From Psychroflexus gondwanensis ACAM 44 (GTDB lineage Bacteria > Bacteroidota > Bacteroidia > Flavobacteriales > Flavobacteriaceae): a stretch of DNA of 64,000 nucleotides. The position numbers were made by a program, and so were the translations under genes. The stretch spans positions 1-64,000 of the forward strand of contig NZ_APLF01000002.1 in the NCBI RefSeq assembly GCF_000355905.1, given 5' to 3'. The notes under the pieces are model-generated. The model was not told where the DNA came from and made no database searches. It was given only the letters and a program-made list of their open reading frames with translations. Shown piece after piece: positions 1 to 64,000 of this stretch (positions are counted from its first letter, which is position 1; each line of letters starts with the position of its first letter).

Positions 1-25
1 ATACTAGAAAGTTATGTCATTATAA

Positions 26-1489
26 TTAATCTTTTTTCGGAATTTGTTTTAAAACTTCTTGAGTCAGTTTCCAAAATTTCTGAGTGCTGGAAATGCTTGC
101 GCGTTCGTCTGGAGAATGGGCGCCACGAATGGTTGGGCCAAAGGAAATCATATCCATCTTAGGATAGTGGCTTCCCAAAATCCCGCATTCCAAACCAGCG
201 TGACAAGCCGCTACATTTGCTTTTTCATGGTTTAAGTCTTGGTAAATGCGATCAACAATTTTGAGGATGCCCGAGTCGGGATTGGGCGTCCAGCCTGGAT
301 AATCACCGGAAAGTTCGACCTGAAATCCTGCAAGGTCAAAGGCAGAAGATAGTGAATTAACTAAGTCGTCTTTGGAAGAATCGACAGAAGAGCGCGTTAA
401 GCACAAGATTTCTATCTTTCCATCGGCAACAGAAATTCTAGCGATATTGTTGGAGGTTTCTACCAGACCCTTGATGTCTGGACTCATTCTATACACTCCA
501 TTATGGGCTGCATAGATTGATTTTAGAAAAGCATCTTGCACATCGCTACTCATAATCTTTTTAGGCAGTTCAGTTTCCTCTAAGTGAAACGCCATCTGAG
601 GCTCTAGGCTTTTATATTCTTCTTGTATCGTTTTAAATAAACTCTCCAAGGTGTCTTCGAATTCTTTTTTATGTCTCTTATTTACGATGAGTGTCGAATG
701 ACTCTCCCTAGGAATGGCATTACGAAGACCACCGCCTTCTATACTTGCCACACGAGAGCTAACAGTAATGTAGGCCGTATAAAGAATACGATTCATCAGG
801 ACATTAGCGTTAGCAAGTCCTTTGATGATATCCATACCCGAATGCCCACCTTGCAGCCCGTTAATGGTGATAGAGTAAGCGATAGCGTCTTCTGGGATAG
901 ATTCTTCGATATAAAATCGCGTGGCAGTAAGGTCTACGCCTCCAGCACATCCAATCCCGATTTCATCATCTTCTTCGGTGTCTAGATTGAGCAGAATGTC
1001 ACCTTTAAGAATAGAATCATCAAGTTCTTTAGCGCCAGTCATGCCAGTTTCTTCATCTATAGTAAATAATGCTTCTAGCGCAGGATGTGGAAGATCTTGA
1101 CTTTCCAAAATCGCCATGATAGTTGCTACTCCTAGGCCGTTATCGGCACCTAGAGTGGTTCCATCAGCTTTTACCCAATCACCATCTACATGCATACGGA
1201 TACCTTCGGTAGAAAAATCGAAGTCAGTTGCATTATTTTTTTGATGTACCATATCCAAATGCGACTGCAAAACTGTCGTTTTACGATCTTCCATTCCTTT
1301 GGTCGCTGGTTTATTGATGATCACATTACCAATCTTGTCGGTTTGGGTATCGAGTCCGAGTTGTTTACCAAAATCGAGTATAAATTGAACCACTTGCTCT
1401 TCTTTATTAGAGGCTCTAGGAACCGCATTAAGTGCTGAAAAATGTTTCCAAATGGCTTTGGGCTCTAAGTCTTTTATAGATGTACTCAT
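26..1489 (-). CDS. pepD: Aminoacyl-histidine dipeptidase (PepD, M20 family)
   Basis: A cytosolic zinc metallopeptidase that splits dipeptides such as beta-alanyl- or aminoacyl-histidine. At 487 residues it matches the usual PepD length. The M20 landmarks are in order: SHLDMVH near residue 76 (first metal-binding His), TTLGADNGLGVA near 110 (bridging Asp), DEETGMTGA near 145 (catalytic Glu), then HSGMD near 217 at the start of the lid domain, and a C-terminal AGLECG/SFGPTIRGAHSPDE segment that returns to the catalytic domain. The ATG start gives MSTSIKDLEPKAIWKHF, the normal N-terminus. It is monocistronic and its 3' end is only 25 bases from the window edge. Family assignment is secure; substrate range is inferred from the family. 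Confidence 0.93.
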   Translation of the reverse strand: MSTSIKDLEPKAIWKHFSALNAVPRASNKEEQVVQFILDFGKQLGLDTQTDKIGNVIINKPATKGMEDRKTTVLQSHLDMVHQKNNATDFDFSTEGIRMHVDGDWVKADGTTLGADNGLGVATIMAILESQDLPHPALEALFTIDEETGMTGAKELDDSILKGDILLNLDTEEDDEIGIGCAGGVDLTATRFYIEESIPEDAIAYSITINGLQGGHSGMDIIKGLANANVLMNRILYTAYITVSSRVASIEGGGLRNAIPRESHSTLIVNKRHKKEFEDTLESLFKTIQEEYKSLEPQMAFHLEETELPKKIMSSDVQDAFLKSIYAAHNGVYRMSPDIKGLVETSNNIARISVADGKIEILCLTRSSVDSSKDDLVNSLSSAFDLAGFQVELSGDYPGWTPNPDSGILKIVDRIYQDLNHEKANVAACHAGLECGILGSHYPKMDMISFGPTIRGAHSPDERASISSTQKFWKLTQEVLKQIPKKD

Positions 1490-1623
1490 ACTTGAATTTT
1501 AATTTGTGGCAAAGTTAAGGCCCTTGGTTCAATACGGATGGTAAGGAAGTGATAAATTTGCATCAAGGATTTAGACCTTTACAAGTATAATTTCATAAGA
1601 ATACTCGACTTATCTGCTTAAAT

Positions 1624-1883
1624 CTAGCTTGTTTTACTCTTTTTGCTTGTTTTCTGTAATAATTTTAAGTCTACACTTTCTTTCAAATCTCGGCTTGCTG
1701 TAGCCATTGAGATATCTTTAAAAACAATACTATGCTCTTTTTTTGTGAACGTTTTTTATTTAAGCTTATAAAATGCTCAAGCCTATCTTTAGAAGTAAAG
1801 GGTTTTGATTTTTCGTCCACCAATAGATTTATAGAAAGATCAATTACGCGAAGCATGTAGTCAATAAACGGAGCAGAATTTCC
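1624..1883 (-). pseudogene. Relic of a Fic-domain protein C-terminus
   Basis: The minus strand encodes two pieces of a Fic-family C-terminus in different frames. One reads GNSAPFIDYMLRVIDLS and then a KDRLEHFISLN segment. After a frameshift near 1740 the second reads FKDISMATASRDLKESV, the winged-helix ATASRDL signature that ends many Fic/DUF4172 AMPylases. The catalytic HPFxxGNGR region is not visible upstream, so only the tail survives. It sits beside two HipBST systems, which suggests an old toxin-antitoxin or defence spot. The frame reading is seen directly; the family call comes from motif memory. Confidence 0.55.
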
Positions 1884-2043
1884 TGGTTAATCATTTTTGG
1901 GTAGCTCAGAATACTATTCTTTTTGGTTTTTACTAATAAGGGTTTCGAAAGGTGAATATTCAAAAACAGGATATTTCTCCATTAAAACCCTTTTGTCTCA
2001 ACGTTGGTTGCGGATTAATTAAGCCTTAACTGTTAGTTGTATT

Positions 2044-2523
2044 TTATCTTCTGCTTTTTTGTCTATTAATCTCACCACCAAGAACCAAGGCTGCTGAAAT
2101 AATTAGCAAATTTTTAATGATGTATTGCCCTTCCAAGGTAGGAAGCAAAATATTGTTTGATTGAAAAGTTACTACAGGAAGAAAAACTAAAGGCATAAAG
2201 GTTCCTACCATCTGGGTTAGTAAAAGTATAATTGCCAATCTTGTTGTTTTTTTAAAGAGAAAGCAAATCCCAATAACCACTTCCCACCAGCCAATAATTA
2301 TTAACCAAATTTCTGGGGAGCCGAATGGAAGCCATACTACAGTTGCCTTTAACAAATCCTCTGCTGGTGAAAGATGCAATGGTTTTAAAATTCCAAACCA
2401 AATAAATATGATACCAAATGATAGGCGAATTGCAATGCTGCTTGAGCTTTTCATGATCTTTATAGCTCCTTCATCTAACTTATCAATGACTTCTCCGCTA
2501 AATTTTTTAATAATTTCTTTCAT
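2044..2523 (-). CDS. DoxX-like integral membrane protein
   Basis: A 159-residue membrane protein with an amphipathic N-terminus and about four hydrophobic segments (roughly residues 29-47, 73-90, 96-115 and 135-147). The first is SIAIRLSFGIIFIWFGILKPL, a DoxX-like arrangement, followed by GWWEVVIGICFLFKKTTR. The family is linked to quinone or sulfur redox chemistry in a few cases, but most members have no assigned role. It is a single gene between the Fic relic and the first hip operon. Three other DoxX-type proteins occur in the window, and this one is not in an operon with them. Confidence 0.6.
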   Translation of the reverse strand: MKEIIKKFSGEVIDKLDEGAIKIMKSSSSIAIRLSFGIIFIWFGILKPLHLSPAEDLLKATVVWLPFGSPEIWLIIIGWWEVVIGICFLFKKTTRLAIILLLTQMVGTFMPLVFLPVVTFQSNNILLPTLEGQYIIKNLLIISAALVLGGEINRQKSRR

Positions 2524-2623
2524 GATTAATTTAGAATTTTGAGTTCAGGAGTTTTTGTTTTAAGCTAACGTCTAGTATATGAAATTTGACATGCAAATAG
2601 ACGCTAACTTTTTGGATAATAAA

Positions 2624-2660
2624 CGAGCCGTCCCGGAGCTTCGGGATTAATTTTTTATTT
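2624..2660. repeat. Small inverted repeat downstream of hipT1
   Basis: A short stem (CCCG, loop GAGCTT, CGGG) followed by a T/A-rich run lies in the 269-base gap between the DoxX-like gene and the first hip operon. It may be a weak terminator for transcripts on either strand. Nothing else is recognisable in this gap. Confidence 0.3.
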
Positions 2661-2792
2661 TTTAACTTTTTATTTTTAAAAGTTAAATTAAAAAACTTTC
2701 TAGTAATAAGAAATAAGTGCGGACCTTTTAATTTAGTAGTTTTTAACTATGTTTTATATCACGGTACTTTGTTGTATACCGTTGCTATTTTA

Positions 2793-3737
2793 TTAATCTA
2801 TTCCAATTTGTGTGTATCTATTATCAATCAACTCTTTGTAAGAGGTTTTTATTTCAGTAGAAAGGAATGATTTGTCTATCCACCCTTTCGCTTTAGGTTT
2901 GTTATTTACAATTCGTTTAAACACCCTTTGGATTTGTTTATCAGTTAGGCCTAATCCTCTACCGAACTGATTAAAATGTTCATATTTTAACTTCTTTTTC
3001 TTGCCAGCTAATGTGAGTGCAAGTTCTTCATCATCATCAGGATTTATAATAGAGACATTTAATAGATCATATGCTGGAGATAATACCCAACCTGAAGGAC
3101 TTTCAATCATTGAAAAGTTTTTCAGGTGCATGTCATTATTTCCGGTAAGAAAGGAAAATAAAGCTAATTCGAAATAAAAGATTTTATCGAGTAATGTGTT
3201 ATTGGAATAGCTATCAAGAGCCTTTCCAACTTTTTCCATGGAACTTTTGTACTTATCAAATGCCTCGGTGATCTGAAACATATCGATCATATGGATCTTT
3301 TCTCCTGTTTTCGTCCGGTCAATTCGCTTTGTTATATAAGAGAGTTCTCCGGAAGCTAATCGGATTAATGAAGATGGCACTACTCGAATTCCGAAAGTTT
3401 CAGCAATTCGCATTGTCAAATGTTCGTTTTCGGGCATTTCGGTAAAGCGATCAGTTGGTGGCTTAAAAATATACTGTCCACCTAAGGCATCAACAACAGT
3501 AAGGCGTGAATCCGACTTTTCTTTAGTTCCTTTTATAAGCGACATTGATAATTTTGCCTGAACACCTGGTACCGCTACGCTACGCTCTACCACATTTTTA
3601 GCTAGCTTATCCATTTGATCCAGTGAATATTCTATTTCAGGAGGTGTTGGGGTTTCAAAGAACTCTAAAGAACATTTCTTATGAAAATCAATATCGCCCT
3701 CTACAGATTCGTAACAATATAGACATCTATTTTCCAT
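2793..3737 (-). CDS. hipT: HipT-like serine/threonine kinase toxin, system 1
   Basis: The kinase subunit of a split HipA (HipBST-type) toxin. A frame opens at 3761, but the ATG at 3737, overlapping the hipS stop by 11 bases, gives a cleaner start (MENRCLYCYE). The N-terminus has a C-x2-C...H-x3-C cluster that may bind zinc. The glycine-rich loop is AVPGVQAK, the catalytic loop NNDMHLKNFS, and the metal motif SPAYD (Asp near residues 202 and 224 from this start), so kinase residues are intact. The two loop serines of E. coli HipT are replaced by Ala and Pro. HipT proteins phosphorylate aminoacyl-tRNA synthetases in the studied cases; the target here is unknown. Confidence 0.85.
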   Translation of the reverse strand: MENRCLYCYESVEGDIDFHKKCSLEFFETPTPPEIEYSLDQMDKLAKNVVERSVAVPGVQAKLSMSLIKGTKEKSDSRLTVVDALGGQYIFKPPTDRFTEMPENEHLTMRIAETFGIRVVPSSLIRLASGELSYITKRIDRTKTGEKIHMIDMFQITEAFDKYKSSMEKVGKALDSYSNNTLLDKIFYFELALFSFLTGNNDMHLKNFSMIESPSGWVLSPAYDLLNVSIINPDDDEELALTLAGKKKKLKYEHFNQFGRGLGLTDKQIQRVFKRIVNNKPKAKGWIDKSFLSTEIKTSYKELIDNRYTQIGID

Positions 3738-4062
3738 CAAGTTCCGGTATTGGTTCAACACTTACAGCACCTATGCAATTCTGACAACATGCTAGCAGTA
3801 ATCCCATTCGATCATTTTTATTGATCTTCCAGTTTTTGGAAGCGATATCTAATAACCATCCTTCAGGGATCAGACCTTCAAAAAACGGAAAGAGTCGTTT
3901 GTCGGTGTACGGAATATTGGCTACAGGCATGGTGAATGTGATAAAATCATTGTGATGATCTTTTACATAGTGTTGATCATACCGAAAAACATATTCACCT
4001 TCATTTGTCTCCGTAATGGTTCCTGCCAAATTATCTTTATAATATACTTTCCCACTTCTCAT
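3727..4062 (-). CDS. hipS: HipS-like protein (HipA N-terminal domain), system 1
   Basis: A 111-residue protein equal to the N-terminal subdomain of HipA: KVYYKDNLAGTITETNEGEYVF, then FPFFEGLIPEGWLLDIASK, the LFPFFENLLPEG-type signature, and a C-terminal NDRMGLLLACCQNCIGAVSV. In E. coli HipBST this small protein neutralises the kinase HipT. Its start codon shares ATGA with the hipB1 stop and its end overlaps hipT1, a tightly coupled operon. Assignment as an antitoxin is inferred from gene order and domain content. Confidence 0.82.
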   Translation of the reverse strand: MRSGKVYYKDNLAGTITETNEGEYVFRYDQHYVKDHHNDFITFTMPVANIPYTDKRLFPFFEGLIPEGWLLDIASKNWKINKNDRMGLLLACCQNCIGAVSVEPIPELDGK

Positions 4063-4268
4063 TTACTCATATTTTTACTTTCCGTAGGAGCTAATTCATG
4101 TCCAAACATTCTGAGAACTAGATTCACTTTATCTAGGTTCATGTTCGTTTTACCTTGTTCGATTTTACGCACCACAGTTAGAGCGACGCCTGCACGTTCA
4201 GCAAATTCTTCCTGGGTTAGATTAACTTTCTTTCTTCGTTCTTTAACAAACTCTGATAATTTCTTCAT
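4059..4268 (-). CDS. hipB: HipB-like XRE-family DNA-binding protein, system 1
   Basis: A 69-residue helix-turn-helix protein: LSEFVKERRKKVNLTQEEFAERAGVALTVVRKIEQG is a typical XRE/Cro HTH, followed by a short dimerisation tail. First gene of the operon hipB-hipS-hipT. In HipBST systems HipB represses the operon promoter and can contribute to kinase control. Likely operator DNA lies just upstream (see 4269-4364). Confidence 0.85.
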   Translation of the reverse strand: MKKLSEFVKERRKKVNLTQEEFAERAGVALTVVRKIEQGKTNMNLDKVNLVLRMFGHELAPTESKNMSK

Positions 4269-4364
4269 TATATGTTATTAGATATAATATCACTCAAATA
4301 TACTAAATTATATGCAATAAAATATAAATATGATCTAAATCTATTAATCATATGTATTAACATA
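4269..4364 (-). promoter_or_regulatory. Promoter/operator region of hip system 1
   Basis: The DNA upstream of hipB1 is very AT-rich and contains the palindrome TATGT-atta-ACATA (4351-4364) and a related half-symmetric TATGT-N6-ATATA at about 4271-4286. Repeated half-sites of this type fit a HipB dimer operator with two sites. The half-site differs from that of system 2, suggesting separate regulation. Binding is inferred. Confidence 0.4.
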
Positions 4365-4423
4365 TACTTTGTTAAATTAGAAAGAATTTGTTCGAATCAT
4401 TGAAAGTAATACCACGTTGATGA

Positions 4424-4708
4424 GTATGGGCCTTTGCATGTCTCACTCATGAACCATTAAAAGTACAAAAAACTTCGCTGGAAAATTCCCAAGAATTTTC
4501 CAGATTAGTACAGACCCAGAAATTAATTATATACGGCTTAGGTTTGATTTCTAATAAAATACTTAATTTTAGATATAAACTAGAAAGAACAAATGAGAGA
4601 ATTAAGATTACAATATCCGGTGAAGTTTCAAACTTCGACAATCCCGAAGCCTTGAGAATAATCCTCTCTCTCTCTTCTACAATGATATTTCACTGCCCAT
4701 ATCTATAG
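4424..4708 (+). pseudogene. Open frame without start between the two hip operons
   Basis: The 790-base gap between hip operons contains one plus-strand frame of 94 codons ending in TAG with protein-like composition (for example KLERTNERIKITISGEVSNF), but no ATG, GTG or TTG that would include it all. I do not recognise the product. It is probably the 3' remnant of a lost gene. The rest of the gap (4709-5055) shows no convincing gene. Confidence 0.25.
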
Positions 4709-5055
4709 GGGCTATGAGACTTTCAGACCTTGATTTTAAGCATGTGCTGAGCTTGTCATAGTATTGTTGTGATACCAGTAGATTGTCCTTTCAAAAATGT
4801 CGTAATTTATTATTTATGTGCAGTTTTAATGCTTGTTTTAACTGTCTGTGGTTAGGACAAGGCTTGCAGGGATCTTTATGAAAGAATAGTAGCCAAAGGA
4901 AAGAGTAAAAACTAGCATTAATTGTGGTTTGTAATAAGCTGTTGAAACAAGCCTTTGCAATCGCTAAATCAAGTTTGATCTCCGACGCCACCTATCGAAG
5001 TGCTTTTGTGAGAAATTAATGAGTTTTTACTTGTTTTTTACCACAGTACTTTGTT

Positions 5056-6045
5056 TTATGCCTTGTTTTTAAGCCTTTTCAATCTTGTTTGATATGCTTG
5101 TGTATAGTTTCGCATTGTTTTTTCATTTAGGAATGATGCGTTAATCAGATTTTCTACTTCTTCTGATTTTGAAAGTAGATTATTAAAAATATTATCTTTT
5201 TGCCTCTTATTAATTCCGGCTTTATCAGCCATTAAATTTAGTTGAATCCATACATTTCCTTCTGCTATGTTTTTTGGTGCTAGCCCCTCAACTAATGCAA
5301 AATCTGAATCTTTTATATGTAAACCCGTATTAAGTAAATCGTAGGCAGGACTCAATCGATAATCTCCTAAAGGTGTTTCTAATAGAGAGAAATTTTTAAA
5401 ATGAGCATCACCATTTGAAAACAAATAATTAAAGACAATTAATGCAAACAATTTAGGAGCCTCTAGCTTGTAAGCAGGTAAATAGTCTTTCATCAATTGG
5501 AATATTTCTAAATAGTTACCTGAATATTTATAATTCTCTCCATGCGTTTGAGGAGTACGACCTGCTAACGAAGCAAAGTCTTCTTTAGCTAATTTGGAGC
5601 CATCGTCTTTAACATCAAATCTTTTTGTTATATATGCAGGTTTACCATTTTTAAAAAAAATCAATGCGTTTTCAGCAGTTTCAATCTTGAAGACTTGTCT
5701 CGCTATCTGCATTGTAAGATGCTCATTAGCTGGCATCTGATTAAGATTTTTACCAACATTTGGAATAGGTTTAAGAATATATCCACCTCGTTCACCTTCT
5801 TCAATAAGCCGAAGTTTATTTTTTTCAAGTAATACTGAAAACTTTTCCTGTACACCTGATATTGAGATTCGTTTTCTATTTTCAATAAAAAGATCTTCAG
5901 TTGTTCCATTACTTGCAGGTGACTCATAGGGAAGAATATGATTTACTTTACGACCATCAAACATTCTTCTTAAACATGTTCTACTATATGTTTTATAACC
6001 CTTAGTTAAAGTTCCAGGACAATATTCTATAATTCGTAAACTCAT
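5056..6045 (-). CDS. hipT: HipT-like serine/threonine kinase toxin, system 2
   Basis: The 329-residue kinase of a second split HipA system. It has an N-terminal Cys pair region (YCPGTLTKGYKTYSRTC), a glycine-rich loop ISISGVQEK at residues 60-68, the catalytic loop NGDAHFKNFS (Asp213) and the SPAYD metal motif (Asp236). The S-I-S preceding the Gly matches the autophosphorylated SIS motif described for E. coli HipT. The gene begins two bases after the hipS2 stop. All kinase residues appear intact, so it should be active if its antitoxins are lost. The target is unknown; tryptophanyl-tRNA synthetase is the target of the E. coli protein. Confidence 0.87.
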   Translation of the reverse strand: MSLRIIEYCPGTLTKGYKTYSRTCLRRMFDGRKVNHILPYESPASNGTTEDLFIENRKRISISGVQEKFSVLLEKNKLRLIEEGERGGYILKPIPNVGKNLNQMPANEHLTMQIARQVFKIETAENALIFFKNGKPAYITKRFDVKDDGSKLAKEDFASLAGRTPQTHGENYKYSGNYLEIFQLMKDYLPAYKLEAPKLFALIVFNYLFSNGDAHFKNFSLLETPLGDYRLSPAYDLLNTGLHIKDSDFALVEGLAPKNIAEGNVWIQLNLMADKAGINKRQKDNIFNNLLSKSEEVENLINASFLNEKTMRNYTQAYQTRLKRLKNKA

Positions 6046-6047
6046 AC

Positions 6048-6371
6048 TTAATTTATTTTCTTTACTGTAACTGCACCAATCGTATCATAACGAGCTGTAA
6101 TAAGGAGTAAACTAAAATAATCGTTATTGTCAATTCGCATATGCTTGCAAACAACTTGTTTATTGGTTCCTTCGGGAAGCATGTTGTAGAAAAAGGGAAA
6201 TAAATAATCCGATTCATACTTAGTGTTACTTTTTGGTAATGTCAAACTTATTGGAGGTTTGCTAGTGTCTGCCATCCATATATCGTCATATTCATATACA
6301 AAATGACCACTATCCAGTTGAGTTAATAAGCCAGCTTTTTCGCCTTTAAAGTGTATTTCAGCTTGTCTCAT
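6048..6371 (-). CDS. hipS: HipS-like protein (HipA N-terminal domain), system 2
   Basis: A 107-residue HipA N-terminal-domain protein: AEIHFKGEKAGLLTQLDSGHF, then YLFPFFYNMLPEGTNKQ, the conserved FPFF..LLPEG signature, and the ending YDTIGAVTVKKIN. The start ATG overlaps the hipB2 stop by one base (TAATG). It is predicted to be the antitoxin-like partner of HipT2. It is clearly divergent from HipS1, so the two operons are not a recent duplication. Confidence 0.82.
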   Translation of the reverse strand: MRQAEIHFKGEKAGLLTQLDSGHFVYEYDDIWMADTSKPPISLTLPKSNTKYESDYLFPFFYNMLPEGTNKQVVCKHMRIDNNDYFSLLLITARYDTIGAVTVKKIN

Positions 6372-6577
6372 TATTTAATTTTTTGAAGATTCTTAACTTG
6401 AAGAATCACTTCCATACCTAATACATCTGCAATTTTAGTCAATGTTTCTAAAGTAGGATTTGCTTGTCCTCTTTCAATTTTATAAAGAGTGTTAACACTT
6501 ATATCAGCAAGTTCAGCGACTTGTGGCTGAGTAACTCGAAGTGTTTTTCTTCGCTCTTTTATACTTTTCCCCACCAT
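6371..6577 (-). CDS. hipB: HipB-like XRE-family DNA-binding protein, system 2
   Basis: An XRE helix-turn-helix protein: GKSIKERRKTLRVTQPQVAELADISVNTLYKIERG followed by a dimerisation tail ending LQVKNLQKIK. The frame extends to 6628, but the ATG at 6577 (MVGKSIKERR) gives the usual length (68 residues) and leaves the upstream AT-rich DNA free as promoter and operator. First gene of hipB2-hipS2-hipT2. Confidence 0.85.
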   Translation of the reverse strand: MVGKSIKERRKTLRVTQPQVAELADISVNTLYKIERGQANPTLETLTKIADVLGMEVILQVKNLQKIK

Positions 6578-6589
6578 TTTTATTATTCT

Positions 6590-6735
6590 ATAATGTGATT
6601 TTAATGTAAATATATTGAAAATAAACATATAATACGTCTAAAATCATATTTCAGTGTGATATATAGGAGTGTTTTGCTTAAGAAGATTGAAATACTGCTA
6701 AATATCACATTACAATGTGATATTTAGCAGTATTT
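6590..6735 (-). promoter_or_regulatory. Promoter/operator region of hip system 2 with TGTGAT half-sites
   Basis: Upstream of hipB2 the half-site TGTGAT occurs at 6594-6599, as ATCATA-N6-TGTGAT at 6643-6660, and as ATCACA-N6-TGTGAT at 6704-6721. The last lies inside a perfect 22-bp inverted repeat (6690-6711 / 6714-6735, two-base loop). The same 6-6-6 spacing in two sites strongly suggests operators for a dimeric repressor, most simply HipB2. Confidence 0.5.
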
Positions 6736-6765
6736 AATTTTAATATAATATTTAGAGCATGACAC

Positions 6766-6809
6766 ACAAAATGGGGATAACACAGCAAGTTGTGTTATCC
6801 CCATTTTGT
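6766..6809. repeat. Perfect 19-bp hairpin with GATAACACA core
   Basis: A 19-base arm (6766-6784) and its exact reverse complement (6791-6809) enclose the loop GCAAGT. The core GATAACACA...TGTGTTATC recurs in another hairpin at 22869-22900. It could be a terminator, a cassette boundary or a small mobile repeat; the shared core argues against a plain terminator. Confidence 0.6.
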
Positions 6810-6841
6810 TAACATTATAAACTTAGTGATTTTTTTCTTTG

Positions 6842-7117
6842 TTATAAAGCCAAATCAAATTTGATCCTATCCGAATCAAGTTTTGTTTGATTCTGATAAT
6901 AGTTGTAAATTAATTCTTCCCCATACTGTTTGAATTTATCTAATCTTTTGTTCTTCTCAATAGCATGTGATTCAATTTTATTGACCTTGATTTTTTGATT
7001 AGTTTTATTCCAGTTTCTTCTGAAATTGAAGTGATGAGTTTTAAAATTAAGACTGTTATTTGGTAAAGTGGATTCATTGGGTAGTATTAAACACAGGTTA
7101 TTTTCCCTATGCTTAAA
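6842..7117 (-). pseudogene. C-terminal relic of an unknown lysine/asparagine-rich protein
   Basis: A start-less minus-strand frame of about 92 codons ends at TAA 6844-6842. The readable part contains FNFRRNWNKTNQKIKVNKIE and KRLDKFKQYGEELIYNYYQN. I do not recognise the family. The gap 6578-7288 otherwise holds the hip2 operators and the 6766 hairpin. Confidence 0.25.
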
Positions 7118-7288
7118 TCAAAATAAAGCATTACTGAATACTTTCAAGCCGTTGAGTAAGTTATAGTTGAATTTGCCTTTTAAAGTTAACTACCTCTTTA
7201 GATCCCAACATAAGGCCAACGCTAAGTTAGAAGCTAGTGATATCGTAGAACTTTGAAGCTGACTTGTCCCAAAATCAAAAGAAAATGT

Positions 7289-8041
7289 TTAGCTTTTTTT
7301 TATCATTGTGCTACTAGCCTGTGCGGTTGGCATCACCACCAAATCGGCGATGTTGACGTGATAAGGACGAGTTACCGTAAAGCAAATGATATCTGCAATA
7401 TCCTCGGGTTGCAAGGCTTTAAAACGCTTGTAAACTTGGTCGGCACGCTCATCGTCTCCTTTGAATCTGACTTTGCTAAACTCGGTTTCTACCAAGCCTG
7501 GATTGATGGCACCTACTCGAATACCATGTTCGCACAAGTCCATACGCATCCCTTGGTTGATGGCGTCCACTGCATGTTTGCTTGCGCAATACACATTGCC
7601 TTTGGGATAAACTTCCTTGCCTGCGGTTGAGCCAATATTGATGATGTGGCCATTTTTGTTCTTGATCATAGTTTGGATGATAGGCTGAGACACATAAAGT
7701 AGCCCTTTGACGTTGATATCTATCATGGCATCCCAGTCTGCAGTATCTCCATCTTGGATAAAGTCTAAACCGTGGGCATTACCTGCATTATTGATAAGGA
7801 TGCTGATATCTTGAAAGTCTTGAGGTAAGCTTTCTATTGCTTGTTGAACGGCAGGCTTATCTCTGACATCAAAAGAAAGGGTAGTCACTTCGGTATGAGC
7901 AGATAATTCTTCTTGTAGGGCTTTGAGGCGATCTTGGCGTCTGCCGCAAAGAATGAGTTTGAATTTTTCTTTAGAAAATCTGTGGGCAGTGGCTAGGCCA
8001 ATGCCGCTTGTGGCTCCTGTGATAAAAGCTATAGGTGTCAT
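7289..8041 (-). CDS. SDR family NAD(P)-dependent oxidoreductase
   Basis: A classical short-chain dehydrogenase of 250 residues, close to YdfG-type 3-hydroxy acid/serine dehydrogenases. The nucleotide-binding motif TGATSGIG is at residues 9-16, NNAG near 85, and the catalytic Ser (NIGSTAGK) and YCASK (Tyr-x3-Lys) at about 137-156. CGRRQDR after the second strand is consistent with NADP preference. Transcribed divergently from the exchanger gene. Substrate cannot be told from sequence alone. Confidence 0.88.
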   Translation of the reverse strand: MTPIAFITGATSGIGLATAHRFSKEKFKLILCGRRQDRLKALQEELSAHTEVTTLSFDVRDKPAVQQAIESLPQDFQDISILINNAGNAHGLDFIQDGDTADWDAMIDINVKGLLYVSQPIIQTMIKNKNGHIINIGSTAGKEVYPKGNVYCASKHAVDAINQGMRMDLCEHGIRVGAINPGLVETEFSKVRFKGDDERADQVYKRFKALQPEDIADIICFTVTRPYHVNIADLVVMPTAQASSTMIKKS

Positions 8042-8143
8042 ATATTTTTTGGGTTAAAGATAGGAATTCTTTGTAAAGATTTTGGGTGAAACTCGAACAA
8101 CAGAATGGAATTGCTTTTACATTTGTTATATAAATGGATCTGT

Positions 8144-9091
8144 ATGATTGTGGCTTCACTTTGGATTATTCTGGGCTTTGCCCTCCTCATTTTTGGGGCA
8201 GATGCTTTGGTGAAAGGGGCTTCGGCTTTAGCTAAACGCCTTAAAATGTCCGATCTGGCTATTGGTTTGACCATTGTGGCATTTGGGACATCGGCCCCTG
8301 AGTTGGTGGTGAGTTCGGCGGCTTCTTTGAATCAACAATCCGACTTGATTTTGGGCAATGTGATAGGCAGTAACAACTTCAACTTGTTTATTATCCTGGG
8401 TTTGGTAGCCCTGCTTAAGCCTATTACCGTTCAAAAAGGAATGGTCTGGATCGAGATCCCTATTTCTCTAGGGGTAGTTGCTATTCTTTTTGTTCTCTCC
8501 AATGCACTATTGGGAGCAGAGGTAGCCTCGGTCTCCAGACTAGATGCTATCCTGCTGTTGGTCTTATTTGCTGGCTTTATGTTTTATATTTATAAAGGCT
8601 TGGCAAAAGAGTCTTCTGAAGATATTCCACCTGAAAAGATCTACTCCACTACCAAAATGATAAGCTTTATTATACTCGGCCTCGGCGGTTTGGTTTTGGG
8701 CGGACATTTGGTGGTCACTAGCGCTACCGACATAGCAATGAGTTTTGGAGTGAGTGATAAAGTAATAGGGCTCACTATTGTGGCTGCGGGGACTTCTTTG
8801 CCAGAGCTTGTCACTTCAGTTGTTGCAGCCCTTAAAAACAATGCCGATATCGCCATTGGCAATGTCGTAGGTTCTAATATTTTTAATGTTCTTCTTATAG
8901 TTCCTATTAGCGCTTTGATTCATCCTATAGCCTATAATTCCTCCTTTAACTTAGATCTATTTGTGTTGCTTGGCGGTAGCCTTTTCTTGTTTATAGCGAT
9001 GTTTACGGGAAAAGCTAAACGTCTAGATAGGTGGGAAGCTTTGGTGCTTATTATTAGTTTTGTAGGGTATACTCTGTATATGCTTTTTTGA
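8144..9091 (+). CDS. Calcium/sodium antiporter (CaCA family, YrbG-like)
   Basis: An inner-membrane cation/proton or sodium/calcium exchanger with about ten membrane segments in two inverted halves. The two alpha repeats are visible: GLTIVAFGTSAPELVVS with GNVIGSNNFN in the first half, and GLTIVAAGTSLPELVTS with GNVVGSNIFN in the second. These carry the acidic and Asn residues that bind the cation. The frame opens at 8105, but the ATG at 8144 (MIVASLWIILGF) starts directly before the first membrane helix and matches family length (315 residues). Confidence 0.9.
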   Translation: MIVASLWIILGFALLIFGADALVKGASALAKRLKMSDLAIGLTIVAFGTSAPELVVSSAASLNQQSDLILGNVIGSNNFNLFIILGLVALLKPITVQKGMVWIEIPISLGVVAILFVLSNALLGAEVASVSRLDAILLLVLFAGFMFYIYKGLAKESSEDIPPEKIYSTTKMISFIILGLGGLVLGGHLVVTSATDIAMSFGVSDKVIGLTIVAAGTSLPELVTSVVAALKNNADIAIGNVVGSNIFNVLLIVPISALIHPIAYNSSFNLDLFVLLGGSLFLFIAMFTGKAKRLDRWEALVLIISFVGYTLYMLF

Positions 9092-9361
9092 TAAGACGCT
9101 TTCTACCAATTTAGCATTTAAATGTCTTATAAAATCAGTTTCTTTTTCACTTATTAATTTTCATAAAATAGAACCCTAACTAGTGCTATGCTTATATTTT
9201 TTTCCTCAACTAAGTAAAAAAACCTGTGCTGAGCTACGTCATAGTATAATTCAAATTTTTAATTAAAAATTTAAAAACTAAATTGGTATTACTTAAACCC
9301 TTGACTTTTTCTAGGAAAGGTATTCTACTTCAATTTATTATCTTGGCCATAAAAACAACCT
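9092..9361. other. Intergenic gap with a short repeated sequence
   Basis: This AT-rich gap has no gene. TGTGCTGAGCT-N3-GTCATAGTAT at 9225-9247 is nearly the same as 4743-4765, so it is probably a small dispersed repeat. A promoter for the DUF2891 gene must lie in the last 100 bases but cannot be pinned down. Confidence 0.35.
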
Positions 9362-10465
9362 ATGAAGTTTATTTGGATATCTATTCTTTCTATAACCTTT
9401 TGGAGTTGCCAAGACTCACCAAAACAAGAGGGTGGAAGCAAATCTCCTTTTGAGAATAAAGATTTTATTGAATTTAGCATCACCGAGGCCGAAAAGTTAG
9501 TGGAACTCCCTTTGGAATGCATCACTCAAGAGTTTCCAAATAAGTTAAGCCAAGTTTTGGGTTCTGAAGATGATTTAGCAAGGCCTAAAGAATTACGCCC
9601 TGCTTTTTATGGCTGTTTCGATTGGCATTCTGCGGTGCATAGTCAGTGGTCGCTAGTGAAATTGCTAAAACAGTTCCCCGAACTTAAGCAAGGAGACTCC
9701 ATCCGGTCTGCCCTTTCTGAACGCCTCACTAAGGAAAACATAGAAAAAGAGATAGAATTCTTTGAAACTGAACACAATCAAAATTTTGAAAGAACCTACG
9801 GTTGGGCGTGGTTGTTTACCCTTGCTAAGGAACTGAAGACCTGGGAAGATCCTCAAGCTAAGGTCTGGTTAAACACTATAATGCCATTGGTAGAGGTATT
9901 GGAAACTAAAATGATTGACTTTTTGCCTAAGCTTGTTTATCCAATACGAGTAGGGGAGCACCCCAATACTGCTTTTGCCTTGTCCCTCAGTTTAGATTAT
10001 GCAGAGGCTTTTGAAAAGGCTGAGCTTAAAGCCCTTATCATAAAGCGTTCTAAAGATTTTTACCTAAAGGATAGAGGCTGTCCCTTAACTTGGGAACCTA
10101 GTGGCTATGATTTTCTATCGCCTTGTCTTGAGGAAGTTTCTCTCATGAGCAAGATTCTGCCAGAACAGGAATTTGAGTCTTGGGCCAGAGCTTTTATGCC
10201 AAGTCTGTTTTCAAAATACTTTAGTCTTAAGGTCGCTGAGGTGAGCGATAGGAGTGATGGTAAGTTGGTGCATCTGGAGGGTTTAAACTTTAGTCGGGCT
10301 TGGAATTTATATGAATTGGCCAATCGGTATGAAGCTTTGTATCATCTTAAAACTACGGGGGATAAGCATTTTGTAAAGGCCTATCCTCATCTTTTTGGAG
10401 ATACTTACGAGGGGTCACATTGGTTAGGGACTTTTGCTTTATATGCCCTAGACAAACGCCCAGAA
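9362..10465 (+). CDS. DUF2891 family protein, likely lipoprotein-anchored
   Basis: A 368-residue protein of the DUF2891 family, recognised by ELRPAFYGCFDWHSAVHSQW near residue 79 and by conserved His, Trp and Glu residues throughout, including PSGYDFLSPCLEE. The N-terminus MKFIWISILSITFWSCQDS is a short signal peptide with a lipobox-like Cys at 16, so export and lipid anchoring are likely. No biochemical function is established; the alpha-helical, Trp/His-rich fold resembles alpha/alpha-barrel glycosidase-like proteins, which is inference only. The stop TGA (10466-10468) overlaps the transporter start that follows, so the two are translationally coupled. Confidence 0.78.
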
Positions 10466-11688
10466 TGATTAAAAGTCTGTCAAAATACTTTGGTCCTGGA
10501 ACTTTTGTGGCCGCTGCCTTTATAGGTCCTGGAACCATCACCATCTGTTCCATTGCAGGGGTGACGTTTGGGATGGATTTGATTTGGGCACTAGCATTGT
10601 CTATACTTGCCACGATCGTTTTACAAAATATGTCAGCTCGGGTAGGATTGGTAACTCAAAAAGATCTGGGAACCGCTATGCGACATGTGGTAAAGCATCC
10701 TTTACTAAAAGGAATTCTAATGCTTTTGGTGGTTCTTGCTATTGTTTTTGGAAATGCCGCTTATGAAGCTGGAAACATAAGTGGAGCTGTGATGGGCTTC
10801 TCCGTCATCTATGCAGACACCCAAATCCATTTCGGTAATTTTCAAGTGGATTATTTGCCAGTTGTCATAGGAATCATTTGCTTTTTTATTCTGAATTTGA
10901 ATTCTTATAAAAAAATTGAAAGCGTATTAATAGTATTGGTCGTGTTGATGAGTCTATCTTTTTTGGCAACTGCAGTCATAACCCAACCAGATTATAAAGC
11001 TTTACTAAAAGGATTTGTTTTATTTAAAATGCCTTCAGAATCTTTAACCACTCTTTTGGCGATAGTGGGAACCACCATTGTTCCGTATAATTTGTTTTTA
11101 CACTCGTCTATTGTTCAGGAAAAATGGAAGGGTCTAAAAGGATTAAAGTCAGCCCGATGGGATTCTGCTATAGCAATAGGTTTAGGAGGTTTAGTTTCCA
11201 TAGCGGTGGTAGTTGCCGCTTCCAGGTTACCTAAGCAGGAGTTGCTTTCTATTTTGGATATGGCAGAAACACTCGAGCCCTTGTATGGGGTTTATGCTAA
11301 GTATCTATTGGGTTTCGGTATGTTTGCGGCAGGGATCACTTCAACATTAACGGCCGCTTTGGCGGCAGCCTATGTTTTAAGAGGATGTTTGGGTTGGAAT
11401 GTGAGTACCTCCCATCCTAAATTTAAATGGACTTGGAGAGGTATTCTTTTTCTAGGCGTTTTCTTTTCGTCTTTGGGGATCAATCCAATTCAACTCATCC
11501 AAATAGCCCAAGTGAGTAATGCGATTTTACTGCCTTTTATCGCTGTTTTGCTTTTGGTTATAGTCTCCAACCAAAAGTTGATGGGAGAACATAAAAACAC
11601 TTGGATTCAAAACTTAATAGGCATTTTGATTATCTTGTTTTGCTTGTTTTTGAGCTTAAAGAGTTTTTTTATGATGTTTAACGGGTAA
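10465..11688 (+). CDS. NRAMP-family transporter with non-canonical metal site
   Basis: A 407-residue inner-membrane protein with about 11 membrane segments of the NRAMP/APC fold. Its start overlaps the previous stop (ATGA at 10465), preferred over the longer frame from 10420. In canonical MntH proteins helix 1 carries DPGN and helix 6 carries MPH to bind Mn or Fe. Here the corresponding segments read FIGPGTITICS and TTIVPYNLFLHSS, so the ligand Asp, Asn and Met/His are replaced. Such homologues are unlikely to be normal Mn/Fe importers and may move another substrate. Coupled to the DUF2891 gene. Confidence 0.82.
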   Translation: MIKSLSKYFGPGTFVAAAFIGPGTITICSIAGVTFGMDLIWALALSILATIVLQNMSARVGLVTQKDLGTAMRHVVKHPLLKGILMLLVVLAIVFGNAAYEAGNISGAVMGFSVIYADTQIHFGNFQVDYLPVVIGIICFFILNLNSYKKIESVLIVLVVLMSLSFLATAVITQPDYKALLKGFVLFKMPSESLTTLLAIVGTTIVPYNLFLHSSIVQEKWKGLKGLKSARWDSAIAIGLGGLVSIAVVVAASRLPKQELLSILDMAETLEPLYGVYAKYLLGFGMFAAGITSTLTAALAAAYVLRGCLGWNVSTSHPKFKWTWRGILFLGVFFSSLGINPIQLIQIAQVSNAILLPFIAVLLLVIVSNQKLMGEHKNTWIQNLIGILIILFCLFLSLKSFFMMFNG

Positions 11689-11755
11689 AGGGTTTTATAA
11701 ACTTTTGATTTTATCAGTAGCAAAGTTTTTATCTAAAGTAATTTAGACATCCCCA

Positions 11756-12598
11756 TTATAGACTTAATGATTTTAAATCTGGCTTCAAATCTGCAAACTG
11801 ATCGGGAATTAATTGGTTATTCAGGGATATTATTTTTCTGTGGTTTAAATTCAAATTCTCAATTAATAACATGTAATAAGAATCAAAAATACCATTTAAG
11901 ACCCCGTTGTTTTCTATATTTTCTAAACCTTTCTCAATACGCACTGCTAATTGGGGTTTTTTGGGATTGACATAAAACACCAAAGGGAATGGATAAAAAA
12001 ACATTAAGCTATTTTCTATGCTTAAGTCAGCGTGTTGAGAAGCTCTGTTTTTAAAAATGCTTTCCACTTCATTTGCACCAAAGGTCGTATAGTCAAATTC
12101 TCCGGATACTAGCCTATTAAAAACATCATCAAAACTCCCTTTTTCAATTACTTTAAATTCGTTAGTTCTAAAAATATCGGCATCACTCCATGTTTCTGGA
12201 ATACCTAGTGTTAGTTGTTTTATGTCTTTTGAATTGGCCTCCTTAAACTTAAAGGTATCCTTGTCTTTAATTATAAGAATGCGATATCCTAATAAATTTC
12301 TAGCAAGGGGTTTAGAAATCATAAGGATATCTTCAGGCTTAAACTTCTGGTTACCGGCAATAGTGACTAGCAGATCATGATTTTTTTCGCTAAAAGCAAG
12401 CGATTCCTCTTTTCCGGGATAGTCAGCTCGACTTTCTGAAATCTCCCAAGGCCCAAATTCTAAAGTTGTAGCCTCAAGTAAAGCTTCTAGAACTTCCCTT
12501 TCATAATCTTGTCTAATCTCTGACCGGTTGCCATTCCAGAAATCAACAGTTAAGATATCTAATTTAGAGTGAGTGCGTTTTATCAGAACTAGAGAGTT
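11756..12598 (-). pseudogene. Solute-binding-protein-like gene lacking a start
   Basis: A continuous frame of 280 codons from a stop at 12599-12601 to the TAA/TAG region at 11756. The part after MISKPLARNLLGYRILII (12322) is what a start-codon search would keep, but the protein-like reading continues upstream (LDILTVDFWNGNRSEIRQDYERE, then YPGKEESLAFSEKNHDLLV) with no ATG, GTG or TTG and no signal peptide. The content resembles periplasmic family-3 binding proteins (YEREVLEALLE, LTLGIPETWSD, FDDVFNRLVSGEFDY, YPFPLVFYVNPKKPQL). The 5' end has been lost or mutated, so this is probably a pseudogene. Confidence 0.55.
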
Positions 12599-12872
12599 TT
12601 AGAATGAATTGTTAGGGGAATAAGCATCGTGGAATACGTGTAAGAAAGATTGATTTTAGCGTGTTTTAATTTCTTACAAAGTAAGCCTAATGTTTTACCA
12701 TAAAAAAGTAACGTCATCTTTTAAACTAAACTTTTCATTCAATTTCTTTCATTTTTATTCCAACGATAATTCAACATCAAAATGGAAAAAACGTATCAGC
12801 TTTACAATTTATAAATTGACAATTTGATTTAGGTTAAAAATTTATTCCTTTATATTTAAAAAAACTAATCTC
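12599..12872. other. AT-rich spacer before gamma-glutamyltranspeptidase
   Basis: No gene is visible. The last 60 bases are very AT-rich and end about ten bases before the ggt ATG, consistent with a promoter, but no convincing TAnnTTTG box with a spaced TTTG could be assigned. Confidence 0.3.
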
Positions 12873-14609
12873 ATGAATCTATATCTCAAACCCCTAAGTT
12901 TCCTAACAACTCTACTGATCTTAATAACTTACCATACTTATGGCCAAGGCGATAGGGAAGCTGACGGGCTTAATTTTGCGTCAAGATCTGAAGTTATAGG
13001 ACAATATGGGATGGTAGCGACAAGTCATCCATTAGCCACTCAAATTGGATTGGATATTTTAAAGCAAGGTGGCAACGCCATAGATGCGGCGATAGCTGCA
13101 AATGCAGCTACAGGCCTTATGGAACCAACAGGGAATGGCATTGGAGGTGATTTATTTGCCATTGTCTGGCATGAGAAAACTCAAAAGCTCTATGCTATAA
13201 ACGCCAGTGGGCGTTCACCTTTAGGCTTGTCTTATGATGACCTACTAAAAGAATTAGATGAAATCGACGAGGAAAGTATTCCTCCTTATCATTTACTTTC
13301 TGTCTCCGTGCCAGGCGCCGTAGATGGCTGGTTTGAGTTGCATAAAAAATTCGGCTCTCTATCGATGGAAGAAATTCTTAAATCTCCAATTCACTATGCT
13401 GAAAATGGATTTCCTGTAACAGAAGCTATTTCTGCTGGATGGAGGCGTAGTGTTCCCTTTTTAAAAACTCAGCCAGGAGCTTTTGAAAGCACATTCACTA
13501 TTGACGGTCGTGGCCCTCATAAAGGTGAAATCTTTAAGAATCCCGATCTTGGAAACACGCTAAGAGTGTTGGCGAAAAAGGGTAGAGATGCTTTTTATAA
13601 AGGCGAGATCACTAAAAAGATAGATAAATGGATGGTAAAAAATAAGGGTTATCTACGCTATACAGATTTTGAAAAGCACCGTTCTGAATGGGTGGAACCC
13701 GTTACGACTAACTATAGAGGCTATGACGTTTATCAAGTTGGGGGGAACGTCCAGGGAACAGCCGTTTTACAAATGCTGAATATTTTGGAAGGCTACGATT
13801 TGAAGTCTATGGGGTATGGTACACTAGAAACCTTACATGCTTTTATAGAAACCAAAAAGCTAGTTTACGAAGACAGAGCCAAGCATTACTCAGATCCTGA
13901 TTTTCAAGAGGTGCCTTATGATGTTTTGCTCTCAAAAGAATATGCTGCTAAACGCGGAAAGCTGATTGGTGAAACTGCGATGAAAGACGTTAGCACTGGT
14001 GTTGAGGTTATTGAAAATGGAGACACTGTGTATTTGACCACCGCTGATAGTGAAGGCAATATGGTGTCTTTGATACAAAGTAATTTCAGAGGGATGGGAA
14101 CTGGTTTTGTAGTACCTGGACTTGGATTTAGCTTTCAAAATCGAGGTGAATTGTTTTCTACCGACTCCAAGCACCCTAATGTATATGCCCCAGGAAAGCG
14201 CCCTTTTCACACGATTATACCAGGGTTTGTGATGAAAGACGGCAAGCCATTTTTTAGCTTTGGAAACATGGGAGGGGCTTATCAACCCATAGGACATGTG
14301 AGTATTTTAACCAATATCATCGATTTTGGAATGAATGTACAAGAGGCTGGTGACGCTGCACGATGGGATCATTCAGGATCATCGGAACCTACAGGGAAAC
14401 TCACGGACAAATTGAGTACCACTGGTCAAGTGAACTTAGAGTCTGGAATTCCTTACGAAGTTGTGCGCCAACTTAGAGGAAAGGGACACAAAGTCGAAGT
14501 GGGGAATAGCTTTTTTGGGAGGTATCAAGGTATTATGCGCGATTATGAAAACGGAGTGTATTTAGGTGCTTCAGAATCTAGAGTGGATGGTCAAGCAGCT
14601 GGTTACTAG
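12873..14609 (+). CDS. ggt: Gamma-glutamyltransferase (gamma-glutamyltranspeptidase)
   Basis: A 578-residue Ntn-hydrolase of the GGT family that transfers or hydrolyses gamma-glutamyl groups of glutathione and related peptides. The signal peptide MNLYLKPLSFLTTLLILITYHTYGQ predicts a periplasmic location. Family marks are ILKQGGNAIDAAIAANAATG near 65, EPTGNGIGGDLFAIV near 87, the autoprocessing site at GDTVYLTTADSEGNMVS with Thr385 as expected nucleophile, and GNMGGAYQPIGHV in the small subunit. The Thr is kept but the usual T-T-H is T-V-Y, as in some divergent GGT-like enzymes, so activity on glutathione is not certain. A fragment of a diverged second copy lies at 16013. Confidence 0.87.
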   Translation: MNLYLKPLSFLTTLLILITYHTYGQGDREADGLNFASRSEVIGQYGMVATSHPLATQIGLDILKQGGNAIDAAIAANAATGLMEPTGNGIGGDLFAIVWHEKTQKLYAINASGRSPLGLSYDDLLKELDEIDEESIPPYHLLSVSVPGAVDGWFELHKKFGSLSMEEILKSPIHYAENGFPVTEAISAGWRRSVPFLKTQPGAFESTFTIDGRGPHKGEIFKNPDLGNTLRVLAKKGRDAFYKGEITKKIDKWMVKNKGYLRYTDFEKHRSEWVEPVTTNYRGYDVYQVGGNVQGTAVLQMLNILEGYDLKSMGYGTLETLHAFIETKKLVYEDRAKHYSDPDFQEVPYDVLLSKEYAAKRGKLIGETAMKDVSTGVEVIENGDTVYLTTADSEGNMVSLIQSNFRGMGTGFVVPGLGFSFQNRGELFSTDSKHPNVYAPGKRPFHTIIPGFVMKDGKPFFSFGNMGGAYQPIGHVSILTNIIDFGMNVQEAGDAARWDHSGSSEPTGKLTDKLSTTGQVNLESGIPYEVVRQLRGKGHKVEVGNSFFGRYQGIMRDYENGVYLGASESRVDGQAAGY

Positions 14610-14732
14610 ACTTATGGTCTCTAGTTTAATCTTGCTACGATTTGTATACTATTGCAGGACAGAAGAAAGCGAAATCAAAAAATAGGTCCTTTTCCTTGTG
14701 GATTCATTGCAAAAGTTGGCTTTAAGCTCATT

Positions 14733-15494
14733 CTATTTAACGATGACTGAAGTCTGATCAAGCCCAGTGTTGCCGGTTTTGGGATCATAGGCATAGATAC
14801 TGATGTGATAAACCCCTTTTTCTAAGGTCGTAGTTGCGGTAAAAGTGCTCTGTTTATCTGCAAATTTAAGCTCAACTTCTGTTCTGTTTCCGGTATCCCT
14901 CTGGATCAATGCTTTTACCTCGTAGTCATTGGCATCCCAGATTCCGTCTGGGGAAGTGGGGCAGCCGCACATCATGACCACATTAGCTTTAAGCCTTAGC
15001 TCACTGCCGGCGGAAATGCTTTCATGCGTCTGCGGACTCAGAATATCGACCACAAAACCTGGAATATCAAGAATAAGACCTTCGCCTTCTATATTCTTAC
15101 CCGGAATAAGCCATAGTTGAGTAGAGCTGAGCACTGCGGCCTGTTTTTTTAGCACTGGCGCATACGCTTCAACGGTTACAAAAACGGGTTCTTTTAGGTC
15201 TAAATCCGCAGTAAAGCCGGCTGTTTTATCATTTGTGATTGGCTCACCACGTTTATGCGGGGTTTTCATGATTTTTTCGGTATTGCCTGTGCTTCCGGAT
15301 GTGATTCCTTCGGCCAAAATTTCTCCGGTACTGGCGTTCTTTATGATAATTTGCGCACCGCCTATAGAAGTGCCTATAAATTTGGCATCTTTCGCTTTAG
15401 CGCGAACGGTTACCGAAGTATTCTGAGCAGAAACGGAAGAAAATGACATAAAAACGGTAATTATCAAGCTAAAAATGTAGACCTTTTTGATCAT
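14733..15494 (-). CDS. Secreted protein of unknown function
   Basis: A 253-residue protein with a clear signal peptide (MIKKVYIFSLIITVFMSFSSVSAQ) and a mature part rich in beta structure: NTSVTVRAKAKDAKFIGTSIGGAQIII, a middle domain, and a C-terminal domain YHISIYAYDPKTGNTGLDQTSVIVK that looks like an immunoglobulin-type beta-sandwich. MMCGCPTSPDG near residue 175 may form a disulfide or bind metal. I do not recognise a named family. It is a single gene transcribed toward ggt, with a different, more GC-rich composition than the surrounding spacers. Confidence 0.75.
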   Translation of the reverse strand: MIKKVYIFSLIITVFMSFSSVSAQNTSVTVRAKAKDAKFIGTSIGGAQIIIKNASTGEILAEGITSGSTGNTEKIMKTPHKRGEPITNDKTAGFTADLDLKEPVFVTVEAYAPVLKKQAAVLSSTQLWLIPGKNIEGEGLILDIPGFVVDILSPQTHESISAGSELRLKANVVMMCGCPTSPDGIWDANDYEVKALIQRDTGNRTEVELKFADKQSTFTATTTLEKGVYHISIYAYDPKTGNTGLDQTSVIVK

Positions 15495-16325
15495 TGTTTT
15501 TTTTTATAATTTATTGAAAAAAAGGAGATAGAGCATGGTGCAATTCCTTAAACATTCGTTAAACCATGATCGTTATTTATTATTCCTGTGCCATCATAAG
15601 CTTCTAACGAGAAACAGCCATCGTGGCCAGTAGGAAGCATTCTAGAAATAAGCATAATCAATTAATGCCGAAGGAAAACGGAGGTCCTTCCATCTGAAAA
15701 TCCAGACACTTATATATGTTACTAAATTTCTCATTCTCAGCATCGCGCTGTCAAACATGACATTTAGAATTATTAATTTCAGAAATCGCCCATTGATGTC
15801 CATTATTGCCTAAAATGAACCGTTTTTAGTTTCATTTAAGCAGTTTGATGAACCAATGATAAATGTTGCGATAAGAATAAACTTGTAAATGGTATAAATA
15901 TTTAGGTCAATAATCAACAAAAGAAAATTAAAGTCGATTTATTTCAAACTTGATAAAGAGGAAGAGTGGGGTCTTTCTGCTAGGAGTTCGTGGGAAATTT
16001 TAGAGATAACACGCAATGAAAGATGTTAGTACTGGTGTTGAGGTCGTTGAAAATGGAGACACCGTGTACTTGACCACTGCTTATAGTGAAGGCAATTTAA
16101 GTTTACGTTATAGATAATAGTCCCTTCCTAATATTTTTAAGTCTTAAAGTTTGGTGCTGGGTTTTGATAGATTTTAATAAAGGGGTCTGAGGTCGATGTA
16201 ACATGTTTTTCTTTCTACTTGAAGGGAAAAAGATCTACTCATTATAAAATGGAAGTCATATTTATAACTTTTTCGTAGATTAGTAAAACTCTAGATAAGT
16301 ATTATAAATTTTAAAAGCATAGCCT
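15495..16325. other. Gene-poor spacer holding a gamma-glutamyltranspeptidase scrap
   Basis: About 830 bases without an intact gene. The only recognisable content is the ggt-like fragment at 16013-16096. The rest is AT-rich and shows no protein-like frame, tRNA or strong hairpin. Confidence 0.5.
16013..16096 (+). pseudogene. Fragment of a second gamma-glutamyltransferase gene
   Basis: These 84 bases match 13977-14060 of ggt with nine differences (about 89% identity), in the same reading sense, and cover the catalytic Thr region. Seven of the nine changes are silent; the others give Ile to Val and Asp to Tyr. This pattern means the source gene evolved under selection as a protein before it was lost, so it is a relic of a true paralogue, not a recent copying error. 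Sequence on both sides is unrelated to ggt. Confidence 0.8.
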
Positions 16326-16997
16326 TTGAATTGTAGTAAGAACCGTAAACTTATTTTAAACCTAAATTCTTATGGATGGGTTTTATGTCTGTTCCTAGTA
16401 TTTACTAACTTTTCCAATGCTCAAAGTACCAAAGGGTTTGAGGCGAAGCAGTGGTATGTGGAATCTCAAATTGGGCTCTCTTATCTGTGGAGTGATTTGG
16501 CGATAGTAGACAATTCTTTAAGTTTAGAACAGGAGCCTACTTTCGAAAATGCTATAAAACTTCAAATGCTATTCAATATCAACTATAGTTTAGCAAGGAA
16601 TTTTTTTGTGGGTTTCAATGTAGGTGTTGGATATTTAGACTATGAAATAAAGGAAAGCAATCAACAGGTTAATTTTAGTAATTATCAGTTTGGAACCTAT
16701 TTTCGGTACTATCTTGAAATCACTCCTATGATATCTGTTTTTACTCAAGTCGGGGCAAATCAAAACTTCTTAGAATCCAACCGCTTTGAGTCAAACTCTT
16801 ATATAAATGCTTATAACGACATCGGACTTACTTTAAAATTGGTCGAAAATTGGTGGTTATCCTTCACCTTTAGAGATTTGGTTTATTTTTATTCTAGTGA
16901 CCCTAATTTTGAAGATAGAAGTGATTTTGGGTTTAGTAATCCGCTTCGAAACTTTGCCAAATTTCCAGTGTTTGGTGTTCAGTACCAATTAGATTAA
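16326..16997 (+). CDS. Predicted outer-membrane beta-barrel protein
   Basis: A 223-residue protein with a signal peptide ending near FSNAQ and alternating aromatic/hydrophobic strands: WYVESQIGLSYLWSDLAIV, FFVGFNVGVGYLDYEI, YQFGTYFRYYLEITPMISVF, and a terminal strand FPVFGVQYQLD. This is typical of small flavobacterial porin-like barrels of unknown role. The start is TTG at 16326; an ATG is not available before the signal peptide. No operon partners. Confidence 0.65.
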   Translation: MNCSKNRKLILNLNSYGWVLCLFLVFTNFSNAQSTKGFEAKQWYVESQIGLSYLWSDLAIVDNSLSLEQEPTFENAIKLQMLFNINYSLARNFFVGFNVGVGYLDYEIKESNQQVNFSNYQFGTYFRYYLEITPMISVFTQVGANQNFLESNRFESNSYINAYNDIGLTLKLVENWWLSFTFRDLVYFYSSDPNFEDRSDFGFSNPLRNFAKFPVFGVQYQLD

Positions 16998-17078
16998 ATT
17001 TTATGGCTCTTCGGGTTTAATCGTAAATAATCATCTTTATATATGTGACTTTTCCTGATATTTTAAAAGAAAATACAT

Positions 17079-18282
17079 CTATAAAAAACGATATCCCAGC
17101 ACAAATGAAGTTGAAGAATAATTTGAGGTTCTTATAGAATATTCACCCAAAAGATCACGACTCGATTGATAACGAATTTCAAAACTATAGCGGTCTTTGA
17201 CTCTTAAGCCAAGTCCCAAAAAAGAATTGAATTCAGATCCTATATCTAGTCTAGGTCCTGTGGTTCCCACAATTTCTGAGTCAATAGCAATTGCATAGGT
17301 AAATCCTGCGTTGAAAAAAACTTGTAAATCTGAACTAAAAAACAGGTAGTACCTCACTCCAAGTGGAATTTCAATAGCGGTGTAATCGACTTCTCTATAG
17401 CTATCGGTTAGGAAGGTTTCTTTGTCTTTCCTAGAGGAATAGTTATAATAGGTAGGCTCTAAAGTTAGAGACCATTTTTGATTGTTGAAAGGTAAAACAA
17501 GCTCTGCTTCAAGTCCTATCCTGAAACTAAATTCTGAATCAAATGAGGTATCTTGTGAGCTGATTTCCCCGGCTGTGGATAGAGATGCTATTTGAATTCC
17601 TGGACGAATAGACAGGAAAAAACTCTGTTCAGACTTCGCTCGCTCGTAGGTTATATAGGAAGCGGCCTTACAAGAATTGTATATCTTAAACAATTCTGTG
17701 ATTTCTTTTTCTTTATACTCCAGATTTTTCAGCTTGGATTCTGAAACTTCTTCACACTTTAAGGCGTTTAATAGCTGCTGGCGAAAATTATTATTTTCTC
17801 TAACTTTTTTGGAATTTGTTTAAGTATTTCTTATAGATCAATTGCTGAATAGGACCTTGATCCATCTTGTAAAAGTATTTGATATAACTTCCCTCAGAGT
17901 AGTTATAAAGCGAAGCATCTTCACTCGCTAAGAGTGTTTTTAAGAAAAGGCGTTGGTTAACAAAATTGGGTGTTCTCGTATTATCGAGTTCTGTAAGCTT
18001 ATCATCTGATGTGTCTATATCCACGTTAACAGAAACGTATCTTGAGGAGTCTAGAATTTCAAAGAGAAGGATGTCTTTGGCCAAAAGAGTTCTCTCAGCT
18101 CCATTTTTAGACGCCTTAAAATTAATTTGATCTGGGTTACCTCTCCAGTCATAGTCTTTAATCAAACCTTGAATGGTGTCTTGATTGGTTGTGATATAAT
18201 AGCCAGGTTTAAATGTGGTTTGCGTATAGGACTTTAGACCACATAAAAATACTAGAAATGTAATGAGAACGTATTTCATCAA
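17079..18282 (-). pseudogene. Outer-membrane beta-barrel gene split by a one-base frameshift
   Basis: Two frames, 18282-17800 (signal peptide, then a soluble domain [19 protein letters not shown]) and 17693-17079 (a barrel ending SSTSFVLGYRFL), are joined by an intervening reading NNNFRQQLLNALKCEE and KLKNLEYKEKEI that fits without gaps if one A is removed from the run of six at 17805-17810. The full product would be about 400 residues: an N-terminal domain followed by an outer-membrane barrel, a layout common in flavobacteria. No other damage is visible, so this could be a recent mutation, phase variation or a sequence error. Confidence 0.75.
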
Positions 18283-18359
18283 AATAAGTTTAGTTTAAAA
18301 AAGTAATGTGTCACATCTGGTATGAAAATGAATTATTGAAGATACTCTTTTTTTAAGGT

Positions 18360-18668
18360 CTATAACATAAATCGTTCTTTTCCCCAAGTGTCTAGGCTTT
18401 TTAAAATAGAGTCTAGTGATTGTCCTTCTGGAGTTAGAGTATAGTCGACTCTTGGGGGGACTTCTGGATAGACTGTTCTGTGGATAAGCCCATCTTTTTC
18501 TAATTCGCGAACCGTTTGGGTAAACATCTTATTGGAGATTTCAGGAATTTTTTTCTGTAGGATACCAGATCGAAGCGGTCCGTCTAAAAGGTGAAATAAT
18601 ACTAGCGGTTTCCACTTTGTACCGATGATCTGCATTGTGAGGTGTAAAGGACAAAAAATTTTAGACAT
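18360..18668 (-). CDS. HxlR-family transcriptional regulator
   Basis: A 102-residue winged-helix regulator of the HxlR/YodB type: IIGTKWKPLVLFHLLDGPLRSGIL, IPEISNKMFTQTVRELEKDGLIHR, then the beta-wing VPPRVDYTLTPEGQSL. The Cys at position 6, before the DNA-binding core, sits where YodB/HypR proteins carry a thiol that senses electrophiles or disulfide stress. It is divergent to the VOC gene at 18791 and probably controls it. Confidence 0.88.
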   Translation of the reverse strand: MSKIFCPLHLTMQIIGTKWKPLVLFHLLDGPLRSGILQKKIPEISNKMFTQTVRELEKDGLIHRTVYPEVPPRVDYTLTPEGQSLDSILKSLDTWGKERFML

Positions 18669-18790
18669 TCTTAGATTTTAACGTATTGATTATCAACAAT
18701 TAACTCGTTTAGTACCCTATATAACATTTAGGTAACATATTGTTTAAGAGGTGAATATATCCTTAATTTGCACTTTAAAAAAGAAAAAGC
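18669..18790. promoter_or_regulatory. Shared intergenic region of hxlR-like and VOC genes
   Basis: The 122 bases between the divergent genes contain TTTAGGTAACATATTGTTTAAG and a TTAACGTATTGATTATCAAC stretch with partial inverted symmetry, suitable for an HxlR dimer. TAATTTGC directly upstream of the VOC gene resembles the Bacteroidetes -7 box TAnnTTTG. Assignment is tentative. Confidence 0.35.
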
Positions 18791-19303
18791 ATGAAAACAA
18801 AAGAAAATTATCCAAAGTCCTTTTCCCATATAGGTCTTACTGTTCCCAATATCCAAGAGGCTGTAAAGTTTTACTCAGATGTTATGGGATGGTATACTAT
18901 TATGAAGCCCTCTTTGGTCAAAAAAGAAAGTGATACAGCTATAGGTATGATGTGTATTGATGTGTTTGGTGAAGAATGGGATACCTTCGAAATTGCACAT
19001 ATGTCCACCTCCGATGGGACTGGCATTGAGTTGTTTTGCTTTCCTCACGGAGATAAAGCCGCTCCTGAATTTAAGCCTTTCAACACTGGCCTTTTTCATT
19101 TTTGCATACAAGATCCAAATATTGAAGATCTCATTGATAGCATAGTAGCCCATGGTGGAAAACAGCGTATGCCAATAAGAGAATATTACCCAAAGGATAA
19201 ACCCTTTAAAATGTGCTATGTCGAAGATCCGTTTGGGATCGTCTTTGAAATTTACACCCATAGTTATGAATTGACCTATTCCTCTGGAGCTTATTCAGAA
19301 TAA
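18791..19303 (+). CDS. VOC (glyoxalase/bleomycin resistance) family protein
   Basis: A 170-residue vicinal-oxygen-chelate protein: SHIGLTVPNIQEAVKFYSDVMGW at the N-terminus, GIELFCFP in the middle, then FHFCIQDPNIEDLID and MCYVEDPFGIVFEIYTHSYEL. Possible metal ligands are His13, Glu77, His98 and Glu154 (approximate). VOC proteins isomerise or degrade small molecules or bind toxic electrophiles; the substrate is unknown. Pairing with an HxlR regulator suggests a role in response to reactive compounds. Confidence 0.85.
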   Translation: MKTKENYPKSFSHIGLTVPNIQEAVKFYSDVMGWYTIMKPSLVKKESDTAIGMMCIDVFGEEWDTFEIAHMSTSDGTGIELFCFPHGDKAAPEFKPFNTGLFHFCIQDPNIEDLIDSIVAHGGKQRMPIREYYPKDKPFKMCYVEDPFGIVFEIYTHSYELTYSSGAYSE

Positions 19304-19492
19304 GTAAACCTGAAATTATTGCAATTTAATGGATAGTGAACCTTACTTAGAGAATAGATTCAAACCACTTGTTTTGTGTCCCTATTTTAAGAACTGGGAT
19401 TATACAAGACTTTCTTATCCATTTTAAAACTCTTAGCTTTTATTAGGAAACCGATAAGAATTCATTCTATAATTATTTTATAAGTTTGCAGC

Positions 19493-19873
19493 TTGAAAGA
19501 ACTTCAAAATATAAAACCCTCGAGATCTCTATTCCCAATAATTGGGTTAGCGTTCTTGTTGTTGCTTTCTCCTTGCAAGGTTAGAAACTTTATTCAAGCA
19601 GAGCTTGGCGTTCCTCAAACTGAAGTCGCCAACCGAAGTCAAACCTCACTAAGCAGCTCAAATTGCAGCATCTCTGAGGTCGTTACAACTCCCATCTCCA
19701 AAATAGACTCTTCGACTCAGGAGGCTCCTGTATTCGCCGCGAAACACTTCGATTTAGATATTCATCGCATTGCGGTATCCAAAGCGGCTGGACATTTTCA
19801 TAAAGAAAGAAACCTCTCGGTTTCTTCAATTCCCCTTTATATTTTATACAAAAACTTTAAGGCGTTTCTATAA
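19493..19873 (+). CDS. Small membrane-anchored protein usually found ahead of metal efflux genes
   Basis: A 126-residue protein starting at TTG 19493, with one hydrophobic segment (SLFPIIGLAFLLLLSPCKVRNFIQ) followed by a Ser/Thr-rich stretch with one Cys and a C-terminal LYILYKNFKAFL. The segment SPCKVRNFIQAELGVPQTEV is, from memory, shared by small proteins preceding CusA-type heavy-metal efflux genes in flavobacteria; that is recollection, not a search. The efflux genes are absent here. TAAGTTTG at 19480-19487 matches the Bacteroidetes -7 box and lies about six bases before the TTG, which would make the message nearly leaderless. Confidence 0.55.
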   Translation: MKELQNIKPSRSLFPIIGLAFLLLLSPCKVRNFIQAELGVPQTEVANRSQTSLSSSNCSISEVVTTPISKIDSSTQEAPVFAAKHFDLDIHRIAVSKAAGHFHKERNLSVSSIPLYILYKNFKAFL

Positions 19874-19988
19874 ATAGCTTCAGTTATTAGTTAATGTTAT
19901 CAGTTTTTAAGAACTGATATTGTATTAATGAATAGAAACTTAAAATGACATTTCAAAAAAAAACCTTGAAGTTAGCTACAAATCTGTA

Positions 19989-20348
19989 GTGATACTTCGC
20001 ATCATGCTCAGTCTAATTTTTATAGTAGCGAGCGCAAGCCATTTTTTTAATATCGAAAAAACCGTAAGCAGAATAGAAAATGCAAATATGGGTTTTATTG
20101 GAAATAGTTTGGGATCCCCCGAAACAGCTGTAATTCTATCAGGAATTGTAATGTTCGTCGCAGGGGTTTCACTTCTTATTGGCTTTAAAACTCGAATTGC
20201 TGCTCTGGTATTACTTGCGGTATTAATTCCAATTACTTTGACCATTCAAGTTGGTCAAATGGCAACTTTGGGTCCGCTTTTTAAGAATATAGCCCTACTT
20301 GGCGGACTTCTTTTTTTTAGTATTAATTCAAAAATTCAAAAACAATGA
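19989..20348 (+). CDS. DoxX family membrane protein
   Basis: A four-helix membrane protein of about 119 residues (IMLSLIFIVASASHFFNIEKTV, AVILSGIVMFVAGVSLLIGF, IAALVLLAVLIPITLTI, ALLGGLLFFSIN). The start is unclear: GTG 19989 or ATG 20004 work, but an ATG at 19945 begins a natural-looking N-terminus that is out of frame by one base across the A9 run at 19955-19963. The stop overlaps the next ATG (ATGA). First gene of a DoxX-DsrE-DoxDA operon, so a role in membrane sulfur or quinone redox is likely. Confidence 0.72.
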   Translation: MILRIMLSLIFIVASASHFFNIEKTVSRIENANMGFIGNSLGSPETAVILSGIVMFVAGVSLLIGFKTRIAALVLLAVLIPITLTIQVGQMATLGPLFKNIALLGGLLFFSINSKIQKQ

Positions 20349-20767
20349 AAAATTCAATTATAGTGACCACGACCTTGTTCCTTTTATTATTTGGAACAAT
20401 CCAATTACAAGCTCAAGATTTCAATCCAAAAAAGAATAATTATGTAGTGCTTTCTAAAAACATTCAACAGCTTCAACCGGTTATACTCACTGCTAAAGGA
20501 TTAGCAATGGAAGACGGGAAAAAATACGGCGATTTTTATATGATTATTTGTGGTAAAACCGTAGATGATATTCCAAACAACACTGATTTTATTCAACTTC
20601 TGAAAAAAGCCAAAGCACAAAACCTAAAGGTTTTTGTTTGTGGTATTTCTCTAAATAAATTCAACATAAGTCCAGACCAAATGCCAGACAATCTGGAAAT
20701 CACTAAAAATGGTATTCTGTATGGATTTCAGCTTACCAAAAAGGGATTTATTACGCTAACTATTTAA
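20345..20767 (+). CDS. DsrE-like family protein, exported
   Basis: A 140-residue protein with a signal peptide (SIIVTTTLFLLLFGTIQLQAQ) and a DsrE/F-like domain: VVLSKNIQQLQPVILTAKGLA, then YGDFYMIICGKTVDDI, and LKVFVCGISLNKFNIS with Cys residues near 77 and 100. DsrE/TusD-type proteins carry persulfide sulfur on such a Cys. A periplasmic DsrE between two DoxX/DoxD proteins suggests that it hands thiol sulfur to or from the membrane partner; this is inference from context. Confidence 0.75.
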   Translation: MKNSIIVTTTLFLLLFGTIQLQAQDFNPKKNNYVVLSKNIQQLQPVILTAKGLAMEDGKKYGDFYMIICGKTVDDIPNNTDFIQLLKKAKAQNLKVFVCGISLNKFNISPDQMPDNLEITKNGILYGFQLTKKGFITLTI

Positions 20768-20777
20768 TGATCAAGAA

Positions 20778-21794
20778 ATGAAAAATATCAGTATAAAGAA
20801 CGATGCAGGCCTTTTAGCGCTTGCACTAAGATTAGTAGTGGGTTGGACTTACTTTTCAGCCTTATGGAGGAGAACCGCCTTAGCCAATAAACTCGACCCC
20901 GAACTTCCTGGATATATTGGCGAAAAGTTCAATCACTTTTTACCCAATGCCCTCGGCATTAAACCTATTATTCAATATTTAGTAGAAAACCCAGATATAC
21001 TTTGGATAAACATGGTGATTTTTACCATAGTGGAAGGTATTGTGGGTTTATTAATCATGTTTGGGTTTTTTACTCGACTTATGAGTATAGGGGTCTTTGG
21101 CTTGGCTATGGGTATTCTTCTTGGCTCAGGTTGGATAGGAACTACCTGTCTGGATGAATGGCAAATAGGGGTATTGGGAATTGCCACGGGCTTTGTTTTA
21201 TTCCTAACCGGAAGTGGTAAATATTCCTTGGATCATTACCTGATGAAAAAGGATATTGCTTTCACCAAAACCAAATGGTTTGCGTGGATAGGTTCAGGGG
21301 TATTGCCTATTAAAGAAAGTATATTTCCAAAAGTAGTGCTTGTCGGCTCTTTATTAATTTTTGGAATGACCTTAATGACCAATCAAGTATTTCATGGTGG
21401 ATTATGGGGAACGCTACATAATAAATCTGTAAAACCAAAACTTGAAATAACAGAGGCTAACATTAGCAACAGTACGCTTTCGTTCGATGTCTTTAGAGTT
21501 GAAGGTGTAGATGTGTATGGCTCTTGGGTTATCCGTATCGAGTTATTTGATGAAGACAACAACAAGGTTCTTGATTATTCTCAGGAAGACTTGGCGTCTC
21601 TAAAGGAAGCTAGTATTGCAAACTATTATGTTGCTGAGATAAAACCAGGCAAACACAGTTTAATTGTGCCCTTGGGCGCAAAAGCAAAAATGAATTTAAA
21701 GCATAACAGCTTAGCCGATTTGCCTTCGGGAATTTACACTGTAAAAATGACAGACATTAGCGGAGCTTTTTGGGAACATGAGGTTAAAAATTAA
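20778..21794 (+). CDS. Thiosulfate:quinone oxidoreductase-like DoxDA fusion
   Basis: A 338-residue protein joining a DoxD-like membrane domain (about residues 8-150, helices such as ALALRLVVGWTYFSALWRR and MVIFTIVEGIVGLLIMFGFF) to a C-terminal extracytoplasmic domain (about 200-338, beginning VFHGGLWGTLHNKSVKP) that corresponds to DoxA. In Acidianus, DoxD and DoxA form thiosulfate:quinone oxidoreductase, which makes tetrathionate and passes electrons to quinone. It starts ten bases after the DsrE-like gene. Substrate in this organism is inferred. A terminator follows at 21822. Confidence 0.78.
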   Translation: MKNISIKNDAGLLALALRLVVGWTYFSALWRRTALANKLDPELPGYIGEKFNHFLPNALGIKPIIQYLVENPDILWINMVIFTIVEGIVGLLIMFGFFTRLMSIGVFGLAMGILLGSGWIGTTCLDEWQIGVLGIATGFVLFLTGSGKYSLDHYLMKKDIAFTKTKWFAWIGSGVLPIKESIFPKVVLVGSLLIFGMTLMTNQVFHGGLWGTLHNKSVKPKLEITEANISNSTLSFDVFRVEGVDVYGSWVIRIELFDEDNNKVLDYSQEDLASLKEASIANYYVAEIKPGKHSLIVPLGAKAKMNLKHNSLADLPSGIYTVKMTDISGAFWEHEVKN

Positions 21795-21864
21795 GCTTCT
21801 CCCCAACTGAATAGAATTGATAAAAAGCGGCTTTAGTAGTGATCTAAAGCCGCTTTTTTATGCT
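21763..21864. repeat. Duplicated segment A, copy 1 (gene end plus terminator)
   Basis: These 102 bases, covering the last codons of the DoxDA gene and its terminator, are repeated at 27345-27446 with only a few mismatches. The copy carries no function for a gene at the second site apart from the hairpin, so copy 1 is the original. Confidence 0.85.
21822..21859 (+). terminator. Terminator of the DoxX-DsrE-DoxDA operon
   Basis: An inverted repeat AAAAAGCGGCTTTA / TAAAGCCGCTTTTT with a short loop and a T run. It also works on the minus strand and so may serve the 21900 gene. Confidence 0.75.
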
Positions 21865-21899
21865 TAATACTAAGTATAGGCCAGGTTATATATCTATTT

Positions 21900-22454
21900 T
21901 TATGGTATGACATAGTATACGATATCGGAAATTTTGTTGTTGCTATCCAAGCTTATAGAAATTGGACTGCAATATCCATCTTCTCTTATGATAGACACAA
22001 ATTTATGCTTGTTTTTCCCTGTATCTATAACATATTCTATTGAATTTAGTTTTGAAATTGGATCGCCTATTTTAAGGTAAACCCCATTAATGTTTATATC
22101 GTTAGTTTCTAAACGTCCAATTTCAAACTTCTGATTATTGGAATCGTCTGAAAATGCTATCATAAGTCCTGAATTGTAATTAAAGACTCTCTGTGGTTCA
22201 CCAATTTCAAAGCCATAAATTTCAATAGTCACTGCATTTGGTTTTTTGGCTTTATTATCTTTCCAGAGCGAAGCTTTGTTTAGAACCAAATCGTTCAAAA
22301 TCTTAATATCTGCATTAGATTCTTTTATATCTTTAAAGTAAGTATCTCCGAACTTTATTTGATCGTATTCATCGTTATTCAAAACTGTATACCCTGACTG
22401 AGAATAGCCGATAATACAGCTTAATAGTAAAAAAATAACAAACATTTTTTTCAT
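21900..22454 (-). CDS. Exported protein of unknown function
   Basis: About 184 residues. The ATG at 22454 gives MKKMFVIFLLLSCIIGYSQS, a signal peptide ending around GYSQ; the frame opens nine bases earlier (MNI). The mature part reads YDQIKFGDTYFKDIKE and GVYLKIGDPISKLNSIEYVID with a C-terminal beta-rich end (NNKISDIVYYVIP). The last part resembles small flavobacterial periplasmic proteins of the SmpA/OmlA-like type (GDPISKL..), but I cannot name a family. It lies between repeated segments A1 and B1 and has no counterpart between A2 and B2, so it was gained or lost with the rearrangement. Confidence 0.65.
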   Translation of the reverse strand: MKKMFVIFLLLSCIIGYSQSGYTVLNNDEYDQIKFGDTYFKDIKESNADIKILNDLVLNKASLWKDNKAKKPNAVTIEIYGFEIGEPQRVFNYNSGLMIAFSDDSNNQKFEIGRLETNDININGVYLKIGDPISKLNSIEYVIDTGKNKHKFVSIIREDGYCSPISISLDSNNKISDIVYYVIP

Positions 22455-22475
22455 GATATTCAATTCAAATTAATA

Positions 22476-22623
22476 GGTTGATAATTCTAGATCTGACTTC
22501 AAACTTAACGATAATTACAAAACTCAATAATTCTAAACTATTGATTTTGAGTTTAAAATAAGTTTTAAAACAACAAAACCCCAATATACACTTGGTATAT
22601 GATGGTTTATAGAGGAGTCGGTG
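22476..22623. repeat. Duplicated segment B, copy 1 (truncated ssrA end)
   Basis: This stretch repeats 27568-27728, including the AATTCTAAACTAT element, the hairpin AATATACACTTGGTATAT and the last bases of ssrA (GGAGTCGG). Identity is lower than for segment A, about 80% with small gaps. It is a dead copy of the tmRNA 3' end and terminator. Confidence 0.8.
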
Positions 22624-22868
22624 ACAACGATTATATTTTTAACTTTCTAGTGTCAGTAGGGTTTTCAAAAGACACTGTTTTTAGGGGTCTTCTAAGCCTT
22701 TTTGTATGAAAACTTAACATTAACTACAATATATGTCATATTACGATGCACTCTAAATGATTTGGTCAAAGAATAGAAAACACAAGCAATTCACAGTTTA
22801 TTAAAGCATATTTTTAATGTTAAAACTTTTAAGACGATAAAAAATCCCTTTGATTAGAGTTTTTAAAA

Positions 22869-22900
22869 TATAGATAACACAACTTATTGTGTTATCTATA
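22869..22900. repeat. 14-bp hairpin with GATAACACA core
   Basis: Perfect arms at 22869-22882 and 22887-22900 with a four-base loop. The core GATAACACA and its complement equal those of the 6766-6809 hairpin. It stands 18 bases before a pseudogene start, and a TTGGCAAG-type sequence follows (22903) whose inverse CTTGCCAA lies just after that gene (24061). Together they look like the boundaries of a gene-cassette-like unit. Confidence 0.55.
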
Positions 22901-22918
22901 AGGTTGGCAAGAATATCT

Positions 22919-24052
22919 ATGAAAATGAGAACTATAATTTTAATTTTTTTAATAAGTCTTACTAAACTTTCATTTGCTCAAATTGAGAGTAATACTTACC
23001 AATTGAATACATTAGAAAACCTATTGACAGATGACGTGAAGAAAATTATTTCATATAACATTGAGAATAAAAGTGTTGTATTTTTTAGGAGAATCAGCAC
23101 ATCATATGGGTTCTGATTTTTTAGCTAAAACTGAGTTTGTAAAATATCTGGTTAATGAAAAAGGCTACAAAGATATCGTTTTTGAAAGCGATTTTTTTGG
23201 ATTGTACTTGACCATAAAAAATATAACATTTTTCCTCATTGGACACGATCTGAACAATGTCAAGATTTATTCAGATTTTTAGAGGTACATGATGTTACAC
23301 TATGGGGACTCGATAATTATACAAATTCATATTATACCTACCATAATTTTGCACAAAAGCTAAATGATTATTTAAAGGGAAAGAATATTAATGTAGATGA
23401 TAGATTCATTAAATTAACCGATAAATCAATTAAAACGGCTGGTGATGAATTAAATAAAGATGAAGTCAAATTTCTGTTAGGTACCATTGATGTTTTATTA
23501 TCAAATGAAAAAATTGACCCACTTTGGCACTAATTTTTAGAAAGCTTTCAAAGTGCGGTAGAAATTTATACTATTCATAGCATTAGAAAAGAAGGTATTC
23601 CGATAAGAGATAAACAAATGGCTAAAAATCTTGATTTTCTTGTAAAGAAATTTCCTGAAAAGAAATTTTTAGTCTGGGTAGCGAATGCGCATATGTCAAA
23701 AGTTGAAAGTGAATTTATGGAAGGACAGACAATGGGATATGATTTTGTAAAATTAAATCCTGATATTTCTTATCATCTTGCCTTTACCTATATTCACATG
23801 CCGTGGATTAAAAAGAGAAAAATAGAGAAAGCTCAAATGAATAAATATAACCTGCTCCATTATTTACCAGATACAACAGGAAATTATTTTATTGATTCCA
23901 AAGCATTAATAAAGGCATATCCAAAATTTTCAAATAAAGATTATGAAAGCTTTTTCGGATTAAATAGTAATGAAGCAAATTGGTTTGAACAATTTGATGC
24001 TTTGATCTTTATTGGAAAAGGTATAAGATCAAATTTAATTGAGTACGAGTAA
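22919..24052 (+). pseudogene. Erythromycin-esterase-family gene, broken by two frameshifts and a stop
   Basis: Reading across frames gives a signal peptide (MKMRTIILIFLISLTKLSFAQ), then GESAHHMGSDFLAKTEFVKYLVNEKGYKDIVFESDFFG, the GESxHG..E and ...FE signatures of Ere-type hydrolases, then FRFLEVHDVTLWGLDNY, and KKFLVWVANAHMSK (the conserved ANAH His). The first frameshift lies at a T6 run (23081-23086, five Ts expected), the second near 23213, and TAA at 23531 interrupts the third part. The gene is dead. The family hydrolyses macrolide lactones in a few cases, but many members act on other esters. Confidence 0.75.
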
Positions 24053-24941
24053 GGGATACTCTTGCCAACATCAGTTAAGCTCAATCAGGTGGTCCCTGGT
24101 TCGAGTCAAAGTGGGACCAAATGCATAATCCGTAAAACACAACATATAAGCGTTTTATGGATTTTTTATTATGGCTTGTGCCGACGATTGTACCGCACTA
24201 AATTTCGTTTCTATTGATTATGACTAATTGTTGCTAATCTACAAAGGAAAAATTCTAGCTTTTTTAGATCTATAAACTATGCCTGAAGGATATTATTTTT
24301 GCATTGACCGATTCTGATGTGGAATTAATGTCCCTGCTTATAAAATATTTTAGGATTGATCTATAACGGAGTGATATTAGTGACGATGGTATTGGGCGCT
24401 CTAAAATCACTATTTTCCAAATCTTTGTAACAATGTGCCAGTTTTTTATAGTTAACGGCATAGAAGTACCCAATAGTATGGCAATCGAGAGTCGTAGTTC
24501 CTACTAAACTAGTTTAACAAAGAAGCGAGCTCGGTGGTCATTCAGGTTCCCTTTGCTGCTAAATTCCGATCTCTTTGGATAACTTTTTTAGTTATTTTGT
24601 CTATCCAACTAAACCATTTTACGCGAAGATATATTTTGTATCCGTGTAGTGGAAGCTTGAAAAGTGACTTCTTTGGTAAAACTTTTAGTTATTTATACTC
24701 GCAAGGTTTCTTCTTTTGGCTTGATATTCCGTTCTTCTAAATAAAAATAAAGAACCGTTTCACTTTATTTCTTATTTTTACTAAATCAAAATGATCCAGT
24801 AAAAATTGTTTCAACAAAAGCATTATTAAATCTAGATCTTACTCAATTTCAAAATAAATATCTTGATTTTCTTGGGATGACTTCTGCTTATTGCTTATAT
24901 TGTAATTGTCCATATATAATTCGCGAATACATAAATATGAG
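24053..24941. other. Relic-rich spacer
   Basis: Nearly 900 bases without an intact gene. It begins with a tRNA-3'-end-like sequence (24091-24119) followed by an imperfect hairpin ATCCGTAAAAC / GTTTTATGGAT and a T run (24127-24171), which looks like a tRNA terminator. Further fragments near 24270-24480 are too broken to name. Confidence 0.45.
24091..24119 (+). other. tRNA 3'-end-like remnant (possible attachment-site scrap)
   Basis: GGTCCCTGGTTCGAGTC followed by ...GTGGGACCA looks like a T arm, acceptor 3' strand and CCA of a tRNA. The T stem pairs poorly (CCTGG against CAAAG) and no anticodon arm precedes it, so it is not a functional tRNA. It fits a decayed integration-site duplicate. Call is tentative. 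Confidence 0.4.
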
Positions 24942-27041
24942 ATGATAAAATCTAGACTTTTTCTCCTTTTGACTCTGATGCTTATTACTTTTGCTACTTC
25001 TATAGCTCAGGTTGAATCTGCCGGTGAAATGAAAGTTCAATTGGAACTACTCAATCCTTCCTCCGAAATTAATAATGGAGTGGCAAAGGTAGTAGTTGAG
25101 GGTGGCCAGGCTCCCTATCAATATAAATGGAGTAATGTAAACACGCCTTTAATTGCGGCAGAATCGGTTGGTTTGATTGAGGGGATGGAACATTCCGTAC
25201 TTGTAAGCGATGCCAGCGGAAATAAGGTTTCGAAGACATTTACCATTCCTACAAAATCGATAACCGAAATTTTCAACAGCAAAGTACAGCCGGCGGTGGA
25301 TGTGCTGGGAGCCGTTCTATTTTGGGATGCTTTTGCTACCCTTGGAATATATGATCCTGTAGTTTACAGTTCTTATAAAAATATACCCCTTCCGCGAATC
25401 GAAGTATCTGCCGATGAGGAATACCTCGTAAAAAAATGGTTGGCTCCAGAGGGAAGCCAGGTCAAAAAAGGTAACGAGATTGCAGTGCTGGAAGGCAATA
25501 ATAATACAGAATATTCTGTTTATGCTCCGGCCGAAGGAACTTTAGAACACGATACCAAAGAAGGATCTTCGATTTCCAGATTGCCCGAAACAGGTTCTTT
25601 TAATGCTCCGCTCCTTGGGGTAATCCAATTTCAAGATCCCCAACCTCTTTTACATCCCAACGGAGATATAAAAACCAACAACCTTCCTTTCATTGTTATC
25701 TGGCTTATTTTGGGAAGTATTTTCTTTACCATACGTTTAAAGTTCGTAAACATTCGAGGGTTTCGGCATTCTTTAGATTTGGCAAGGGGAAAGTATGACG
25801 ATCCCGATGCTCCCGGCACGATAACGCATTTTCAAGCTATGGCCACCGCGGTATCGGCCACAGTGGGCCTGGGAAATATTGCAGGGGTAGCGGTGGCGAT
25901 TTCCCTTGGAGGTGCGGGTGCAACTTTCTGGATGTTTCTCGCAGGTTTTTTCGGCATGTCTTTAAAGTTTGCAGAATGTACTTTGGGGGTGAAATATCGC
26001 TTTATTGATGACGACGGTCGCATATTTGGAGGACCTATGAATTATTTGCGCTATGGTCTGGAAAAGCGAAACCTTGTGAATTTGGGGAAATTCCTGGCAA
26101 TACTCTTTTCGGTTCTTGGAGTAGGAGCTTCATTTGGCGGTGGTAATATGTTGCAGTCAAATCAGGCTTTTAAAATAGTATCAGAGCAAATTCCCTTTTT
26201 TCAAGGTCAGGGATTCTGGTTCGGAATTGGTTTCGCCATTTTGGTAGGCGTAGTGATTATTGGTGGCATTAAAAGTATCGCCCAAGTGACTGCGAAAGTA
26301 GTTCCAGGTATGGCCATTTTATACGTGTTGGGTTGTTTAGTAGTGATAGGTTATCATTTCGAATATATTGGAGGTGCTTTTTTAGCCATTTACGATGGTG
26401 CTTTTTCTGCAGAAGCTTTGAAAGGTGGATTTATTGGCGTTTTGATCATAGGCTTGCAACGCGCCGCTTTTTCTAGTGAAGCAGGAGTAGGATCGGCCGC
26501 AATTGCTCACAGTGCCGCCAAAACCAATCACCCTATAGCCGATGGCTTCACTTCTTTGGTTGAACCTTTTATCGATACGATGCTGGTTTGTACCATGACT
26601 GCCCTGGTTTTGATTTTTACTGGAAAGCATGAAACCAGTAGCGGACTGGGTGGCGTAGAACTTACCGCTGATGCCTTTGGAAGTGTAGTTTCCTGGTTTC
26701 CTTCAGTTTTGGCGGTCGCGGTATTTTTATTTGCTTTTTCTACTACCGTTTCCTGGTCATATTACGGAATGCGCTCTTGGACCTTTCTCTTTGGAAGAAG
26801 TAAAAAAGTGGAACTGACCTTTAAAATAATGTATTTAGGTTTTGTAGTATTAGGTGCTTCGGTAAGTTTAGGAGCTGTTTTAAGCTTCGCCGATATGATG
26901 ATTCTAGCCATGTCCTTTCCCAATATCATAGGATTGTATATTATGGCTCCTGAAATCAACGCCGACATGAAAATTTACTGGCAGAAATTAAAAGATGGAA
27001 AATTGCATATCAATTCAAAATTCGTCAAAGCTGAAGATTAA
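24942..27041 (+). CDS. Alanine/glycine:cation symporter (AGCS) with large N-terminal exported extension
   Basis: A roughly 699-residue membrane protein. The C-terminal 460 residues are an AGCS sodium/alanine symporter: MATAVSATVGLGNIAGVAVAISLGGAGATFWM, GGPMNYLRYGL, RAAFSSEAGVGSAAIAHSAAKT, DTMLVCTMTALVL. Before it come a signal peptide (MIKSRLFLLLTLMLITFATSIAQ), a beta-sandwich domain like SprB/PKD repeats (GGQAPYQYKWSNVN), a possible membrane segment, and a biotinyl/lipoyl-like fold (LVKKWLAPEGSQVKKGNEIAVLEG, then YAPAEGTL). The frame opens at TTG 24906; ATG 24942 is chosen because it starts the signal peptide. Codon use is more GC-rich than the neighbours, suggesting acquisition. Confidence 0.85.
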   Translation: MIKSRLFLLLTLMLITFATSIAQVESAGEMKVQLELLNPSSEINNGVAKVVVEGGQAPYQYKWSNVNTPLIAAESVGLIEGMEHSVLVSDASGNKVSKTFTIPTKSITEIFNSKVQPAVDVLGAVLFWDAFATLGIYDPVVYSSYKNIPLPRIEVSADEEYLVKKWLAPEGSQVKKGNEIAVLEGNNNTEYSVYAPAEGTLEHDTKEGSSISRLPETGSFNAPLLGVIQFQDPQPLLHPNGDIKTNNLPFIVIWLILGSIFFTIRLKFVNIRGFRHSLDLARGKYDDPDAPGTITHFQAMATAVSATVGLGNIAGVAVAISLGGAGATFWMFLAGFFGMSLKFAECTLGVKYRFIDDDGRIFGGPMNYLRYGLEKRNLVNLGKFLAILFSVLGVGASFGGGNMLQSNQAFKIVSEQIPFFQGQGFWFGIGFAILVGVVIIGGIKSIAQVTAKVVPGMAILYVLGCLVVIGYHFEYIGGAFLAIYDGAFSAEALKGGFIGVLIIGLQRAAFSSEAGVGSAAIAHSAAKTNHPIADGFTSLVEPFIDTMLVCTMTALVLIFTGKHETSSGLGGVELTADAFGSVVSWFPSVLAVAVFLFAFSTTVSWSYYGMRSWTFLFGRSKKVELTFKIMYLGFVVLGASVSLGAVLSFADMMILAMSFPNIIGLYIMAPEINADMKIYWQKLKDGKLHINSKFVKAED

Positions 27042-27097
27042 TTTATTATAAAATACTCAAGTTTCACACCCACTGTTTACAGGCTTTGGGCGATAAT

Positions 27098-27142
27098 AAA
27101 TAGCATGAAAACCAAGGTAAACCCCCGGTTTTCATGCTATTT
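27098..27142 (+). terminator. Terminator of the AGCS gene
   Basis: A 16-bp stem (AAATAGCATGAAAACC and its complement) with a 13-base loop follows the symporter stop by 57 bases. Confidence 0.75.
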
Positions 27143-27143
27143 A

Positions 27144-27344
27144 GGTTACCGCACATAAAGTACAAAACTTGCTACAACACGAAGAGATTGCAAAAACTCG
27201 AGAATTAAAAGAAAAGTTTAATAAGGTTTGGGTGAGTTCAGAATATTTACAATCACATCTGAATATTTTAGGTTTTGATAAAATAAAAAGCCGGTTCAGT
27301 TGGTGCAAGCAGGCAGGTTCTAGCAAATCAAAAAATCAACTGGA
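27144..27344 (+). pseudogene. Start-less fragment of an unknown protein
   Basis: A plus-strand frame reads QNLLQHEEIAKTRELKEKFN, VWVSSEYLQSHLNILGFDKI and SRFSWCKQAGSSKSKNQ, then runs into repeat A2. It has a protein-like pattern (helix-forming, basic) but no start after the terminator and no recognised family. Probably the scar of a gene cut by the rearrangement. Confidence 0.3.
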
Positions 27345-27446
27345 GAGCTTTTTGGGAACATGAGGTTAAAAATTAAGCTTCTCCCAAACTAAATAGAATT
27401 GATAAAAAGCGGCTTTAGTAGTGATATAAAGCCGCTTTTTTATGCT
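27345..27446. repeat. Duplicated segment A, copy 2
   Basis: A near-identical copy of 21763-21864, with the last DoxDA codons and the terminator hairpin (27404-27441), here detached from any gene. The copy marks one edge of the inserted or duplicated region. Confidence 0.85.
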
Positions 27447-27567
27447 GGATGTTAACTAAAGACAGGGCTTTAAAATCCATACTTTATTCAGAACATTTTT
27501 TATAATAATTATCACTCTAAAAAAACCAAAATGTAGAGTATTTAATTGACGATATTCTGAATTAATG

Positions 27568-27728
27568 GGTTGATAATTCTAGATCTGACCTTAAACTTGA
27601 CGATACTCACAAAACTCAATAATTCTAAACTATTTAGTTTTGAGTTTATTTATTGTTTTAAAAAAAGTTTTAAAACAATAAAACCCTCATATACACTAGG
27701 TATATGAGGGTTTATAGTGGAGTCGGGG
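27568..27728. repeat. Duplicated segment B, copy 2 (real ssrA end)
   Basis: The original of repeat B: it includes the ssrA terminator and the 3' end of the gene. Compare 22476-22623. Confidence 0.8.
27681..27713 (-). terminator. Terminator of ssrA
   Basis: A perfect 14-bp stem, AAACCCTCATATAC and its complement, just downstream of the tmRNA 3' end on the minus strand. Confidence 0.8.
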
Positions 27729-28116
27729 AGACTCGAACTCCCGTCCAAACAAGCAATTCAATAGTCTTCTACACGCTTAGTTTTCTCTTGGATTTTCGAG
27801 ACAAGACTGGCTGAAAACCACCTACCTTGTCCTTATCCTCAATTGAGTTTCACCAAAACATCAAGACCCTGTTTTAGCTATATTTACTTTACCGGTGCCT
27901 CTGGTGCAAACGCCGCAAATCAAGGCTTTTGCGAGACATCTTAGCCCGTTACCTTGTAACGGTTAAGCATATCCTACTGTGATTCGGATTATGCAGCCAA
28001 GGCGTAGTTATCTTCGCCGTTTAAAAAAGTGTGAAACATGAGATTTACGAGCTGTATCCCAGCGCTCGGCGTGCTTACCATCCAATTGGCCTTGCTGTCA
28101 AAACCAAATCGACCCC
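27718..28116 (-). ncRNA. ssrA: Transfer-messenger RNA (tmRNA)
   Basis: The minus strand begins GGGGTCGATTTGGTTTTGAC and ends GAGTCTCCCCGACTCCA. GGGGTCG pairs with CGACTCC to form the acceptor stem, and GGGAGTTCGAGTCTCCC is the T arm. The tag frame at 28021-27989 encodes NGEDNYALAA followed by TAA, a typical Bacteroidetes degradation tag. Length without CCA is 399 bases, as expected. It rescues stalled ribosomes with SmpB. A degenerate copy of its 3' end lies at 22476-22623. Confidence 0.95.
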
Positions 28117-28180
28117 ATACTTACAAAGTCAGTAATTGAAGTTAAGCTTTCTACCACTTTATCTGTCAATGATCTTAAAT

Positions 28181-28296
28181 TGGGCGTTTCCCTTTGGTCG
28201 ACTCTCGTCTTCCAAAGCGCCGGGCTATCCGCTATATCCTCATTCCGATAAATATCGGGAATGAGGGATGCCGCTTCTATCCCTTACGCGGGTCAC
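28181..28296 (-). ncRNA. Conserved Bacteroidetes structured element
   Basis: On the minus strand, GTGACCCGCGTAAGGGATAG, AAGCGGCATCC, a long hairpin (CCTCATTCCCGAT... with its complement at 28238-28266), then GGATATAGCGGATAGCCCGG and AAACGCCC. I recall this layout (GTGACCC...AGCGG-ATCC-hairpin-GGAT-AGCGG-AGCCCG) as a widespread dispersed element in Flavobacteria; its function is unknown and the recollection is not a database result. It lies directly upstream of ssrA on the same strand. Confidence 0.5.
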
Positions 28297-28390
28297 TTCA
28301 ATATTAAAAGGAAGTTACCTTTCCAACTAGAACTGCAAAAGTAGATATAAATACTATCTTTGAAGCAAAAATCATCTTAAAATAAAGCCT

Positions 28391-29596
28391 ATGAAATTTG
28401 GACTTATCAAAGAACGCAAAACGCCACCAGATCGTCGCGTGGTTTTCTCTCCTGAAAAAGCTAGAACAGTCCAAATTCAATATCCCCACCTGGAATTTGC
28501 GGTAGAGTCTTCCGATATTCGCATTTTTCCAGATACTGCCTATGAGCAGCAAGGTCTGGAAGTCACCGACGACTTGTCCAGTTGCGATGTGCTCTTGGGA
28601 GTTAAGGAAGTTCCTATGGAGGCTTTGATTCCTAAGGCATCCTATTTTTTCTTTTCCCACACCATCAAAAAACAACCCTATAACCGAGATTTACTCAAGG
28701 CTGTTTTAGAGAAGAATATAGAGCTCTACGATCATGAAGTGATTACCAATCCCAGAGGAGGTCGGCTTATCGGTTTTGGTCGCTATGCCGGTTTGGTAGG
28801 AGCCTATAATGGTTTTCGAGCTTTAGGCTTACGCGATGGTCTTTTCAATTTGCCTAAAGTAGAAGGTCTTTCAGACTTAAAGGCTCTTCAGCAAGAGTTG
28901 GATACTATTCAAATTCCCAACCTAAAGATATGTTTGTCTGGTTTAGGGAAAGTCGCCAAAGGCGCCAAAGAAATTTTAGACCATCTACAGATCAAAAAAG
29001 TAGGAGTAGAGGAGTACCTCAATGCTTCTTTCGATGAGCCGGTCTACACAATTATCAATGTGATGGATTATAACCAGCGCAAAGATGGTAAACTTGGAAA
29101 GACTTCAGAATTCTTTTTGGATCCTACACCTTATGAGTCCACGTTTATGCGTTTTGCAAAAGTAACCGATTACTTTATTGCTGGGCACTTTTACGGCGAC
29201 CATGCTCCATATTTAATAACCCGAGAAAACGCCAAGCATCCTGATTTTAAGATCAACCTTATTGCAGATATTAGTTGTGATATCGATGGACCAGTGGCGT
29301 CCACTGTAAGACCTTCAACAATTGAAGATCCGTTTTATGGTTATGATCCACAAACCGAGTCGGAAGTGGCCTTCGATGCCGAAGGTGCAATTACGGTAAT
29401 GGCGGTCGATAACCTACCCTGTGAGCTTCCTAAAGACGCTAGCGAAGGCTTTGGCGATATGTTTGCAAAGCACGTGATTCCTGCGTTTTTCAATGGAGAC
29501 CTTGAGGGTATTTTGGAACGGGCTAGAATGACTAAAGATGGACAGCTTACGCCTCGCTATAGCTATTTACAGGATTTCGTAGATGGAAAAGAATAA
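28391..29596 (+). CDS. Alanine dehydrogenase/saccharopine dehydrogenase-like oxidoreductase
   Basis: A 401-residue protein of the alanine dehydrogenase/transhydrogenase-N superfamily, nearest in style to LYS1-type saccharopine dehydrogenases. MKFGLIKERKTPPDRRVVFSP is the conserved N-terminal substrate arm (K-E...D-R-R-V). HEVITNPRGGRLIGFGRYAG follows in the middle, and GLGKVAKGAKEIL is the NAD-binding Rossmann glycine motif. SCDIDGPVASTVRPSTIEDP is a family signature near the C-terminus. The exact reaction, reductive amination or saccharopine cleavage, is not settled by sequence. No lysine genes are adjacent. Confidence 0.82.
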   Translation: MKFGLIKERKTPPDRRVVFSPEKARTVQIQYPHLEFAVESSDIRIFPDTAYEQQGLEVTDDLSSCDVLLGVKEVPMEALIPKASYFFFSHTIKKQPYNRDLLKAVLEKNIELYDHEVITNPRGGRLIGFGRYAGLVGAYNGFRALGLRDGLFNLPKVEGLSDLKALQQELDTIQIPNLKICLSGLGKVAKGAKEILDHLQIKKVGVEEYLNASFDEPVYTIINVMDYNQRKDGKLGKTSEFFLDPTPYESTFMRFAKVTDYFIAGHFYGDHAPYLITRENAKHPDFKINLIADISCDIDGPVASTVRPSTIEDPFYGYDPQTESEVAFDAEGAITVMAVDNLPCELPKDASEGFGDMFAKHVIPAFFNGDLEGILERARMTKDGQLTPRYSYLQDFVDGKE

Positions 29597-29704
29597 TTTA
29601 AAATCGAATGATTTTTTAGGACTTATATTTGGTTTCAATTTCAACCCGAATCGACAATAAATCCAAAAAATATCGATTAAATTAATTCTTAGCCCTAATC
29701 AAAA

Positions 29705-29736
29705 AAAAGACTTTTCAGGGATCTGAAAAGTCTTTT
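29705..29736. terminator. Bidirectional terminator between convergent genes
   Basis: A 14-bp perfect stem (AAAAGACTTTTCAG, loop GGAT) flanked by A and T runs serves the dehydrogenase (+) and the nitroreductase (-). Confidence 0.8.
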
Positions 29737-29759
29737 AAAGTATTATAAATAGTTGAGAG

Positions 29760-30392
29760 TTAGTACTCAATAATTGTTTCTGTTTGAGGACGTCTCACTT
29801 TTTGAAAACCAGCAAATTTGTCATCTTCCGCTCTATAACCCACGGGTAAAACCAAAGCTGAGGAAATACCTTTTTCATTGAGGTTTAAAATCCTATCGTA
29901 AGCCGCGCTATCAAAACCTTCCATTGGACATGCATCAATCTTTTCTGCTGCACAAATAGTCAATAAATTACCCAAAGCTAAATACGCCTGATTGATCGCC
30001 CATTTTTTGATATCCTGATCAGACTTTTTACCAAAGTCCTTAATCAAAAATTCTCGAAAAGGTCTGATGGTCTCATCTTTTGCATTTCGGATTTCCTTCT
30101 GCAGTTCAAAATTATGATTGATAAATGGTTCATCAACACTATTTTCGGTGCATATCACCAAGACGTGAGAGGCAGATTTTACCTGAATTTGATTATAACT
30201 ATGCTCGAAAAGTTTATCCTTAAACTCTTGTTCTTTAATCACCAACAATCTTAAAGGTTGCAAACCGTAAGAAGTAGGGGTTAAGTTGAATGCTTTTTTA
30301 AGCATTTCCACTTTAGAGGGATCTATGCGTTTGGAGTCATCAAACTTTTTGGTTGCATATCTCCATTCTAGGGCATCAATCATTGCTGTCAT
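29760..30392 (-). CDS. NAD(P)H-dependent nitroreductase (NfsB-like)
   Basis: A 210-residue FMN enzyme of the nitroreductase family: RYATKKFDDSKRI at the N-terminus (FMN phosphate site), PTSYGLQPLRLLVI near 38, AYLALGNLLTICAAEKIDACPMEGFD near 130-155 and the terminal FQKVRRPQTETIIEY. It reduces quinones or nitroaromatics with NAD(P)H; native substrate unknown. Monocistronic, 82 bases downstream of the dehydratase gene on the same strand. Confidence 0.9.
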   Translation of the reverse strand: MTAMIDALEWRYATKKFDDSKRIDPSKVEMLKKAFNLTPTSYGLQPLRLLVIKEQEFKDKLFEHSYNQIQVKSASHVLVICTENSVDEPFINHNFELQKEIRNAKDETIRPFREFLIKDFGKKSDQDIKKWAINQAYLALGNLLTICAAEKIDACPMEGFDSAAYDRILNLNEKGISSALVLPVGYRAEDDKFAGFQKVRRPQTETIIEY

Positions 30393-30474
30393 ATTTTAAT
30401 TCGGTCAAAGGTAAAACTTAACTTAGTAAAGTGTTTAAGTTTTAATACAATTAACTCAACTTTTGTTAAATATT

Positions 30475-30762
30475 CTAGTTTTCAGAAACGATAGATTCTA
30501 TAGTTTTTGCCATTTTAAAATCTTTTTCAGTAACGCCACCTGCATCGTGAGTCGATAAACTGATTTCTAAGGTGTTGTACACATTAAACCAGTTGGGATG
30601 GTGTTGCTGAGCTTCAGCTTCAAAAGCAATTCTCGTCATGGCAGAAAATGCGTCTTTAAAATCATTGAATTCTAGTGTAGTATGAATAGCGTCTTCGTTA
30701 TAAGACCAGCCCTCTAATGATTCTAAATGGCTTTCAATTTCTTTTGTGGATAATGGTGTCAT
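30475..30762 (-). CDS. 4a-hydroxytetrahydrobiopterin dehydratase
   Basis: A 95-residue pterin-4a-carbinolamine dehydratase. EAEAQQHHPNWFNVYNTLEISL carries the HHP catalytic cluster, and STHDAGGVTEKDFKMAKTIE has the second conserved His/Asp. It regenerates the pterin cofactor of aromatic amino-acid hydroxylases, although no hydroxylase is in the window. Length and motifs are standard. Confidence 0.92.
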   Translation of the reverse strand: MTPLSTKEIESHLESLEGWSYNEDAIHTTLEFNDFKDAFSAMTRIAFEAEAQQHHPNWFNVYNTLEISLSTHDAGGVTEKDFKMAKTIESIVSEN

Positions 30763-30809
30763 AATATTCTTTTTTTAGTGAGTCCATAAAATACAAAAAT
30801 AAACTGATT

Positions 30810-31664
30810 TTATGACTGAAGTTTTGTTGAATTTTTAACGACCTCTTCAATGGTAATTTGCAGGTTTTTTGGTAAGATATGAGTTTTAGGAATAATGGCG
30901 ATATACCGGTCTTCATTGGAGTTGTATACATTTTTGAAAATTGGGTTTTCCAAACCAAAGCCTTTTAAAATATCATGTACTAGTTCTTTATGATGGATGA
31001 GGTCTTGACTGCCAAGATGGTAGACTCCTTCAAGATCGCGATTGATGAGGTAATGGATTTGTTGAGAAAACTTATCGTGAGTGGTAGCATTCATTACCAC
31101 ATTTGGAAAGACTTCAATAGGTTCTTTTAAGTCATATAGCAGCTTTAATTCTTTCACCCTTGGGGAATTATGACCGTATATCATCGGTAATCTTACAATA
31201 TTGTAAAGGTGATTAGGAATTCTGAGTAAGGCATTTTCAATCTTTATTTTAAATCTGCCGTAAACACTTTCAGATAGAGTTTTGTCGTACTCATAGGAGG
31301 GGTAGTTGCTGAACACATCAAAAACGTTGGCAGACGACAAAAAAATCAATTTCTTCTGAAACTTGATTAAATAGGTAATCATCTCAAAATGGGCGTGAGT
31401 TTGGGCTGCAAAGTCACCTCGAATACAAGAAATGATAAGATCTGGAGCCAGTTCTTCTAACAGAAGGCTAATGGATTCCGTTTCAACATCCCATTGGAAC
31501 ATGCGTTTGTTTTTTTCTAAGTCAGTATGATCTCTTGCGAAAGTGCCATAGACATCATAATAAGGGGACAACTCCTTGAAGAGGGCATTGCCTAGAAAAC
31601 CACTAGCACCGAGAATTAGTATTTTTTTGGTGTGTTTGATATACTTAAAAACTTGATATGCCAT
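30810..31664 (-). CDS. NAD-dependent epimerase/reductase (RmlD-like SDR)
   Basis: An extended-SDR protein of 284 residues: KKILILGASGFLGNALF is the Rossmann glycine motif, ISCIRGDFAAQTHAH and FLSSANVFD the central substrate strand, and YEYDKTLSESVYGRFKIKIE carries the catalytic YGRFK (Tyr-x3-Lys). This is the pattern of dTDP-4-dehydrorhamnose reductases and related sugar-nucleotide enzymes. No sugar genes adjoin, so the substrate is open. It starts 44 bases after gcvT on the same strand and could be co-transcribed. Confidence 0.8.
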   Translation of the reverse strand: MAYQVFKYIKHTKKILILGASGFLGNALFKELSPYYDVYGTFARDHTDLEKNKRMFQWDVETESISLLLEELAPDLIISCIRGDFAAQTHAHFEMITYLIKFQKKLIFLSSANVFDVFSNYPSYEYDKTLSESVYGRFKIKIENALLRIPNHLYNIVRLPMIYGHNSPRVKELKLLYDLKEPIEVFPNVVMNATTHDKFSQQIHYLINRDLEGVYHLGSQDLIHHKELVHDILKGFGLENPIFKNVYNSNEDRYIAIIPKTHILPKNLQITIEEVVKNSTKLQS

Positions 31665-31707
31665 TTCCGAAATTTAGAAATGGCTTAAGATTATATAAAA
31701 TTTAGGC

Positions 31708-32790
31708 TTAAGCCTTGTAAAATGGAGGCTTTACAATAGTCGCTTTTATTGTTTTCTTTCTGATTTGAATATAGATAGATGTTCCAAATTTAGAGTGTTT
31801 TGTTTTAACATAACCCATACCGATAGCTTTTTTAAGACTTGGGGACATTGTACCCGAGGTCACATGTCCTATGTCATGGCCTTCTTCGTCTACGATAGCG
31901 TAACCATGTCTGGGTATACCTTTATCCTCTAGTTCAAAAGCAACAAGCTTTCTAGAAGGACCATTTTCTTTTTCCGCTTTCAGCGCTTCAGCGTTAATAA
32001 AGTCTTTAGTGAATTTAGTAATCCAACCTAACTTAGCTTCAATTGGAGAGGTTGTTTCATCGATGTCGTTACCATATAAACACATGCCCATCTCTAAACG
32101 CAAGGTATCTCGAGCAGCTAGTCCAATAGGCTTGATTCCGAAGTCTTTTCCAGCCTCTAATACAGCTGTCCAAATCAATTCAGCATCTTTATTTTTAAAA
32201 TAAATTTCGAATCCTCCGCTGCCTGTATATCCCGTGGCCGAAATGATCACATCTTGAGCTCCCCCAAACTCGCCTACAGCAAAATGATAAAATTTGATTG
32301 CAGATAGATCAAGGGGTGAAATACTTTGCATGGCTTCCAAAGCTTTTGGGCCTTGTATGGCTAACAACGAATACTCATCGGATAGATTGGTAGCAATCGC
32401 ATCAAATGTGTTGTGTTGGTTCACCCACTTCCAATCTTTCTCTATGTTGGAAGCATTCACTACCATCATAAATTTTTCGTCGTGAAACTTATAGATGATG
32501 AGATCGTCTACAATTCCTCCTGTTTGGTTGGGCATACAGGTGTATTGTGCTTGACCGTCGATAAGTGTGGAAGCATCATTACTGGTTATTTTTTGAATAA
32601 GCTGTAAAGCCTCTTTTCCTTCAATAAAAAATTCACCCATGTGGGAGACATCAAAAACACCTAGATGTTGCCTTACGGTCTCATGTTCTTCGTTCACTCC
32701 AGTATAAGATACAGGCATATCATAGCCTGCAAAAGGGACTATTTTAGCTCCAAGTTGTTTATGAATTTCGGTAAGTGCAGTTGATTTCAT
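31708..32790 (-). CDS. gcvT: Glycine cleavage system T protein (aminomethyltransferase)
   Basis: A 360-residue Gcv[29 protein letters not shown] at the N-terminus, [14 protein letters not shown] near 45, SNDASTL near 70, [14 protein letters not shown] near 187 and [15 protein letters not shown] near 230. These make the folate-binding and aminomethyl-transfer site. It hands a one-carbon unit from the H protein to tetrahydrofolate. Other gcv genes are not in the window. The length rules out the shorter YgfZ relatives. Confidence 0.95.
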
Positions 32791-32967
32791 ATCGCTTCTT
32801 TTAGAAGTTGCAAATTTAAAATTTAAATCAAGATTGAGCTCAGCAAATCCCTCATTTCATTAAATAAAACAAAGGTTTTACTTTTTTAGCATCTATGTGC
32901 GAATAAAGTTGTAGTTTTAAATCTACTTTTATATCTTAGTATAAAATTTTTATCCAACCAAACTAAT

Positions 32968-33615
32968 TTGAAAAAAATTACTAAAATCATTCTGGCAGAC
33001 GATCATGATGTAGTTAAGCATGGAGTAGAGGCTCTTTTGCGCCAAACAATCTCTGGTCCAGACATTATTAAAGTATCTTCTATCAATGAGTTGAGGAATC
33101 AAATGCTGTGTCAAAAAGACATTCACCTTATCATTTTGGACATTAAAATGCCAGGTGGGAATACTGTGGAAATCGTAAAAGACATAAAAGCTAATTACCC
33201 ACAAACCAAAATTCTGATGTATTCCGCTCACGAGGAGCCCCAATATGCCGTCAATTTTATTAGAAATGGAGCAGATGGATACTTAGGAAAATCACAACCC
33301 CTTCAAAAAATAGCCTTAGCTATTAAAGTTTTAGAAAACGACAAACGGTTTGTAGATGAAAATATTGAAGATGAGGTATTTAATAATAATGGAGCAAATG
33401 ATCTATCCTTGTCTAATATTTTGTCACATCGAGAATTTCAGATATTAGCTCTTTTGTCAGAAGGCAAGACGAATATTAATATTTCAGATGAGCTTAATCT
33501 TCAGAAATCAACGGTGAGTACTTATAAGAAACGCATCATGCAAAAGCTAAATATCAATAATAATATTGGGCTAGTGGATGCGTATAGAACAGACTATAAC
33601 ACCTCCGTCAATTAA
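32968..33615 (+). CDS. NarL/LuxR-family response regulator
   Basis: A 215-residue regulator: receiver domain (KIILADDHDVVKHGVEALLRQ with acidic pair; LIILDIKMPGG with phospho-acceptor Asp53; MYSAHEEP; the switch Lys in YLGKSQ) followed by a LuxR-type HTH (LSHREFQILALLSEGKTNINISDELNLQKSTVSTYKKRI). The start is TTG at 32968, the only start codon before the receiver strand. Its stop overlaps the convergent kinase-like gene by four bases. That neighbour is a candidate partner but is degenerate. Confidence 0.92.
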   Translation: MKKITKIILADDHDVVKHGVEALLRQTISGPDIIKVSSINELRNQMLCQKDIHLIILDIKMPGGNTVEIVKDIKANYPQTKILMYSAHEEPQYAVNFIRNGADGYLGKSQPLQKIALAIKVLENDKRFVDENIEDEVFNNNGANDLSLSNILSHREFQILALLSEGKTNINISDELNLQKSTVSTYKKRIMQKLNINNNIGLVDAYRTDYNTSVN

Positions 33616-34307
33616 GACATTGCCCTAGATAAAACTACTTCCACAGAAATCTGTTTTAAAGTATTGGTATAGGAAGTTTCTGCTTGTAGCACTTCCAATA
33701 CCGAGTTGATAAAAGGTTGCTGTTTTAAGTCATTCATTATGATGTCAATCTTTGAGTCATCTATGGGCTGACTTAGATCTCCACTTAAAGTGATTTTCAA
33801 ATCTTTTCTACACGGGATCACTTCAATTGAATTTAATTGGAATTCAATCTTCCTTAATTCATTAATCAATGAAAATAAAAGATACTGATAAAGCTCGGGA
33901 AAATTCACAGCTTTAGCAGTTAGTTTTCCTTTTAAGTTTATAGATTTTTCGTCCAACTTCAGCAAGTCTAGGCTTGAAGATAAGAGTTCTCTTAGACTTG
34001 TTTTCGTTAACTCAGTTAGATGTAGTGTAGACTTTCCCTCCGTGACGAGTTGGTTGGCTTCCTCGCTAAGTTTGATAGTAGAGGAAGAAATAACACGGCC
34101 CGTTTCTATTAAGTCTTCTTGACTATTACTCCCGATTTGAGATTGAAGAATTTCCGAAGAAAATTTTAAATAACCAAGAGGAGAGGCTAAGTCGTGAGAT
34201 ACTTTGGATACTAATGACTTATATTCTGCTTTTGAACTTAAGTACAAGAGTATAATCTCAACTTGTCGTTGTAAATTTTTAAATATCAGCTGGTTTTCCT
34301 CGTCCAA
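33612..34307 (-). CDS. Degenerate histidine-kinase-like protein
   Basis: A 231-residue soluble protein. Residues 15-80 form an HisKA-like helix pair with an H-box SKVSHDLASPLGYLKFSSEIL (His38, approximate). The rest is about the size of an HATPase domain, but no G1, G2 or ATP-lid motif is visible and only FSLINELRKIE resembles an N-box. It has no sensor domain. It could be a phosphotransfer (Hpt-like) or Spo0B/ChpT-like protein, since those use an H-box with a dead ATPase fold. The gene runs head-on into the response regulator with a four-base overlap. Confidence 0.7.
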   Translation of the reverse strand: MDEENQLIFKNLQRQVEIILLYLSSKAEYKSLVSKVSHDLASPLGYLKFSSEILQSQIGSNSQEDLIETGRVISSSTIKLSEEANQLVTEGKSTLHLTELTKTSLRELLSSSLDLLKLDEKSINLKGKLTAKAVNFPELYQYLLFSLINELRKIEFQLNSIEVIPCRKDLKITLSGDLSQPIDDSKIDIIMNDLKQQPFINSVLEVLQAETSYTNTLKQISVEVVLSRAMS

Positions 34308-34309
34308 GA

Positions 34310-35725
34310 TTATTTCTTTTTATAGTCTATATACATTCTTTGGAAGCTGGGAGAACTCATGTTGTCTTCGCCTAAAAGCTCAATAGAGTGTATTGATTTC
34401 ACTCCATCTGGCGTGCGAGCAAACCCAGGGATAATTTCCTGAAGAGCTCTATTGAGTAGAGTTTCATTGGGATCCCCTAGTATACCGAGGTTTGGAAAAC
34501 TTTCTCCTAACTCAATATCTGGCTCTAAACCATCGAAAAAGTCTGTAAACCCATCCTTATTGGCAGTCTTTAAAATTAGCGGCTGAATGGCGTAGGTATG
34601 TTCTAAACTTACGTTGTTTCTGGTATAATCTTCAGAATCATATAGCGTGGCGGAGCCTTCAAACTTACCTTCGGTTGTGGTGCCAATTTGGACCACATCG
34701 ATGTAAGGGTTTAGCGCATTGATGACTAGTTCACTAGCAGAGGCTGAAGAGCCTGTGGTTAAGACAAAAACGCGAGATAAGTTTAAGCTGTTAATGGCTT
34801 CACCAGTATTGATTTGGTTATCAAAAATGAGGTTTTCGGGTTCAAAATTGGTATTGAAAAGCTGTTGAGCGAAAACCTGGTCGTTGAATTGTCCTGTAAT
34901 CATACTCGATAAGTCTTTGGCCGTTTCGATACTCCCACCAGAATTATATCTTAAATCCAAAACTAGGTCGCTAATACCTTCAGTAGCAAAATTTGCAAAT
35001 ACAGCATTGAGCTCCGTATTAAATGGGGTTCTAAAGTTATTATACATCAAATAACCTACTTTAACGCCATCAAGATCTAAAACACGATGATCATGGATAG
35101 GGTTTTCTGTCAATTGAACTTTGTTTAAAGCAACTTCTTGGTCAAGTTGGACAAGACCTCCATTTTGAAATTCTGCCAACCCAATGGAATAACTCGCAGG
35201 ATTGAGGAGCCGATTAAAATCTGTATCTGGTGAAAAGACTGTTCCGTCTATACGGTTAAAGATCATACCTCTTTCCAAACCAGCAGAGTCCGCAGGGGAA
35301 CCTGGAATAACATATCTCACGTAGCCAAAAACCGTATTGGTTCCAATAAATCTAACCAAACCAAATGCCATTCCGTTATCAAGTGAAATTCCATCTAAAC
35401 TTTGTTCGAGTGCAACAAAATCGGATACTAGAAAACTAAATCGATCCTGGTCTGCCAATAGAGAATTGAAAAATTCTGCAGGGAATTCTACACTCCCCAA
35501 AAAGTCTCTATACTCTGGAGTGCTTTCAAATCTATCGTCTGCCAAATCTGGAGAATCGCTTTTGTATACATAAAAGATATTCATCGCCTTCCAGATATAA
35601 TCTTTAATATTTTCTTGATTTGCAAGCTCGTTGATGTTGGTAATGTTATCATCCCGGTCGTCTTGGCAAGAATTAAGGAATAAGAGAGATAGGCTTATAA
35701 ACGCAAAAAGTTTCAATACTTTCAT
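34310..35725 (-). CDS. S41 family C-terminal processing peptidase, lipoprotein
   Basis: A 471-residue tail-specific-type serine protease. Lipoprotein signal (KLFAFISLSLLFLNSCQDD) with lipobox Cys20. A helical N-terminal domain is followed by a PDZ domain near residues 100-190 (YVIPGSPADSAGLERGMIFNRIDG), then the protease core: LVLDLRYNSGGSIETAKDLSS, TTGSSASASELVINAL with the nucleophile Ser of SASASE, and TTTEGKFEGSAT with the Lys of the Ser-Lys dyad. It cleaves proteins at their C-termini in the envelope. It ends three bases before the kinase-like gene on the same strand. Confidence 0.9.
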   Translation of the reverse strand: MKVLKLFAFISLSLLFLNSCQDDRDDNITNINELANQENIKDYIWKAMNIFYVYKSDSPDLADDRFESTPEYRDFLGSVEFPAEFFNSLLADQDRFSFLVSDFVALEQSLDGISLDNGMAFGLVRFIGTNTVFGYVRYVIPGSPADSAGLERGMIFNRIDGTVFSPDTDFNRLLNPASYSIGLAEFQNGGLVQLDQEVALNKVQLTENPIHDHRVLDLDGVKVGYLMYNNFRTPFNTELNAVFANFATEGISDLVLDLRYNSGGSIETAKDLSSMITGQFNDQVFAQQLFNTNFEPENLIFDNQINTGEAINSLNLSRVFVLTTGSSASASELVINALNPYIDVVQIGTTTEGKFEGSATLYDSEDYTRNNVSLEHTYAIQPLILKTANKDGFTDFFDGLEPDIELGESFPNLGILGDPNETLLNRALQEIIPGFARTPDGVKSIHSIELLGEDNMSSPSFQRMYIDYKKK

Positions 35726-35822
35726 TTATCAAATTTTAGATAAAAATAAACAAATTTGCGAAAGTTCTTTATGAATGTAACAAAACATATCTTACGTCGT
35801 CTTCTTTAAAAACAGACTCTAC

Positions 35823-36332
35823 ATGACTTCTGAAGATTATAACAAACATATACTGCCCGTAAGAGATAAAATCTTTAGGTTTTCACTGCGTTTGTTGTCT
35901 TCTGAAGCTGCAGCTAAAGATGCAACTCAAGATGTTCTTATGAAATTATGGAATAGGAGAGCGAAGTTATCGGCGGTAACCAATGTAGAAGCTTATGCAA
36001 TGACGATGACCAAAAACTTATGTTATGATGTTTTAAAATCCAAACACCACAAAACGCTGGAGTTGGTTCATAATTCTTATTCTGAAACCAACTCAGGTCT
36101 TGGATCTCAAATTGAAGCTAGAGACGAAGTCGACTTGGTCAAAAAGTTTATTGATGCTTTGCCAGAGCAGCAAAGAGCTATCATACAGTTAAGAGACGTC
36201 GAGCAATTTTCGAATAAAGAAATTGAAGACATTATGGGAATGAATTCCACATCTGTGAGAGTCGCCTTATCGAGAGCTAGAAAAAAGATTATGAACGAAT
36301 TGAAAAAAACCTCCGCCTATGGACTTCAGTAA
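35823..36332 (+). CDS. ECF RNA polymerase sigma factor (sigma-70 family)
   Basis: A 169-residue ECF sigma factor: region 2 (IFRFSLRLLSSEAAAKDATQDVLMKLW) and region 4 (DALPEQQRAIIQLRDVEQFSNKEIEDIMGMNSTSVRVALSRARKK). First gene of the operon sigma-anti-sigma-DUF4252-DUF4252, overlapping the next gene by 14 bases. It is divergent to the S41 protease gene. Confidence 0.93.
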   Translation: MTSEDYNKHILPVRDKIFRFSLRLLSSEAAAKDATQDVLMKLWNRRAKLSAVTNVEAYAMTMTKNLCYDVLKSKHHKTLELVHNSYSETNSGLGSQIEARDEVDLVKKFIDALPEQQRAIIQLRDVEQFSNKEIEDIMGMNSTSVRVALSRARKKIMNELKKTSAYGLQ

Positions 36333-36753
36333 AGCATATATAACCAAGTTGTTGGATCTTTTCGACGATGGAGAAACAACCTTAGAACAAGAACGCGACT
36401 TAAAGTCTTACTTTGCTAGCGAGTCTTACGATAAAGACTTCGAGCCTTACGCTGTTTTATTCAGCTATTTTGAAACTGAATCGAAAACCACTTCGCAAGT
36501 AGAAGTAGATCTCCAATCTTCTAAGCCCAATAAGTTCTTATGGCTCAACGTGGCGGCGAGTATAGTTGTTATTCTCGGTGCAGTATGGCTTTTTACATAT
36601 TATGAAAAGCAACAGGATATACAGGCAGCCAGAATAGCTTTCGAAAAAACACAAAATGCACTTAACTTTCTGTCCTATAATATGAATGAAGGTTTGGAAA
36701 AATTGGAATATATTGAAGTATTCAACACTCAAAAAAACAAAATAATAAAATAA
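36319..36753 (+). CDS. Single-pass membrane protein, probable anti-sigma factor
   Basis: A 144-residue protein with a cytoplasmic N-terminus (MDFSKAYITKLLDLFDDGETTLEQERDLKSYF), one membrane helix (FLWLNVAASIVVILGAVWLFTYY, residues 74-96), and a short coiled-coil-like tail (KQQDIQAARIAFEKTQNALNFLSYNM). The size, topology and position directly after the sigma gene fit an anti-sigma factor that holds the ECF protein at the membrane. No zinc-binding ZAS motif is seen. The assignment is by context. Confidence 0.75.
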   Translation: MDFSKAYITKLLDLFDDGETTLEQERDLKSYFASESYDKDFEPYAVLFSYFETESKTTSQVEVDLQSSKPNKFLWLNVAASIVVILGAVWLFTYYEKQQDIQAARIAFEKTQNALNFLSYNMNEGLEKLEYIEVFNTQKNKIIK

Positions 36754-36757
36754 AGCT

Positions 36758-37291
36758 ATGAAACGAATTAAAATTTTAGGTCTAATAATGACCATTGCTT
36801 TTTTAAGCACCAAATCTTTTGCACAAGATTTTTCTAAATACGATAATATAAGAGAGATCACCTCTATTGTCGTTAACAAAAGCATGTTTAAATTAATGAG
36901 TAAACTCGATCTCGGCAGTGATGACGAAGATGTGAAGGCCTACTTGGAGCTAGTAGAAAATCTAGATGACATAAAGGTGTATACCACCGAAAGTCTTGAC
37001 TATGGAAAACAGCTTCAGGCTGATTTTAACATCTTAAAATCTAAGAATAATTTAGAGGAATTGATGCGAATCAAAGATGATGGTAAAAATGTAAACTTTT
37101 ACATTAAACCCGGTAAAACAGATGACTATGTGAGTCAACTCTTGATGTTTATCAATTCTTCAGAAGCTTCAGATACGCAATCGGTTTTGATGGTCATCAA
37201 CGGGAATATTGACTTGAAAAACATTTCAAAGTTAACCAGTCAAATGAATATCCCTGGAGCAAAATCTTTAGAAAATTTAAAAGAACAATAA
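36758..37291 (+). CDS. DUF4252 family exported protein
   Basis: A 177-residue protein with a signal peptide (MKRIKILGLIMTIAFLSTKSFAQ). DFSKYDNIREITSIVVNKSMFKLMSKLDLG and the later LLMFINSSEASDTQSVLMVINGNIDLKNISKLTSQMNI are the DUF4252 pattern. No enzyme residues. It follows the anti-sigma gene by five bases and precedes another DUF4252 protein, so both are likely surface products of the same regulon. Confidence 0.82.
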   Translation: MKRIKILGLIMTIAFLSTKSFAQDFSKYDNIREITSIVVNKSMFKLMSKLDLGSDDEDVKAYLELVENLDDIKVYTTESLDYGKQLQADFNILKSKNNLEELMRIKDDGKNVNFYIKPGKTDDYVSQLLMFINSSEASDTQSVLMVINGNIDLKNISKLTSQMNIPGAKSLENLKEQ

Positions 37292-37292
37292 G

Positions 37293-37826
37293 ATGAAATC
37301 ATTTATAATAGGGGTAGTGGCTTTAAGTGCTTTATGGGCTTGTAATTCCAACCCAAGTCTCCAAAAGTACTTAGTAGAAAAAGAAAGTAATCCTGAATTT
37401 ATTTCTGCAAGTTTATCCATGGATCTTCTTATTCAAAACCTAGACAGTTTAAGTCCAGAGGAAAAGAAGAGTGTTAAGAAGATAGAAAAAATAAATGTTC
37501 TTGCTCTTTTAAAAGATAAAGGAGAATCTGCATTAGAAGCCGAAAGGACCGCATTGCGCTCTATCCTAAAGCAACCAGAATATAAGTCTCTTATTAATTT
37601 TAACGGGGCAGACCGAGAGGCTAAATTTCTGTATTCTGGTAATGAAGAGGATATTCAAGAAATTGTCTTTTTTGGATATGATTTAAAAATGGGGATGCTG
37701 CTGCTGAGAATGAGAGGGAGTAATATTGAACCCAATGATATTTTTAAAATAACCCAAATGGGAGACCAGCTTAACCTAGGAGCAATTTCTGGTTTTGAGG
37801 GTCTTATGGAAGATTCAATGCAATAA
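37293..37826 (+). CDS. DUF4252 family lipoprotein
   Basis: A 177-residue relative of the previous gene with a lipobox (KSFIIGVVALSALWACNSNP, Cys16). The C-terminal MRGSNIEPNDIFKITQMGDQLNLGA is the DUF4252-like repeat. It starts one base after the previous stop. One paralogue is secreted and one lipid-anchored, suggesting that they act as a pair. Function unknown. Confidence 0.75.
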   Translation: MKSFIIGVVALSALWACNSNPSLQKYLVEKESNPEFISASLSMDLLIQNLDSLSPEEKKSVKKIEKINVLALLKDKGESALEAERTALRSILKQPEYKSLINFNGADREAKFLYSGNEEDIQEIVFFGYDLKMGMLLLRMRGSNIEPNDIFKITQMGDQLNLGAISGFEGLMEDSMQ

Positions 37827-37906
37827 GCTTAAAGGGCCATTAAAATTATGTTATAGGCTCTTGTTTTTTAATTTTATTTAAGATATTTATGAAAAATTAA
37901 TCATTT

Positions 37907-38275
37907 ATGGATATTCTTATTATAATTTTAAAAGTCATTATTGCTGCCGGTATTTTAAACGTCTGGTTATTAAGGTTTAACCTTAAAACTGAATGGAGAG
38001 GGAATGGAGCTGGTAATATGAATGAAGAATTCAGTAATTATGGCTTACCGAGTTGGATGGTTCCTGTAATTGGTTTTCTTAAAATAGGTTTTGCTGGACT
38101 TTTGATAATAAGCATTTTTAAAACGGATGCCAATCTTGGTTTTATTGGAGCTGTAGGTATGGGGGTTTTAATGATAGGTGCTATTGGTATGCACATCAAA
38201 ATTAAAGATTCTCCTAGGCGTTCACTACCTGCTTTTTTAATGCTTGTAATGTCCGCTATTATTGCTTTCTTTTAG
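37907..38275 (+). CDS. DoxX-like membrane protein
   Basis: A 122-residue four-helix membrane protein: ILIIILKVIIAAGILNVWLLRF, MVPVIGFLKIGFAGLLIISIF, LGFIGAVGMGVLMIGAIGMH, SLPAFLMLVMSAIIAFF, with a polar loop between the first two. It overlaps the convergent gene by four bases. Role not known. Confidence 0.7.
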   Translation: MDILIIILKVIIAAGILNVWLLRFNLKTEWRGNGAGNMNEEFSNYGLPSWMVPVIGFLKIGFAGLLIISIFKTDANLGFIGAVGMGVLMIGAIGMHIKIKDSPRRSLPAFLMLVMSAIIAFF

Positions 38276-38973
38276 TTTGAAGTTTCAAGGTTTGTGATGG
38301 AAATCGGTAAACCAAAAATTGATTTTTCCGTAGATAAAATCATATCAGACTGGGTTTTTACCCAGTCTTTCCATTTGGCGGTAACTCCACCTATTGGAAT
38401 TATAGAAACCCACATTTTGAAAGCTTTGGGTCTGTAATTTTCATCGACAATCCAAAGATAGGAATCTCCGGGTGTAGTCCCCCCAGAGGTATAGGTTATC
38501 AATAAGGCTTCTTTTCCTTCCGTATTCACAACACGTCTTTCTACTTCATCATCCATCAGTTTATAAGGGGCAATTAGCCAAAAGGAATCATTATTAAAAT
38601 TCTTAATGGCCCTCTGGATGTGTTGTTGACGTATCTTGTCGTCCATAACTTTAGGAGATATAATTTGACTAGAGTCGTAATCTTTTAAATTTAACCTCAC
38701 CACCTCGTCACCAGATTTTACCAGCACATAATTTTCATCTTTGTGCCATTCATAAGAATGCATTCCCGCAAACGTCCAGCTAATCACCTTGGTGTTTTTA
38801 TAAGCGTCGTAGTTAAGTTCTTTTAAAATCTCTTTGGCTAATTCATCTGCCTTTGCACCTTCTTTGCCCTCTGGCAAGTCTTCAGAAATTATCACTCCAA
38901 TTGTCGTTAGTAATACAAGGACACAGAGGATGATAATTCCAAGAACCTTAAGTGTTTTCCAAATCCATTTCAT
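38272..38973 (-). CDS. Membrane-anchored protein of unknown function
   Basis: A 233-residue protein with one N-terminal membrane helix (WIWKTLKVLGIIILCVLVLLTTIGVII), the remainder outside the membrane. The conserved-looking parts are NTKVISWTFAGMHSYEWHKDENYV and LLITYTSGGTTPGDSYLWIVDENYRPKAFKMW; Trp/His-rich strands suggest a lipoprotein-like beta fold. I do not know the family. It shares ATGA-type overlap with the start of the neighbour acpH-like gene, so they are co-transcribed. Confidence 0.7.
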   Translation of the reverse strand: MKWIWKTLKVLGIIILCVLVLLTTIGVIISEDLPEGKEGAKADELAKEILKELNYDAYKNTKVISWTFAGMHSYEWHKDENYVLVKSGDEVVRLNLKDYDSSQIISPKVMDDKIRQQHIQRAIKNFNNDSFWLIAPYKLMDDEVERRVVNTEGKEALLITYTSGGTTPGDSYLWIVDENYRPKAFKMWVSIIPIGGVTAKWKDWVKTQSDMILSTEKSIFGLPISITNLETSN

Positions 38974-39566
38974 AAATTCTGATTGATGCTTTTAATTTTT
39001 TCTTTACAAAACGCTCTTATGTCTTCAAAAAACGATTCAAACTCATCTTCAAATTCTTTTTGATGATCTATATAAATATCTACTCCCTTTTGGAGAGAAG
39101 TCTCATGCTTGGTCTTGTTGTTCATTTGTTTTAAAATTTCGCGTAAAGCCTCAATGCTAGCATAACTCACTAGCCAGTTATGTTCTATCATGTAAGGAAC
39201 TGCTCTGGATATTTTCTTGGGTAAGATATCCATATTTGTGTCTAGAAGCAGATAAAAATCCTCTGCAAACAGGTTTAAATCCACTTCAGAATAGGTGTTC
39301 CAATGCTTAGCCAATATATGATCGTAAATCATATCGATAACTACGCCGTTGTAATGTCCCACAGCATCAAAAAAGCGATGGGCTCCTTTTGAGACCAAAG
39401 GGTGATGATCGGTAAAATCGTCTATAGCTCTATGGAGTATAATCCCTTTTTGGATGTCTTTTGGAAATTCTTTATAAGACTTTCCTTTAATTTCATCGGC
39501 GATAAAATTTCCTAGTTTTAGAAATTCATCATTTCCAGAAAGGTAGATATGAGCTAAATAATTCAT
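38970..39566 (-). CDS. Acyl carrier protein phosphodiesterase-like protein
   Basis: A 198-residue AcpH-family protein: MNYLAHIYLSGNDEFLKLGNFIAD, then GIILHRAIDDFTDHHPLVSKGAHRF and VVIDMIYDHILAKHWNTY, with the HD-like His/Asp metal ligands (HRAID, DMIYDH). AcpH removes the phosphopantetheine group from ACP. In Bacteroidetes these proteins are common and their actual substrate untested. Overlaps the following membrane protein gene by four bases. Confidence 0.85.
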   Translation of the reverse strand: MNYLAHIYLSGNDEFLKLGNFIADEIKGKSYKEFPKDIQKGIILHRAIDDFTDHHPLVSKGAHRFFDAVGHYNGVVIDMIYDHILAKHWNTYSEVDLNLFAEDFYLLLDTNMDILPKKISRAVPYMIEHNWLVSYASIEALREILKQMNNKTKHETSLQKGVDIYIDHQKEFEDEFESFFEDIRAFCKEKIKSINQNL

Positions 39567-39668
39567 TGCCCTAAAGTATATTTTCTTATCACTTTTAGCA
39601 AATTATTACGGAGTTAAATCTATGGACTCGTATATTTACACTTAAAAACTTTTCAAATCCAAACAAAT

Positions 39669-41054
39669 ATGACACTAATCAAATCTATTTCAGGTATTCG
39701 CGGGACCATCGGCGGTAAAGTGGGGGAGAATTTAACCCCCTTAGACATTGTTAAATTTTCTGCAGCTTATGGAAAATGGATCAAAACACAACGAAGAAAA
39801 GATAATTACAAAGTTGTTGTTGGTCGGGATGCCAGGATTTCTGGAAAAATGGTTCAATCGCTAGTGATGCAAACCTTATCTGGAATGGGTATTCATGTGG
39901 TGGATTTAGAACTGTCTACGACACCTACTGTTGCAGTTGCTGTAACTATGGAACATGCCGATGGTGGTATTATTCTTACCGCGAGCCATAATCCTAAACA
40001 ATGGAATGCCTTAAAGCTTCTCAATAAGGACGGGGAGTTCCTAAATGCAGTAGAGGGAGAACAGATTTTGAAATTTGTAAAAGAGGAAGATTTTGATTTT
40101 GCAGAGGTTGACGATTTAGGAAAAATATCATTTCATAATGCTTATATCGATTTACATATTGAAGAGGTGCTAAATCTCAACTTGGTAGAGGTCGATCGGA
40201 TTAAGGATTCCAAATTTAAAGTGGTAGTCGACGCCGTAAATTCATCGGGAGGTATTTCAATACCCCCTCTTTTGGAAATGCTAGGGGTAGAGGTCGTGAA
40301 ATTATATTGTGAGCCCACGGGGGAGTTTCCTCATAATCCAGAGCCCTTGGCTAAAAACCTTCAGGACCTATCCAAATTGGTGAAAGAAGAACATGCAGAT
40401 TTGGGTATCGCAGTAGATCCCGATGTGGATAGACTGGCCTTGGTCGATGAAAAAGGGGAGATGTTTGGAGAGGAATATACCTTGGTGAGTGTAGCTGACT
40501 ATGTTTTAAGTCGAAAAAAAGGAGCGACGGTGAGCAATTTATCTTCCTCAAGGGCCTTGAGAGATGTCACAGAAAAGCATGGTTGTGAATATTTTGCAAG
40601 TGCTGTAGGTGAAGTCAATGTAGTCGCTAAAATGAAAGAAGTGAATGCGGTGATTGGTGGAGAGGGAAATGGAGGAGTGATCTATCCAGAGTTTCACTAT
40701 GGGAGAGATAGCTTGGTAGGGGTTGCTTTATTTTTAAGCTTATTGGCTGAGCGAGAAATAAAAGTATCTGAGCTCAGGCAGACCTATACGTCTTATTTTA
40801 TGGCTAAAGAAAAAATAGAACTTACACCAGACTTGGATGTCGATAAGTTGTTGGAGGCTATCGCTAAAACCTATCAAAATGAAGATATAACGACCATTGA
40901 TGGTGTAAAAATTGACTTTAAAGAGAACTGGGTTCATTTAAGAAAGTCCAATACAGAACCTATCATCAGAATTTATACGGAAGCAAAAAGTCAGAATGAA
41001 GCTGATAATTTAGCTCAGCGTTTTATTTCTGAACTTAGAGAGCTTAGCAGCTAA
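39669..41054 (+). CDS. glmM: Phosphoglucosamine mutase (phosphohexomutase family)
   Basis: A 461-residue alpha-D-phosphohexomutase: SISGIRGTIGGKVGENLTPLD at the N-terminus, VVVGRDARISGKMV near 55, the phosphoserine loop GIILTASHNPKQWNALKLL near 98-116, the metal loop DPDVDRLALVDEKGE near 242, GGEGNGGV near 330 and the C-terminal RKSNTEPIIRIYTEA. It interconverts glucosamine-6- and -1-phosphate on the way to UDP-GlcNAc. Phosphomannomutase activity cannot be excluded. Confidence 0.9.
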   Translation: MTLIKSISGIRGTIGGKVGENLTPLDIVKFSAAYGKWIKTQRRKDNYKVVVGRDARISGKMVQSLVMQTLSGMGIHVVDLELSTTPTVAVAVTMEHADGGIILTASHNPKQWNALKLLNKDGEFLNAVEGEQILKFVKEEDFDFAEVDDLGKISFHNAYIDLHIEEVLNLNLVEVDRIKDSKFKVVVDAVNSSGGISIPPLLEMLGVEVVKLYCEPTGEFPHNPEPLAKNLQDLSKLVKEEHADLGIAVDPDVDRLALVDEKGEMFGEEYTLVSVADYVLSRKKGATVSNLSSSRALRDVTEKHGCEYFASAVGEVNVVAKMKEVNAVIGGEGNGGVIYPEFHYGRDSLVGVALFLSLLAEREIKVSELRQTYTSYFMAKEKIELTPDLDVDKLLEAIAKTYQNEDITTIDGVKIDFKENWVHLRKSNTEPIIRIYTEAKSQNEADNLAQRFISELRELSS

Positions 41055-41061
41055 ATTAAAT

Positions 41062-41946
41062 CTATTCGCTGGAAATTCGACTGTGTTTCCAGCGCTTATG
41101 AGTCCAAAGATAATATTCTGGGGCTTCCCGTATCTGGCTTTCGACCAATTTTAAAAACTGATCTGTAATGTCAAAATCAGCAAAGCCTTTGGGTTCTTTG
41201 GCAATTGTTTTAAACTTGGCTTCATAGTGTCCGCGTTTAACTTTAGTGACACTACAAAAAACAACACTGGAGTCCAGTTTTTTAGCTATCATTTCTGCAC
41301 CGGTATGGACAGGAACTTCTATGCCCATGAATTTTTGCCAGTGAAAAGCTTTATCAACTTTAGGCGATTGATCTGAGATAAAACCACTAATGGATGTTTC
41401 GTTTTTGACTTTTGCCTTTAGTAAAGTTGGAATAATTTCTTTTGTTGTAATAAGTTCAGTATTATATTTAGCCCGAATTTTTTTAATCAGTTGATCGAAA
41501 TATTTATTTCTTAATCTTTTATAAACAGCGTAACCCCTAGATTTTACGTGTCTTTGCATAATAAAAATCCATTCCCAATTACCATAATGAGCCATCATTA
41601 TAACAACGCTTTTCCCTTCGTCCTCAATTTTTTGAATTTCGTCAATATTAATAAGTGTATAGCGTTTTTTGATGTCTTCTTCAGAAATGGTTAAGGATTT
41701 GATAGATTCAAAAATCAAATCGCAAAAATGTTTATAGAATTCTTTAGCAATTTTTGCTTTCTCTTGCTTCGATTTTTCAGGAAAGGCTAAATTCAAGTTT
41801 TCAAGAACAACTGTTTTACGGTATCTGAAAATTCTAAAAATCAATATAAAAAAGACATCGGAAAGGAAGTATAAGACCTTAAATGGCAAAATTGAAATCA
41901 ACCAAATAAAGGGATAAACTAAATAAAAAACCAGTGCATGCATCAC
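41062..41946 (-). CDS. Lipid A biosynthesis acyltransferase (LpxL/HtrB family)
   Basis: A 294-residue inner-membrane acyltransferase. N-terminal hydrophobic anchor (ALVFYLVYPFIWLISILPFKVLYFLSDVFF), then VVLENLNLAFPEKSK, and the catalytic motif MMAHYGNWEWIFIM (His-x4-Glu). GFISDQSP and VPVHTGAEMIAKKLDSSVVF follow. It adds secondary fatty acids to lipid A. Convergent with glmM, seven bases apart. Confidence 0.88.
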   Translation of the reverse strand: MMHALVFYLVYPFIWLISILPFKVLYFLSDVFFILIFRIFRYRKTVVLENLNLAFPEKSKQEKAKIAKEFYKHFCDLIFESIKSLTISEEDIKKRYTLINIDEIQKIEDEGKSVVIMMAHYGNWEWIFIMQRHVKSRGYAVYKRLRNKYFDQLIKKIRAKYNTELITTKEIIPTLLKAKVKNETSISGFISDQSPKVDKAFHWQKFMGIEVPVHTGAEMIAKKLDSSVVFCSVTKVKRGHYEAKFKTIAKEPKGFADFDITDQFLKLVESQIREAPEYYLWTHKRWKHSRISSE

Positions 41947-41996
41947 TCAAAATTTCGCCAAAGATAGGTATATTTGGCGTTTACTGATTTAAAATT

Positions 41997-42644
41997 ATGG
42001 GTGGAATCGATTTAGTTATTATAGCCGTTATTGCAGCGAACGTTTTGATGTCTTTTAAAGGATTTAATGATTTTCAATTCTTCAACAAGTACAAATTTGA
42101 GGTGTCTTCTATCAAGGCAGGCGATAAAATAAGGATTTTGAGCTCTGGATTTCTTCATGTGGATACGACTCATCTTTTTGTAAATATGTTGACCCTCTAT
42201 TTTTTTGCTTCTAGTGTTACAAGTTTTTTAGGGACAACGGGGTTCTTGTTGGTCTACTTCGGAAGCTTGATTATAGGGAATTTATTGTCTTTTTATTTTC
42301 ACAAAGATGAATATGCTTATACGGCAGTAGGAGCCAGTGGTGCTGTAGTTGGTGTTCTTTACGCTGCCATTTTGCTCCAGCCCGATATGATGTTAGGTTT
42401 GTTTTTTATTATTCCTATGCCAGCGTATGTATTTGGAATAGGTTATTTATTTTATTCCATTTGGGCGATGAAAGCAAGAAGAGATAATGTTGGCCACGAT
42501 GCTCACTTTGGAGGAGCTATGGGAGGGTATTTTATCACTCTATTGCTATCGCCTTGGGTGCTAAAAGAACACTTGCTAATGGTCATTCTACTAGCAGTTC
42601 CTATTTTAGTTTTGTTTGTTTTACAAAAGATGGGAAAACTATAA
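41997..42644 (+). CDS. Rhomboid family intramembrane serine protease
   Basis: A 215-residue six-helix rhomboid. HVDTTHLFVNMLTLYFFASS contains the HxxxN pair of helix 2, AVGASGAVVGVLYAAILL the catalytic Ser in GASG of helix 4, and VGHDAHFGGAMGGYFI the catalytic His in helix 6. It cleaves membrane proteins within the bilayer; substrates unknown. Confidence 0.9.
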   Translation: MGGIDLVIIAVIAANVLMSFKGFNDFQFFNKYKFEVSSIKAGDKIRILSSGFLHVDTTHLFVNMLTLYFFASSVTSFLGTTGFLLVYFGSLIIGNLLSFYFHKDEYAYTAVGASGAVVGVLYAAILLQPDMMLGLFFIIPMPAYVFGIGYLFYSIWAMKARRDNVGHDAHFGGAMGGYFITLLLSPWVLKEHLLMVILLAVPILVLFVLQKMGKL

Positions 42645-42714
42645 TTTTGAGAATATACGCTTAGTTCATTTCATTCTATAATTCGCTTATCTATATTTGT
42701 ATTTAATCTCACTT

Positions 42715-43272
42715 ATGAAACTTTTTAAATTTATATTCAGTAAGACTTTTTTGCTTCAATTGATTCTAGCACTGGTTGTTTTAGTCGCTTTGGTATTTGG
42801 GGCTTTAAAGTACCTTGATGTAACTACCAATCACAACGATACGATTGAGGTTCCTGACCTTTCAAAGTTTCAATTGGATATCGTAGATAAGAAACTTGAA
42901 GAAATGAATCTGAGAAGAGAAATATTAGACTCAGCTAGTTTTAATTCAAAATACCCACCATTTTCAGTCTTGGATCAAGTTCCAAAACCAGGAAAACGCG
43001 TAAAAGCAAATCGAAAAATATACCTTACGCTTAATCCTTCGGGATATATTGACGTTGAAATTCCTCAGAATTTAATTCGAAAAACAAGGCGACAGGTAGA
43101 GCCTACATTAATAGCTTTAGGCTTTGAAATTGGAGACATTATAATGAGACCCGATATTGCTAAGGGAGCCATATTAGAATTAAGGCATAAAGGAGAGACC
43201 ATCGAAGCTGGGGATTTTCTGCAAAAGACCAGTACCATAGACCTAGTGGTTGGAGATGGTAGTTTAAGATAA
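42715..43272 (+). CDS. Membrane-anchored PASTA-domain protein
   Basis: A 185-residue protein with an N-terminal membrane helix (LQLILALVVLVALVFGALKYL) and PASTA-like domains outside: EVPDLSKFQLDIVDKKLEEMNLR, then PPFSVLDQVPKPGKRVKANRKIYLTLNPSG, and VEIPQNLIRKTRRQVEPTLIALGFEIG. There is no kinase or transpeptidase domain. ATG at 42715 (MKLFKFIFSK) is preferred to the frame opening at 42697. It is followed by rluD after 32 bases, a neighbourhood seen often in Bacteroidetes. The PASTA domain probably binds peptidoglycan. Confidence 0.88.
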   Translation: MKLFKFIFSKTFLLQLILALVVLVALVFGALKYLDVTTNHNDTIEVPDLSKFQLDIVDKKLEEMNLRREILDSASFNSKYPPFSVLDQVPKPGKRVKANRKIYLTLNPSGYIDVEIPQNLIRKTRRQVEPTLIALGFEIGDIIMRPDIAKGAILELRHKGETIEAGDFLQKTSTIDLVVGDGSLR

Positions 43273-43304
43273 AATAATCAATAAGAGTTTACAAGACAAT
43301 TAGT

Positions 43305-44342
43305 ATGCAAACACAGGAGGACTTAGACGCAAACGACGACCTTTATGAACACCATAGCTTTAAAGCGAACAAAGGTCAGGAGCCACTTCGTGTGGATAAA
43401 TATTTAATGAATTTTATTGAAAATGCAACGCGTAATAAGGTGCAACAGGCCGCTAAGGACGGTAATATTTATGTAAATGGGATTCCTGTAAAACAAAATT
43501 ATAAAGTTAAAGCAGGAGACGAAGTTAAAGTTCTTTTAGCTTATCCTCCGTATGAGAATTTACTCACTCCAGAAGATATTCCTTTGGATATTGTTTATGA
43601 AGATGATGTTTTACTTGTCGTGAACAAGGCTGCTGGTATGGTTGTTCACCCAGGTCATGGGAATTATTCAGGGACTTTAATTAATGCTCTTGTTTATCAT
43701 TTTGATAATTTACCCAATAATAGTAGTGATCGTCCGGGACTCGTCCATCGCATCGATAAGGATACCAGTGGACTTCTTGTGGTAGCTAAGACCGAAGCCG
43801 CTATGGCTTACCTTTCTAACCAGTTTTTTCATAAGACTAGTAAAAGGGAATATGTGGCCATAGTCTGGGGAAATCTCGATGAAGAGGAAGGAACCATAGA
43901 AGGGAATATAGGACGTAATCCAAAAAATAGACTTCAGAATATAGTTTATCTTGGAGAGGATGCAGATCAAGGTAAGCCTGCGGTAACTCACTATAAAGTG
44001 ATTGAACGCTTAGGCTATGTCACTCTTATTTCCTGTCAATTAGAAACAGGTCGAACCCACCAGATCCGAGTGCATTTGAAACACATTGGGCATACCTTAT
44101 TTAATGACGAGCGCTATGGTGGTGATAAGATTCTGAAGGGGACCACGTTTACCAAATACAAACAGTTTGTTGATAATTGTTTTAAAGTTCTCCCAAGGCA
44201 AGCTTTACATGCTAAAACATTGGCTTTTGAACATCCGACGACTAAGGAATGGATGGAATTTAATTCAGAAATTCCCGAAGACATGACCCAATGTATCGAG
44301 CGTTGGAAAAATTATGCTAAAAACAGCAAAGAAAATATTTAG
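43305..44342 (+). CDS. rluD: RluD-type 23S rRNA pseudouridine synthase
   Basis: A 345-residue pseudouridine synthase with an N-terminal S4 RNA-binding domain (LRVDKYLMNFIENATRNKVQQAAKDGNIYVNG) and a RluA/RluD catalytic domain with PGLVHRIDKDTSGLLVVAKT carrying the catalytic Asp. GRTHQIRVHLKHIGH is the second conserved motif. It modifies the large-subunit helix 69 in other bacteria. Probably co-transcribed with the PASTA gene. Confidence 0.93.
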   Translation: MQTQEDLDANDDLYEHHSFKANKGQEPLRVDKYLMNFIENATRNKVQQAAKDGNIYVNGIPVKQNYKVKAGDEVKVLLAYPPYENLLTPEDIPLDIVYEDDVLLVVNKAAGMVVHPGHGNYSGTLINALVYHFDNLPNNSSDRPGLVHRIDKDTSGLLVVAKTEAAMAYLSNQFFHKTSKREYVAIVWGNLDEEEGTIEGNIGRNPKNRLQNIVYLGEDADQGKPAVTHYKVIERLGYVTLISCQLETGRTHQIRVHLKHIGHTLFNDERYGGDKILKGTTFTKYKQFVDNCFKVLPRQALHAKTLAFEHPTTKEWMEFNSEIPEDMTQCIERWKNYAKNSKENI

Positions 44343-44428
44343 TATCAACTTCCTTGATAGCTGTATTTTTAATAATTAGTTAACTAGATCCTTAATTTGT
44401 TCGATTTCGATTATTTTTAAAATAAAAA

Positions 44429-45190
44429 ATGAAACTCATAGTCTCTCCAGCCAAATCGTTAAATGAAAATGATAAGCTCCCAACCAATAGACATACAACA
44501 CCAATTTTCGAAGACCTAGCTGCTCAAATCAATCGCAAGCTATCTAGAATGACCAAAGATGAAATAGGTGAATTGATGAGTATAAGTGATAAACTCGCCG
44601 ATCTTAACTATGGGCGATACCAAGACTTTAAAGAGTCTCATACCCTACAAAATTCTAGACCAGCTATCTATATGTTTGATGGTGATGTCTATAGCGGTAT
44701 AAATGCTTATACAATTCCCGAAGATAAGATAGATACTTTACAAAAATCTCTTCGTATTTTATCTGGAATGTATGGAATTTTAAGACCTTTAGATCTCATG
44801 CAGCCCTATAGATTGGAAATGGGCACTAAGTTGTCTATTGAACAAGACAAAGATTTGTACGCTGTGTGGAAAGAAAAAGTCACAAAGCAGCTCAATTCCG
44901 AAATAGCAGAAGGGGAGTTGCTTGTGAATTTAGCAAGTCAAGAATATTTTAAAGCCGTAGATACCAAGACACTTAAGGCGAAATTAATTTCTCCTGTTTT
45001 TAAAGATTTTAAAAATGGGAAATTGAAAATAATCAGCTTTTACGCTAAGAAAGCTAGAGGCTCTATGGTGAGGTATATTTTGGATAAGGATGTGGAAACC
45101 TTAGAAGGAATTAAAGGGTTTAATTACGATAACTATCATTTCTCTGAAGAATACACTGAAAAAGAGGACGAGCCAGTATTTATAAGGTAA
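44429..45190 (+). CDS. yaaA: Peroxide stress protein YaaA (DUF328)
   Basis: A 253-residue protein of the YaaA/UPF0246 family: [32 protein letters not shown] near 72, [19 protein letters not shown] near 94, [25 protein letters not shown] near 128, and [13 protein letters not shown] near 210. YaaA limits intracellular iron and protects DNA during peroxide stress in E. coli. Monocistronic. Confidence 0.93.
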
Positions 45191-45435
45191 TTGCTTTAAT
45201 TCAATACGATCATAGCATTAACATCAATAAAAACTTTTACCAAAATCGTTTATTTTCCGGTCTGTAAAATCGATTTGAATAATAATGATGCTAGTGGTTC
45301 TATTTGTTGGATCCTAACTTGGATGAACAACTAGGTATAATAGTTAGTTTTTTTTATTTATCTCAACTAAGCTTTTATTTAACCCTGATATACTTTAAAA
45401 GATGAAATGACTAAAAGAATTAAAAAAGACTAGGG

Positions 45436-45795
45436 TCACTTATTGAAATGATGCTCTTCTTCTTTAGTCAATAATCTAGATTTAACAACAAATCTATAAC
45501 CTTCGGGTATTTCTAGCGAAAAGCTAGATCCTCGACCCTTTGTTATATCAATGGTAAGGTGAGTATGTTTCCAATATTCAAATTGAGCTTCGTTCATGTA
45601 AAATTTAACTCCTCCAATTTCGCCCATAAAAATATCAGATTCGTCTAAATAAAAGTCTTCTTTGGGTAAAAGCATTGGTGATGAGCCGTCACAACAGCCA
45701 CCACTAAGATGGAAAATAACATTCCCGTGCTTTAATTTCAACTCTTCTAACGCTTTTTCGGCATTTTCAGTTATATCAACTCTAGTATACACCAT
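45436..45795 (-). CDS. DUF779 protein associated with aldehyde dehydrogenase
   Basis: A 119-residue protein of the DUF779 family: VIFHLSGGCCDGSSPMLLPKEDF, IGGVKFYMNEAQFEYWKHTHLTIDI, RGSSFSLEIPEGYRFVVKSRLL. The CC pair near residue 33 is a possible metal or disulfide site. It lies 122 bases downstream of the aldehyde dehydrogenase gene on the same strand, a pairing common in bacteria. The molecular role is not known. Confidence 0.88.
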   Translation of the reverse strand: MVYTRVDITENAEKALEELKLKHGNVIFHLSGGCCDGSSPMLLPKEDFYLDESDIFMGEIGGVKFYMNEAQFEYWKHTHLTIDITKGRGSSFSLEIPEGYRFVVKSRLLTKEEEHHFNK

Positions 45796-45917
45796 AATAT
45801 TTTTATTCTAATAAGATTAAAAACATACATCTCAACTTTTTAATTTTCCACAATTAAAATCAGAATGAATTAAAAAGTCAAGGCGTATGTTGTAGATGAT
45901 TTTAAATTGACTGAGAT

Positions 45918-47417
45918 CTAAAAGAATCCAAGTTTATTTTTATCATAAGAAATAAGCATGTTTTTGGCTTGGCGATAGTGGTTGAGCATCATCAAGTGGT
46001 TTTCTCTACCAAATCCAGATTTTTTATAACCTCCAAATGGTGCATGAGCTGGGTAATCGTGGTAGCAGTTGACCCAAACTCTACCTGCTTTTATAGCTCT
46101 TGGAATTTGATATAGTTGATGTGCATCTCGTGTCCATACTCCTGCACCTAACCCGTAAAGTGTATCGTTGGCAATTTCCAAAGCTTCAGCTTCATCTTTA
46201 AATTTACAGACTGCGAGTACTGGACCAAAAATTTCTTCTTGGAACACTCTCATTTTGTTATGACCTTCCAAGATAGTTGGCTGAATATAAAAACCATCAG
46301 CATATTCTCCACTAGCTTTGAAGGCTTCTCCACCGCAAAGCACTTTGGCACCTTCTTTTTTACCAATATCTAGATAAGATAAAATCTTTTCATATTGATC
46401 GTTGGAAGCTTGTGCACCTACTTGGGTATTCATGTTGAATGGATCTCCCTGTATAATTGCTTTTGTGCGCTCTACAACACGCTCCACAAACTTATCATAG
46501 ATGTCTTCTTGAACTAAAAGTCGCGATGGACACGTACAAACTTCACCTTGGTTAAACGCAAAAAGAACAGCTCCTTCGATGCATTTATCCAAAAACTCAT
46601 CATCATGATCCATTACAGAATTAAAAAATACGTTAGGAGATTTTCCACCCAATTCCATAGTCACTGGGTTGAGGTTTTTGGAGGCATATTGCATAATTAA
46701 TTGACCAGTAGTGGTTTCACCGGTGAATGCGACCTTATTTACTTTTGAACTTGAAGCCAATGGTTTGCCTGCTTCAGGACCAAAACCATGAATGACATTT
46801 AAAACACCAGGCGGTAATAAATGACCAATTTTCTCCATAAGGAAAGTTGCTGAACTTGGTGTTTGTTCTGCTGGTTTTAAAACTACACAATTTCCTGATG
46901 CTAGTGCAGGGGCAACTTTCCAAGCGAGCATAAGCATGGGGAAGTTCCAAGGTATAATTTGCGCAACTACACCTAAAGGCTCTTTTATAATCAATGAAAG
47001 TGTATTTTCATTGAGTTCTGTAGCACTTCCTTCTTCCGCTCTTATAACAGAGGCAAAGTATCTAAAATGATCTACAGCTAAGGGAATATCTGCATTTATG
47101 GTTTCTCTTATGGCTTTACCATTATCGTAAGTATCTATGGCTGCAAATTCGTTTAAATTTTCCTCTATAACGTCCGCAATTTTTTGAAGAATAGATGCTC
47201 TATGAGCTGCAGATGTATTTCCCCAAGCCACTTTTGCGGCATTGGCTGCATCTACTGCTTTTTCTACATCCTCTTTCTGAGATCGTGGATATTTTGCAAT
47301 CAATTGATTGTTGGTAGGTGACGTGTTTTCAAAATATTGACCTCCAATAGGATCTACAAACTCTCCATTGATATAGTTGCCATACTTCTCTTTGAATTTT
47401 GGTTTTGTGTGATTCAT
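45918..47417 (-). CDS. NAD-dependent aldehyde dehydrogenase
   Basis: A 499-residue aldehyde dehydrogenase: [54 protein letters not shown] (catalytic Glu), [16 protein letters not shown] (nucleophile in the CTC segment), and [10 protein letters not shown]. The CTCPSR variant is typical of the AldA/ExaC group that works on acetaldehyde and other short aldehydes. It forms a probable operon with DUF779. A dead AraC regulator gene lies upstream on the other strand. Confidence 0.9.
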
Positions 47418-47866
47418 AATATTATGGGTTTAAAAATTAGAATATTATAAAATTAACCATAATTTTATTTAAAATAGAATAATACTATCTTTAAATATCA
47501 TTATTTTATTTATTTAAAAATGTGCTTAGATTCAGCTTTACACAATTATATAAATTATAGAACGGTTTAAAATTTAGTAGAAAAACGAACAATTTAATCT
47601 GCTGAATTTTCCGAAATGAATATTTTTGAAACGCATAAAAAAGCAAATCAGGTTTATCTAGAGTTTAATAGTTCTAGTTATTTTTTACCCAATTCAAAAA
47701 ACAGGAAGGTATGACGCCTAGTCAATTTAGGAAATCATTTATAGATCTGATTCGCAGAAACTGATATATATCATATTTCACTCATTTCCAGTCTATTTGT
47801 AACTTTTGTTTCATTCAATTTTTCAGATAACTTTTAATTTAGCTGTATAATTTTAAAACTATAACT
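47418..47866. other. Intergenic region with AraC relic
   Basis: The 449-base gap contains the promoter side of the aldehyde dehydrogenase gene and the AraC relic at 47616-47764. The remainder is AT-rich, with TAACTTTTG-like motifs before the MBL gene but no clear gene. Confidence 0.45.
47616..47764 (+). pseudogene. Relic of an AraC-family regulator (C-terminal HTH)
   Basis: MNIFETHKKANQVYLEFNSSSYF runs into FFTQFKKQEGMTPSQFRKSF after one missing T in the T run at 47681-47686. The second segment is the end of AraC/XylS HTH domains (YFxxxFKKxxGxTPxxYR). The sensor part and the first helix-turn-helix are gone. AraC regulators are usually divergent to this aldehyde dehydrogenase/DUF779 pair, so this is the former local regulator. 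Confidence 0.65.
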
Positions 47867-49279
47867 ATGAAAGTTGAACAAATTTATACAGGATGTATAG
47901 CCCATGCGGCTTATTATGTAGAAAGTAATGGGGAAGCAGCGATCTTTGATCCGTTGAGAGAGGTCCAGCCCTATATCGACAAGGCCAACGAAGATGATGC
48001 TAAGATAAAATATGTTTTTGAAACGCATTTTCACGCTGATTTTGTGAGCGGTCATTTAGATTTGGCTAAAAAAACAGGAGCCGATATTATTTTTGGCCCT
48101 ACTGCTCAACCTAATTTTGAAGCAGTTATTGCTGAGGATAATCAAGAATTTAAAGTTGGAGAGTACACGATTAAGGCAATTCATACTCCAGGTCATACAA
48201 TGGAGTCGACTACTTATTTACTCATAGATGAAACTAGAAAAAGTCATGGTATTATTACTGGAGATACATTATTTATTGGCGACGTAGGTCGTCCAGACTT
48301 AGCTCAGCATGTTGTGGCAGATCTTACTGAAAAAAAACTGGCGGCTCATCTTTTCGATTCTCTTCGAAATAAAATTATGCCATTGTCCGATGATTTAATA
48401 GTGTATCCTAATCATGGCGCAGGAAGCGCATGTGGCAAAATGATGAGTCAAGAAACGACAGACACCCTAGGCCATCAAAAAGAGACCAATTACGCACTAA
48501 GAGCAGATATGACTAAAGAGGAATTCATAAAAGAATTACTCGAAGGATTAACTCCACCTCCTGGGTATTTCCCCAAAAATGTGCTGATGAATATTCAAGG
48601 CTACGAAAGTATTGATGATATCATAGATCGGGGAGAGAAACCTTTAGGTCCAAATGCTTTTGAAACTGTCGCCAACGAAACTATGGCTTTAATACTAGAC
48701 ACGAGAGAGGCTAAAGATTTCCACAAGGCTTTTATTCCTAACAGTATAAATATTGGTTTAGATAATAATTTTGCACAATGGGTCGGAGAGTTGATTCCAG
48801 ATATAAAACAGCAGATTTTATTAGTTACCGATCCAGGAAATGAGGAAGAAAGCATCATAAGACTTGCACGCGTGGGTTATGATCACTCCATCGGTTATCT
48901 AAAAGGTGGTATAACATCTTGGGTTGATTTCGGTAAAGAAGTTGACCATATCAATAGACTTACAGTTTCTGAACTGAAGAAAAAAATGGCTGATCATGTT
49001 AAAGTATTTGATGTTAGAAAGTCGAGTGAATACCAATCTCAACACCTGGTAGGTGCGGAGAACTCACCTTTAAACCTTATAAATAAGCATTTATCTGAAT
49101 TTCCTAAAGGAGAATTTATAGTGCATTGTGAAGGAGGCTATCGGAGTATGATAGCAGCATCTATTCTTAAGCAGAGAGGTTTCGACAATGTTGTGGATGT
49201 TGAGGGTGGCTTTGAGGAAATCCTTGAAGAAAATGAAATACCAACAACCAACTATGTTTGTCCTACGACTTTATTATAA
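47867..49279 (+). CDS. Metallo-beta-lactamase-fold persulfide dioxygenase with two rhodanese domains
   Basis: A 470-residue protein. Residues 1-230 form an ETHE1/Blh-type metallo-beta-lactamase domain: HFHADFVSGHLDLAKKTG (HxHxD), HTPGHTMES and TLFIGDVGRPDLAQH. Then two rhodanese-like domains: the first (near 265-355, ALILDTREAKDFHKAFIPNS) has no active Cys where one is expected (LLVTDPGNEEE); the second (near 370-460) has FIVHCEGGYRSMIA with the active Cys. It should oxidise persulfides and transfer sulfane sulfur, detoxifying H2S or thiosulfate products. It stands beside cysH. Confidence 0.88.
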   Translation: MKVEQIYTGCIAHAAYYVESNGEAAIFDPLREVQPYIDKANEDDAKIKYVFETHFHADFVSGHLDLAKKTGADIIFGPTAQPNFEAVIAEDNQEFKVGEYTIKAIHTPGHTMESTTYLLIDETRKSHGIITGDTLFIGDVGRPDLAQHVVADLTEKKLAAHLFDSLRNKIMPLSDDLIVYPNHGAGSACGKMMSQETTDTLGHQKETNYALRADMTKEEFIKELLEGLTPPPGYFPKNVLMNIQGYESIDDIIDRGEKPLGPNAFETVANETMALILDTREAKDFHKAFIPNSINIGLDNNFAQWVGELIPDIKQQILLVTDPGNEEESIIRLARVGYDHSIGYLKGGITSWVDFGKEVDHINRLTVSELKKKMADHVKVFDVRKSSEYQSQHLVGAENSPLNLINKHLSEFPKGEFIVHCEGGYRSMIAASILKQRGFDNVVDVEGGFEEILEENEIPTTNYVCPTTLL

Positions 49280-49300
49280 AACTCAAATTTCATTATAAAG

Positions 49301-49326
49301 AAAAAAGCTCCATTAGGAGCTTTTTT
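49301..49326. terminator. Bidirectional terminator between persulfide dioxygenase and cysH
   Basis: An 11-bp stem AAAAAAGCTCC / GGAGCTTTTTT with a four-base loop between the convergent genes; it overlaps the cysH stop. Confidence 0.8.
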
Positions 49327-50015
49327 TATAGGTGTAACCCACATTCTGTTTTGGGATTATTGTTCCAGCGGCCACTTCTGTCCTCTCCAGGAACAGTACA
49401 GTGTCGACAACCAATAGAATTATATCCTTTACTCACTAAAGGATGAAAGGGTAAATCATGTGCTTTTATAAAATCGTCTCTTTGTTCCTTGCTTACATCT
49501 ACAAGAGGATAAAATTTGAGGATGTCACCTCTTTGTTCAAAAATATCTAGTGTGTTTCTATGATCACTTTGCCATTCCATCAATCCTGATACCCAAACAG
49601 TGTATTTATTTTTAATGACCTCGAGAGGTTTTACCTTATTAATAGAGCAGCAGAAATCTGGATTTTTGGACCAAGTCATGTCTTTGGTCGTAAATTCATG
49701 TTCATGAGCTAAGGCTCTAACGGATTTTACATTGAGGTTGTAAGTTTCCGAAAGTTGTTTTTTGTAGCTTAAGGTCTCATCAAAATGATAACCTGTATCA
49801 ATGAAGTAAATGATCTGATTTGTATTTACTTCAGAAAATAATTTAAGCAAGAACGCTGAAGTTGCTGCAAACGAGCTTGTTAGCATTATCTCTGCTTCAT
49901 CAAAATCTTCATACAAAGCTTTGATACGATCTATTAAACTTAAAGGTTTATATTTTTTATTGAGTTTCTGTATTTCTAATTCAGAAATGGTTCTCTTCTC
50001 CGCAATTTCACTCAT
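49326..50015 (-). CDS. cysH: Phosphoadenylyl/adenylyl-sulfate reductase
   Basis: A 229-residue PAPS/APS reductase: EAEIMLTSSFAATSAFLLKLF is the PP-loop, FIDTGYHFDETLSYKKQL follows, and NPDFCCSINKVKPL and CRHCTVPGEDRSGRWNNNPKTECGLHL carry four Cys for an Fe-S cluster plus the ECGLH active Cys. The four-Cys pattern favours APS (adenylyl-sulfate) reductases of the plant/bacterial type. It reduces activated sulfate to sulfite for cysteine synthesis. No other cys genes adjoin. Confidence 0.9.
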   Translation of the reverse strand: MSEIAEKRTISELEIQKLNKKYKPLSLIDRIKALYEDFDEAEIMLTSSFAATSAFLLKLFSEVNTNQIIYFIDTGYHFDETLSYKKQLSETYNLNVKSVRALAHEHEFTTKDMTWSKNPDFCCSINKVKPLEVIKNKYTVWVSGLMEWQSDHRNTLDIFEQRGDILKFYPLVDVSKEQRDDFIKAHDLPFHPLVSKGYNSIGCRHCTVPGEDRSGRWNNNPKTECGLHL

Positions 50016-50152
50016 TCTATCTCTAGATATTTTAACTTTGCGAATATAAGTAACTGTTTACTTTTTGTCATAAATTTGACGTGTTAACTTCAAGAGATTG
50101 GGGTTTACTCGTCATAAACTAAATAACTGTCAATTTTATAAATATATATTCA

Positions 50153-50560
50153 ATGGGTTTTTTTGATAAACTGTTTAATACGAAGTCAACACAACAAGAA
50201 GAGACAACTTCAAAATCTAATTTTACCTGGCGTCAACTTGAAGATATCTCTCAGCTCGATGCGGTAGAAGAACTTTCCGAAGAAAAGCTAGTTGTGATTT
50301 TTAAGCATTCAGTGTCCTGTGGAATCAGCAATATGGTTTGGCATCAGTTTCAAAATAATATTGATTTTACCAACGAGCATATTGAAATGTTATATCTCGA
50401 TCTACTAGCAAATAGAGACATTTCCAACGAGATTACTCGTCGTTTTCGAGTTTTGCATCAATCTCCTCAAATTTTAGTGATCCAAAACAAGGAAGTGATT
50501 CATCATGCCTCGCATTCTGCCATACGACTATCAAACATCAAAGAGTTATTACCTTCTTAG
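50153..50560 (+). CDS. ytxJ: Bacillithiol-system redox protein YtxJ
   Basis: A 135-residue thioredoxin-fold protein of the YtxJ/DUF2847 family: WRQLEDISQLDAVEELS, LVVIFKHSVSCGISNMVWHQF with a single active Cys (monothiol), IEMLYLDLLANRDISNEI, HQSPQILVIQNKEVIHHASHSAI. These occur with bacillithiol and remove it from proteins as monothiol glutaredoxin-like reductases (bacilliredoxin-like). Bacillithiol use in this organism is inferred. Confidence 0.88.
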   Translation: MGFFDKLFNTKSTQQEETTSKSNFTWRQLEDISQLDAVEELSEEKLVVIFKHSVSCGISNMVWHQFQNNIDFTNEHIEMLYLDLLANRDISNEITRRFRVLHQSPQILVIQNKEVIHHASHSAIRLSNIKELLPS

Positions 50561-50571
50561 TTTGAGCTTTT

Positions 50572-53500
50572 CTACTCTACAATTAATTTGTGGGTAGTAG
50601 TCTGAGCTCTGTAGGTTAACTTTACTAGGTATATTCCAGAGTTAAGACTACTTGTATTCAGTTTTAGTTCTCCAGAAGACACGCGGTCTTTTGAGATTTC
50701 TATATTTTGTCCTACCATATTGAAAACTGAAACCGTTAATTCGTTGTCGAAGTCTGGATTATGCTTAAGATAAGTATATCCAGTATTTGAGGGGTTTGGA
50801 TAAAGTTGAAAACGAGTTGCCATCTCATTTTGTGATGTGCCTAGGGTAACTCGCTCAAATCGAATTTCAAATCGATTGGAATTTACAGATTCAGCAATAG
50901 TTTTATCAACTTCGAAAGTCATTTTATTTTCACCAGAATTAAGAGGATATTCCTCATCGGTATAAGTGTCTTTAAAATAGACATCAAACTCGTCTACGTC
51001 GGTCATCGTAATAAACATGGAATACTCGGTAGCCGTATAATTTCCGATCCAAAAGTTAAGTTTCTCATCAGCAGTTGGATATTTTCTTTTTTCAATAGCT
51101 AAGTAATTTGAGTCATTTTCTAAAATACTAAAAGACTCTTCAGTATTCCATACTTTGGTAGCATCAAATTGATTGACATCGTTAGAGTAATTATCATTGA
51201 ATTTAAGGCGAACACCATCTACAACTTTATTATCATCTTTTCTGATTAGTGTTAAATCAATCTTGCCAAGGGTTTCTGGGGTACTAAAAGCTTCATTATT
51301 GAAGGTGTTGTCAGTTTTATATTCTTCTTTAAATACCAAGCTAGGTTGATTTTGATCATTTGCAGTTTCAGCTGTTTCTATAAAAACGGCTTGGTTAGGT
51401 TGAATATACTTAAAAGACCCTGCAATAGCTGTGTTCAATTCTTGTCTAGAAGGAATATATTCTACTGGATCTGAGTCTAGATCAACTGTAACATAACCAC
51501 CGCTAGTTTGTAAAGCAGGTGACCAGGCGTAATAAAAATTCTTTTTGAGATGAGATGAACTTTCTTGAAGTAGTCGTTTCATATCAACTTGCGCTTGGTA
51601 AGGATTACCTATAAGTGAAAATCCCTGCGGATTTGGATGTAATTCTGATGATAAATCGATATCACCAAAGACCAATTCTCCAGTACTTCGCAAGGTTGTG
51701 GAACCCGTATAAGCAGAATTATTTGAGTAGATATTTGTACTTCGGTCCCCTCTCAATAACAAGCTATATGAATTTCCAGCTTCTAATTTATTTTGATCGG
51801 TATTTGAAAAACTAGCCCAATTATTGGATGTGATATCCCAAGTGAATAGAGACGGATTACCAGATAGAGAGGCATCAAAACCTTTTGCTCCTTGTTTGCT
51901 TCCTGTGATATGAGTTCCGTAACCAGGGTGAGGGTTCTTGTTGGAGTTAAAGTTGTTTACTGTGTTATGAACCCCTTCTTGCCAGTCGTCAAGAATGGTT
52001 CCTACGGAATTTAAAGAAGAGCTTAAATATCTAAAAGCTCTATTAGACTTACTCATATATTTTTCGGTCCTCATCCCACCAATGATCTGACTTCCATTTT
52101 GAACTTCAGCTAAAATAGCAGTATTTAAAGAATCAGATTTGAAGGTGATTAAGTTATCTTCAGGATTAGCATGATTATAATTAGTAATCAAGTTTCCGCT
52201 TTTTAATTCTATTTTTTTGAAGATATCGATGGAGCCTCTTGCAAGAGACACATCATCTTTAGTATTGTCTATGATGAGACTTCCAATGTTTGCTTTTGAA
52301 GCTAAGCTTATAGTTTGAAGCGCATCTCCTTTGAAAGAAAAGTTTCCATATATTGAGTTTAAATCTCCTTTAGAAAATAGGTTGCCTTTGATTTCAATTT
52401 CAGCTAAATTGGTAAGAACGGCTCCCTCTTTAATGATAACATTGAATAAACTAACATTTTTATTGAAAATAGGATTGAAATTGGTCTTTGGAATTAGAAC
52501 ACTTTTGTTTTTTATTTTACCCGACCAGTTGTCTTTGTCTTCTACATCGGAGGATTTTGATCCTAACCAAACCACAATTTCTCCATTAGTATTACATTTT
52601 TCTGAAGTAACATTACCTTGAAGTATCCAATTGGAAGGTAGTTTATTCAAGTCTTTTACAGATATTGTACTTGCTGAATTTGCACTGATTTTACCACCCC
52701 ATCCTTTCGCATTTTTTATCTCTAGAGTATTACAGTTGAGCTCAGTATATAGTTCACCTCTTAAAGTAAGCTCATCAAACTTAGCACTTCCTAAGAAATG
52801 AATTGATGCCCTTTCATTAACAATAGTTTTATTCCCGAACTCTAAACCAGCACTAGCTTCTAGATGTCCTTCCCATAAGTTGACATCACCATCAATTTCA
52901 AGAAAACCATTGGCTTCCGTATTGGCTTGAGGACTGTTACTAATGTAACCTTCTTCAAATTTTAATTCACCTGACAGTGTAGAGAATCCATTATTGATTA
53001 ACTTTTTTTTGAATTCAGACTTTCCAGATAATGTTAATCGACCATTATTATCGATATCACCTTCGAATTTAGATTCACCCTGTGATTCAAAAACCATGCT
53101 TGTTCCTAAACTGGTATTTTCCTTTTGCTTCAGCTTAAAGGCGGAAGAGTTATCATTGAAAAGACTTCCAGAACTGAAGTCACTATAACCTTCAATACTT
53201 AGTTCAGCGCCATTTAAATTATTCAAAGAACCTCCTTCAAAACCAAACTTAGATTCCATTTTACCATAGTTGACGACTTCTGAGTTTTCATCTAATTTCA
53301 AAGATTGGTCGTATTCAAATTCACCATAATTGTAGATAGTTTTAGAGCCTTCAAAATTTAAGCCTTTGGATTTAAATTTTACTTCTTCGCCTACACATAG
53401 TGTTACATTATCTCCAAGCTTGGCCCAATCTATTTTATAGTCAAATTTACCTATAAAGCAAATGGTTTTATTTCTAGTAAGATCGTACGAATTGCCATCT

Positions 53501-53628
53501 CCTGGTAATTCATCAGTCTTACTGGTAATTTCTATATCACAATTGCAATCAGAATCTATGTTTTGAGAATAGGAGTCTATTGAAAATAGGATAGTACCTA
53601 AATTTATAATTGCAAATAACAAGATTTT
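50572..53628 (-). CDS. Large T9SS-secreted protein with type A sorting domain
   Basis: About 1018 residues. ATG at 53628 (MKILLFAIINLGTILFSIDSYSQN) begins a signal peptide; the frame opens 36 bases earlier. The first 350 residues are repetitive beta-strand units (for example NYGEFEYDQSLKLDENSEVVNYGKME), suggesting a beta-helix. The middle reads as surface-display sequence (TSGGYVTVDLDSDPVEYIPS and similar), and the last 80 residues form a type A CTD (RFQLYPNPSNTGYTYLKHN ... VFNMVGQNIE ... GIYLVKLTYRAQTTTHKLIVE) recognised by the type IX secretion system. Adhesin or matrix role is likely; no enzyme domain is seen. Confidence 0.85.
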   Translation of the reverse strand, partial: KILLFAIINLGTILFSIDSYSQNIDSDCNCDIEITSKTDELPGDGNSYDLTRNKTICFIGKFDYKIDWAKLGDNVTLCVGEEVKFKSKGLNFEGSKTIYNYGEFEYDQSLKLDENSEVVNYGKMESKFGFEGGSLNNLNGAELSIEGYSDFSSGSLFNDNSSAFKLKQKENTSLGTSMVFESQGESKFEGDIDNNGRLTLSGKSEFKKKLINNGFSTLSGELKFEEGYISNSPQANTEANGFLEIDGDVNLWEGHLEASAGLEFGNKTIVNERASIHFLGSAKFDELTLRGELYTELNCNTLEIKNAKGWGGKISANSASTISVKDLNKLPSNWILQGNVTSEKCNTNGEIVVWLGSKSSDVEDKDNWSGKIKNKSVLIPKTNFNPIFNKNVSLFNVIIKEGAVLTNLAEIEIKGNLFSKGDLNSIYGNFSFKGDALQTISLASKANIGSLIIDNTKDDVSLARGSIDIFKKIELKSGNLITNYNHANPEDNLITFKSDSLNTAILAEVQNGSQIIGGMRTEKYMSKSNRAFRYLSSSLNSVGTILDDWQEGVHNTVNNFNSNKNPHPGYGTHITGSKQGAKGFDASLSGNPSLFTWDITSNNWASFSNTDQNKLEAGNSYSLLLRGDRSTNIYSNNSAYTGSTTLRSTGELVFGDIDLSSELHPNPQGFSLIGNPYQAQVDMKRLLQESSSHLKKNFYYAWSPALQTSGGYVTVDLDSDPVEYIPSRQELNTAIAGSFKYIQPNQAVFIETAETANDQNQPSLVFKEEYKTDNTFNNEAFSTPETLGKIDLTLIRKDDNKVVDGVRLKFNDNYSNDVNQFDATKVWNTEESFSILENDSNYLAIEKRKYPTADEKLNFWIGNYTATEYSMFITMTDVDEFDVYFKDTYTDEEYPLNSGENKMTFEVDKTIAESVNSNRFEIRFERVTLGTSQNEMATRFQLYPNPSNTGYTYLKHNPDFDNELTVSVFNMVGQNIEISKDRVSSGELKLNTSSLNSGIYLVKLTYRAQTTTHKLIVE

Positions 53629-53982
53629 CATGTCTGTAATTTTTTGCAAAACTAAATCAGACAATAGAATATGAATAAATAAACATAGCTATATATTAAT
53701 ATATATTGCTATTTTAAAGTTAATGTTTTTTTAATTATACCGTTGTGATGGCTTTGTTTGTAGGCCTTGTACTACTATTTCGTTTTCGTAGCAAGATGAT
53801 TTTGAATTGATTTGATTGATAAGTTTCACGATATTTTAAAAAAGGCAATATTGATTAACAATAAGGAAGTGGCATTACTTTGTAAATTTGAATAGATAAA
53901 CATTATGAATAGAATTCGGAGCTTATTATTGAAATTTATAGAGAAATATACTTTACACATCTTGGATAGTTAAAATTATACA

Positions 53983-54430
53983 ATGACCCATAAAACTTTT
54001 CTAAACACTATCAGCGACAACAATTTTGATGAACTCAAACAGATTATTGATTCATTACTAGAATAGATTAACTATAAAGATAAATGATGCTTTATTCCTT
54101 TATGGTTTATTTCATTTTTTGGAGAGATAAAAACGATGGAGAGCTGTTTACTTAAGATCAGAATATAGATGCTTTAGATGTTACAGGTCACTCAGCTTTA
54201 ATAGGAGTGATTTGAAAAGGTAATAGGGAGTTGGCAGCGTTGCTTAGGGTATAATGTTGTCCTAATGAATGCGAATGCAGCAAAAATAATAATTTATGAG
54301 ATAAGTTTTATACCTCCTGAGCTAGTGGCTATTTTAATCAAGTATGCTGTCGACCTACCTAAAAACATAAAGAAGGTTTCACGACAAAAAACCATGTTCG
54401 ATAGTTTGAATTTGAACGTTTACTGTAATT
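53983..54430 (+). pseudogene. Relic of an ankyrin-repeat protein
   Basis: Fragments read MTHKTFLNTISDNNFDELKQIIDSLLE (53983 to a stop at 54064), then GHSALIGVI followed by a stop and KGNRELAALLR (about 54190-54246), and later PPELVAILIKYAVDLPKNIK (54313 on). These are pieces of ankyrin units (TALxxAxxxGxxELVxLLI) in mixed frames with stops. The gene is dead; its original length is unknown. Confidence 0.5.
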
Positions 54431-54463
54431 GCTGCAGCAACTGTTTATCTTGATATAGGGTAT

Positions 54464-54491
54464 AAAAAAAGCCGAATCTTTCGATTCGGCT
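54464..54491 (-). terminator. Terminator of proteorhodopsin gene
   Basis: GCCGAATC-tttc-GATTCGGC with an A run on the plus strand, which becomes a T run after the stem on the minus strand, 23 bases after the stop. Confidence 0.8.
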
Positions 54492-54513
54492 CAATAAATT
54501 TTAGGCGTGAATG

Positions 54514-55245
54514 TTATTGTGAAGATTTAGTTGCTAAAGCAAAAATCACTAATCCAAATCCAATTTTATTCACAGCATCACCGATGTTGTAAACAACATC
54601 CATAAATGAAGCATCTACACCAAAGTCAAATCCAAATAATCCACCTGGAGTTCCTAAGATGTAACCTAAAGGATAGATAGCCCATCCTACAAGTACGAAC
54701 CAACATAAAATGTTGTGAGCTTTTAAAACTTCTCCACCAGCACTTACTGCTAGTTTCTTAGCTTCACCAAACCATACAATGTAGACAATGAAAAAGTAAG
54801 CTATACCTGAAGCTAGACCCCACTGCCAAGAGTAATCTGGTTGAACAGCTTCACCAAAGTAACCTGTTACTAACATCACTACTGACCAGAAAATCAATTT
54901 CCACATCAGGCTAGCTTTTGCACCAGCTACTCTTAAAATAAGGAAGAATTCAACACACATAAGTGGTACTGTTAAAACCCAGTCTACATATCTAAAGAAT
55001 GTAGGTGATTCTCCAAAAGCATCCCAATAATCTCTCATGTAGAAATAGTGGACTGCTGCAATAAAAGTAATCAAACCTGATACTAATACAGATGTTCTCC
55101 ACTTTTTATCAAATTGACTTAATGATAAAAAGAAAAAGGCAGATGCAGCCAACATGGCCATACTACCTACAAAAAAAGTGAAACCAACGTAGTCGTCATT
55201 AGCGAGCTTTGAAACGTCGGCCATAAAGTACATAAATGTTCTCAT
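54514..55245 (-). CDS. Proteorhodopsin, green-absorbing proton pump
   Basis: A 243-residue seven-helix microbial rhodopsin. FFRYVDWVLTVPLMCVEFFLIL (helix C) holds the proton acceptor Asp88, Thr92 and the donor Glu99 (DTE motif). Met96 at the colour-tuning site predicts green absorption. GDAVNKIGFGLVIF has the retinal Schiff-base Lys227, and His66 matches the His paired with the acceptor. The N-terminus MADVSKLANDDYVGFTFFVGSMAM is close to flavobacterial proteorhodopsins. It pumps protons outward in light. Divergent to blh, 96 bases apart from its ATG. Confidence 0.96.
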   Translation of the reverse strand: MRTFMYFMADVSKLANDDYVGFTFFVGSMAMLAASAFFFLSLSQFDKKWRTSVLVSGLITFIAAVHYFYMRDYWDAFGESPTFFRYVDWVLTVPLMCVEFFLILRVAGAKASLMWKLIFWSVVMLVTGYFGEAVQPDYSWQWGLASGIAYFFIVYIVWFGEAKKLAVSAGGEVLKAHNILCWFVLVGWAIYPLGYILGTPGGLFGFDFGVDASFMDVVYNIGDAVNKIGFGLVIFALATKSSQ

Positions 55246-55341
55246 AGCGTTATAAAATTTAAGTTTGTTTAATCAAATGTAGTAATAAATTAAACACGAA
55301 ATTTTAGTTTTAAGAAAATTTTTGAATTAATTTTGCGTAAT
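55246..55341. promoter_or_regulatory. Divergent promoter region between proteorhodopsin and blh
   Basis: On the minus strand, TACATTTG at 55281-55274 fits the Bacteroidetes -7 consensus TAnnTTTG about 28 bases before the proteorhodopsin ATG, with TTTCG 16-20 bases upstream as a weak -33. On the plus strand, TAATTTTG (55328-55335) is a -7-like box immediately before blh. Both are sequence matches only. Confidence 0.4.
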
Positions 55342-56238
55342 ATGAATGTATATAGGAGGAGTTTTTATAATTACATAATACTTTTTAGTTTGCTTGCCAT
55401 ATTGGGTTCAGAAGTTCTTTCATCAGAAATTCAGTATGTTATAGCTCTTTTAGGTATTTTTAGTTTAGGTATTTTACACGGGTCTAACGACTTATTTGTA
55501 ATTGAAAATTTAAACTCGAATTCTCAAAAACCAAATTTTTATAAGTCTTTATTTACTTACTTGGGAGTTGTTCTGTCTTTTGTAGCTGTGTTTTATTTTA
55601 TCCCCATTTTTGCTCTGGCTGCATTTGTCATTATAAGTTCTTATCATTTTGGAGAACAGCACTTTCACCATAAGCTGCAAAACACTCAATCTTTGTGGTC
55701 GTCCTTATTTTTTCTGTTTTATGGACTCTTCGTTTTGTTTTTGTTGTTAAGCTTAAATTCAAACGAAGTTATCCTTATTGTCGAAGATATGACTGGCCTT
55801 CTTATTGCCAATCAATTTTTAATAATCGTTCTTTTTACTTCAGCACTAGGAAGTATAGGTTTGTTTGTCTTCCTATCCAAAACGAATCCAAAGCTTAAGG
55901 CCTCACTTTTTCCTAATGTGATATACCTTATTTTATTTACGGCTTTATTTGCTGTTAGTAATGTAGTCTGGGGTTTTGCCACTTATTTTGTGCTTTGGCA
56001 TAGTTTACCCTCTTTGAAGGATCAAGTTAATTCCTTATACGGAACCTTTAATTTTAAAAACTTTTTAAGTTATTTTAAAAAAGCATTCCCGTATTGGTTG
56101 GCCTCAATTATAGGGATGCTCGTTGTCGTATGGCTGTTTAAGGATTCTAAAAACTTTTTATCCCTTCTCTTTGCCTTTATAGCTGCTATTACTTTTCCAC
56201 ATGTATTCATTATGAGAAAACTATTCGATAAAAATTAA
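55342..56238 (+). CDS. blh: Beta-carotene 15,15'-dioxygenase, Brp/Blh family
   Basis: A membrane protein of about 298 residues that cleaves beta-carotene into retinal for proteorhodopsin. GILHGSNDLFVIENL and YHFGEQHFHHKLQ are the Brp/Blh histidine motifs, and FVLWHSLPSLKDQVN is the third His region. About eight membrane helices. The frame opens at TTG 55333, but ATG 55342 (MNVYRRSFYNYIILF) is more natural. No carotenoid genes lie nearby. Confidence 0.93.
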   Translation: MNVYRRSFYNYIILFSLLAILGSEVLSSEIQYVIALLGIFSLGILHGSNDLFVIENLNSNSQKPNFYKSLFTYLGVVLSFVAVFYFIPIFALAAFVIISSYHFGEQHFHHKLQNTQSLWSSLFFLFYGLFVLFLLLSLNSNEVILIVEDMTGLLIANQFLIIVLFTSALGSIGLFVFLSKTNPKLKASLFPNVIYLILFTALFAVSNVVWGFATYFVLWHSLPSLKDQVNSLYGTFNFKNFLSYFKKAFPYWLASIIGMLVVVWLFKDSKNFLSLLFAFIAAITFPHVFIMRKLFDKN

Positions 56239-57044
56239 TCTGTATTGATTTTCATTCGAAAGCTTTGACTTACTTCATCAAAAACAATTAAATCTTTTGG
56301 AAATAAAGAATTGAATGTCCCTTTTTGAATTAATTCTGAAGGAGTCCCATAAGTAACTTTCCCTTGATCGATAAGAATAATCTTATCACAAAGCTGCAAC
56401 GCCAAATTGATTTCGTGAGAAGCAAAAAGAATGCTTTTCTGAGACCGTTTCACTATAGACTTCAAAAGTTGCAACACATAGGCTTTATGATACATGTCTA
56501 GATGAGTAGTGGGTTCATCCATCAAAATTAAAGGGGTGTTTTGAGCTAAAGCTCTGGCAATTAAAACTTTTTGAAACTGTCCGTCACTTAGAGCATCGCA
56601 GGTTTTGTGTTGTTTCTGAAGTAACCCAACTTGTTCTATGGCTTCATTTACAAGACTTAAATCTTTTTGACTTAAGTGTCCCAGCCAGTTGGTATACGGA
56701 TGTCTTCCTAAAGCTACTAATTCAAACACAGAAAGTTGTTTGGAAACAGTTTCATTGGTTAATACCAAGCTTTGTTTTGAAGCTAAATCTTTGTTTTGTA
56801 AACTAGAAATAGAGGTATTATTGATTAAAATATCACCAGCAAGTGCAGGGATTATACCAGATAAGGTTTTTAATAATGTGGATTTTCCGGAACCATTAAT
56901 TCCTATGACAGCAACCAGTTCACTCGGCTGAATGTTAAAATCTATTTGACTTGCGATTTCAATAGTTTCCCTCTTTTCTTTATAGCCTATGCTCAAAGAA
57001 TTTGCTGTAAGTATCGAGGGAGTAGAATTAACTTCAGAAGACAT
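56235..57044 (-). CDS. ABC transporter ATP-binding protein (BtuD/FecE type)
   Basis: A 269-residue ATPase: GINGSGKSTLLKTL (Walker A), LSDGQFQKVLIARALAQNTPLILMDEPTTHLD (signature, here LSDGQ instead of LSGGQ, then Walker B), and the H-loop ASHEINLAL. Type II importer for cobalamin, haem or ferric siderophores. It is transcribed as the last of a three-gene operon with the permease (gap one base) and binding protein, convergent with blh by a four-base overlap. Confidence 0.88.
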   Translation of the reverse strand: MSSEVNSTPSILTANSLSIGYKEKRETIEIASQIDFNIQPSELVAVIGINGSGKSTLLKTLSGIIPALAGDILINNTSISSLQNKDLASKQSLVLTNETVSKQLSVFELVALGRHPYTNWLGHLSQKDLSLVNEAIEQVGLLQKQHKTCDALSDGQFQKVLIARALAQNTPLILMDEPTTHLDMYHKAYVLQLLKSIVKRSQKSILFASHEINLALQLCDKIILIDQGKVTYGTPSELIQKGTFNSLFPKDLIVFDEVSQSFRMKINTD

Positions 57045-57045
57045 T

Positions 57046-58068
57046 TTAAAATTTTAGTTTACGCTTTCTAACCAAAAGCCAGATAACAACTGGCGCACCA
57101 AATATAGAGGTTACAGCATTAATAGGTAATGTGCTATCACTACCGGGTAATTGGGCTATAATATCGCAAAGAATCATTAAAAAAGCACCACCAAAGATGA
57201 TATTGGGAAGTAAAATTTTATGATCATTGGTATTGACGATTTGTCTTACTAAATGCGGAACTGCTAAGCCCACAAAAGCAATTGGACCTGCAAAAGCGGT
57301 AGCGCTTCCTGCAAAAATGGAAGTGGATAAAATAATTAGGATTCGATTTCTATTTAATTTCACACCCATGCTTTTGGCATAATTTTCTCCTAAAAGTAAA
57401 GCGTTCAAGTTTTTAAGACAAATAAGCGCAAGTACAAGTCCAATGCACCAGCAAAGACTTAATATGCCAACCTCTCCCCAAGCTAAATTTCCTAGACTAC
57501 CAAAAGACCAAAAAATATATAATTGAAGTTCTTCTGCATTGCTAAAATAGGCGAGAACGCTAACCACAGCAGAAGTTAGACTTGCTACCATCAAACCAAT
57601 AATAAGAAGTGTCATGGTGTCTTTTACTTTCTGAGCCGTCGCTAGCACCGCAAGCATTACCAGAACACTACCTAAACTAGCGGCGATGATAATGGACCAT
57701 TTTGAAAACATAAACTCTCCAAAAATGCCAGAAAACAGTCCTGCACCCATCAACAGAATAGCAACCCCCAAACTTGCACCACTGCTTAAGCCTAAGACAT
57801 AAGGACCCGCTAAAGGATTTCTAAATAAGGTTTGCATCAGCAACCCACTTATAGCCAGACCAGAGCCAATGAGCAAAGCTGTAAGCGTTTTAGGTAATCT
57901 ATAGTTGACGATGATATATTCCCAGGTTGAATTTTCGGTAGAAATACCAAGTAAAATCTTCAGGACTTCGTCTATAGGAATAGAGACAGAGCCCAAAGAG
58001 AGACTCAATCCAATTCCAATGAGGAGTAAAACCACGAGACCTAGACTATTTACTATATTTTTATTCAA
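57046..58068 (-). CDS. FecCD/BtuC-family ABC transporter permease
   Basis: A 340-residue ten-helix permease: NYRLPKTLTALLIGSGLAISGLLMQTLFRNPLAGPYVLGLSSGASLG is the conserved first part and TAFAGPIAFVGLAVPHLVR the coupling/gate signature near 265. It pairs with the BtuD-like ATPase and BtuF-like protein. Overlaps the binding-protein gene by eight bases. Confidence 0.92.
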   Translation of the reverse strand: MNKNIVNSLGLVVLLLIGIGLSLSLGSVSIPIDEVLKILLGISTENSTWEYIIVNYRLPKTLTALLIGSGLAISGLLMQTLFRNPLAGPYVLGLSSGASLGVAILLMGAGLFSGIFGEFMFSKWSIIIAASLGSVLVMLAVLATAQKVKDTMTLLIIGLMVASLTSAVVSVLAYFSNAEELQLYIFWSFGSLGNLAWGEVGILSLCWCIGLVLALICLKNLNALLLGENYAKSMGVKLNRNRILIILSTSIFAGSATAFAGPIAFVGLAVPHLVRQIVNTNDHKILLPNIIFGGAFLMILCDIIAQLPGSDSTLPINAVTSIFGAPVVIWLLVRKRKLKF

Positions 58069-59194
58069 AGGCTAGGGGCTTAAAAAAGGTGAACGCTTCA
58101 TTTGTGAGTAAATCGGGGTGGAATATTTTCACTAGATCTTTCAAAATTAAATCCGGCCGGTTTGGACCTAATTCATAAAAAAGAACTCCCCCAGTTTCCC
58201 CTGTAGTTCTGGCCATTGTGAAAATATTCTTTTGTTGAAAGGCATCAAATTCTTGATAATGCGTATTGCTTTCCCTCAATTGTTCGTAAGAGATATATTG
58301 TCCTGGAGATATCCAAAATTCAGCTTGTTTAGCATCCTGCAAAACTGTTTCAAAAGCAAAAGCAGCACTGCCCTTTCCTTTAGTGTGATTATAAATATAA
58401 TCTGCGTGGGCATCTTCAAAAAATTGAGCCTGCCAGCTAGTTCCATAGGGAAGGTACCAACGGTCTTGATGCATAGCTCCTGCTATAACACTTGGTTTTT
58501 TACTGGAGGTCTTGGCTAGGTCTTTTAGAGACTGATAGGATTGCTCAACGTCTTCAAAAGCTTTTATGGATTGGTCTAACTCTCCAAGAAAAATACCAAA
58601 AAATTTGACCCATTCCGCTTTACCTAGGGCGCTTTTTTCAAGCCAATCTCCATTATAGACAATAGGTATTCCAGATTCTTGTAATTTGTTTAAAGCTTTA
58701 TTTTGTCCTTCTAGTGCAAAGCTAAAAATGACATCGGGATCTAGTTCTAAAACAATTTCAGTATTTATGGCTTCATTTTTACCCAGTTCTTTGATCTTTC
58801 CTTCAGCTATATATTCTCTAGCAGCTTCAGAAGAAATATAATCGAGATTGGGGAAACCAACGAGTTTTTTTAATTTATTCAGTGCGATTAATGAGGGGAT
58901 GTGGGTAGTTGAGGTTGTGACTAGCTTCTCGATAGGTAAATCGATCATCGCATCGTAGACCAACGAGTTAGGTAATTTAATCTCTTTATTTTTCAAAATA
59001 TAGACCAACTCTTTTTCAGCTTCTTGCCAAGGAGAATGGACGATGACTTTAGTAAAGTCTTCGTAACGATGTATCGAAAATCCTTCAGCATAAGTGATCT
59101 CAACTTCAGTAAAGTCTAGATCTTCTTCTTTTTTTGTGTTATTGACACACGAAAGCAAACCGATAAGAACTAATGCCCAGAGAATTTTTTTCAT
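58061..59194 (-). CDS. Type II ABC transporter substrate-binding lipoprotein (BtuF-like)
   Basis: A 377-residue lipoprotein; ATG at 59194 gives MKKILWALVLIGLLSCVNN with a lipobox Cys16, preferred over the frame opening at 59212. Helical-backbone binding protein: VTTSTTHIPSLIALNKLKKLVGF, then LDPDVIFSFALEGQNKALNKLQESGIPIVY, typical of BtuF/FecB (cluster A-II). Adjacent to the cobalamin riboswitch locus, so cobalamin or a corrinoid is the likely ligand; haem or siderophore cannot be excluded. Confidence 0.85.
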   Translation of the reverse strand: MKKILWALVLIGLLSCVNNTKKEEDLDFTEVEITYAEGFSIHRYEDFTKVIVHSPWQEAEKELVYILKNKEIKLPNSLVYDAMIDLPIEKLVTTSTTHIPSLIALNKLKKLVGFPNLDYISSEAAREYIAEGKIKELGKNEAINTEIVLELDPDVIFSFALEGQNKALNKLQESGIPIVYNGDWLEKSALGKAEWVKFFGIFLGELDQSIKAFEDVEQSYQSLKDLAKTSSKKPSVIAGAMHQDRWYLPYGTSWQAQFFEDAHADYIYNHTKGKGSAAFAFETVLQDAKQAEFWISPGQYISYEQLRESNTHYQEFDAFQQKNIFTMARTTGETGGVLFYELGPNRPDLILKDLVKIFHPDLLTNEAFTFFKPLAFE

Positions 59195-59317
59195 CACTAC
59201 AAATTTTGACAAAAGTATGATTAATTATTTCAAATTTTAAACTCCTCAAATCAAGCTTATTAAAATTAAATTCAGAAAAAGCTATCATTCTTTAAGAAAT
59301 GTTTAATTTTGCAATGC

Positions 59318-59502
59318 ATTTTGGTTCTCAAAGGTGTATTTCAACTTTTGAAGATTAAAAGGGAATTTCGTTAAAATCGGAAGCTGTTCCCGCAACTGTG
59401 CGCTTAGTACGCTTTGTGCGTATGCTTTACTTCAAAACTTCGTAACCACTGTCTGTTAAGATGGGAAGGTTAAGTAAAGACGCAAGCCAGGAGACCTGCC
59501 TC
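59318..59502 (+). promoter_or_regulatory. Cobalamin (adenosylcobalamin) riboswitch
   Basis: The leader of the BtuB-like gene contains the parts of a cobalamin riboswitch in order: AAAGGTG near 59330, AAAAGGGAA, GGAAGCTGTTCCCGCAACTGTG (59381-59403, split here for length: AGCTGTTCCCGC and AACTGTG), the P-stem segments GTAACCACTGTCTG, and the B12 box AGCCAGGAGACCTGCC at 59485-59500. It overlaps the first possible ATG (59504). Binding of the B12 form is expected to shut down expression of the receptor operon. Confidence 0.92.
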
Positions 59503-59551
59503 AATGTATAATTTAAAAACGAAGACTTTCGGGATAAAAGTCGAGTGGTGT

Positions 59552-61387
59552 ATGAAGCATTATATTTACTTATGCCTTTTGGTGTGTCTTTGGACATCCC
59601 CAACTGTTGCTCAATTGGACTCTATCCAAAAATTGGAAGAGGTGATCGTTGTGGATCGACAAATCAGTCGTTTTTCCACAGGGCAGCGTGTTCATAAAAT
59701 TTCCAGCTCGACTCTTCAAAATACACCTGGTTTACTTACCGATGTTTTAGGACAAGAAACTACTATATTTTTTAAACAAAATGGTTATGGTATGGTGTCG
59801 TCCCCAAGTTTTAGAGGAACGACTGCACAACAGACCGCTGTGGTTTGGAATGGGTTTAATATCAATTCGCAGTTCAATGGTCAAACCGATTTCAACACTT
59901 TATTGGTAGACGGTTTCGATGAATTATCTGTAAGGCCAGGCGGAGGGAGTGTCATCTATGGAACAGGCGCCATTGGAGGCAGTATTCATCTCAACAATCA
60001 GTTGAAATTTGACGGTGAAACTTCAGCACTATTAAGTGCTAGAGTGGGGAGTTTTTCAACTTTTCAAAATTTATTAAAAGCTTCTACATCCACAGATCGT
60101 TGGAGCTTATCTCTAGCTTTATCGAGGTTTTCTTCTGAAAATGATTACGATTGGCCTTCTACTAATCGGAAAAATATAAATGGAGATTTCGAACATTATA
60201 ATGCCAATTTGAGCCTTTCCACAAAACTTGGTGATGGACATAGGCTAACCTATCATGGAATGTATTTTAATGGGGATAGAAATTTCTCCTTGTTGTTTCC
60301 ATCAGATTCGCGATCAAATTATCTCAATGAAGACCAACGGCATATGTTGGAATGGGAGAAAGAATTTTCAAACGTAACCTCTGTATTGAAGATGGCCTAT
60401 TTTGGAGAAGATTTTCAATATACAGCCAATACAAATAATCCAAATCCTACTGGTGCTGGAGCTCAAACTGCTATAGCTAGATATAGTTTGTTTTATACTT
60501 ATAATGACTTCGATTTTAATGTCTTGAGTGAATATAATTATAGCACAGCAGATGGTGATAACGTCCAGGCCGATAGCCGAACTATTGCAAGTTTTGCTTT
60601 GCTCGCAAAACACCAATGGAAAAAACTGACTTCTGAAGTGAGTTTTAGACAGGAATATTCTAATGTTTATGATAGTCCATTTCTATTTAGTACAGGTTTT
60701 AATTATGTGTTTTCAAACTATGTAGAGGCTAAAGCTAAGGTGTCCAAAAACTTTAGAATCCCCACGTTCAATGATTTATACTGGGAGGGAAGTGGCCAAG
60801 CCGATTTGCAACCTGAAACTTCTAATCAGTTGGAAAGCTCTTTGATTTTTTCTAATGCTAAAAAAAATCATAGGTTTTCATTGACAGGATACTATAACGA
60901 TATCAATAACTTAATCCGGTGGATACCCAATGTAAATAATATCTGGGAGCCAGAAAACGTAGATGAAGTAGAAACCTATGGCCTTGAAGCACAACTAGAG
61001 TCAACATTTGAATTTGGAGAACATTTATTCCAGTTGAACTCTCTATATGGGTATACTATTTCTGAAAACAAACAAACAGGATTTCAACTTACTTATGTTC
61101 CAAAACATAAGTTGACAAATGGGTTTACATACACTTGGAATCGATTTTCAGTGGAATTACAAAATCAATACATCGGAGAAGTCTTTACAAGATCTAACAA
61201 TAGCGAAGGTGATATTCTTGAAGATTACTTGCTTTGGAACTCAGGGCTATCTTATAAATTCCCTAAGATTCAGAATCTTAAGTTATCCTTTCAAGTCAGG
61301 AATATAACCGACGCTGCTTACCAAACTGTAGAAAATAGACCCATGCCGGGGAGGCATTTTTTTATTCAAACTTTAATTAACTTTTAA
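59552..61387 (+). CDS. btuB: TonB-dependent outer-membrane receptor, BtuB-like
   Basis: A receptor of about 611 residues. ATG 59552 gives a signal peptide (MKHYIYLCLLVCLWTSPTVAQ); the earlier ATG at 59504 sits directly after the riboswitch and is less likely. A TonB-box-like DSIQKLEEVIVVD is followed by the plug (LGQETTIFFKQNGYGMVSSPSFRGTTAQQTAVVW and RPGGGSVIYGTGAIGGSIHL) and a 22-strand barrel ending with RNITDAAYQTVENRPMPGRHFFIQTLINF, which has the terminal aromatic residue. Uptake of cobalamin is inferred from the riboswitch. Followed 10 bases later by a lipoprotein. Confidence 0.92.
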   Translation: MKHYIYLCLLVCLWTSPTVAQLDSIQKLEEVIVVDRQISRFSTGQRVHKISSSTLQNTPGLLTDVLGQETTIFFKQNGYGMVSSPSFRGTTAQQTAVVWNGFNINSQFNGQTDFNTLLVDGFDELSVRPGGGSVIYGTGAIGGSIHLNNQLKFDGETSALLSARVGSFSTFQNLLKASTSTDRWSLSLALSRFSSENDYDWPSTNRKNINGDFEHYNANLSLSTKLGDGHRLTYHGMYFNGDRNFSLLFPSDSRSNYLNEDQRHMLEWEKEFSNVTSVLKMAYFGEDFQYTANTNNPNPTGAGAQTAIARYSLFYTYNDFDFNVLSEYNYSTADGDNVQADSRTIASFALLAKHQWKKLTSEVSFRQEYSNVYDSPFLFSTGFNYVFSNYVEAKAKVSKNFRIPTFNDLYWEGSGQADLQPETSNQLESSLIFSNAKKNHRFSLTGYYNDINNLIRWIPNVNNIWEPENVDEVETYGLEAQLESTFEFGEHLFQLNSLYGYTISENKQTGFQLTYVPKHKLTNGFTYTWNRFSVELQNQYIGEVFTRSNNSEGDILEDYLLWNSGLSYKFPKIQNLKLSFQVRNITDAAYQTVENRPMPGRHFFIQTLINF

Positions 61388-61397
61388 ACTCAAATCA

Positions 61398-62438
61398 ATG
61401 AACACTTATTTTAAATTTTTAGTAATCGCAATTTCAGTTTTCGCTATTATCTCTTGTAGTAGCGATGATGATAACCCACAGCCAGTTATTCCCGATGGAG
61501 ACTATTTTAACGGGGTTTTAATTCTTAATGAAGGAGGAAGTGCTGGAGGTTCAGTCTCTTTTTTGGGTGCTGATCAACAAGAGGTTGTGAATGATATTTT
61601 CGCGGAGGCCAACGATGGACAAGGACCAGGCCTTTTTCTTCAATCCATTTTTTTCGACGACGAAAAGGCCTATATCATATCTAATGGGTCTGATTTAATC
61701 TCAGTTGTTAATAGATATACTTTTGAACTGCTAGGAACAGTAGATTCTGGCTTAAGCGTCCCCAGGTATGGAACGGTTCTAAATGGAAAAGCCTATGTAA
61801 CTAACCTTGTAGAATTTAGTACAGATCAAGACGATTATGTAGCCGTTATCGATCTTGAAACTTTGGAAATTGAAGAGACTGTTATCGTTGGTGGTTCAGC
61901 AGAATATATAGTAAGTATTTTTGGAGATATTTATATTCAAAATGCTTCTTTTGGCAATGGTAATACCATTTCAAAATTGAATCCAATATCCAATACGATT
62001 ACCGAAACTCTTCAAGTAGGAGATGGGCTTAATTCAATACAAGTTTATAACCAAAAGCTTTATGCTCTAGATTCTGAAGGAGTAAAGCGAATTGACCTAG
62101 GAACTTTTACTGTAGAAACTGAAATAAATAAGCCTGAAGCTTTAACTTCTGTAAGTAATCTGAGAATTGAAAATGATCAATTTTATTACACTTCAGGTAC
62201 AGCTGCTTTTACCACGTCAATTTCATCATCAGAATTATCTTCTGAAGCTATTTTCGATTATGGGAGTGACTCTGCTTTTGGGTCCTTTTACGGTTTTGAA
62301 GTGAACGAAGGCCAGATTTACGTTGGGGATGCAGCAGATTTTGCTTCAAATGGATCTGTATTCATCTATTCTTTGGAAGGACAATTAGTAAAAGAGTTTA
62401 ATGTTGGTCTTGCACCCAACAGCTTTTACTTCCAATAA
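61398..62438 (+). CDS. DUF5074/YncE-like surface lipoprotein, corrinoid locus
   Basis: A 346-residue beta-propeller-type lipoprotein. MNTYFKFLVIAISVFAIISCSSDDDNPQ has a lipobox Cys20 and an Asp-rich linker typical of Bacteroidetes surface lipoproteins. Repeats such as VNRYTFELLGTVDSGLSVPRYG, VIDLETLEIEETVIVGGSAEY and LNPISNTITETLQVGDGLNSIQ are propeller blades. Co-transcribed with the BtuB-like receptor, so it probably captures corrinoid at the cell surface. A terminator follows. Confidence 0.82.
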   Translation: MNTYFKFLVIAISVFAIISCSSDDDNPQPVIPDGDYFNGVLILNEGGSAGGSVSFLGADQQEVVNDIFAEANDGQGPGLFLQSIFFDDEKAYIISNGSDLISVVNRYTFELLGTVDSGLSVPRYGTVLNGKAYVTNLVEFSTDQDDYVAVIDLETLEIEETVIVGGSAEYIVSIFGDIYIQNASFGNGNTISKLNPISNTITETLQVGDGLNSIQVYNQKLYALDSEGVKRIDLGTFTVETEINKPEALTSVSNLRIENDQFYYTSGTAAFTTSISSSELSSEAIFDYGSDSAFGSFYGFEVNEGQIYVGDAADFASNGSVFIYSLEGQLVKEFNVGLAPNSFYFQ

Positions 62439-62458
62439 TTAAATCTTTAACTACTTTT

Positions 62459-62488
62459 CAAAAGCTTCTGTTTCGACAGAAGCTTTTG
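62459..62488 (+). terminator. Terminator of the B12 receptor operon
   Basis: An inverted repeat CAAAAGCTTCTG / CAGAAGCTTTTG with a six-base loop and T-rich tail, 21 bases after the stop. Confidence 0.8.
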
Positions 62489-62565
62489 TTGTTTATAAGT
62501 GAATCGAAATGATATTCAAAGTTTTTAAAAATTGTACTTTCGGTTTATGAATATGAACAATCTAA

Positions 62566-63855
62566 GTGCTTAAACGTTTAAAATCTGTAATTCAACAATC
62601 TACTCTATTGAAAGTGAGTTCTTTCAATGGACTATCCGTTGTTATTAAAATGATTACAGGGCTTGGCGTTTCAAAGCTAACAGCTATCTATCTTGGTCCA
62701 CAAGGCATTGCGATATTAGGAAACTTGAGAAATGTTTTAGAAATTTTTCATAAGTTTTCAAGTGGAGGATTAGCCAATGCAGTCGTCAAATACTCCGCAG
62801 AACATAAATCTGATCCCAAAGCATTCTCCTCCTTTTTATCCACCTTGATCTGGTCTGGATTGGTAATGTGTTTTCTTACCATAGCTGTGATTCTTGTTTT
62901 CTCAGAATTTATCAACACGCTAATCTTTGGTTCTAGAAATTTCGTGTCGGTTATTCGTTTGTTGGCCTTTGTCTTACCTCTTCACGTCATTAATCTGTAT
63001 TTGATTTCTATTTTGCAAGGCTTCAATGAGTTTAGTAAAGTCATTAAAATTAATATCGCCTCTCATTTTTTGAATATCATAGCTTTTGCACTGCTGGTGT
63101 ATTGGTTTAATCTTGAAGGTGCTTTATTGACTATTGTGATTGTTCCTTCGGCGATGTTGATTTTTACCTTGTACTATGTTCAATCTTGGTTTGGGGCAAT
63201 TACCTCGTTTCAATGGAGCAGATTTTCAACACCGGTACTCAAAAATTTAGGTCAATATGCATTTATGACCTTAATTTCTAGCTTGAGTTTTCCTTTGGTT
63301 TTTCTAGGGATTCGAAACTTACTTATCGATACACTTGGAGAAAGCAATGCTGGGTTTTGGGAATCTACAGTAAGAATATCCAGTTATTACCTTTTGTTTA
63401 TTTTGTCTTTATTGAATTTATTTATTTTACCTAAAATGGCTGAAGCTCAGAAACCATCAGAATTTAGATCTATTGTTTTCAATTTCTATAAACAGATTCT
63501 ACCCTTTTTTGTAGTAGGATTAATCTTGGTGTATATCCTAAGAGATTGGATAGTGACACTGGTTTTTTCAAAAGATTTTTTACCAGCGGCCGACTTATTT
63601 TTTTGGCAAATGCTAGGCGATTTCTTTAGAGTATTAGCAATGGTGATGGTCTATCAATTTCATGCTAAGAAAATGCTTTGGCATTATATTATCACAGATT
63701 TATTTTTAGCTTTAAGTTTATTTTTAAGTGCCATATATCTGGTTCCGAAAATTGGTCTAGAAGGTGTTGTTTTGGGACATGCATTAACCTATATCCTTTA
63801 CTTTTTCATTATCTTATTTATTTTTAGGAAGAGTTTAATTTTTTATAAACGATGA
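62566..63855 (+). CDS. Polysaccharide flippase (Wzx-type, MOP superfamily)
   Basis: A 429-residue membrane protein with about 12 to 14 helices of the polysaccharide/O-antigen translocase type: SFNGLSVVIKMITGLGVSKLTAIYLGPQGIAILGNLRNV is the Wzx N-terminal pattern, and helix-rich segments continue to FFIILFIFRKS. GTG at 62566 is the start; no ATG is closer to the first helix. It shares ATGA with the glycosyltransferase that follows, so the window ends at the start of a surface polysaccharide gene cluster. Confidence 0.88.
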   Translation: MLKRLKSVIQQSTLLKVSSFNGLSVVIKMITGLGVSKLTAIYLGPQGIAILGNLRNVLEIFHKFSSGGLANAVVKYSAEHKSDPKAFSSFLSTLIWSGLVMCFLTIAVILVFSEFINTLIFGSRNFVSVIRLLAFVLPLHVINLYLISILQGFNEFSKVIKINIASHFLNIIAFALLVYWFNLEGALLTIVIVPSAMLIFTLYYVQSWFGAITSFQWSRFSTPVLKNLGQYAFMTLISSLSFPLVFLGIRNLLIDTLGESNAGFWESTVRISSYYLLFILSLLNLFILPKMAEAQKPSEFRSIVFNFYKQILPFFVVGLILVYILRDWIVTLVFSKDFLPAADLFFWQMLGDFFRVLAMVMVYQFHAKKMLWHYIITDLFLALSLFLSAIYLVPKIGLEGVVLGHALTYILYFFIILFIFRKSLIFYKR

Positions 63856-64000
63856 TTGTAAAACCTACTTTGGAAATAATGATATCTACCATGAATAGGA
63901 GTGATCTTTCTTTTCTGGAAGCTATGTTTCCTGACATGGATCTGAGTTCATATTCCATTTTAATTATTAATCAGACTAAATTAAACCAAGATTTAGTGTC
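63852..64000 (+). CDS. Glycosyltransferase-like protein (5' part only)
   Basis: Partial gene; the window cuts it after about 49 codons. MIVKPTLEIMISTMNRSDLSFLEAMF resembles the beginning of family-2-type glycosyltransferases (ISTMNR as the first strand), and YSILIINQT the second. Overlaps the flippase stop by four bases. Acceptor and sugar unknown. Confidence 0.6.
   Translation, partial: MIVKPTLEIMISTMNRSDLSFLEAMFPDMDLSSYSILIINQTKLNQDLV

Follow-up and report, generated by a model that had tools for sequence, protein, structure and literature searches.

We concluded that the 64-kb stretch of Psychroflexus gondwanensis ACAM 44 DNA analysed here (the window) most probably holds, beside its tmRNA gene (ssrA), the eroded remnant of an integrative element that was inserted at the ssrA 3' end by a tyrosine integrase; we put the probability of this reading at about 0.86. 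The evidence that carries it is a displaced ssrA end joined to a conserved arm, together with relatives in which both arms and an integrase are still found at ssrA. The features of the region are as follows.

20778-21794, plus strand: doxDA, a fusion gene (Pfam DoxD + DoxA) at the end of a genus-conserved operon; its last 32 bp lie inside repeat A copy 1
21763-21890, plus strand: repeat A copy 1 (A1), dox tail and terminator
21900-22463, minus strand: 187-aa gene, no family above cut-off, probably ancestral here
22468-22611, strand not applicable: repeat B copy 1 (B1), chromosomal flank with a displaced, decayed ssrA terminator (hairpin 22577-22607)
22612-22624, minus strand: displaced ssrA 3'-end fragment, 13 nt with 2 mismatches, read as the distal attachment junction
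22623-22689, plus strand: distal arm of the island, with homologues in ssrA islands of other genomes
22919-24022, plus strand: erythromycin-esterase-like pseudogene, reading frame broken
24083-24119, plus strand: 3' half of a tRNA gene of the CAT anticodon type, beginning just after the anticodon
24945-27041, plus strand: AgcS-type sodium:alanine/amino-acid symporter gene, the second paralogue of this genome, most similar to genes of other genera
27345-27472, plus strand: repeat A copy 2 (A2), 32-bp doxDA tail and terminator, gene absent
27560-27716, strand not applicable: repeat B copy 2 (B2), flank with an intact ssrA terminator of the genus-native type (hairpin 27682-27712)
27717-28116, minus strand: ssrA (tmRNA), intact, tag GEDNYALAA, found by ARAGORN and Rfam RF00023

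Two direct repeats beside ssrA

The original prediction described two segments, A and B, that occur twice in the same order, and self-BLAST and alignment place both far beyond chance. Repeat A (21763-21864 versus 27345-27446) is identical at 99 of 102 positions with a self-BLAST E value of 3e-44; it consists of the last 32 bp of doxDA plus the terminator, and A2 stands without the rest of the gene. Repeat B is 84% identical over 170 alignment columns (22468-22624 versus 27560-27729, E 5e-48), which upholds the repeat itself and shows that the ends first given for it were slightly short. The copies of A and B have diverged to different degrees, with 3/102 mismatches in A versus 14/146 in B (Fisher p 0.04).

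B2 takes in the last 13 nt of ssrA, the terminator and then some 120 bp of flanking DNA. B1 contains the same items 5.1 kb away, and its end is the same 13 nt with 2 mismatches, so that B copy 1 does close, as predicted, with the last bases of the minus-strand ssrA gene. Folding gives a strong terminator hairpin in B2 (-19.4 kcal/mol, z -5.4) and a decayed one in B1 (-10.7 kcal/mol, z -0.9), the pattern expected if only B2 serves ssrA. When the stretch 21763-22623 was searched against its own genome (3.31 Mb) at E 0.001, the sole further match was a 33-bp stretch.

The displaced ssrA end and its arm

Judged from sequence, B1 is a site-specific integration junction, because it joins a displaced ssrA end to a conserved arm, because relatives have arm-bounded intervals with an integrase, and because uninterrupted sites are found in the genus. 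The DNA starting at the B1 ssrA fragment is homologous to DNA at the same place in four other sites (L101, G273, G386 and G458) and, less closely, in two genomes of the genus (G008 and G005); G386 and G458 have the arm and no ssrA on the 8 and 34 kb read, respectively, which leaves both as candidate islands. A profile was built from these six displaced-end arms with the window left out. In the 64-kb window it matches 22623-22689 with an E value of 2.1e-8, the next match being at 1.2. Aligned with the L101 arm the window arm, which is diverged and scores over only 67 bp, reaches 41, against a maximum of 29 in 1000 shuffles and a chance-level 35 for the runner-up in the loci scanned. A search of 397 genomes returned weaker short matches in 45 further genomes (E 4e-5 to 0.01), and these look like chance. 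Within the distal arm, about 25 bp form a sub-motif that is found again on the ssrA side of complete islands, as would be expected of putative integrase arm sites. The window thus shares the distal arm of the G008-type elements, a set defined here that consists of G008, G005, G273 and L101.

The ssrA site across the genus

An empty version of the site, which the original prediction had proposed to look for, was found among the relatives in three genus genomes. G016, G001 and G004 share the uninterrupted series 578-aa gene, arginine-type metabolic block, DUF84, ssrA and AlaDh, to which G001 and G004 add one or two small genes; a displaced end is absent from the 12-13 kb read. All three differ from the window in the left neighbourhood and none belongs to the same species. 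Four other genus genomes have filled sites. In G013 a displaced terminator and ssrA end (a 78-bp perfect repeat) come after a DUF84-type gene, and ssrA itself lies 17.7 kb further on; in G021 the genus-type terminator is displaced by 6 kb and ssrA has another terminator, and about 180 bp separate the displaced end from the start of an integrase-like gene (Phage_int_SAM_5; PHROG integrase). G008 and G005 each carry an integrase about 260 bp from ssrA, with displaced ends about 136 and 104 kb away; the G008 integrase has Arm-DNA-bind_5, SAM_5 and Phage_integrase domains and that of G005 is 94% identical to it. The order seen in the window was not met in sister genomes that lack a sign of insertion.

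Counting the window, the ssrA flank was read in 18 genus genomes and 5 of them have a displaced end, a number that would miss farther or diverged ends, as the other 13 were scanned with an exact motif (12 of them over 11.6-13.3 kb beside ssrA and G025 over about 53 kb). G025 shows no displaced ssrA fragment in this range by the exact motif. Neither G013 nor G021 has a displaced end that fits the window-type arm profile, which indicates that more than one kind of element uses the ssrA site. Ten proteins encoded beside ssrA in G013, G008, G021 and G005 were scanned for defence genes, with one generic TPR match as the only result. In the window's own genome we also considered an ssrA-site trace beside the relocated arginine-type gene block (contig C22) and rejected it; the terminator motif searched for is absent from that stretch.

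Related islands in the Flavobacteriaceae

The arm-to-ssrA interval is about 136 kb in G008, 104 kb in G005 and 40 kb in G273, and 8.5 kb in Flavivirga aquimarina (L101). At the opposite end of all four intervals stands ssrA, accompanied by a tyrosine integrase, which answers the call in the original prediction for integrase genes with an ssrA target. The cargo of complete members includes a polysaccharide-degradation locus (G273) and a conjugation-type TraG ATPase (G008). Homologues of the G008 integrase are found in plasmid records of Bacteroides, Parabacteroides and Phocaeicola and in phage records, nearly full length and at 35-42% identity among the best matches listed; no record reaches 60%.

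A wider sample consisted of 80 named loci fetched with AlaDh, 72 of which have a tmRNA gene on the stretch. After the 8 loci without tmRNA and 3 with less than 2 kb beside ssrA were left out, 69 were counted: an exact ssrA-end fragment of at least 12 nt lies on the same strand in 12 and on the opposite strand in none. Six of the 12 fragments are within about 160 bp of ssrA, with no room for cargo, and two are at 0.6 and 1.2 kb; the remaining four (L062, L068, L101 and L107) are 6.7-8.5 kb from ssrA, all with an integrase match. A G008-type integrase stands beside ssrA in 6/72 loci (L060, L099, L101, L113, L122 and L127, with L099 and L127 partial only) and a G021-type integrase near the displaced end in 3/72 (L062, L068 and L107).

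The ssrA side of the window

A second profile, of the ssrA-side arm with the element's own terminator (about 190 bp, built from six sites), finds further ssrA sites, the best being L087 with an E value of 1e-36. It has no match at the window's ssrA, and its best hit in the window is E 0.31 at 11961-11840. The insert has no match to a G008-type or G021-type integrase, and for a tyrosine integrase of the 406-aa G008 type the best match in the whole genome has only 26% identity and lies on another contig. Since both the ssrA-side arm and the integrase are missing, the two A-B units do not bound a single island that is still whole.

tmRNA genes are favoured targets of islands (Hudson et al., PMC4383910, available text). 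Like the Islander tDNA islands described in that available text, the window has an intact tmRNA and, 5.1 kb from it (2-200 kb allowed), a displaced 3' fragment that points the same way; unlike them, it has no integrase between the two ends of the insert and would be removed by the Islander filter, and the ssrA-side arm is missing. Because no integrase lies between the ends we call the element in the window a relic and not an island, and neither excision nor transfer is expected of it.

DNA between the repeats

The pseudogene and the tRNA-like scrap that had been noticed between the copies are both real. Homologues of the pseudogene at 49-59% occur in 7/298 other family genomes (E 1e-20), and one intact homologue carries Pfam PF05139. 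The scrap matches at 34 of 37 bp the half of a CAT tRNA that follows the anticodon, and was probably the displaced end of some island that had used a different target site. The best relatives of the symporter are in other genera (83% in G158, 83% in G308 and 81% in G039), while identity did not exceed 69% in any of the 24 further genus genomes searched. The symporter is indeed GC-richer than most of the region (0.41-0.46), but the AlaDh gene adjoining ssrA has a similar GC content (0.41-0.43), so GC alone is not a foreign mark and was set aside as not decisive for origin. The non-coding parts of the insert (22625-22920, 24120-24930 and 27042-27345) have no translated match in the loci compared, and between 22400 and 24900 Rfam gave no hit up to an E value of 1.

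doxDA and the 187-aa gene

In family searches the 187-aa protein has a sole match, to one NCBIfam, below cut-off. The gene is present in one unit only, as first described, and the original prediction regarded it as an extra of that unit. The genome closest to that of the window is G025 (flanks 91-93% identical at the DNA level); behind its second dox-tail copy lies a stretch that resembles the gene's 3' tail, with 80% identity over 217 bp and, at the protein level, only 22 aa (E 0.03). Because G025 keeps this 3'-tail DNA after the dox tail, loss from the second unit is likelier than addition to the first, and the gene probably adjoined dox in the common ancestor.

In G025 the dox tail with A occurs twice, on either side of an M36 peptidase gene and at a distance of 34-40 kb from ssrA. 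Duplication of A is therefore not tied to ssrA, which weakens the reading of A as an island end. Repeats at unrelated places had been named in advance as evidence against an insertion at ssrA; this was found in part, for A. A common origin of A1/A2 and the G025 copies was considered and not adopted: A1 and A2 are 97% alike and either G025 copy is at about 78-82%, which is not clearly one event.

Proposed history and alternative explanations

We infer the following order of events. Integration would have detached the chromosome's original ssrA end and its terminator (B1) and carried them away from the gene, and would have placed the element's own copy of the ssrA end beside the gene body. The distal junction with its arm would survive at 22612-22689, and integrase, ssrA-side arm and all other parts of the element would have been lost or have changed beyond recognition. 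Other DNA (the esterase pseudogene, the tRNA half and the symporter) would have been gained or kept, and a native-type stretch made up of the 32-bp dox tail, A2 and B2 would then have come to adjoin ssrA. Simple integration does not leave A2-B2 beside ssrA, so a second event is needed, and the stretch may have come from recombination with sister-strain DNA, from repair copying from the distal junction, or from an earlier tandem duplication that included ssrA. Tentatively, and at less than even odds, the chromosome's dox tail-A-B overwrote the element on its ssrA side through one of the first two routes.

The order in which A and B recur, the genus-native terminator type in both B copies, the 97% likeness of the A copies and the dox tail duplicated away from ssrA in G025 could also be accommodated by a tandem duplication of dox tail-A-B-ssrA that later took in foreign DNA between the copies, with no site-specific integration. 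We consider this improbable, as plain duplication does not make a conserved ssrA-island arm that starts at the B1 ssrA fragment, and both the single 187-aa gene and the unequal divergence of A and B argue against it. A duplication including ssrA and followed by integration into the first copy merges with the integration reading as one of the options above. The original prediction had offered integration at the tmRNA 3' end or tandem duplication: the arm, the integrase-bearing relatives and the uninterrupted and filled sites favour the former, although not with A-B as the ends of an intact island, and duplication is kept as one possible source of A2-B2.

Our first working model, two tandem islands of the same family serially integrated in ssrA, each ending in A-B-att and with dox and the symporter as cargo, was dropped and now appears very improbable. 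Tandem ssrA islands are known (PMC3146451, available text), locus L068 looks like two island types in a row, and four relatives have the dox operon at another position with respect to ssrA. Yet the six modelled islands share a different 190-bp ssrA-side end, and A was matched only in the window's genome (G000) and G025 when 27345-28116 was searched in 100 genomes. Furthermore, dox is an operon across the genus, and left of dox the window has no further exact displaced ssrA motif, a search that a diverged copy could escape.

Comparison with known systems and significance

Element integration at the end of an RNA gene, as in the reading that we prefer, is described in other bacteria. In the available text of McMurdie et al. 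(PMC3146451), the Dehalococcoides ssrA islands lie at the ssrA 3' end, are bounded by its short direct repeat and are often in tandem, and 15/31 are without an integration module; they use serine recombinases, whereas the flavobacterial relatives described here have a tyrosine integrase (Arm-DNA-bind_5, SAM_5, Phage_integrase). The Riemerella anatipestifer 10K genomic island, also from the Flavobacteriales, is likewise an integrase island at the end of an RNA gene with direct repeats, and its integration and excision were shown experimentally; its target is an Arg-tRNA gene and that of the element in the window is ssrA (PMC6764341, available text). In the available portions of PMC5771137 and PMC9366087 tmRNA is named only as an annotated gene. 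The titles and abstracts among the matches listed, from a search outside which most subscription journals lie, contain no description of ssrA islands in Flavobacteriaceae.

Integration at tmRNA genes is already well known; what may be new is a group of ssrA-specific tyrosine-integrase elements spread over several Flavobacteriaceae genera with recognisable arms on both sides. Used as probes, the two arms could allow such islands and their relics to be mapped precisely. If the overwriting of the ssrA side did take place, it would have removed the element's arm and integrase and fixed the remainder in place, and it would be a route by which the host tames an ssrA island and keeps cargo such as the symporter.

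Position of doxDA and the surroundings of ssrA in the sister genome

In the window, doxDA (within 19493-21794) sits between a gene encoding 578 aa (12873-14609) and ssrA, whereas in the four relatives G016, G024, G008 and G005 it is found beyond the 578-aa gene as seen from ssrA, at a distance of 24-52 kb from that gene. The window doxDA has therefore probably been relocated. A broken fragment of the 578-aa gene is found downstream of that gene (15986-16102); the closest sister genome, G025, carries two such fragments, compared to the one noted in the window.

Type I restriction genes occupy part of the G025 interval from the doxDA ends to ssrA, as does a CBASS-type cyclase paired with a phospholipase effector. 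An exact-motif search of 53 kb beside ssrA found no displaced ssrA end (an extra 3'-end fragment away from the intact gene) in this genome. Both copies of the doxDA end are flanked by dispersed, partly self-complementary, MITE-like repeats of ~200 bp, one of which interrupts the second copy.

Two further RNA elements were annotated in the window by Rfam:
28214-28298, Flavo-1 RNA (RF01705), in the stretch separating ssrA from the AlaDh gene
59305-59517, cobalamin riboswitch (RF00174)

ssrA ends and islands in other Flavobacteriaceae

In Aquimarina megaterium (L125, 9142-9448) the ssrA terminator, together with 12 nt of the ssrA end, occurs twice more; these additional copies are spaced 123 bp apart and immediately adjoin ssrA. 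An exact-fragment search of 69 named loci detected an ssrA-end copy within ~160 bp of ssrA in five others. The ssrA island of another genome, G273, carries a polysaccharide-utilisation locus in the 40-kb interval to ssrA (L184-L185), with a TonB-receptor/SusD pair, PL8 lyase, sulfatase and TRAP transporter (scan of ten proteins). In Wocania arenilitoris (L068, 1055-2688) a displaced ssrA end has the conserved ssrA-side arm of the G008-type island immediately to its left and is followed by the different, G021-type integrase; this locus is apparently a tandem pair of ssrA islands with different integrase types.
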